From IMG/VR virus record IMGVR_UViG_3300031857_001352, positions 1 to 24,232 of that record: a DNA stretch of 24,232 nt. One strand, 5' to 3'. The notes under the pieces were generated by a model. That model saw only the letters and a program-made list of their open reading frames with translations. It ran no database searches and was not told where the DNA came from. Of this stretch, positions 1-24,232 are shown piece after piece; position 1 is the stretch's first letter; each line of letters begins with the position of its first letter. Source of the stretch: a virus. The position numbers and the translations under genes are program-made.

Positions 1-275
1 ACCCAAATTCAGACATTTGGACATTAAGTGTAAAATCAAAAAGCGGTGATCCAATAACCGTTCATTTGAGGGAGTTGGACAGATTAGCATTCAAGAGTGT
101 TTCTGCATTAATTGCCAAAGATGAATTGTTAGGAGTTGAAAGTTTTTTGAAAACATTGTGGGTTGGCGGTGATGATGTGAAGTTGATTACGGATGATTTC
201 ACAGCATTGAGAAGTGCGGCCATCACTATTTTACCGATGTTACAAGCTGAGGCAGGTGAATTAAAAAAAAATTAA
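1..275 (+). CDS. Tail assembly chaperone, zero-frame product (5' partial)
   Basis: The frame is open from the first bases of the window (codons from base 3) to a TAA at 273-275, so the gene begins upstream; the TTG at 66 is internal. About 90 residues are visible. Position directly before the tape measure gene and the frameshift at its end (see next entry) identify it as the gpG/gp13-type tail assembly chaperone, which coats the tape measure protein before tail tube polymerisation. The protein is small and charged, with no recognisable catalytic motif, as is normal for this family, whose sequences diverge quickly. The identification rests mainly on position and on the frameshift architecture, and much less on residue identity. 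Confidence 0.75.
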   Translation, partial: PNSDIWTLSVKSKSGDPITVHLRELDRLAFKSVSALIAKDELLGVESFLKTLWVGGDDVKLITDDFTALRSAAITILPMLQAEAGELKKN

Positions 276-445
276 ATTCTGCAAAGAGTTTATTGGAAAC
301 GGATGAGTTCGCACGTCAAAATGCACTTATCCGTTTTTATTTTAGAATTGAGCCAAACACATTGACAGATGATGAGTGGGCAGCAGCGATTGAAGAAATA
401 ATGTTTGTTTTAAAGTTTAACGGAACAATACAAGAAAAGAAATGA
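1..445 (+). CDS. Tail assembly chaperone, -1 frameshift fusion (gpGT-like; 5' partial)
   Basis: A second frame (-1 relative to the zero frame) is open only from 260 to its TGA at 443-445. It encodes about 57 protein-like residues, including DEFARQNALIRFYFRIEP and a DDEWAAAIEEI helix. It has no ATG before the final third. The -1 frame has a stop at 257-259, so the switch must occur between 260 and 275, exactly where nine A residues lie. Tandem -1 slippage there gives a fusion reading ...GEL-KKK-LNSAK... and ending at the ATGA overlap with the tape measure start. This is the conserved G/GT arrangement of long-tailed phages: the long form bridges chaperone and tape measure. The frameshift itself is inferred, but the frame structure is seen directly. 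Confidence 0.8.
263..271 (+). promoter_or_regulatory. A9 slippery site for -1 frameshifting
   Basis: Nine consecutive A residues follow TT. In the zero frame they read TTA-AAA-AAA-AAT-TAA, giving a classic A-AAA-AAA slippery heptamer at 263-269 four bases before the zero-frame stop. Ribosomal -1 slippage or transcriptional slippage on the homopolymer would both yield the fusion. No clear downstream pseudoknot was identified by eye. Confidence 0.75.
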
Positions 446-1845
446 ATAATTCAGTAGAATACATATTAAGTTTAAAGGATAGGTTCAGTAGCGGCATTAA
501 ATCGGCAACTAATGAAACTGAGAAACTGAATGGTGCTATGGGTACTACTCAAAAGTTAGCACTTGGTATTGGTGCTGCTATTGGTGCTATTGGAGGCGGA
601 TTAATTGCAAGAGAAATTGTAAATACAACTGCTGCAATGGAAGGATTGCAAAATCAATTAAACTTTGCGAGTGGTTCAGCCGAACAAGGGGCAAGAGATT
701 TTAATTATTTGCGTAAAACATCTGAAGAGATGGGGCTTGATTTATTAAGTGCAACGCAAGGATTTGTAGGTTTAGCAGCATCATTTAGAGGCACATCTAT
801 TGAAGGGCAAGCGGTAAGAGATGTATTTGAGGGAATGGCAATGGCTTCAACCGTAAATCACATGACTGCAGAACAAACAGCACAAGCGTTTAAAGCATTG
901 TCAGATATGGCAGGAAAAGGGGTTGTTTCAATGGAAGAATTAAGAGGGCAGTTAGGTGATGCTGGATTAAAAGGTGCGTTTAAAATAGCTGCTGATGCAA
1001 TGGGAATGACTACAATGGAATTGAATAAATTTGTTGCAGATGGAAAATTAATGAGTGAAGATTTTATTCCAAAGTTTGCAGCACAATTAAAAAAAGAATT
1101 TGCAGGAGGGATGAAAGATGCAACAGAAAGTTTAACATCAAGGTTAAACAGAATGAACAACGCATTTTTAGAGATTAAATTAACTCTTGGAGAATTGTTT
1201 ATGCCAATAATTCAAGGAACTATTAAAGTAATAACATCACTTACAAATTTTGTTAGAGAACACGCAGTAGCAATAGCATTTTTAGGAGGTACATTAGCAG
1301 GGGCAGCAGGTGCATTATTACTTTACAATACATATTTAGCAGTAACAAAAGCTATAATGGTAGGCAAGTTAGTTTATGCAGTTTGGAGTTTAGCCGCAGC
1401 ATTGGAGGGTACAACGGTTGCACAATGGTTATTAAATTCAGCAACAGCATTTTTTGCAGGGTTGACAGGAGTTGGAGTGTTTTTGGTAGCAGCAGGAGCA
1501 GCCGCAGCATTAGCAGTTGGTATTTATGCAGCTAAATCCGCACAAGATAAATTGAATAAGTCAATGTCTGACCAACCAAGTGCCACAAGTGCAGTATCTC
1601 CATTAAATAAACAAATAGCAGGTAAACCAACCCCAACAAATAGCACAACATCCAAAGCAGGAACAAGTACAACCGCAGTAGAAAGCAGAGGAGTTCAAAA
1701 CTTTAATATTTCAATCAATAAATTAGTAGAGCAAATTACGCTAACAGCAACAACAATTAAAGAGGGCAAGAATGAGATTAAGGATGCGGTTGCTGAGGCA
1801 TTATTGGCGGCAGTAAATGATTTCCAACTTTTAGCAACAAAATAA
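442..1845 (+). CDS. Tape measure protein
   Basis: 467 residues. It sets tail length and is threaded through the tail tube. The N-terminal two thirds match the phage tape measure domain: residues about 60-215 carry the typical pattern of small-residue helices (AMEGLQNQL, GFVGLAASF, then SMEELRGQLGDA with ALSDMAGKG before it, then KLMSEDFIPKFAAQL). Hydrophobic Ala/Gly-rich helices lie at about 275-300 and 335-365, as in tape measure proteins that reach the host membrane. A Ser/Thr/Pro-rich linker follows, then a short helical tail. The start overlaps the chaperone frameshift stop (ATGA at 442-445). It is short for the family; by the usual ~0.15 nm per residue it implies a tail of roughly 70 nm. 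Confidence 0.92.
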   Translation: MNNSVEYILSLKDRFSSGIKSATNETEKLNGAMGTTQKLALGIGAAIGAIGGGLIAREIVNTTAAMEGLQNQLNFASGSAEQGARDFNYLRKTSEEMGLDLLSATQGFVGLAASFRGTSIEGQAVRDVFEGMAMASTVNHMTAEQTAQAFKALSDMAGKGVVSMEELRGQLGDAGLKGAFKIAADAMGMTTMELNKFVADGKLMSEDFIPKFAAQLKKEFAGGMKDATESLTSRLNRMNNAFLEIKLTLGELFMPIIQGTIKVITSLTNFVREHAVAIAFLGGTLAGAAGALLLYNTYLAVTKAIMVGKLVYAVWSLAAALEGTTVAQWLLNSATAFFAGLTGVGVFLVAAGAAAALAVGIYAAKSAQDKLNKSMSDQPSATSAVSPLNKQIAGKPTPTNSTTSKAGTSTTAVESRGVQNFNISINKLVEQITLTATTIKEGKNEIKDAVAEALLAAVNDFQLLATK

Positions 1846-1847
1846 AT

Positions 1848-2525
1848 ATGGCAGAGTTTTTTTTACCACAAGTAATACAAAAAAATAACGAAAAAACTTT
1901 AATAAAGGGATTTGGTTTGCCATTGGTACAGCGTGCTATAATTGCAGCAAATACTTTATCTATAAAAACCGATAAACCCGATAAAACAAGTTACTTTGGC
2001 ACACCTATTTATGGTTCATTGTTTATTGTAATGCCAAGTTATAAAGAGTATGAGTACAATCCTATTGAAAAAAAATATCAAGAAACTTTAGGGCCAGTAG
2101 GTTTAGCAAGTAATTTTTTTGATGGCAATAACGATGGATTATTATTAGACAACGTAATAATTGATGTTACCAAAAATAGACAAATTGTAACAACAGACAT
2201 AAGTGGATTTAATCGAGGCACAGTAAAAGAGTTTATAAATAACGGAGATTACACAATTAATATTCGTGGTTTTTTTGCAACTAAAAATCCTGACGAAGCA
2301 CCTTTGGTAGATACAGGCATACTTGCTTCTTATTGCTCAGCCCCAGTTACATTGCAAATTACAAATACATTTTTAAATAGAATATTTACGGTCAACAATA
2401 TTGTTGTTACCAACTTAACAATGTCGCAACAAGTAGGGCTTAGGAATGTTCAATATTTTGAAATTTCAGCACTTTCAGATAACCCTTTTGATTTGAAACA
2501 ACAAGATGAACAGGCTAATCAATAA
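1848..2525 (+). CDS. DUF6046-like tail/baseplate protein
   Basis: 225 residues, starting 3 bases after the tape measure stop. The central part (residues about 95-215) has the features of DUF6046, a family found next to the tape measure in Bacteroidota phages: a LLLDNVIIDV strand, a TDISGFNRGTVKEFI segment and a GDYTINIRGFF strand, followed by a segment about rigid placement of strands ending in YFEISALSDNPFDL. Position between tape measure and hub suggests a tail-tube-end or baseplate role, comparable to the DNA-circularisation/gp53-like proteins of other phages. The family assignment is from memory and the exact role is not known. The next gene starts inside its 3' end (overlap 20 bp). Confidence 0.65.
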   Translation: MAEFFLPQVIQKNNEKTLIKGFGLPLVQRAIIAANTLSIKTDKPDKTSYFGTPIYGSLFIVMPSYKEYEYNPIEKKYQETLGPVGLASNFFDGNNDGLLLDNVIIDVTKNRQIVTTDISGFNRGTVKEFINNGDYTINIRGFFATKNPDEAPLVDTGILASYCSAPVTLQITNTFLNRIFTVNNIVVTNLTMSQQVGLRNVQYFEISALSDNPFDLKQQDEQANQ

Positions 2526-3489
2526 AATAAAAATAACACAATTGGGAGATGGCAGAAGTGCTATCTATGAATGGTTTGAAATCAACAATATTAGGATTGA
2601 AAAAAGTTGGGATAAGCAAACACAAACAGCAAAAATATTACTTCCGAGAAATATAAAATACAATAAAAAAAACATTTACGAAGGAGAAAATGCTTTGCTC
2701 AGGCGAGGTGATAAAATAGAAATATTTGGAGGTTACTATCCTAATTTAACTCCACTATTTACAGGTTATATTTCTAAGATTGGAAACAATGTGCCAGTGG
2801 AAATATTATGTGAGGATGCAATGTTTATTTTAAAGCAAACAATAGCACCAAATACAAGTTATCCAACGGTAAATTTGAAAGTATTTATGGCAAAGATAAT
2901 GGAAAAGTCAACCATTCCATTTGAGGTCATAGATGCACAGATAGGGGCAATAAGAACGCAGTCAGCAAGTATTGGATTGATACTTGAAAAGCTAAGGACA
3001 GACTATGGATTGTTTTCTTACATTAAAAATGGAAAATTAAGAGTTGGATTTGCCTATTATCAAAACGAAAGCACAACAGAAACATTTTTATTTGAAAGAC
3101 AAATTATTGATACAGGAAACCTCCGTTATCTAAAAAAAGACGATGTTAAAGTTAAATTAGTTGGAACGATTATAAAGACAGATAACTCAAGAGAGGAATA
3201 TAATTATGGTGATCCAACAGGCGATGTCAGGTCGATATTTCAGTACGGAGGAACAAAAGCAGAATTAGACTTTAAGGCAAATCAATTCTTAGAACAAATG
3301 AATTACACAGGTTACTATGGTTCATTTCTTACTTTTGTTGAGCCAAAAGTTGAGCCCGGTGATTTTGTAGAATTGGATTCGTATATTTACCCGGAGAGAA
3401 AAGGAAAGTACATTGCAAAAGCAGTAACAACAGAATTGGGATTTGGTGGAGGCAGACAGAACATTGAATTAGAAAGAAGAATAAGTTAA
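2506..3489 (+). CDS. Baseplate hub protein (gpD / gp27-like)
   Basis: 327 residues, mostly beta strands. Features fit the phage late-control-D / T4 gp27 hub fold: an N-terminal barrel with a GDKIEIFGGY strand and a TGYISKIG strand (residues about 68-92), an EILCEDAMFILKQT helix, a middle domain, and a C-terminal barrel with EPGDFVELDS and GKYIAKAVTTE. Hubs form the trimeric platform that holds the central spike, which is the next gene. It overlaps the upstream gene by 20 bp and the downstream gene by one base (TAATG), so the three are probably translationally coupled. No lysozyme domain is present. Assignment is by position and strand pattern; sequence identity to named hubs is low. Confidence 0.7.
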   Translation: MNRLINKIKITQLGDGRSAIYEWFEINNIRIEKSWDKQTQTAKILLPRNIKYNKKNIYEGENALLRRGDKIEIFGGYYPNLTPLFTGYISKIGNNVPVEILCEDAMFILKQTIAPNTSYPTVNLKVFMAKIMEKSTIPFEVIDAQIGAIRTQSASIGLILEKLRTDYGLFSYIKNGKLRVGFAYYQNESTTETFLFERQIIDTGNLRYLKKDDVKVKLVGTIIKTDNSREEYNYGDPTGDVRSIFQYGGTKAELDFKANQFLEQMNYTGYYGSFLTFVEPKVEPGDFVELDSYIYPERKGKYIAKAVTTELGFGGGRQNIELERRIS

Positions 3490-4010
3490 TGAGCAATCAA
3501 GCGACAGACATAAGAGAGGCAATAAGGGCATTATCAGGGATGGATCAACTATCCTATGAAACATTAATTTGTAAAGTGAAGTCAGTTGATGAGCCTAATT
3601 TTACTTGTGAGTGTGAGCCTATTGATGGGAGTGCAGATTTCTTTGGAGTGTTGTTAAATGCGGATAAAAAAAAGGGATTTGTTTTGATTCCAAAGGTGGG
3701 CAGTTTTGTTGTGGTTACTCAGATGAGTGAAACAACAAGTTGTGTAGTTATGGTTAGCGAAGTATCACAGGTTTATATTGCAGGAGATGAAAATGGGGGG
3801 TTGGTTAAGGTTCAAGATTTGACAAGTAAATTAAATGCTTTAGAAAATAAAGTAAATTCATTAATTATAGCGTGTGCAAGTCAAGTTGTTACTCTTGCAC
3901 CAAGTGGAGTATTTGCATTAGCACCATTTTTTACAAGTGTAACACCATTAATACCAACTCAACAAATAGAAATAGAAAACACAAAAGTTAAACACGGAAA
4001 TGGAGGCTAA
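3489..4010 (+). CDS. Baseplate spike / gpV-gp5 OB-domain-like protein
   Basis: 173 residues. The N-terminal part (residues about 20-95) looks like the OB fold of spike proteins: CKVKSVDEPNFTCECEPID, a GVLLNADKKKGFVLIPKVGS segment and a VVVTQMSE strand, with the 'P-KVGS-V-V' pattern common in gpV and gp5 N-terminal domains. A short coiled segment (LTSKLNALENKVNSLI) and a hydrophobic C-terminus follow. It would attach to the hub encoded just upstream and form the central puncturing tip. No beta-helix repeats or metal-binding HxH tip are apparent, so the tip is short or supplied by another protein. It overlaps the next gene by 11 bp. Confidence 0.65.
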   Translation: MSNQATDIREAIRALSGMDQLSYETLICKVKSVDEPNFTCECEPIDGSADFFGVLLNADKKKGFVLIPKVGSFVVVTQMSETTSCVVMVSEVSQVYIAGDENGGLVKVQDLTSKLNALENKVNSLIIACASQVVTLAPSGVFALAPFFTSVTPLIPTQQIEIENTKVKHGNGG

Positions 4011-4302
4011 AGACTTTTTACAAAACAGCGATTTTGATTTATTAATCAAAGATGGTGATTTACAGATAGGGTTATCAGATGAAGACCATATAATTGACAT
4101 AGTAAATTCTAATCCCGGAGATTGGAAAGAATATGTATTGTGTGGTGTTGGAATTAACAACTATCTTAATAGTTCAGGTATGGAGATATTTGTTCAAAAA
4201 GAAATTGCAGTGCAGTTGGAGAGAGATGGCTACAAACAAATAAATGTAGATTTCAAAGATACAAATTCATTTAATTTCTCAGTCGATGCAGTACGAAGTT
4301 AA
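4000..4302 (+). CDS. gp25/gpW-like baseplate wedge protein
   Basis: 100 residues, the usual size of the gp25-like family. The N-terminus carries the family pattern 'DFDLLIKDGDLQIGLSDEDH' followed by IIDIVNSNPGDWKEY and a CGVGINNYLNSSG segment, matching the Bacteroidota version of gpW/gp25 (DGD, GE/DWKE, GVGI, YL). In contractile injection systems this small protein joins sheath and wedge. Its presence argues for a contractile tail, although no large wedge gene (gp6/gpJ) is seen between here and the fibre gene. It overlaps both neighbours (11 bp and 17 bp). Confidence 0.7.
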   Translation: MEAKDFLQNSDFDLLIKDGDLQIGLSDEDHIIDIVNSNPGDWKEYVLCGVGINNYLNSSGMEIFVQKEIAVQLERDGYKQINVDFKDTNSFNFSVDAVRS

Positions 4303-4771
4303 GAATGGACAGACTATTTATGATGTTGCGGTGGTGGTGTATGGTTCGCCACAATATGCGGTTAAATTAAGTGTTGATAACAACATAGATATTACAGATA
4401 GCATTGATGGACTTAGCTTGTATTATGACGAAAAAATTAAGGCAAATGTAATAGCAAGAAGTATTGTTCAGTCGGAGGTGTTAAGCCAACCTGATAACAA
4501 CTATTTGATTAAAAGTTTGCAAAGCATTTATGATTTGGCATTGCAGTTTGGTTATGGGTTGGATAGGTTGGTGGAGTTTGTTTCTACAACAGGGATGAAT
4601 TACACTAATTTTAGCAATGCAGGGCAAACAATAGTAGTTACACAACAGAACACTGATTTGCCGAGAAATCTTAACTTTGCAACGCAATTTGTAATGCAAG
4701 AAATTAGATTTTTGTTACAAGAGAATGGATTTTATTTATTGCAAGAAGATGGTTCAAAAATAATAATATAA
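4286..4771 (+). CDS. LysM-like tail protein (gpX / gp53-like)
   Basis: 161 residues. The N-terminus reads YEVKNGQTIYDVAVVVYGS, followed about 20 residues later by a hydrophobic strand and an I-D-GLSLYYDEKI turn. This is the LysM-like pattern found in tail protein X and in baseplate adaptors (V-G-T-hydrophobic-D-A, YG, then N-I-L-G). A second similar unit may follow at residues about 72-115 (SLQSIYDLALQFGYGLDRL). The C-terminus is short and hydrophilic. The start lies inside the upstream gp25-like gene and the stop is 1 base before the fibre start. In phages such proteins hold the baseplate at the tube end; peptidoglycan binding is possible but not required. Confidence 0.6.
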   Translation: MQYEVKNGQTIYDVAVVVYGSPQYAVKLSVDNNIDITDSIDGLSLYYDEKIKANVIARSIVQSEVLSQPDNNYLIKSLQSIYDLALQFGYGLDRLVEFVSTTGMNYTNFSNAGQTIVVTQQNTDLPRNLNFATQFVMQEIRFLLQENGFYLLQEDGSKIII

Positions 4772-4772
4772 T

Positions 4773-7001
4773 ATGGCAGATTTACCAATAAGCGGATTAC
4801 CCTCAGCAGGGGCATTAGCAGGCACAGAGCCTATTCCAATAGTTCAGAGTGGTGCAACAAAGCAGACAACGGTTCAAGATATTGCAGACTTAGCAGGAAC
4901 ACCGCTAACAGCAGACGAATTAGATGCGATACAAGGCTCAAGTTTGCCGAGTTCGAGCAATGTATTTATTACAGATTCGGCACAGACCTTCACCAAAGAT
5001 GCAAACAACAATGTATTTTACAATGGGGTTACAGCGACATTAGGAACGGGGTGTGCTAAAAATACATTTTATCAAGGTTCGGCTACAATAGTTTTTGGGG
5101 ATGGTTGTACGAATAATATAGTTGAGCAAGAAAACAACGTAATAACATTAGGGGATAGTTGTTTGGCTAATAGATTTGGGATTGGTTGTGGTACATTAGT
5201 TTTTGGTGATGGGTGCGGTAATAATATAGTTGAGCAAGAATGTAATATAATAACATTAGGTGATAATTGTCAGGCTAATAGATTTGGGATTGGTTGTGGT
5301 ACATTAGTATTAGGTATTGGAAGTGCCCAAAATGTATTTGGAAATGCAATTGATAACTTAACATTAGGGGATAGTTGTGCAAATAATACATTTGAAAACA
5401 ATGTAAGAAATATAATTTTTGGCGATAATTTACGAAGAACATTAGTACGTTCAGGCGACTATGCAAGTTTAGATTTAACAGCAAGTCCAACATTTGATTT
5501 TCTTTATTCACTTGCTTATCCGAGTGAGATTTACTTAGGTTCAGATGGGCAACCATACCACCGCTATTATGATGGTGCTAATAATCAAGATGTAATTACA
5601 TTGTTAGTATCACCTTACACCGTTTCTTATATTGGAGGTGGAAGTGGTAGTGGCATTCCTAAAGCAACTGCAAGTGGCACAGATACATACACAGCAACAA
5701 TATCAGGAGTTGCCTCTTATACTGATGGAGATACTTATTTAATAAGGTTTACCAATGGAAATACAACGTCAGCAACATTAAATATTAATTCACTTGGTGC
5801 TAAGACATTATACAGAAACAATGATGGTGCTATAATAGGTGGTGATTTTTGGGATGGTGGAGAAATGTTGTGTGTTTACAATTCTACATTAAACGGATTT
5901 CAATGTATAGGCACTTCACCTAATAGTATATTTGCTTACGTTACTAATGCTGCTAGCGTAAGCATTACAAAAGGGCAAGTGGTTTATGCGTTTGGTGGCA
6001 CAGGGGATAGAATGACAGTTAAATTAGCTAACAATTCAACAGATGCAACATCTGCAAGAACAGTTGGAGTAGTGTTCTCAGCAAGTATAGGGGCAAATCA
6101 AAAAGGTATCATTATATTGCAAGGTTTAATTGATGGATTAAGTATATTGGGTTCACCATTTGTTGATGGTGATAGTGTTTATTTAGGTTCTACGAATGGC
6201 TCAATAACAAGGACAAAACAATATGCACCAAATCATTTAGTTTACATAGGCACAGTAACGACTGCAAGTGCAGGTTCTGCAGGTCGTATGTATGTAAAGA
6301 TTCAGAATGGTTATGAGATGGATGAACTGCACGATGTATCAGCTCAAACACCGGCAAACAAAGATGGATTGTTTTACAACACAACAACTTCATTATGGGA
6401 GTCAAGGCAAGTTGCTGCAACGGATATTAATGCCAATGTTAGCAATACTGAATTTGGGTATTTAGATGGTGTTACAGGTGCTATTCAAACACAATTAGAT
6501 GCAAAATTAGACTTAGTAAGGGCATCTAATTTAATTGACATTGCAACAGATGGTGCAGCAACAAGCGGAACATCTAATACTTATTCAACAGGCGGATTAA
6601 TAACACCAAGTCAGATATTGGCAGGGGATGCTATTGAAATATTTACACTTGTAAGAAAATCAGCAGCAAACGGAACAGTTACAATTAGGTTGTATGCAAA
6701 TACAACGAATGATTTAATAAGTGGTACACCAATATTGATAGGTGCATCAGCCGCCATAGCAGCAGCAACAAGACAAACCTATTTTACAAGGTGGTTAAGA
6801 ATAAAAGTTAAGGCGGGAACTGGTGCAGGTACGGAGGTTCAAAACACAGCAACAACAACGCAAACAGATTCTACAAACGCAACAACAGCACCAAGCACAC
6901 TTGCTATTGATTGGACAGTTAACCAATATTTAATTGTTGCAATTCAGAATAGTAGCGGTTCAGATTCATCAGTATCAACAATGTTAAAAGTAAGGAGGTA
7001 A
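4773..7001 (+). CDS. Tail fibre / receptor-binding protein with beta-helix-like repeats
   Basis: 742 residues. Residues 1-45 (PISGLPSAGALAGTEPIPIV and a QDIADLAGT motif) are typical of fibre N-termini that attach to the baseplate. Residues about 88-225 hold Gly/Asp/Cys/Asn-rich repeats with a core such as LGDSCLANRF or FGDGCTNNIV; two successive 36-residue copies are nearly identical. This fits a repeated beta-solenoid stalk. Then come a GYLDGVTGAIQTQLDAK segment (about 565-580), widespread in fibre stalks of these phages, and a Thr/Ala-rich C-terminal domain (about 590-742) without a recognised enzymatic motif. It is the largest structural gene here and probably the main host-range determinant. 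Confidence 0.8.
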   Translation: MADLPISGLPSAGALAGTEPIPIVQSGATKQTTVQDIADLAGTPLTADELDAIQGSSLPSSSNVFITDSAQTFTKDANNNVFYNGVTATLGTGCAKNTFYQGSATIVFGDGCTNNIVEQENNVITLGDSCLANRFGIGCGTLVFGDGCGNNIVEQECNIITLGDNCQANRFGIGCGTLVLGIGSAQNVFGNAIDNLTLGDSCANNTFENNVRNIIFGDNLRRTLVRSGDYASLDLTASPTFDFLYSLAYPSEIYLGSDGQPYHRYYDGANNQDVITLLVSPYTVSYIGGGSGSGIPKATASGTDTYTATISGVASYTDGDTYLIRFTNGNTTSATLNINSLGAKTLYRNNDGAIIGGDFWDGGEMLCVYNSTLNGFQCIGTSPNSIFAYVTNAASVSITKGQVVYAFGGTGDRMTVKLANNSTDATSARTVGVVFSASIGANQKGIIILQGLIDGLSILGSPFVDGDSVYLGSTNGSITRTKQYAPNHLVYIGTVTTASAGSAGRMYVKIQNGYEMDELHDVSAQTPANKDGLFYNTTTSLWESRQVAATDINANVSNTEFGYLDGVTGAIQTQLDAKLDLVRASNLIDIATDGAATSGTSNTYSTGGLITPSQILAGDAIEIFTLVRKSAANGTVTIRLYANTTNDLISGTPILIGASAAIAAATRQTYFTRWLRIKVKAGTGAGTEVQNTATTTQTDSTNATTAPSTLAIDWTVNQYLIVAIQNSSGSDSSVSTMLKVRR
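5112..5327 (+). repeat. Two tandem 108-bp direct repeats in the fibre gene
   Basis: The segment starting AATAATATAGTTGAGCAAG at 5112 recurs at 5220, a period of 108 bp or 36 codons. Both copies contain the identical stretches AATAATATAGTTGAGCAAGA and GCTAATAGATTTGGGATTGG. The high DNA identity, beyond what the protein needs, suggests recent duplication or homogenisation within the fibre stalk. Confidence 0.85.
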
Positions 7002-7003
7002 AT

Positions 7004-7171
7004 ATGCAAATAAACGAATTAAATGTAACAAGTAATTATGTAGAGGTATTAGATGAAACTTCTGCACACATAGAGTTAGAGGGTTGTTTAAGATTAGTAA
7101 ATTTAAAAGATACTGAATTTAAAACAATCGAAGAATTAAAAATAGCAGTTGAAAGTTTGAAATTCGATTAA
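7004..7171 (+). CDS. Hypothetical 55-residue protein after the fibre gene
   Basis: A small gene with ATG at 7004 and TAA at 7169-7171. The product begins MQINELNVTSNYVEVLDE and ends with a helical IEELKIAVESLKFD. It starts 2 bases after the fibre stop, and the fibre's final Arg-Arg codons create an AAGGAGGT sequence 5 bases upstream of the ATG. That would be a perfect Shine-Dalgarno site, though Bacteroidota rarely rely on one. The tight linkage and coding-like composition support a real gene, perhaps a fibre chaperone or assembly factor by position. No family is recognised. Confidence 0.6.
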   Translation: MQINELNVTSNYVEVLDETSAHIELEGCLRLVNLKDTEFKTIEELKIAVESLKFD

Positions 7172-7184
7172 ATAATTATATTTG
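7156..7184 (+). promoter_or_regulatory. Bacteroidota-type promoter before the lysis module
   Basis: TTTG at 7156-7159, a 17-bp spacer, then TATATTTG at 7177-7184, a full match to the TAnnTTTG -7 element. It overlaps the end of the preceding gene and lies 12 bases before the ATG at 7197, so transcription would begin in a very short leader. Confidence 0.65.
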
Positions 7185-7196
7185 TCAAAAAAAACT

Positions 7197-7367
7197 ATGA
7201 AACTTTGGAAAAATTATCAATGGGAAATACTAATAATGATATTATTATTATTTGCTATCAACTTAGTGATAACAAGGGATGCCTTTGGAATTACAGCTTT
7301 ATTGATAGCATTTGCATTAGTGCTACATTTGTTTGCAATGGTATTATATTCTATATTGAATGATTAG
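7197..7367 (+). CDS. Small two-helix membrane protein
   Basis: 56 residues from ATG 7197; an in-frame TTG at 7182 lies within the promoter and is unlikely to be used. Two hydrophobic segments are seen, about residues 10-25 and 31-52, with Lys/Trp at the N-terminus. Size and topology resemble small holins or antiholins, and it opens a module that holds a putative endolysin and spanin. No sequence family is recognised, so the holin role is only suggested by context. It overlaps the next gene (ATG at 7360). Confidence 0.6.
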   Translation: MKLWKNYQWEILIMILLLFAINLVITRDAFGITALLIAFALVLHLFAMVLYSILND

Positions 7368-7749
7368 CCTAATCTACATACTTGTAATGTTATCCGCCAT
7401 TGCTAAGGCAGGGATGGATAAGATTAACTTTCACTTTTACGAGAGTGTATTTTCTAAGTTGAGCCATAGATTTTGGAATAGTGAATATAGTTGGCAAAAT
7501 AAGTGGAGAGATGGCAACATCGAGTTAGGCGAAGATTATCCGTTCAGTTCTACCTTGTTTGTTTTCTTAACCGATGGTTGGCACTTGCTACAATTCATAT
7601 TTTTGAATACCTTTTTTTTAGCGTTATTTTTGATTGCCTTGCACGATTTCGGTTATCGTGAAGCAATCGTACATCTGATTTTATTAAGAGCCTTATTTGG
7701 GTTTACATTTGAATTATTTTTTAAATACATTTTTGCAAGTAAGTTATGA
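7360..7749 (+). CDS. Conserved phage membrane protein
   Basis: 129 residues. It starts with a hydrophobic helix (SLIYILVMLSAIA, residues 3-15), then a polar part with aromatic residues (FHFYESVFSKL, then FWNSEYSWQNKWRDG). Two or three hydrophobic segments follow in the C-terminal half (about 68-95 and 100-126). Proteins with this S-x-x-WxNK-W/Y pattern are recalled from Bacteroidota phages and host genomes, always without known function. Position inside the lysis module suggests a membrane role in lysis or in superinfection exclusion. It overlaps the upstream gene by 8 bp and the downstream gene by 4 bp (ATGA). Confidence 0.6.
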   Translation: MISLIYILVMLSAIAKAGMDKINFHFYESVFSKLSHRFWNSEYSWQNKWRDGNIELGEDYPFSSTLFVFLTDGWHLLQFIFLNTFFLALFLIALHDFGYREAIVHLILLRALFGFTFELFFKYIFASKL

Positions 7750-8111
7750 TTACATTCAGTCAATTATTAGTCGTATGTATGGGATTGATTTCAGTGCTAT
7801 ACGGTCTATTCCATTCACGAGTTGTTAAGGTAGAAAAGAAAGTAGAAGAACACTCAACAGACATTCAAAAACTTTACGATTTTAACGAATTGAAAGTACA
7901 ACGAATTGAGAGTGATATAATTGATTTAAAAAACGATTTTAAGGAATTTAAAAAAGAAATATCTGCTAAGATACATAGAGATAGCAACATCATTAATCAA
8001 GCAATACACACCATTGAAAGAGTGCAAAAAGTATTAGAAATGCACGAAGTTATCGAGGACAGATTAGAAAAAATAGAATTAAAATTAAACAATCTAAAAA
8101 AACAACTATGA
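7746..8111 (+). CDS. Membrane-anchored coiled-coil protein
   Basis: 121 residues. One N-terminal hydrophobic helix (about residues 4-23) is followed by a long charged heptad-rich region (VEKKVEEHSTDIQKL, IESDIIDLKNDFKEFKKEI, then an RLEKIELKLNNLKK tail). The layout, one membrane anchor and a periplasmic or cytoplasmic coiled coil, is like an inner-membrane spanin (i-spanin) or the haemolysin XhlA group of phage lysis proteins. The module also encodes a candidate unimolecular spanin, so a holin-accessory role is at least as likely. It overlaps neighbours by 4 bp on both sides (ATGA). Confidence 0.55.
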   Translation: MITFSQLLVVCMGLISVLYGLFHSRVVKVEKKVEEHSTDIQKLYDFNELKVQRIESDIIDLKNDFKEFKKEISAKIHRDSNIINQAIHTIERVQKVLEMHEVIEDRLEKIELKLNNLKKQL

Positions 8112-8332
8112 CACCAACTAACTACACACACGGGCCATCCGCAATCTACAAAAACCAAGTTTACAAAGTTATTGCCAACTATCCCGAAAAGAAAGAGGCA
8201 AAGCTAATCTACAACGGAGTAACTAAGAATGTGCCTTACGATGAATTGCACCAAGTAATGAGTGAGAGTGAGGCAAATTTGAGGATGTTAGAGGAAGAAG
8301 CTAAGGCAGTAACAGCAAAAACTAATTTATGA
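8108..8332 (+). CDS. Hypothetical 74-residue soluble protein
   Basis: No family recognised. Residues 10-50 have a beta-rich pattern (GPSAIYKNQVYKVIANY, AKLIYNGVTKNVPYDEL) that could be a small SH3-like barrel. A short acidic helix (EANLRMLEEEAKAV) ends the protein. It overlaps both neighbours by 4 bp, so it is translated with the putative endolysin, and an accessory role in lysis is possible but unproven. Confidence 0.55.
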   Translation: MTPTNYTHGPSAIYKNQVYKVIANYPEKKEAKLIYNGVTKNVPYDELHQVMSESEANLRMLEEEAKAVTAKTNL

Positions 8333-8796
8333 AAATCAGCCTAATTTTAGAGAGGGAAGTCTATACAGACAAATCCACAATAGGTAAACTATATTACAAA
8401 GATGTCCAAACAATAGTTCCTAAATTCATCTGCTACACTCTTGAAGATACTTGCAGAGATTGGAACAGAGATGGAGATTTAGACGATAAGGGAGAGCAGA
8501 AAGTATTTGGAGAAACAGCCATACCAAGCGGAACGTATCAAATGAATATGAGGTATTCACCGGGATTTAAGATTACAACTCCACACTTGCAGAATGTTAA
8601 GAGTTATGAATACATTTTAATCCATCCGGGCAATGGCCCACAACACAGCAAAGGTTGTGTTTTGGTAGGCAAAAAACAAGCTAAGGATTGGATCAGCGAA
8701 AGCAGAACAGCATTCAAAGAGTTGATGACCTTGCTGAAGAAGTATGAAGAAATGGAGATACAGATTGTTGACCAAAAGATAATTCCATTAGCATAA
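8329..8796 (+). CDS. DUF5675 family protein, putative endolysin
   Basis: 155 residues, the normal size for DUF5675. Family landmarks: a YTLEDTCRDWNRDGDL segment (residues about 36-51), AIPSGTY with a basic/aromatic strand after it (residues about 64-75), a YILIHPGNGPQHSKGC stretch and the VLVGK strand (about 96-115). The His...Ser-x-Gly-Cys arrangement resembles the active site of L,D-transpeptidases (YkuD), so cleavage or transfer at peptidoglycan cross-links is a reasonable idea; catalysis has not been shown to my knowledge. It sits among holin-like genes and just before a spanin-like lipoprotein, which supports a lysis function. Confidence 0.75.
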   Translation: MKISLILEREVYTDKSTIGKLYYKDVQTIVPKFICYTLEDTCRDWNRDGDLDDKGEQKVFGETAIPSGTYQMNMRYSPGFKITTPHLQNVKSYEYILIHPGNGPQHSKGCVLVGKKQAKDWISESRTAFKELMTLLKKYEEMEIQIVDQKIIPLA

Positions 8797-9095
8797 TGTG
8801 GCGAACATTCCTAAAAAATATTTCATTAAATACACTAAAGGATTTATACCATACATTCAGCAATGAGCGGAGTTTCCTTAGTAGCAAGAAGATTGAGCGT
8901 TCTTTGTTCGTTATTTCTATTTTGCTTATGTATTGGACTTATTTTATTTTGGTGGTGCTTAAAGCCAGTATTACGGATTTTATTTTATTTATTTCGCCTC
9001 TTTTTATTGCGGCAGGATTCAATCTTTTACAATCAGAAAAAAACAAGAAAAATGAAAAAAATAATCCTACTAATACTGATAGCAACAACGATTAG
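8796..9095 (+). CDS. Holin-like membrane protein
   Basis: 99 residues starting on the TAATG overlap with the upstream gene. Hydrophobic helices lie at about 36-56 (VISILLMYWTYFILVVL) and 60-78 (FILFISPLFIAAGFNLL). The N-terminal 35 residues are basic and the C-terminus is charged and Asn/Lys-rich. This is the layout of small class II holins. Its position directly after the putative endolysin and before the spanin-like gene makes it the best holin candidate in the window. The last 44 bases overlap the next gene in a different frame. Confidence 0.6.
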   Translation: MWRTFLKNISLNTLKDLYHTFSNERSFLSSKKIERSLFVISILLMYWTYFILVVLKASITDFILFISPLFIAAGFNLLQSEKNKKNEKNNPTNTDSNND

Positions 9096-9570
9096 TTGTA
9101 GTGTCATCAAGAATTTACGCAAAGAGAAAAAGAAAGAGGAAAGTAATACGGAGCAAGAAACTAAAACTGATAGTGTTGCCAAAGCAGAAATTGAGAAAGA
9201 AATAGTATCAACATTCACCTCCGATACAAAAACAGAATTTTTTGATTTAAGCGAGGTTACTATCTATGAGGTTATGAATGATAGTGGCGAGGTGAAAGAA
9301 CGCACCACAACGATTAAAAATAATATAAAGGGCAATGTTATAGCCAAAGGCAAGGAGGATAAAAAAGAAACCTCCGAAGAAAGCACAAAAGTTGATTTGT
9401 CAAAATCTGACAAGTCAAAAGAAAACAACTCAAAAAGCGAGGAAGTAAAGATTAAGGAAGTAAAAAAATGGTCATTGCCAACGTGGATGTGGATAACAAT
9501 GGGAATAACATTCTTTCTGTTTATCTTGGTAGCAGTTTGGAAAATCAAAAAGAAATACTTTCCTTTGTAA
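9052..9570 (+). CDS. Lipoprotein with C-terminal membrane anchor, candidate u-spanin
   Basis: 172 residues from ATG 9052; the frame is open upstream to 8863 but that part shadows the holin-like gene. The N-terminus MKKIILLILIATTIS-C16 is a lipoprotein signal with Cys16 as the lipidation site (lipobox T-I-S-C, loose but acceptable in Bacteroidota). A long Lys/Glu/Ser-rich linker (residues about 20-137) follows, then a transmembrane helix WMWITMGITFFLFILVAVW at about 145-163 and a basic tail. An outer-membrane lipid anchor plus an inner-membrane C-terminal helix in one chain is the defining layout of unimolecular spanins such as T1 gp11, which fuse the two membranes in the last step of lysis. 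It starts within the holin-like gene, a common arrangement for spanins. Confidence 0.7.
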   Translation: MKKIILLILIATTISCSVIKNLRKEKKKEESNTEQETKTDSVAKAEIEKEIVSTFTSDTKTEFFDLSEVTIYEVMNDSGEVKERTTTIKNNIKGNVIAKGKEDKKETSEESTKVDLSKSDKSKENNSKSEEVKIKEVKKWSLPTWMWITMGITFFLFILVAVWKIKKKYFPL

Positions 9571-9610
9571 TCACATTTTTCGACAACTTTACAGGGTTAT
9601 AGAAAAAAAG

Positions 9611-9637
9611 AAAGCCACTTTAATCGGTGGCTTTTTT
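9611..9637 (+). terminator. Rho-independent terminator 1 (end of lysis module)
   Basis: An 8-bp stem AAAGCCAC (9611-9618) / GTGGCTTT (9627-9634) with an 8-nt loop is followed by more T. An A-rich stretch precedes it, so it could also act on the opposite strand. It lies 40 bases after the u-spanin stop. Confidence 0.85.
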
Positions 9638-9653
9638 ATTTAAAAATAATTTG

Positions 9654-9661
9654 TATATTTG
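9654..9661 (+). promoter_or_regulatory. -7 element between the two terminators
   Basis: TATATTTG within AATAATTTGTATATTTGTG; the same AATAATTTGTAnnTTTGT context occurs at the terminase promoter (21341-21358). No good -33 TTG lies at the expected place, which is taken up by the T-tract of terminator 1. Confidence 0.5.
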
Positions 9662-9665
9662 TGCA

Positions 9666-9726
9666 ATTAGTTTTCATAGACTGAATAGATTGTTCGGAAA
9701 TGCCCACTTTAATAGGTGGGTTTTTT
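9666..9726 (+). ncRNA. Possible ~60-nt small RNA or attenuated leader
   Basis: A transcript starting a few bases after the -7 element at 9654-9661 would end at terminator 2 (T-run 9721-9726) after about 60 nt. The interval encodes no plausible protein. It could be a small RNA, or a leader whose read-through is controlled to reach the early genes. Both transcript ends are inferred. Confidence 0.35.
9703..9726 (+). terminator. Rho-independent terminator 2
   Basis: CCCAC (9703-9707), loop TTTAATAG, GTGGG (9716-9720), then six T. It shares the core CCACTTTAATnGGTGG with terminator 1, 15 of 16 bases identical, so the two are copies of one hairpin. Confidence 0.8.
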
Positions 9727-9754
9727 CGTTTATAAACATTTATTTTAAAATAAA

Positions 9755-9786
9755 TTTGTTTATATAAATATATTAATATACTTTTG
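9755..9786 (+). promoter_or_regulatory. Early promoter with overlapping AT palindrome
   Basis: TTTG at 9755-9758, a 20-bp spacer, then TACTTTTG at 9779-9786, a full TAnnTTTG match. A 12-bp palindrome TATATTAATATA (9769-9780) runs into the -7 element. The same palindrome occurs at the promoter near 14850. It precedes the early gene run starting at 9808. Confidence 0.65.
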
Positions 9787-9807
9787 CCAACAACAAATCA
9801 ATTTAAT

Positions 9808-9975
9808 ATGAAAAAACTAAATCAACTTGCAGACTACCTCAACAACTTATTATTAAAATACGAATGGTGTACATCTCACCGAGATAGATACCACGTACAA
9901 GAGCCAAAGAAAGAAGAAAAGAGGCTTAGAATTTGGCAAACAACACACAACGGAATTACAACTAAATACAATTAA
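9808..9975 (+). CDS. Hypothetical 55-residue early protein
   Basis: The start is ATG 9808, 21 bases after the -7 element; an in-frame TTG at 9784 lies inside the promoter. The product begins MKKLNQLADYLNNLLLKYEW and ends in a basic, Lys/Arg/His/Thr-rich tail. It has no recognised domain and no membrane segment. It is the first gene of the early run, a position often held by small host-takeover proteins, but no function can be read from the sequence. Confidence 0.6.
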   Translation: MKKLNQLADYLNNLLLKYEWCTSHRDRYHVQEPKKEEKRLRIWQTTHNGITTKYN

Positions 9976-9977
9976 TA

Positions 9978-10181
9978 ATGAAAAAGAAAAGTAAGATACA
10001 ATACATCATTTCACCGCTTCAATTAGCATTTGTTAATTCAATAATCCACGAAGAAACAAATCCTGAGAATGGGGTTGGAATTAAAAAGGGAGATGCCTTT
10101 GGAAAGATATTTATAGAGGCTCATCCGAAGTTTAAGAGTTTCAAAAAAAGTAAGGTAGCAAGGGAATTGGATGGAGAGTAA
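9978..10181 (+). CDS. Hypothetical 67-residue basic protein
   Basis: It begins 2 bases after the previous stop. The product is Lys-rich (KKKSKIQYIISPLQLAFVNS at the start, then FKSFKKSKVARELDGE at the end) and has no recognised domain. It overlaps the next gene by 11 bp, so it is part of the same transcript. Confidence 0.6.
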   Translation: MKKKSKIQYIISPLQLAFVNSIIHEETNPENGVGIKKGDAFGKIFIEAHPKFKSFKKSKVARELDGE

Positions 10182-10419
10182 CGCAAAAGAAAAAGCAGAA
10201 GAATTATTTAATAAATACTTTTCTGAACTACGACTACCGTCAGATTGTGAAGGATGTATGCAATGTGTTGATAGGTGTGGCAATATGGTAGCTGTTGCGA
10301 AGAAATATGCTTTGATAGCACTTGATGAAATTTTAAGCCATCATTCACAAGAACAAGGATTGTATAGAATTGATACATATTATTGGCAACAAGTCAAGTC
10401 GGAGTTGCAGTCTTTGTAA
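10171..10419 (+). CDS. Small phage protein with a CxxCxxCxxxC cluster
   Basis: 82 residues. The N-terminal helix (AKEKAEELFNKYF) and the later AKKYALIALDEILS helix match a small hypothetical protein that is very common in Bacteroidota phages. Between them sits C26-EG-C29-MQ-C32-VDR-C36, the spacing of a ferredoxin-type [4Fe-4S] ligand set, though the usual proline after the last Cys is a Gly. The common homologues I recall lack this cluster, so it may be a local insertion binding Fe-S or zinc, or chance. The stop lies 7 bases before the first attC-like site. Confidence 0.65.
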   Translation: MESNAKEKAEELFNKYFSELRLPSDCEGCMQCVDRCGNMVAVAKKYALIALDEILSHHSQEQGLYRIDTYYWQQVKSELQSL

Positions 10420-10425
10420 GGTTGC

Positions 10426-10557
10426 GTATAACGTTTTGTGGCTAACCGACAGGTTGGGATTAAATAGTACAAACTTTAAATAACAGATAAAATATGAAAA
10501 AAGCAGAAAATTTCAATGAAGCACAAAAACCCAACTTGCGGTTAGGTGCTGTTAGCG
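10426..10557 (+). repeat. attC-like recombination site A (132 bp)
   Basis: The boundaries are GTATAAC (10426-10432) and GTTAGCG (10551-10557). Arms CTAACCGACAGGTTGGG (10442-10458) and CCCAACTTGCGGTTAG (10530-10545) pair over 16 bp with one bulged A and one G.T pair. Bulged (extrahelical) bases are a mark of attC sites. The loop begins ATTA and holds the ATG (10494) of the next gene. The left core does not match the right core as well as in the other cassettes, as expected for the entry end of an array. Confidence 0.7.
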
Positions 10558-10712
10558 GTAGTTTTAATGGGGTAAAAATTGAAGATGTTTGGTCGGCTTG
10601 TACAAGAATAAAAGCTGATAAAGGTCATTTGCTAAACAAAAGTACAGAATGGAACAATGCTTATCAAGAAGGTTTTGAGGCTTGTTTTGAGTGGTTGAAA
10701 AATTACCGCTAA
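10494..10712 (+). CDS. Cassette 1 protein, hypothetical, 72 residues
   Basis: The ATG lies in the loop of attC-like site A, and the first 19 residues (MKKAENFNEAQKPNLRLGA) are encoded by that site; the cassette's own sequence begins at about residue 20. The body reads VKIEDVWSACTRIKADKGHL followed by an aromatic helix (YQEGFEACFEWLKNY). No family is recognised. The TAA at 10710-10712 is part of the core CGCTAAC of the next site, so gene and cassette end together. Short unknown proteins are typical integron cassette cargo. Confidence 0.6.
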   Translation: MKKAENFNEAQKPNLRLGAVSGSFNGVKIEDVWSACTRIKADKGHLLNKSTEWNNAYQEGFEACFEWLKNYR

Positions 10713-10832
10713 CGGCAAAGCATTGGCGATGTTGGGGATTAGAAAGTACAAAAGCTCAAATAAAAACAAATGATAGTAGAAAGCACAGAAGCTCAAATTA
10801 AGCACGAAAGCCCCAATATTGCCAATGCAGTG
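10552..10832 (+). mobile_element. Gene cassette 1 (281 bp)
   Basis: It runs from the G/TT cut point in site A to the one in site B. Its start GTTAGCGGTAGTTTT (10551-10565) is complementary to its end AAAATTACCGCTAAC (10699-10713) at 14 of 15 positions. In an integron cassette the two ends come together in the excised circle to form one attC, which predicts exactly this complementarity. Confidence 0.65.
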
Positions 10833-10838
10833 TTAGGT
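10707..10838 (+). repeat. attC-like recombination site B (132 bp)
   Basis: The boundaries are CGCTAAC (10707-10713) and GTTAGGT (10832-10838), the latter a perfect GTTRRRY core. Arms GCATTGGCGATGTTGGGG (10720-10737) and CCCCAATATTGCCAATGC (10811-10828) pair over 18 bp; the only imperfections are two G.T wobbles. The loop contains the ATG (10770) of the methyltransferase gene and shares GCACAGAAGCTCAA (10783-10796) with site C (11998-12011). Confidence 0.75.
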
Positions 10839-11921
10839 GCAGTTCCTGTTCACAAATTTCCTTATAACTGGAATTTAAAAGATGCAAACTTTACAAAGGA
10901 TAAAGGCAAAGTATTTAGTTGTTTTGCTTGTGGTGGTGGTTCAACAATGGGTTATAAATTGGCTGGATTTGATGTAATAGGACACAATGATATTGATAAG
11001 AAAATGATTGAAGTTTATAAAACAAATCATAATCCTAAATATTCATTTTTAGAAAGCATTACAACTTTTGCTAAAAGAAAAGATTTGCCAAAAGAACTTT
11101 ATGAACTTGATATTTTAGATGGTTCTCCACCTTGTAGTAGTTTTTCAATGGCTGGAAATAGAGAAAAAGACTGGGGCAAAGAAAAGGTGTTTAGAGAAGG
11201 ACAAGCCGAACAAGTTTTAGACACTTTATTCTTTGATTTTATTGATTTAGCAAAAGAATTACAACCCAAAGTAGTTGTGGCTGAAAACGTAAAAGGTTTG
11301 CTATTAGGAGAAGCGAAAGAATACGTTATTAAAATTTATAAAGAGTTTGACAAAGCTGGATATTATGTACAACACTTTTTACTTGATGCTTCAAAAATGG
11401 GAGTGCCACAACGTAGAGAAAGAGTTTTCTTTATTGCATTAAGAAAAGATATAGCACAACCATTTTTATATTATGCAGATATGTTTACAGAATTGCCAAA
11501 AATTGATATGCAATTTAACGAACCAATAATCACATTAAACGACATCAAAGACAATAGTGCTAATGATGAAAAATGCGAAATGACTGATGTTAAAAGAAAC
11601 ATCTGGAACAATAGAATTAATGGAGATAGTGATTTTAGCTGCACATTAGGGAGAATTGAAAACAGACCAAATTCAATGTTTAACAATAACTATTTATATG
11701 GAAATAAACCATTAAATACTATTACATCAAAAAAGAATGATGTGCTTTTTGATGAACCAAGACATTGTAATTTTAACGAAAACACATCCGGGCAAACATA
11801 CCCAAAAGATTATAACTTTTTAAATATGCCTTATTTATATTTATTAGGAATGAGTGTGCCACCTGTAATGACTGCACAAATATCAACTAAAATATATGAA
11901 CAATGGCTGTCGAAGTTGTAG
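10770..11921 (+). CDS. Cassette 2: DNA cytosine-5 methyltransferase
   Basis: 383 residues; it transfers a methyl group from SAM to C5 of cytosine. Motif I FSCFACGGGSTMGYKLAGF (about 49-67), motif IV GSPPCSSFSMAG with catalytic Cys122, motif VI ENV (172-174), motif VIII QRRERVFFIA (214-223), then a variable target-recognition region (about 235-350) and a degenerate motif X (LYLLGMSVPPVMT). No restriction endonuclease gene is adjacent, so it is an orphan enzyme, likely to shield phage DNA from restriction. The first 21 residues (MIVESTEAQIKHESPNIANAV) are encoded by attC-like site B; the enzyme fold begins at about residue 45. No later ATG precedes motif I, so this start is needed or a GTG at 10830 is used. 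Confidence 0.9.
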   Translation: MIVESTEAQIKHESPNIANAVLGAVPVHKFPYNWNLKDANFTKDKGKVFSCFACGGGSTMGYKLAGFDVIGHNDIDKKMIEVYKTNHNPKYSFLESITTFAKRKDLPKELYELDILDGSPPCSSFSMAGNREKDWGKEKVFREGQAEQVLDTLFFDFIDLAKELQPKVVVAENVKGLLLGEAKEYVIKIYKEFDKAGYYVQHFLLDASKMGVPQRRERVFFIALRKDIAQPFLYYADMFTELPKIDMQFNEPIITLNDIKDNSANDEKCEMTDVKRNIWNNRINGDSDFSCTLGRIENRPNSMFNNNYLYGNKPLNTITSKKNDVLFDEPRHCNFNENTSGQTYPKDYNFLNMPYLYLLGMSVPPVMTAQISTKIYEQWLSKL

Positions 11922-12065
11922 ATGCGTCTTTTGGAATTGCACCTAACGTATGGTGCTTGGCGAAGGTTGGGATTAGAATTAAAAAACTTTAAATTATGCA
12001 CAGAAGCTCAATAGAATTACAGAACTTGATTGAACCACAGAAGCCCAGCTTTTGCCAAGCACGTG
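10833..12065 (+). mobile_element. Gene cassette 2 (1233 bp)
   Basis: It runs between the G/TT points of sites B and C and holds the first methyltransferase. Its start GTTAGGTGCAGTTCC (10832-10846) and its end GGAATTGCACCTAAC (11933-11947) are complementary at 14 of 15 positions; the exception is a G.T wobble. Confidence 0.7.
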
Positions 12066-12071
12066 TTACAG
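11941..12071 (+). repeat. attC-like recombination site C (131 bp)
   Basis: The boundaries are ACCTAAC (11941-11947), a perfect RYYYAAC core, and GTTACAG (12065-12071). Arms GTGCTTGGCGAAGGTTGGG (11953-11971) and CCCAGCTTTTGCCAAGCAC (12044-12062) pair over 19 bp; all three deviations are G.T wobbles. The loop holds the ATG (11996) of the second methyltransferase gene. Confidence 0.75.
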
Positions 12072-13372
12072 GCAGTACGGGTTTAAATGTACTATCTCTT
12101 TTCGATGGTATGTCTTGTGGTCAATTGGCTTTGCAAAGAGCTGGTATTAAAGTAAACAAATACTATGCAAGTGAAATAGACAAACACGCCATAAAGGTAA
12201 CAATGGCAAACTTTCCTAATACAATTCAATTAGGGGATGTAACAAAAGTATTTGCAAAGGACTTGGATAAAATAGATTTGGTTATTGGTGGCAGTCCGTG
12301 CCAGGGATTCAGCTTTGCTGGTAAAGGATTAAACTTTGAAGACCCACGAAGTATGCTATTTTTTGAATTTGTAAGATTGGTAAATGAATGCAACCCAAAA
12401 TACTTTTTACTTGAAAATGTGAAAATGAAAAAAGAACACGAATTGGTTATAAGCCAGTACATGAAGGTAGCACCAATTGAAATAAATAGTGCTTTACTAT
12501 CTGCTCAAAATAGAGTTAGATTATACTGGACAAATATAAATCAAGTGCCGTGGGGTTTATTTGGCGATATGATTACAGATATACCACAGCCAAAGGATAA
12601 AAAAATATTGCTTAAAGATATACTTGAAAGTGATGTGCCGGATAAGTTTTATTTAAGTGATAAAATGCTAAAGTATTTTGAAACTCGTTCAGCAAACTTT
12701 AATGGTGGCAAAGTGAATGTAAGAAACGAAGAAGGTAAAGCGACTGCAATTTTGGCGAGCTCAGCAAGTTGTGATATTAGTGACAACTTTATAAAAGTAG
12801 ATACTACTTTGAAAGTATCAAATAACCAAGACAAGGCAAATTGCTTTACTGCTGGGGGAAATAGTGGCGGACTGCATTCTGATATGACTTTAATAGTTGC
12901 AAGTAGAGGCAGAAACCCACAAAATCAAAAAAGTAGAGATGTAGGATTAAATACTGAACAAATGCTTGAGCCAAGATTTGACGGCAAAACAAATTGCCTT
13001 ACAAGTGTTCAAAAGGATAATTTAGTTTTATCAATACCCGAAGCAACTAAAAAAGGATATGTAGAAATTGAAGCAGGGCAATGTTTTGATTTTGAAAACC
13101 CAAATAGTGAAACTCGAAGAGGTCGTAAAATGGAAGTAAAATCAAATTGCTTAATGGCAAAAGAAACCGACTTTATGCAGTTTACAAATGAGGGCAAAAT
13201 AAGACGATTAACACCAACAGAATGCGAAAGGTTACAAACCGTACCCGATGGATATACAAATTATGTGAGTGATACACAACGATATAGAATGTTAGGAAAT
13301 GGTTGGACAGTAGATGTCATTGCCTATATATTCTCATATATGCAAAAACTTTCAAATTATGCAGGATGCTAG
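11996..13372 (+). CDS. Cassette 3: DNA cytosine-5 methyltransferase with expanded recognition region
   Basis: 458 residues. Motif I LNVLSLFDGMSCGQLAL (30-46), motif II around SEIDKHA, motif IV GGSPCQGFSFAG with catalytic Cys102, motif VI LLENVKM (138-144), motif VIII QNRVRLYW (171-178), and motifs IX-X RRLTPTECERLQ and YRMLGNGWTVDVIA near the C-terminus. Between VIII and IX lies about 220 residues with recurring K(A/T/S)NC(L/F)-like units (about 277, 325 and 385), suggesting repeated target-recognition elements. It is unlike cassette 2's enzyme in motif IV (PCQ against PPCSS), so the two probably methylate different sites. Residues 1-23 are encoded by attC-like site C; cassette sequence begins near residue 24, directly before motif I. 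The TAG (13370-13372) abuts the cassette's right half site. Confidence 0.93.
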   Translation: MHRSSIELQNLIEPQKPSFCQARVTGSTGLNVLSLFDGMSCGQLALQRAGIKVNKYYASEIDKHAIKVTMANFPNTIQLGDVTKVFAKDLDKIDLVIGGSPCQGFSFAGKGLNFEDPRSMLFFEFVRLVNECNPKYFLLENVKMKKEHELVISQYMKVAPIEINSALLSAQNRVRLYWTNINQVPWGLFGDMITDIPQPKDKKILLKDILESDVPDKFYLSDKMLKYFETRSANFNGGKVNVRNEEGKATAILASSASCDISDNFIKVDTTLKVSNNQDKANCFTAGGNSGGLHSDMTLIVASRGRNPQNQKSRDVGLNTEQMLEPRFDGKTNCLTSVQKDNLVLSIPEATKKGYVEIEAGQCFDFENPNSETRRGRKMEVKSNCLMAKETDFMQFTNEGKIRRLTPTECERLQTVPDGYTNYVSDTQRYRMLGNGWTVDVIAYIFSYMQKLSNYAGC

Positions 13373-13385
13373 TATTGCTTGTAAC
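12066..13385 (+). mobile_element. Gene cassette 3 with truncated right site
   Basis: Its start GTTACAGGCAGTAC (12065-12078) is complementary to GTATTGCTTGTAAC (13372-13385), 12 of 14 with two G.T wobbles. After the TTGTAAC core, TATTGCACTTGCG faintly resembles the left arm of site C, but no GGTTGGG arm, partner arm or loop follows. The site is therefore a half site, and phage sequence resumes before 13422. Confidence 0.6.
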
Positions 13386-13421
13386 TATTGCACTTGCGTA
13401 CCAAAACAATATCTATAAAAT

Positions 13422-13613
13422 ATGAAACCAATTGAATTACAACTAACTTACAAAAAGGTGTTAAGTTTCACCGAAACTCAAAAAAAGGCACTCAAAAAAC
13501 TTGAGGATTATAATGTTAATGTTAACGAGTTTATCCGTAGTGCAATACGAGAAAAACTGGCAAGGGAATGGAAAGGAATAAAAGAAAGAAAGGACAATAA
13601 GTGTCCATTTTAA
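13422..13613 (+). CDS. Ribbon-helix-helix-like DNA-binding protein
   Basis: 63 residues. The order is a strand (ELQLTYKKVLSF), helix A (TETQKKALKKLEDYN), a turn (VNVNE) and helix B (FIRSAIREKLAREWKG), the arrangement of RHH regulators of the Arc/CopG type. It lies directly downstream of the cassette array and before the DnaA-like gene, so it may regulate the replication genes. The charged tail ends in NKCPF. The family is inferred from predicted secondary structure and the FIRSAIREKL pattern. Confidence 0.6.
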   Translation: MKPIELQLTYKKVLSFTETQKKALKKLEDYNVNVNEFIRSAIREKLAREWKGIKERKDNKCPF

Positions 13614-13638
13614 TATAAACAATCTAAAAACAAAAAAA

Positions 13639-14211
13639 ATGCAAAAAGCAGGAAGAAAACTAAAACAAAAACACGAGTACAACATTATTGACAGCGAGGT
13701 GAGGCAATACATAGACTACCTCTGCGACACGATAGGAACTGATTTTGATACGATATTCGCAAACAAGAGCAGACTTCGCCACATAGTGATGAAAAGAGAA
13801 GTGGTGGGCTATTTAGCTTATCTTAAATACAAACAAATCATTTCCTTAGATTTATTTGGTGAATTGATAGGAAAAGACCACTCCACGATTATTTATTATG
13901 GCAAAATGTATGAGAAGGCAATGCAGGGATATTTGCCTGATAACAAAGCGTTGATAGATGCCTTAGCGGTTGCCTTTGAGCATAACTTTGAAGGAAGTAA
14001 AGTAAAATATGGCTACAAGGGATTTATTATACATAAAACATTACTGAGCGAATACTATATCACAACAGATTCAGGGCAAAGATTGCCATTTATTACCAGT
14101 CAATGTGCCGATGCAGAAACATTCATTAATGGAATAGTGTATTGGAAGGAACGATTGGAAAAGTCCACATTTGACAACGAGCCATTTGAAAGTATAGAGG
14201 CAAATGTTTAG
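13639..14211 (+). CDS. DnaA domain IV-like (DnaA C-terminal) protein
   Basis: 190 residues. Residues about 52-90 match the DnaA DNA-binding domain: an REVVGYLAYLKYKQIISLDL helix pair leading into FGELIGKDHSTIIYYGKMYE. GKDHSTIIYY (78-87) is a close match to the DnaA signature GRDHSTVxHA, which contacts the DnaA box. There is no AAA+ ATPase domain, so it is the DNA-reading part alone, with an unrelated 90-residue C-terminus. Such proteins occur in Bacteroidota phages and prophages. It could bind the phage origin, recruit the host initiator or block host initiation. Start ATG 13639 follows an A-rich leader. Confidence 0.75.
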   Translation: MQKAGRKLKQKHEYNIIDSEVRQYIDYLCDTIGTDFDTIFANKSRLRHIVMKREVVGYLAYLKYKQIISLDLFGELIGKDHSTIIYYGKMYEKAMQGYLPDNKALIDALAVAFEHNFEGSKVKYGYKGFIIHKTLLSEYYITTDSGQRLPFITSQCADAETFINGIVYWKERLEKSTFDNEPFESIEANV

Positions 14212-14220
14212 ATTTGCTCA

Positions 14221-14499
14221 ATGAAAGCTAAGAAGCCTATTCGCAAAGTATCTTTAAAACGTGCTGCAGAAAATCGGATCTACTCAAAAAAAAGATTAGA
14301 TTTTTTATCTTTACCGGGTAATCAAATTTGTCCTATAACTGGCGAACAAACAACAGAGGTTCATCATAAAAAGGGAAGGTGTGGCAAATTATTTTTAGAT
14401 GAAACGTATTGGTTGGCAGTAAGCAGAAAAGGCCATCAATGGATTGAATTAAATCCAAACGAAGCAAAGCAATTAGGTTATTCATTAAACAGATTATGA
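14221..14499 (+). CDS. HNH-like putative nuclease
   Basis: 92 residues. A CPITGE turn (37-42) precedes VHHKKGRCG (47-55) and a C-terminal AVSRKGHQWIELNP segment. These fit a small HNH (His-Me finger) nuclease with a partial zinc site (one CxxxG turn instead of two CxxC pairs). Proteins with this VHHKKGR...LFLD..YW.AVSR.GHQWIE.NP pattern are frequent in Bacteroidota phages beside RusA-like genes. The basic N-terminus (KAKKPIRKVSLKRA) suits DNA binding. The next gene overlaps it by 4 bp (ATGA). Whether it cleaves DNA is not established. Confidence 0.65.
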   Translation: MKAKKPIRKVSLKRAAENRIYSKKRLDFLSLPGNQICPITGEQTTEVHHKKGRCGKLFLDETYWLAVSRKGHQWIELNPNEAKQLGYSLNRL

Positions 14500-14813
14500 T
14501 TAAGTTGGAAATTAAACCACTATCAGTTAATGAAGCGTGGCAAGGCAAAAGATTTAAGACACCTAAATATAATAAATATGAAAAGGATTGCTTATTTCTT
14601 TTGCCTAACATAGTTATTCCATCGCCACCTTATAAGCTATTTATTGAGGTAGGATTTAGCAACTCAGCAAGTGATATTGATAATATTTGCAAACCATTTA
14701 TTGACATTTTGCAAAAGAAATATTTTATAAATGACAAAGATATTATTGAGTTAAATGTCAAGAAATATATAGTAAAAAAAGGTAGCGAATATATTTCTTT
14801 TAAAATTAATTAG
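14496..14813 (+). CDS. rusA: RusA-like Holliday junction resolvase
   Basis: 105 residues, close to the family size (about 120). It resolves four-way DNA junctions made during recombination and replication. Family marks: an N-terminal PLSVNEAWQGKRFKTPKY (residues about 8-25), then the acidic centre SDIDNICKPFIDILQK (about 59-74) and YFINDKDIIELNVKKY. The D-x-DN-x-x-K...D...D-x-x-I pattern supplies the catalytic acidic residues. It fits with the HNH, ERF and NinB-like genes in a recombination module. Confidence 0.85.
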   Translation: MIKLEIKPLSVNEAWQGKRFKTPKYNKYEKDCLFLLPNIVIPSPPYKLFIEVGFSNSASDIDNICKPFIDILQKKYFINDKDIIELNVKKYIVKKGSEYISFKIN

Positions 14814-14846
14814 CTTGATTTACAAATAGTTAAAAAATAATATTAG

Positions 14847-14873
14847 ATATATTAATATATTTTTATATTTTTG
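14847..14873 (+). promoter_or_regulatory. Promoter with 14-bp AT palindrome
   Basis: TATTTTTG (14866-14873) matches the TAnnTTTG element. A perfect 14-bp palindrome ATATATTAATATAT lies at 14847-14860, nearly identical to the one at 9768-9780. No TTG -33 element is present, so the promoter may need an activator that binds the palindrome. Confidence 0.5.
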
Positions 14874-14897
14874 CATCCAACAATTTAAAAAAACAAT

Positions 14898-15041
14898 ATG
14901 AAAACACTAATGAATTTTATCCTGTTGCTTGGGATATACATAACAGCAACACTTGTGTATGATGGCGAGATAATTTGTCTGCCATTATTAGTTGCACTAA
15001 CATCAATCTTATTCATCATTAATCAAAAACAAAAAGTATGA
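14898..15041 (+). CDS. Small membrane protein, 47 residues
   Basis: ATG at 14898, 24 bases after the -7 element; the TGA overlaps the next ATG (ATGA at 15038-15041). The product has two hydrophobic helices, about 5-20 (MNFILLLGIYITATLV) and 25-42 (IICLPLLVALTSILFIIN), and a short basic tail. It is the first gene after a promoter. No family is recognised; small early membrane proteins sometimes affect host membranes or exclude other phages, but nothing here proves it. Confidence 0.55.
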   Translation: MKTLMNFILLLGIYITATLVYDGEIICLPLLVALTSILFIINQKQKV

Positions 15042-15373
15042 CAATTCAAGAAATCCAAAAAGTACAGGCATTAGCAATAACTGCTATTTCAGAAATTAAT
15101 TGGCGAGAAAACAATGGTTGGCCAAGTGATTATCAATCTATCGAATCAACTCAATATCTTGATGGCTCAATCGTGATTGAGTATGTAACAAGAGTTGATA
15201 TAGAACACGAGAAGCACGGAAATGGCTCACCTCTAACGATGGTAACTGACTTTTACAACATTAATGTTCCATTGACTAAGTCAGGCAATGTAAACTTTAA
15301 AGAGTTGTATGACCTTGTAGAAACTGCAATGGAGATTATCAGAGAAGTAGAAATTACAGAACGAATAGTATAA
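15038..15373 (+). CDS. Hypothetical 111-residue protein
   Basis: Helix at the start (IQEIQKVQALAITAISEIN), then a beta-rich middle (SIVIEYVTRVDIEHEKHG, LTMVTDFYNINVPL) and a C-terminal helix (FKELYDLVETAMEIIREVE). No known domain is recognised. It overlaps the small membrane protein upstream by 4 bp and sits in the recombination operon. Confidence 0.6.
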   Translation: MTIQEIQKVQALAITAISEINWRENNGWPSDYQSIESTQYLDGSIVIEYVTRVDIEHEKHGNGSPLTMVTDFYNINVPLTKSGNVNFKELYDLVETAMEIIREVEITERIV

Positions 15374-15398
15374 TTATAAACCCAAAAAAACAATCAAA

Positions 15399-15650
15399 AT
15401 GGAAAACTTAACAGAAATGCAAACAACAATCAGATTACCATTCCAAGTGAATGAAGAAGCCTTTTACATTAAGGATAATCAAATTAGAAAAGGTATTATT
15501 TGGCGTGTAGATGCCGAGATAACCGAAACATCTCATAGATTTATGCTGTGGTTTAAAAAAGAGGATAAAACAAATGATTTGATTAATTTAGAATTGGTTT
15601 TTACCACCAAAGAACAAGCTATTGACTACGTTACATCAACAATTAAATAA
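15399..15650 (+). CDS. Hypothetical 83-residue protein
   Basis: Beta-rich core (FQVNEEAFYIKDNQIRKGII, RFMLWFKKED) and a C-terminal AIDYVTSTI helix. The layout recalls small SH3-like phage proteins that read 'ampl-x-Y-xx-G-x-I-xx-I'. No function can be assigned. Its leader CAATCAAAATGG and tight spacing to the DUF3127 gene (8 bases) place it in the same transcript. Confidence 0.55.
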   Translation: MENLTEMQTTIRLPFQVNEEAFYIKDNQIRKGIIWRVDAEITETSHRFMLWFKKEDKTNDLINLELVFTTKEQAIDYVTSTIK

Positions 15651-15658
15651 ATAACAAA

Positions 15659-15910
15659 ATGGAATTAAAAGGAATCATTGTAAAAATCGGAGATATAGAA
15701 ACTATCTCCGAAAAATTCTCTAAGAGAGAAATCGTAATCGAAACACCGGGTGATTATCCTCAAAAGATAAGTTGCCAAGTATCTAACAAGACCATTGGCT
15801 TATTCGATGGCAAAGCAGAGGGCCAAGAGGTAACTTGCTCAATCAACATTAAAGGCCGAGAACATCAAGGCAAGTTTTACAACACTATCGAAATTTGGAA
15901 AGTAATCTAA
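15659..15910 (+). CDS. DUF3127 protein, OB-fold ssDNA-binding-like
   Basis: 83 residues. Family pattern: MELKGIIVKIGDIETISEKF, SKREIVIETPGDYPQ, an ISCQVSNKT strand and a final CSINIKGREH...TIEIWKV. DUF3127 proteins are small OB-fold proteins almost confined to Bacteroidota and their phages, and are usually regarded as single-stranded DNA-binding-like. Here it lies just before the ERF annealing protein gene. SSB and annealase are a natural pair in phage recombination. Confidence 0.8.
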   Translation: MELKGIIVKIGDIETISEKFSKREIVIETPGDYPQKISCQVSNKTIGLFDGKAEGQEVTCSINIKGREHQGKFYNTIEIWKVI

Positions 15911-15924
15911 AAACAAAAACAACT

Positions 15925-16458
15925 ATGAAACTAATTGCAACTGCTTTATTGAAGGCTCAAAAAGAAATGGGAACAGCTAAAAAAGATGCTAAAAATCCAT
16001 TTTTTAACAAAAACTACGCTGACCTTAACTCTATCCGGGAAGCGTGTATGCCACACCTAAATAACAATGGTATTGTGGTACTTCAGCCAACTGCCTTTAT
16101 TGATGGCAAAAACTTCATTAAAACAATCCTTTTGCACGAAAGCGGAGAAAGTATCGAAGCACTAACAGAAATCATTTACAGCAAACAAAACGATGCTCAA
16201 TCGCAAGGATCAGGAATAACTTATGCAAGGAGATACGGACTTCAATCATTGGTGAATGTTGGAGCAGAAGATGACGATGGTAACAAGGCAAGTAATCCAA
16301 CACCGCAACCGGCACAAGCTGAAAAACCTTGGCTAAATAAAGATAGTGAGCAATTTGCAAAGGCAAAGGAATGGTTGCAAGGTGATGGCACAATTGATAA
16401 AATCAAAGCCAAATATCGTTTATCAAAAGAAGTAGAAACGCTTTTAACAACATTATAA
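15925..16458 (+). CDS. erf: ERF-family single-strand annealing protein
   Basis: 177 residues from ATG 15925; an in-frame TTG at 15895 lies inside the upstream gene and is not needed. ERF signatures: LIATALLKAQKEMGTAKKDA, then NPFFNKNYADLNSIREACMP, then an NNNGIVVLQP strand, LLHESGESIE and a SGITYARRYGLQSLVNVGAE segment followed by an acidic DDDGN. The C-terminus has a Pro/Ala linker and a helical AKEWLQGDGTIDKIKAKYRL tail similar to that seen in ERF and other phage annealases. It anneals complementary ssDNA in phage recombination. Confidence 0.88.
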   Translation: MKLIATALLKAQKEMGTAKKDAKNPFFNKNYADLNSIREACMPHLNNNGIVVLQPTAFIDGKNFIKTILLHESGESIEALTEIIYSKQNDAQSQGSGITYARRYGLQSLVNVGAEDDDGNKASNPTPQPAQAEKPWLNKDSEQFAKAKEWLQGDGTIDKIKAKYRLSKEVETLLTTL

Positions 16459-16459
16459 T

Positions 16460-16957
16460 ATGAGCAATCTTAATATATTTCAGATAGAACAAGAGTATCT
16501 TAATTTAGCTAATAAATTAATCGAATCGGGGGGAGAATGTTCCCCCGAACTCGAACTGCAACTAACAATCAATCAAGACCAACTTGAACAAAAGGCAAGG
16601 GGTTACGGATTTGTTGTCAAGCAAATGGAATCCGACATATCAATAATTGATGCCGAAATTAAGCGATTGGGCGAGTTAAAAAAGTCAAGGCAGAAAACCA
16701 TTGACAGATTAGAAACAACGGTCAGTAATGCAATGCAATTGTATCAGATTGAGAAATTAGAAACTCCAACCTTAAAGATTAGCTTCCGCAAATCAGAAAG
16801 TATTGAAATTGACAATGAGGCCGAAATTCCTGCACAATTTCTAAAGGAGAAAATTACTTACACAATAGACAAGGTAGCAATTAAGGAAGCCATCAAGAAA
16901 GGGGAAGTAGTTATTGGTGCAAGATTGCAGCAAAACAAAAACATCCAAATTAAGTAA
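16460..16957 (+). CDS. Siphovirus Gp157-like protein
   Basis: 165 residues. It is a helical protein with a long central coiled coil (residues about 45-95: RGYGFVVKQMESDISIIDAE, then IKRLGELKKSRQKTIDRLE) followed by a beta-hairpin domain with FRKSESIEIDNEAEIPAQF and a KEAIKKGEVVIGARL segment ending in strands. This is the Sipho_Gp157 layout (R-K-S-x-x-V-x-I/V...I-P-x-x-x, K...I-K-x-G-E-x-V-x-G). The family is widespread next to phage recombination genes; the role is not well defined, though a Streptococcus phage member was linked to phage resistance. It overlaps the next gene by 1 base. Confidence 0.82.
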   Translation: MSNLNIFQIEQEYLNLANKLIESGGECSPELELQLTINQDQLEQKARGYGFVVKQMESDISIIDAEIKRLGELKKSRQKTIDRLETTVSNAMQLYQIEKLETPTLKISFRKSESIEIDNEAEIPAQFLKEKITYTIDKVAIKEAIKKGEVVIGARLQQNKNIQIK

Positions 16958-17451
16958 TGAAAGCAACATTTTTCAGCACCGTTAAGGATGGCAAGTTGCA
17001 GAAAAACACAACTCAAAATATCCTCCAAGAATTAAAACACTTGGAGGGTAAAAGAGTAGTTATCACAATTGAAAAGCAAAAGAGTTCAAGAAGCCTTGAG
17101 CAGAATAAACTCTATTGGGTTTACATCACGATTTTAGCCAAAGAATTAGGCCATAACAAGGATGAAATGCACGAGTTGGTAAAATATAAGTTTCTTAAAT
17201 TAAAACGCTTTATATCGCTTGTAAATGGAAAGTCTGTAATCTTAGCTTTGGAGGATGGAATCTATGTTGATGTAAATACCGGCGAAATTTACGACATTGA
17301 AAAAGTTGAACCTTATGAGAAGATTGGATCAACAACCACCTTAACAAAATCAGAATTTATTTATTTTGTAGATAACCTAATTACTTGGGCCAAAGACTTT
17401 CTTGGAATTACTTTGCCATCACCAGAAGAACAACAAACAATTAATTATTAA
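16957..17451 (+). CDS. NinB-like recombination protein
   Basis: 164 residues. The core RSLEQNKLYWVYITILAKEL (residues about 45-64) is the NinB / phage recombination pattern 'RS-x-x-QN-x-x-YW', followed by a MHELVKYKFLKLK helix. The C-terminal STTTLTKSEFIYFVDNLITW resembles the tail of these proteins (STT-L...F...I). NinB binds ssDNA and works in the lambda Orf recombination pathway. The neighbours Gp157-like, ERF and RusA support a recombination role. Confidence 0.7.
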   Translation: MKATFFSTVKDGKLQKNTTQNILQELKHLEGKRVVITIEKQKSSRSLEQNKLYWVYITILAKELGHNKDEMHELVKYKFLKLKRFISLVNGKSVILALEDGIYVDVNTGEIYDIEKVEPYEKIGSTTTLTKSEFIYFVDNLITWAKDFLGITLPSPEEQQTINY

Positions 17452-17453
17452 TT

Positions 17454-17744
17454 ATGGAAACCTACCCACAAAAATTTATTGAGTATCATGCCAAATATCC
17501 AAAGGTTTATGCTTTTTACAAAGAAGTAATTGCTCAGCTAATCAATCGAGGATTTAAAAAATATTCAAGCGATGGAGTTCTGCACATTGTGAGGTTCACA
17601 AAGCACGATGAAATCAAAAAGGATGGATTCAAGGTCAACAACAACTACACTCCTTACTATGCGAGGTTATACGAGGCTGAACATCCTGAGTTAAAGGGGT
17701 TTTTTGCGATGAGAAAAACAAAAGTAATTAAGTTTGCAGATTAA
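17454..17744 (+). CDS. Conserved phage protein, unknown function
   Basis: 96 residues. The pattern F-x-x-YHAKYPKVYAFYKEV, then LINRGFKKYSSDGVLHIVRF, FKVNNNYTPYYARLYE and a FFAMRKTKV end is recognisable as a conserved hypothetical protein of many phages ('NP-x-VY...G-x-x-x-YS...IR...K-INNN-x-x-x-YAR'). No function is known. It ends the transcript before a short non-coding gap (17745-17861). Confidence 0.7.
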   Translation: METYPQKFIEYHAKYPKVYAFYKEVIAQLINRGFKKYSSDGVLHIVRFTKHDEIKKDGFKVNNNYTPYYARLYEAEHPELKGFFAMRKTKVIKFAD

Positions 17745-17764
17745 AAAAATAATCCGTAATCTTG
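17733..17764 (+). promoter_or_regulatory. Probable promoter before the DUF3820 gene
   Basis: TTTG at 17733-17736, a 20-bp spacer, then TAATCTTG at 17757-17764 (one mismatch to TAnnTTTG). It is followed by a ~90-base leader before the ATG at 17862. Confidence 0.45.
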
Positions 17765-17778
17765 CAAAATGGTTTTGT

Positions 17779-17836
17779 GTAGGAGCAGAATCAGTAAAGA
17801 AATTTAACGAAATAGCGATTAAGTGAAGTCTCCTAC
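17779..17836 (+). promoter_or_regulatory. Leader inverted repeat GTAGGAG/CTCCTAC
   Basis: Seven-base arms GTAGGAG (17779-17785) and CTCCTAC (17830-17836) enclose 44 bases. The structure would form in the leader RNA downstream of the promoter at 17733-17764 and ends 25 bases before the ATG. Possible translational control element or small RNA; not a tRNA. Confidence 0.35.
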
Positions 17837-17861
17837 CTTCATTTAGTCGCATTTATTTTTT

Positions 17862-18146
17862 ATGGAAAAAATATTTTGCCGAACTTGTGGATTTACTGAT
17901 AAATACTCCACAGAAATGAAAGGCACACAAAAGGTTGCTACCTGCAATATGTGTGGCAATTTTATCAAAAACATTGCTTATCAACCAGCTAAATTTTATT
18001 TTGGAAAGTACAAAGGAATGGAAATTTCCGAGTGTATGGATTTGGAATATTTGAAGTGGTTTGCTGAAAATACAAATCCAAAGGCAAACATCAAGTATGC
18101 TTGTTACTTGCAAATATCTAAAATTAACTCAATAGAAAAACTTTAG
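17862..18146 (+). CDS. Zinc-ribbon plus DUF3820-like protein
   Basis: 94 residues. The N-terminal half has two CxxC pairs (C6/C9 and C28/C31), a likely zinc ribbon. The C-terminal half, FYFGKYKGMEISECMDLEYLKWFAEN, is DUF3820-like (FGKYKG...I-x-x-x-D-x-x-YL-x-W), a module seen at the end of exonuclease X and in many stand-alone phage proteins; it is thought to bind nucleic acid. The fusion of the two suggests a small nucleic-acid-binding protein of the replication module. It precedes the initiator-like gene by 2 bases. Confidence 0.72.
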   Translation: MEKIFCRTCGFTDKYSTEMKGTQKVATCNMCGNFIKNIAYQPAKFYFGKYKGMEISECMDLEYLKWFAENTNPKANIKYACYLQISKINSIEKL

Positions 18147-18148
18147 AT

Positions 18149-18823
18149 ATGGCTGAGAACAAAAAATCATTTATTTTGTATGCTGACCTAATAAAAAGCA
18201 TTGACCATTTGACCAATGAAGAAAAAGGAATTTTATTTAATCATTTGTTGGAATACGTTAATGACAAAAACCCAATTTTAGAAGATAGGTTGATTTTGAC
18301 CGCTTGGAAACCTATTGAACAACAACTTAAAAGGGATTTAAAAGATTGGGAGATAACAATAGGAAAGCGTAGTGAAGCAGGAAAAGCAAGTGCAGAAGCT
18401 AAAAAGTTGGCTAAACTAATTCAACAAACTTCAACAAAATCAACAAGTGTTGAAAGTGTTCAACACACCTCAACAAAATCAACTGATAATGTTAATGTTA
18501 ATGTTAATGTTAATGTAATAAATAATAAAGAGGTTCTTTTTAATAGATTTTGGGAATTGTATTCAAAAAAAATAGGAAGGAAGGATTGTTTAAATAAATT
18601 TATGAAGTTAAGCATTAACGATATGGAAAAAATAATTCAATCCGTTCCAAAATATGTTTTATCAACTCCCGATGAAAAATTTAGAAAAAACCCTGAAACT
18701 TATTTGAATGGCAGACATTGGGAAGATGAAATTGAATTAACATCTACCCCTGCACCAAAAAAACAAGGTTTTGAATATCCACCATTACCATCACCACCAG
18801 TAGACTTCACTTTAGGAAATTAG
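18149..18823 (+). CDS. DUF6291-type replication initiator-like protein
   Basis: 224 residues. The N-terminal domain (residues 1-75: KKSFILYADLIKSIDHLTNE, GILFNHLLEYVNDKNP, KPIEQQLKRDLKDWE) is the DUF6291-type start found in many phages. A basic linker, a Ser/Thr/Gln-rich repeat (TSTKST twice) and a (Asn-Val)5 stretch follow (about 91-123). The C-terminal part (RFWELYSKKIGRKDCLNKF, IIQSVPKYVLS, KNPETYLNGRHWEDE) resembles replisome-organiser and helicase-loader tails. By position, directly before the primase-helicase, it is the probable origin-binding initiator. The middle of the gene contains iteron-like DNA repeats (see 18420-18517), as in lambda O. Confidence 0.65.
   Translation: MAENKKSFILYADLIKSIDHLTNEEKGILFNHLLEYVNDKNPILEDRLILTAWKPIEQQLKRDLKDWEITIGKRSEAGKASAEAKKLAKLIQQTSTKSTSVESVQHTSTKSTDNVNVNVNVNVINNKEVLFNRFWELYSKKIGRKDCLNKFMKLSINDMEKIIQSVPKYVLSTPDEKFRKNPETYLNGRHWEDEIELTSTPAPKKQGFEYPPLPSPPVDFTLGN
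18420..18517 (+). other. Iteron-like cluster, putative replication origin inside the gene
   Basis: TCAACAAA occurs at 18421, 18431 and 18470; the last two extend to identical TCAACAAAATCAAC (18431-18444 and 18470-18483). Between them is an 8-bp inverted repeat GTGTTGAA (18447-18454) / TTCAACAC (18459-18466) containing the same TTGA/TCAA core in opposite orientation. Directly after come four AATGTT units plus AATGTA (18488-18517) and a very AT-rich stretch. Repeats plus an AT-rich region within an initiator gene is the plan of the lambda-type origin. Function is inferred. Confidence 0.45.
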
Positions 18824-18826
18824 ACT

Positions 18827-20854
18827 ATGATAAAAGAAGCAAAAGAATATTTTAAATTAGGACTTTCTGTTATTCCGATAGGTGATAATAAGATTCCACA
18901 AGGCAGTTGGAAGAAAAATCAAGCTGAATTGATTGAGCCAACATTTACAAGTTGCAAGGGCATTGGATTAGTTTGTGGTGAAGTTAGCGGATATTTGCAA
19001 TGTATTGACATTGATTCCAAATACGATTTAACTGGGAAACTATTTGATAACTACAAAAAATTAATTTATGAAACTGACAAAAACCTTTTAAAAAAGTTAG
19101 TTGTTCAATCAACTCCAAGCGGAGGTTATCATTTTATTTTTAGATGCAAAGATATTGGAGGAAATTCCAAACTTGCGAATAGACATTGCACCGAACAAGA
19201 AAAAAAAGAAAACCCAAAGGATAAAGTAAGGGTACTTTTGGAAACAAGAGAAACTGGCGGATATTTTATGATTGCTCCGAGTGATGGCTATAAAATAATT
19301 TACAAGTCATTGGATAAAATTTCCGAAATCACTCCATCAGAAAGACAAACATTGTTTTTATGTGCAAGGTTATTAAATGAGGTATTTGAAACTCCTTCAC
19401 TAAAGAAAACTGACATAAAAGTTTTATCTGAGAATGTAAGTCCATTTGATGAATGGAATAACAGAGGTGATATAATTGGACTTTTGGAAAATGAAGGATG
19501 GAAGATTACTCAAAGCAGAGGATCAAAGAATTTATTTTTAAGACCGGGAGGAACAGGAAAATGGAGTGCGGATTGGGATGATTCAAAGAGATTGTTTTAT
19601 GTGTTTACTTCATCAAGTGAATTTGAACAAGGTAAAGCATACAATGCAAGTCAAGTATTGGCAAAATTAAAATTTAGAGATGATTTTTCAGAATGTGCAA
19701 AGTGGTTGCTGAAGGAAGGATTTGGAAATTTTACTCCCGAAAAGAAAGATTACAAAAAAGAATTTAAATCAGAACCTAAGTTTTTAGATTCCATAACTAT
19801 TGACATTGAAGATGATAATTTTGATTTTCTTGCTAAAAAAGATGATTGCGATAAGTATATTCAACAAAAAATAGATGATACTTTTAAGATGGGAGATAAG
19901 ACTGGCTTTGAAGATTTAGATGAGTATTGGAGGTTTAAAGATGAAAGTTTGGTTATGATTTTAGGACACGACAATGCAGGGAAATCTGTTGTTACTTGGT
20001 TTCTTGCAGTATTGGATTGCTATTTTAATGATAAAAGTTATATTATTTTTGCAGGAGAAAACAAAGTTGGAATGCTAAAGTATAAATTAATGGAGTTTTA
20101 TTTATCCAAGCCAATTAAAAAAATGGGTAAAATGGAAAGAGAGGAAGCTATGAAATGGGTTGAAGAACATTTTGCAATTATCAGAAATGATATTCCATTT
20201 ACTTACAAAGATATGTTAACCATAGGCAAAAAACTTTTAACTAAAAAGAATTATAGCCGATTTATTATTGAACCTTACAACGTACTTTCAAAAGATACTG
20301 GCAATGAACATCAATACGATTACAAAGCTATGTTGGATATGAAATTGTTTATTACTCAAACAGGGCTTGGAATTACTTTGAATGTTCACGCTGCCACCGA
20401 AGCACTAAGGCGAACTTATCCAAAAGGCCATCCAAAGGAAGGTTACTCAATGCCACCAAACAAAGCAGATGCCGAAGGAGGAGGAAAGTTTCCAAACAAA
20501 GCAGATGATTTTATGGTTATTCATAGAATGGCAGACCATCCCGATTTTTGGATGTGGACAGAAATTCACGTTCAAAAAATCAAAGAGAATGAAACTGGAG
20601 GTAAACGAACTTTTAAAGATAGTCCATATTTGTTGAAGATGCAGATTGATGGAGCAGGATTTGAAAACCAAATGGGTATTAATCCGATGCGAGATAGGAG
20701 AAAAGGAACTGCACCGCAAGTAATTTTTAAAGATGAACTACCACCAACCCCAATAAAGCCAAACGGAGCATTTGACACCCCAATAAACGATAAAGACAAT
20801 TGGAATTTTACAATGGAGAAAAACAAAATAGAGATTGCAGACGATGCCTTCTAA
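18827..20854 (+). CDS. Primase-polymerase / RecA-fold helicase fusion
   Basis: 675 residues. The N-terminal ~190 residues look like a Prim-Pol (BT4734 / bifunctional primase-polymerase) domain: LGLSVIPIGDNKIPQGSW, CIDIDSKYD with acidic residues Asp61 and Asp63, STPSGGYHFIF with His102 and ETRETGGYFMIAPS (139-152). A middle domain follows (about 205-300). The C-terminal part is a RecA/DnaB-type ATPase with Walker A GHDNAGKS (380-387) and a hydrophobic strand ending in Glu (FIIEPYN) at the Walker B place. It would make primers and unwind DNA at the phage fork. Start ATG 18827 is 3 bases after the initiator-like gene's stop. The tail (after about 640) is Pro-rich and disordered. Confidence 0.82.
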   Translation: MIKEAKEYFKLGLSVIPIGDNKIPQGSWKKNQAELIEPTFTSCKGIGLVCGEVSGYLQCIDIDSKYDLTGKLFDNYKKLIYETDKNLLKKLVVQSTPSGGYHFIFRCKDIGGNSKLANRHCTEQEKKENPKDKVRVLLETRETGGYFMIAPSDGYKIIYKSLDKISEITPSERQTLFLCARLLNEVFETPSLKKTDIKVLSENVSPFDEWNNRGDIIGLLENEGWKITQSRGSKNLFLRPGGTGKWSADWDDSKRLFYVFTSSSEFEQGKAYNASQVLAKLKFRDDFSECAKWLLKEGFGNFTPEKKDYKKEFKSEPKFLDSITIDIEDDNFDFLAKKDDCDKYIQQKIDDTFKMGDKTGFEDLDEYWRFKDESLVMILGHDNAGKSVVTWFLAVLDCYFNDKSYIIFAGENKVGMLKYKLMEFYLSKPIKKMGKMEREEAMKWVEEHFAIIRNDIPFTYKDMLTIGKKLLTKKNYSRFIIEPYNVLSKDTGNEHQYDYKAMLDMKLFITQTGLGITLNVHAATEALRRTYPKGHPKEGYSMPPNKADAEGGGKFPNKADDFMVIHRMADHPDFWMWTEIHVQKIKENETGGKRTFKDSPYLLKMQIDGAGFENQMGINPMRDRRKGTAPQVIFKDELPPTPIKPNGAFDTPINDKDNWNFTMEKNKIEIADDAF

Positions 20855-20894
20855 AAAGTGGGCTACAATTGTACGAGATATTTTTAAGCTAAAC

Positions 20895-20958
20895 AAAAAG
20901 TAAGCCTATAAATTGACAAATAAATAAAAAAGTAAATTTATAAACTGATAAAAAATAA
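20895..20958 (+). repeat. Imperfect 32-bp tandem repeat in the gap after the primase gene
   Basis: AAAAAGTAAGCCTATAAATT (from 20895) is repeated as AAAAAGTAAATTTATAAACT (from 20927); 24 of 32 positions agree. It fills most of the 109-base gap and ends just before the ATG at 20964. No TAnnTTTG promoter is seen here. Confidence 0.5.
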
Positions 20959-20963
20959 AAACT

Positions 20964-21326
20964 ATGGAACTACAAGTAAAACATTTAAAATCTAACGAAA
21001 TAAGAGTAGGCAACAACGTATTGTTTAACAAAGAAATTATCAAATTAGATGGTTCACTATTTGCAATGTATTTGGAAAACAGATTAGGAATGCCATTTTA
21101 CCCTATTCCACTAACTGAAGAATGGCTAATTAAATTAGGATTTAAGAAAAATAACTATTGGTTTAAAGATGACAATATGTTAAGATTTGGTTTAATAGAC
21201 AATCAATTACATTGCTCAATTGGAAATGATGAAAGTGGATTTTTATACAACAGAATTAATTACGTTCATCAGCTTCAAAACCTATATTTTGCATTAACTG
21301 GCGAAGAACTTGAATTTAAACAATAA
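20964..21326 (+). CDS. Conserved Bacteroidota phage protein, unknown function
   Basis: 120 residues. The N-terminus KHLKSNEIRVGNNVLFNKEI, the middle PIPLTEEWLIKLGFKK and the C-terminal YVHQLQNLYFALTGEEL match a conserved hypothetical protein seen in many Bacteroidota phages and prophages ('R-x-GN...PI-x-LTEEWL-x-x-GF...YVHQLQNLYFALTGEEL'). The fold is probably a small beta-rich domain followed by a helix. It has no assigned function. It is separated from the primase-helicase by repeats and from the terminase operon by a promoter. Confidence 0.8.
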   Translation: MELQVKHLKSNEIRVGNNVLFNKEIIKLDGSLFAMYLENRLGMPFYPIPLTEEWLIKLGFKKNNYWFKDDNMLRFGLIDNQLHCSIGNDESGFLYNRINYVHQLQNLYFALTGEELEFKQ

Positions 21327-21328
21327 AC

Positions 21329-21357
21329 TTGCAATTAATAAATAATTTGTACTTTTG
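21329..21357 (+). promoter_or_regulatory. Promoter of the terminase / head operon
   Basis: TTG at 21329-21331, an 18-bp spacer and TACTTTTG at 21350-21357. The context AATAATTTGTAnnTTTGT matches that of the promoter at 9654. Late structural genes follow. Confidence 0.7.
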
Positions 21358-21374
21358 TATTATAGCAATTGTGT

Positions 21375-21394
21375 AAAATACACGAAAATACACG
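21375..21394 (+). repeat. Perfect 10-bp tandem repeat in the terminase leader
   Basis: AAAATACACG occurs twice without a gap, 5 bases before the ATG at 21399 and 17 bases after the -7 element. It could be an operator or translational control site, or a recognition site for the small terminase subunit encoded next. Confidence 0.6.
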
Positions 21395-21398
21395 AATA

Positions 21399-21650
21399 AT
21401 GGCATTTAAAAAAGGAAATAGCGGAAAGCCTAAAGGCTCACAAAACAAACTCACCAAATCAGTTAAGGAAGCATTTGAAATAGCTTTTAACGAATTGCAA
21501 TCAGATAAAAATGCAAACTTAGCAACGTGGGCAAAGGAAAATACAACCGACTTTTATAGATTGGCAGCAAAGCTAATTCCAACAGCAGTAAGTGCAGACA
21601 TTACATCAAATGGCAAAGAAATAAGGTCGTGGACGGTGAAATCGAAGTAA
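21399..21650 (+). CDS. Terminase small subunit-like protein (DUF5681-type start)
   Basis: 83 residues from ATG 21399 (an in-frame TTG at 21369 lies in the leader repeats). The N-terminus MAFKKGNSGKPKGSQNKLTK has the 'F-x-x-G-x-SGNP-x-GR/S-x-NKLT' pattern typical of phage small terminase subunits and related DUF5681 proteins. The rest is helical (SVKEAFEIAFNELQ, FYRLAAKLIPT), as in DNA-recognition subunits. It overlaps the large terminase gene by 22 bp. It is about half the length of many TerS proteins. The role is DNA recognition for packaging. Confidence 0.72.
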   Translation: MAFKKGNSGKPKGSQNKLTKSVKEAFEIAFNELQSDKNANLATWAKENTTDFYRLAAKLIPTAVSADITSNGKEIRSWTVKSK

Positions 21651-23002
21651 ATAAAGTTTACATAGATTTTCTGCATAGTGAACAAAGATATGCAGTATTG
21701 AAAGGTGGAGCAGGAAGTGGAAAATCAATCGCTGCGGTTCAAAAGATAATTCTAAGAATAACAACCGAAGAAAACCACAGAATACTCTGCATTCGTAAAG
21801 TTGCCACCACCATAAGAAACTCAATCTATCAATTATTAGTTGATAAGTTGTTAGAATATGGAATATTTGGCGAGTTCACCATCAATAAATCAGAAATGAG
21901 GTTTACTCACAATCCAACAGGAAATGAAATATTGTGTGCCGGGATGGATGACCCTGAGAAAATCAAATCCATTGCAGGGATTACGAGTGTATGGTGCGAG
22001 GAAGCCACCGAGTTAGACGAATTAGACTTTAACCAATTAGAGTTAAGGGTGAGGGGTGAAACAAGTAATTACAAGCAGTTTGTTATCACGTTCAATCCAA
22101 TATCTGAACAACACTGGCTAAAAAAACGTTTTTTTGATAGCCAGGATAACGAAACATTTATCTTAAACACCACCTATAAAGACAATTCTTTCTTAGATAA
22201 CGATTACATCCACCATCTGCAAGAAAGAGTTAAGGCGAACCCAAATTTGCACAAAGTTTATGTTTTGGGAGAATGGGGCAAAGTAGATTTTGGAGGTGAG
22301 TTCCTAAAAAGTTGGAGTACAATAAAACACACCACAATAATTCCTTATAATCCATCCTTAGCTATTTGGTTATCATTTGACGAAAACGTAAATCCTTATT
22401 TCCCTTGTGGCATATTCCAAATATCAGATGAAAACGAAATTAGAATGATTGACTGTATTGCTTTAAAAAACCCTGAGAACACCACCAAAGTAATGGGCAG
22501 AACAATTATGGCTAAATTAAGACAATGGAGGCACACAGGGCAAGTTTACATTTGTGGAGATAGCACATCACAAAAAGACGATGTTAAGCAGGAGAAAGGA
22601 TTTGATTTGTTCAGGATATTGATAAACGAATTAGACGAAGTTAAGCCTATTAGAAGGGTTGCAAAGTCAAATCCAAATGTGCGACCGAGTGCTGATTTCT
22701 TTAATGCAATACTTGAGTACAATGAGCAAGGGATTAGCTTTGTTGTAGATGAAAGTTGCAGAGTTGCGATTTTTGACTTTGAGAACACCAAAGAAGATAA
22801 AAATGGAAAGGTTGATAAAAAGACCGTAACAGACCCGGTTACAAAAGTAAGTTATCAACCCTATGGACATATTGTTGACTTGACACGCTACCTTATAACC
22901 GCAGTATTTCCATCGCAATATTCTAAATTTCAAACAGGAATATTTAAAAGTTCAGCTATTGTTGGAAGGGATGCAGAATATAAATCACCGCAAAGATTTT
23001 AG
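21629..23002 (+). CDS. terL: Terminase large subunit
   Basis: 457 residues. ATPase and nuclease of the DNA packaging motor, Terminase_3 / PBSX type. Walker A GGAGSGKS (26-33) within VLKGGAGSGKSIAAVQK; Walker B SVWCEEATEL with the catalytic Glu at 124/125; coupling motif ITFNP (153-157). The nuclease domain shows Asp251 (LSFDENV), Asp311 (YICGDST) and Asp417 (HIVDLTRY), the RNase H-like triad. The start is the GTG at 21629, inside the small-subunit gene; no in-frame ATG lies before the Walker A motif, and the GTG gives the normal ~25-residue lead to it. The length fits the family. Confidence 0.95.
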   Translation: MDGEIEVNKVYIDFLHSEQRYAVLKGGAGSGKSIAAVQKIILRITTEENHRILCIRKVATTIRNSIYQLLVDKLLEYGIFGEFTINKSEMRFTHNPTGNEILCAGMDDPEKIKSIAGITSVWCEEATELDELDFNQLELRVRGETSNYKQFVITFNPISEQHWLKKRFFDSQDNETFILNTTYKDNSFLDNDYIHHLQERVKANPNLHKVYVLGEWGKVDFGGEFLKSWSTIKHTTIIPYNPSLAIWLSFDENVNPYFPCGIFQISDENEIRMIDCIALKNPENTTKVMGRTIMAKLRQWRHTGQVYICGDSTSQKDDVKQEKGFDLFRILINELDEVKPIRRVAKSNPNVRPSADFFNAILEYNEQGISFVVDESCRVAIFDFENTKEDKNGKVDKKTVTDPVTKVSYQPYGHIVDLTRYLITAVFPSQYSKFQTGIFKSSAIVGRDAEYKSPQRF

Positions 23003-23010
23003 TAACATAA

Positions 23011-23043
23011 TTTGATTAAATAAAAAAAATTGTTACAATTTTG
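23011..23043 (+). promoter_or_regulatory. Weak promoter-like sequence before the gp36-like gene
   Basis: TTTG at 23011-23014, a 21-bp spacer and CAATTTTG at 23036-23043 (one mismatch to TAnnTTTG). An inverted repeat GTAACA (23002-23007) / TGTTAC (23031-23036) brackets the spacer. It could be a promoter with an operator, or a coincidence in AT-rich DNA. Confidence 0.35.
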
Positions 23044-23047
23044 CATT

Positions 23048-23722
23048 ATGGCAAGATTTCTAAAGACCTCCGATTATTCATCTATCATACAAGCGGTTGA
23101 CCTTGCTCAGATTACTGAGGGTGTAGACCAAAACCTATTCGATTCCGAGATTAAGGCAATAAGTAGAATGAGGACAAAGTTAGTCCAACGCTATTTAGTT
23201 GACATAGAACTTGGAACAATGACTGCATTTAGTGCAGCAACACACTACCGCACAAGAGATAGAGTAATTAATGGTGAAACAATAACCCACGTTAATGACT
23301 TCAACAGATGGGATAAAACAACCGATTATGTAATTGGCGATATTGTTACCGATGACAATGGATATGTCTATACAGCCATTGCAGACAGCACAAACACAAA
23401 GCTAACTGTTGCAGGAGTTTGGCAGCCAATGGTGAACGTGCTAACAAGTAACGCTACATATTGGACAGTTGGAGATAATCGTTACCCTATGTTTATTGAG
23501 TTAGCAATGGATATGACATTGTATAACCTCCACGCAAGAATAAACCCACGTAACATCCCTGAGTTAAGGATTGAAAGAAATAGAGAAGCATTAGACCAAT
23601 TGGATAGATGGGCAAGTGGAACAGATACAGCAGAAGTATTGAACATTAACATTGCAGATAGCGAGGGTTTCTCAATAAGAACTGGCAATAGCTTAGACAA
23701 ACAAAATAATTTTTTCATATAA
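23048..23722 (+). CDS. Mu gp36-like (DUF1320-type) head protein with carbohydrate-binding-like insert
   Basis: 224 residues from ATG 23048; an in-frame TTG at 23030 lies in the leader. The ends resemble the gp36/DUF1320 family of Mu-like phages: a FLKTSDYSSIIQ start, LFDSEIKAISRMRTKLVQRY helix (31-50) and the C-terminal LAMDMTLYNLHARINPRNIP with LDQLDRWASG (184-191). Between them, residues about 88-140 hold WDKTTDYVIGDIVTDDNGYV...AGVWQPM, a pattern like the small CBM5/12 carbohydrate-binding modules that decorate capsids and tails. In Mu-like phages gp36 acts in head completion near the portal. Its neighbours (TerL before, DUF935 portal after) fit. Confidence 0.72.
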   Translation: MARFLKTSDYSSIIQAVDLAQITEGVDQNLFDSEIKAISRMRTKLVQRYLVDIELGTMTAFSAATHYRTRDRVINGETITHVNDFNRWDKTTDYVIGDIVTDDNGYVYTAIADSTNTKLTVAGVWQPMVNVLTSNATYWTVGDNRYPMFIELAMDMTLYNLHARINPRNIPELRIERNREALDQLDRWASGTDTAEVLNINIADSEGFSIRTGNSLDKQNNFFI

Positions 23723-24232
23723 TGGCTTGGTACGACATATTTAATTTCAATAAACCACAGCCGACAAAGGCTAACATCCGTAAGACAATTGACTTTGAAC
23801 AGCAATTGCAGAGGGTAAGGCAGGATGCTCAATCATTCAACATAGCATTACAGGCGGCAGAAAGTCCAATGTACCCAAACAGATTTCTATTGATGCAAAC
23901 GTATCAACAGATTGTATTGGATGGGCAGGTTCAAAGTGCAATGTTGCAACGTAAGTCAAAAATACTTTGCAAAAAGTTTGTTGTTTGTGGACCAGATGGC
24001 GAAATGGATGAAGCCAAAACAGCTTATTTTAATCAAAAGTGGTTTTATGACTTTAGCAATTTAGCTTTAGATTCTATATTTTGGGGTTTTAGTTGTGTTC
24101 AATTTGGTCAGATAATTAACGACCAATATACATCAGTTGAATTGATACCACGTATCTATGTAGTGCCTGAGTTTAGCTTAGTAAGAACAAACACAGCAAC
24201 GGTTATTGAGGGTAAGCACTTTGATGAGCCAC
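23722..24232 (+). CDS. Mu gp29-like portal protein (DUF935), 3' partial
   Basis: The ATG at 23722 overlaps the upstream TAA (TAATG). About 170 residues are visible before the window ends; the frame is open to the edge. The product begins MAWYDIFNFNKPQPTKANIR, then NRFLLMQTYQQIVLDGQVQS and AMLQRKSKILCKKFVV, a DFSNLALDSIFWGFSCVQFG segment and an ELIPRIYVVPEF. These match DUF935: 'L-x-x-Y-x-x-x-x-x-D...S-A-x-x-x-R-x-x-x-V', then 'W...D-x-x-x-x-G-x-S'. It would form the dodecameric ring through which DNA enters the head. Confidence 0.82.
   Translation, partial: MAWYDIFNFNKPQPTKANIRKTIDFEQQLQRVRQDAQSFNIALQAAESPMYPNRFLLMQTYQQIVLDGQVQSAMLQRKSKILCKKFVVCGPDGEMDEAKTAYFNQKWFYDFSNLALDSIFWGFSCVQFGQIINDQYTSVELIPRIYVVPEFSLVRTNTATVIEGKHFDEP

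Follow-up and report, generated by a model that had tools for sequence, protein, structure and literature searches.

Replisome organizers of phages of Gram-positive bacteria, such as G38P of SPP1 and the lactococcal Rep proteins, have their origin within or beside the organizer gene. In the DnaA-trio (basal unwinding system) of bacterial oriC, the opened element has a three-base rhythm and adjoins double-strand boxes. The lambda ori lies in the middle of the initiator gene O and consists of an initiator-binding iteron array followed by an A+T-rich tract, according to PMC7466680. A second source describes the lambda iterons as inverted repeats bound by O dimers, and the helix-phased direct repeats of iteron plasmids as adjoining an A+T-rich region (PMC5043065). 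An origin inside the initiator gene is therefore a known arrangement.

We analysed a phage contig of 24232 bp from IMG/VR, which is the whole window; it is a fragment, because the ORFs at both of its ends run off. One of its genes, a member of the DUF6291 family and the proposed replication initiator (18149-18823, plus strand, 224 aa), contains an array of short boxes and a hexamer tract at 18421-18526. We consider it very likely, judging from the sequence patterns described below, that this stretch is a self-encoded replication origin, in which the initiator would read its own iterons and the adjoining tract would open. As in lambda O/ori, iteron-like repeats and an A+T-rich tract lie inside an initiator-like gene, and this proposal of the preliminary description is supported. 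Unlike the lambda iterons, the DUF6291 boxes are about 6 bp long and recur every 9-10 bp with one inverted copy; they come in many specificities, which are tied to some 15 residues of the protein. The adjoining tract is built of repeated hexamers, and Pfam detects no similarity between the DUF6291 protein and lambda O. The boxes are in helical phase like the iterons of plasmids of the RK2, P1 and F type, but the array lies inside the initiator frame, its units are much shorter and the protein is unrelated by Pfam. The likeness to the DnaA-trio is the three-base rhythm only, the DUF6291 tract being purine-N-A/T by codon phase. A PMC search with DUF6291 and origin terms, judged at the level of search results, returned no paper on the family or on such a code. 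The box-to-segment code and the hexamer tract would be new if true, while the plan itself is known.

The DUF6291 gene and its neighbourhood

The window protein matches DUF6291 (PF19808, E 2.2e-18, residues 7-84) with 66.6 bits against a curated cut-off of 27.2 and thus belongs to the family, for which Pfam records no function. Weaker PHROGs matches are to replication initiation and primosomal families, and an NCBIfam search assigned no family. The Pfam matches of the protein up to E 0.1 include neither the lambda O family nor a plasmid Rep family, and no DnaA-like domain was found among its Pfam matches. The next gene (18827-20854, plus strand) encodes a Prim-Pol primase-helicase (PF09250, 1.2e-09; phrog_19930, DNA polymerase/primase, 1.2e-66), as expected from the earlier claim of a primase-helicase directly downstream. 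In ten scanned relatives, the next gene matches the DnaB_C helicase domain (PF03796) in five, with the match in L053 below the Pfam cut-off, and has a Toprim domain in two; L006 has both, and no match was obtained in four.

Elsewhere in the window, the gene at 13639-14211 has a weak match to the DnaA C-terminal helix-turn-helix (PF08299, 1.3e-05, 25.5 bits, below the curated cut-off of 31.5), and genes in Harreka_1 and in Cellulophaga phage phi19:3 also carry the annotation 'DnaA protein'. A second short TAATGT repeat (2.5 copies, 13511-13525) is found in the ORF 13422-13613, upstream of this DnaA-like gene. Judged by eye from their motifs, the adjoining ORFs 10770-11921 and 11996-13372 look like cytosine-5 DNA methyltransferases. 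The ORF 4773-7001 contains 54/108-bp tandem repeats at 5084-5378, and our guess is that it encodes a repetitive tail protein.

Cumulative GC skew had been proposed as a check on the position of the origin. In the window it rises throughout and is uninformative, because the genes lie on one strand. The skew of the complete relative Harreka_1, sampled every 2.5 kb, declines from its maximum at 15488 to a local minimum near 30 kb, beyond which it increases; the element of this phage is located at about 30.8-30.9 kb. This low near the element is confounded and was left out of the evidence, because it coincides with a switch in gene orientation at 29.27-29.59 kb.

Predicted structure of the DUF6291 protein

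The AlphaFold model of residues 1-94 (pLDDT 92.4) contains helices at residues 12-18, 23-37 and 47-93. Since residues 47-93 are predicted to form one long helix, the proposed DNA-recognition segment inside it (residues 69-85, 18353-18403, plus strand) would stand out from the small helical N-terminal domain (residues 1-68, 18149-18352, plus strand). Model confidence is low (pLDDT below 50) in the linker at residues 95-123, which connects two predicted helical domains. The C-terminal one (residues 127-204, 18527-18760, plus strand; helices at 121-195 in model m2363262cefca) is swapped freely among relatives, with 17 C-terminal families among 109 representatives.

Neither the whole model nor its N-terminal domain has a Foldseek match in PDB at E<=0.001, VIA-align gave nothing usable (best Z 4.9 with rmsd 3.5 over 74 aligned residues, and 4.3 with rmsd 5.2 over 70), and a PDB sequence search with alignment A4 returned only ribosome-recycling factor (E 0.14). 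The resemblance of the DUF6291-domain fold to replisome organizers comes from Foldseek matches to BFVD models named replisome organizer or DnaD, which are weak (E 0.005 to 0.1, TMq 0.61 to 0.75); the BFVD models of similar fold also include proteins named DUF6291. In Vibrio phage 1.091.O (L182), the C-terminal domain of the window protein is found behind a DUF4373 domain, with a DNA helicase gene adjoining; its linker has copies of TGTCA/TGACA by eye and no tract.

Boxes and tract in the window

TCAACA-type boxes recur about every 10 bp at 18421-18484 within the DUF6291 gene, six of them direct and one inverted; the gene scores 90/90 on a six-box template. On the plus strand, TCAACA is read at 18421-18426 (box 1), 18431-18436 (box 2, 10 bp after box 1), 18440-18445 (box 3, 9 bp after box 2), 18460-18465 (box 4, 39 bp after box 1, also found as part of a direct repeat) and 18470-18475 (box 5). 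The inverted box lies on the minus strand (18448-18453, where the plus strand reads TGTTGA) and, like boxes 1 and 2, is also supported by motif matches. A partial sixth box (TCAACT, 18479-18484, plus strand), identified from the sequence, adjoins the tract. Copies of TCAACAAAATCAAC are present at 18431-18444 and 18470-18483, and a 25-nt direct repeat has copies starting at 18420 and 18459, 39 nt apart and 92% identical.

The longer motif TTCAACA matches within this cluster at 18420, 18430, 18448 (minus strand) and 18459. Over the whole window it is not in excess (11 matches against 8.1 expected), and only its clustering is exceptional: four matches in 65 bp were reached by none of 1000 first-order Markov sequences of window length, and three by 5 of them. 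The window gene has 21 pairs of repeated 7-mers before the tract compared with 3.5 in synonymous-codon shuffles, none of 400 of which had as many. Copies of the TCAACA core are read in two different frames, and one lies on the other strand, which makes the core a motif of the DNA and not the echo of one peptide.

The tract follows directly (18485-18526, plus strand). It consists of the purine-N-A/T codons GAT AAT (GTT AAT)4 GTA ATA AAT AAT and is the proposed unwinding element; TRF detects it as (TAATGT)5 at 18487-18516 with 100% match. The direct repeats, the inverted repeat and the microsatellite previously described inside this gene are thus present in every detail and far beyond chance. 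The translation contains TSTKST twice and (NV)5 once. The hexamer units are in frame, as had been noted, and their copy number varies freely between relatives.

Relatives of the window gene

A scan of viral contigs with the window protein gave 327 relatives, the best 80 of which were used; further scans contributed the best 80 of 548, 7 of 7 in genomes, 2, 1, 25 and the best 80 of 362, with L068 and L046 as single-query scans adding only 2 and 1 loci. After removal of duplicates, the first set comprised 127 genes and the full set 189, of which 179 have a recognised tract. The other ten are L011-L014, which lack a tract, the incomplete L080, and L043, L151, L164, L173 and L259, whose tract-like peptides the rule missed. 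The 113 representatives differ from each other by more than 15% over residues 1-88. The synonymous-shuffle test covers 118 of the 127 genes of the first set, as a tract start could not be defined in the other 9. A false tract start was assigned to L110, and this gene was retained in those of the 179- and 113-type sets whose filters it passed. The automatic table of box classes mislabels some rows (e.g. L036, L130, L181 and L110); it was used for the mutual-information table and not for the distance test. The relatives are not independent, and the use of representatives and within-class checks reduces the effect of kinship without removing it.

Few Bacteroidota genomes encode DUF6291: 3 of 395 do, and one of these was the search centre, known beforehand to have the domain. 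The exact 27-base tract pattern was identified in 12 viral contigs, four with an origin-type tract (L085, L087, L088 and L091) and eight with unrelated leader repeats. The latter (L084, L086, L089, L090, L092, L093, L094 and L095) carry tandem AACATT hexamers just before or at ORF starts; many of these ORFs are small structural-looking genes, and the repeats are unrelated to the origin tract. In L040 (3001-3420) and in L091 near its end, an origin-type tract lies near the end of the gene, followed by a short tail and no C-terminal domain. In the gene of L110 at about 2001, the boxes and tract are replaced, after the DUF6291 domain, by a sequence that by eye resembles a GIY-YIG-type nuclease.

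Phased boxes across the family

The 118 genes have on average 12.7 repeat pairs in the stretch of 24 codons that precedes the tract; synonymous shuffles have 2.4, and the remainder of the same ORFs 0.9. The shuffles were exceeded in 98 of the 118 genes at p<=0.05 and in 80 at p<=0.01; the remaining 20, phi19:3 included, are no better than their shuffles at p<=0.05. In 77 genes the commonest 7-mer has three or more copies, and in 73 of these its copies are spread over different frames or strands.

Direct repeats of six bases in the 113 representatives are offset by 9-10, 20, 29-31, 39-41 and 48-51 bp, with almost none between; offset 10 was found 391 times (43.7 in shuffles) and offset 20 188 times (15.0). 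Pairs in helical phase make up 1019 of 1058 in the dominant S81-A82 type (56 representatives) and 883 of 965 in the other types (57 representatives). The corresponding values in shuffled sequences are 187.0 of 216.8 and 210.0 of 270.0, the shuffles keeping the phase because the peptides themselves repeat. Offsets that are not multiples of three number 497 of 1058 and 473 of 965, respectively, against 80.5 and 68.9 in shuffles. The boxes are thus phased and under selection at the DNA level.

The sequence of the box varies from relative to relative (CAACA, CAACG, TCGCA, GAAGCA, AACCC, TTAGCA, ATAACA, ATAGCA, GAACA and more). Boxes of the TCAACA, GAAGCA, AACCC, AAAGCA and GAACA types occupy nearly the same places, at about -60, -50, -41, -34 (inverted), -21 and -11 from the tract; types with KRW residues have other spacings.

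A universal fixed box geometry was considered and rejected: of 179 genes, 80 conform to the TCAACA-class template at p<=0.05, and only the 10-bp phasing is general. At the same threshold, the fixed six-box template fits 44 of 50 genes inside the CAAC/TAACA-consensus set and 36 of 129 outside it. Because it fits few genes outside this set, the exact geometry differs between classes.

Codon choice and stability of the tract

In the 113 representatives, 94.8% of the first 12 tract codons are of the form purine-N-A/T, compared with 48.6% in the rest of the ORF. The preference extends to individual amino acids: serine is AGT in 93% of cases in the tract and 22% elsewhere, asparagine AAT in 97% and 65%, aspartate GAT in 99% and 70%, and threonine ACT in 71% and 33%. 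Of the 43 representatives with serine in the tract, 37 use AGT for every one. The tract is also among the least stable duplexes of its surroundings (median, lowest 1.8% of 36-bp windows within 1.4 kb). At the 189 loci, 171 runs of at least four hexamers lie inside DUF6291 genes (121 kb) and 8 elsewhere (732 kb, both strands). The tract therefore combines codon choice at the DNA level with low stability. No tract was found in the gut phage L294 (GGRPKK type).

Box sequence follows a short protein segment

We compared distances between box spectra with distances between residue segments in the 113 representatives (999 permutations). Box spectra correlate with residues 69-85 (r=0.676; partial r given residues 1-68 0.676, p=0.001, largest permutation value 0.145), whereas residues 1-68 show no link (r=-0.029; partial 0.000, p=0.49). 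In 98 of the 113 representatives the analysed DNA starts beyond residue 80, and in these residues 69-80 alone still give r=0.588 (p=0.001). In 109 of the 113 representatives, with 17 C-terminal families, the C-terminal domain is not linked to the boxes (r=0.020, p=0.11), and neither is the family it belongs to (-0.025). The strongest single-residue links are at positions 82, 81, 83, 77 and 74. Among 892 pairs that are at least 75% identical over residues 1-68, r reaches 0.829.

In the S81-A82 type, AACG boxes occur with Gln73 in 15 of 15 cases and AACA boxes with another residue in 39 of 39 (54 of 56 representatives could be scored). Exceptions for CAACG are L011-L014, which by our reading have Gly73 and lie outside the set because they lack a linker tract, and L070 (GGI type), with Lys73. 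A tree-based test of Gln73 against CAACG with independent pairs had low power, with only one supported pair.

Part of the correlation is linkage, because the segment codons and the boxes are neighbours that share inheritance. A working link beyond neighbourhood is suggested by the sharp onset near residues 69-73, by a relocated copy of the element (below) and by the match in distant phages. Among phages that were not part of the statistics, two agree: Flavobacterium phage elemoC has GNLKK with TCGCA, and human-gut phage L293 has SGEAR with GAACA, like L073. The box-tracking residues show no helix-face rhythm (100-degree moment, p=0.65; highest values at 80-90 and 180 degrees), so that a major-groove helix as in bZIP proteins is no more than a likeness here.

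The preliminary description had suggested that the DNA may be selected for binding more than for protein, and that the repeats should be compared in relatives whose linker diverges. Selection beyond the protein is borne out by boxes and tract codons that exceed synonymous expectation and, in one lineage, by the relocated copy. In diverged linkers, the phasing, the adjoining tract and the match to residues 69-85 persist.

Relocated elements, cassette exchange and alternative explanations

Four of the eight hexamer runs outside DUF6291 genes belong to L011-L014, whose proteins lack linker boxes and tract. These are one lineage and not four events (95% mean column identity over 473 aligned columns). 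Their TCAACG, GCAACG and TTAACG boxes lie some 330 bp upstream of the gene, and in L011 the sequence after them is AACTGTTATATGTTATTGTTATT. The relocated element is covered by no ORF of at least 60 aa, although a TTG-started frame of 50 aa does cover it (frame data from L011 only). Since the element lies outside the gene, boxes and hexamer tract persist where coding for a linker is not needed.

An upstream location is also a possible operator place, and the boxes could instead be sites at which DUF6291 binds for autoregulation of the early operon, for partition or for packaging, and not for the start of replication. Our tests do not distinguish whether binding serves replication or control. 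On the other hand, the element is mid-gene in nearly all relatives, primase/helicase genes adjoin it in the window and in six of the ten scanned relatives, and an operator does not need an A+T-rich tract of low stability after its boxes. We therefore regard such another role of the boxes as improbable, and a self-encoded origin as the better explanation.

Linker and tract could also have arisen as a low-complexity protein linker grown by replication slippage, with the DNA repeats as a by-product. The in-frame hexamer with its free copy number would be expected from slippage, and phi19:3 (L083) keeps the peptide rhythm of the tract (TDTV) with different codons, its boxes being no better than synonymous shuffles (p=0.37). 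This phage comes partway to the case that had been named as refuting an origin, in which the peptide pattern is kept without the DNA repeats. Slippage is a very unlikely explanation, as it does not explain why tract serines are so strongly biased to AGT, why box offsets are largely not multiples of three, why an untranslated-looking copy exists or why the boxes track residues 69-85. An origin embedded in the initiator gene is consistent with these observations.

Boxes and protein also change together in near-identical phages. Identity per 60 nt between L254 and L191 is 85-96% in the first 240 nt, drops to 41-51% across the boxes and the recognition segment, and recovers to 65-83% from the tract onwards. 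L027 is 89% (17300-17769) and 96% (18653-20808) identical to the window in the flanks and differs in the N-terminal half, where (G)GCAAAGCA repeats of its own, with four CAAAGCA, are accompanied by A+T-rich DNA, and where no Pfam match exceeds its cut-off. In both cases the initiator half and the boxes have changed together. That the tract is mainly a recombination joint for exchanging N- and C-terminal halves is the least credible explanation: C-terminal families are indeed shuffled against N-terminal halves and the L254/L191 breakpoints bracket the box region, but such exchanges are equally expected from an origin working as one module, with which a joint is not exclusive, and a joint leaves the helical phasing, the match between boxes and protein, the low stability and the relocated copy unexplained.

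A candidate origin and a possible code

Three steps are inferred from sequence patterns: the boxes are bound by the DUF6291 protein, the tract melts, and the element is where replication begins. The proposed origin would lie in frame inside the initiator gene, between the parts encoding the N-terminal DNA-binding and the C-terminal domains. Copies of DUF6291 would use the end of the long alpha-helix, at about residues 69-85, to bind the boxes as iterons on one face of the DNA. The bound array would strain the adjoining weak (GTTAAT)n tract until it opens, and the C-terminal domain may then help to load the helicase/primase encoded next door.

A further proposal, to which we give somewhat better than even chances, is that DUF6291 phages have a natural protein-to-DNA origin code. 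A segment of some 15 residues, located at the end of the long helix, would set the sequence of an iteron of 5-6 bp, and within the S81-A82 type residue 73 (Gln or not) would set its last base. Segment and iterons would travel as a cassette of about 110 bp between otherwise near-identical phages, so that the type of origin could change in one recombination event. Under such a code, the tract may be kept as purine-N-A/T codons where translated and as GTTATT where untranslated because it would be opened in a three-base register.

The DUF6291 phage proteins become a testable set of candidate initiators with matched sites. About ten box types, each with a short protein segment, provide data on the evolution of replicon specificity and incompatibility. 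The stretch also shows protein-coding DNA in which codon choice is subject to a DNA function, and it offers a way of predicting the origins of Bacteroidota phages directly from sequence.
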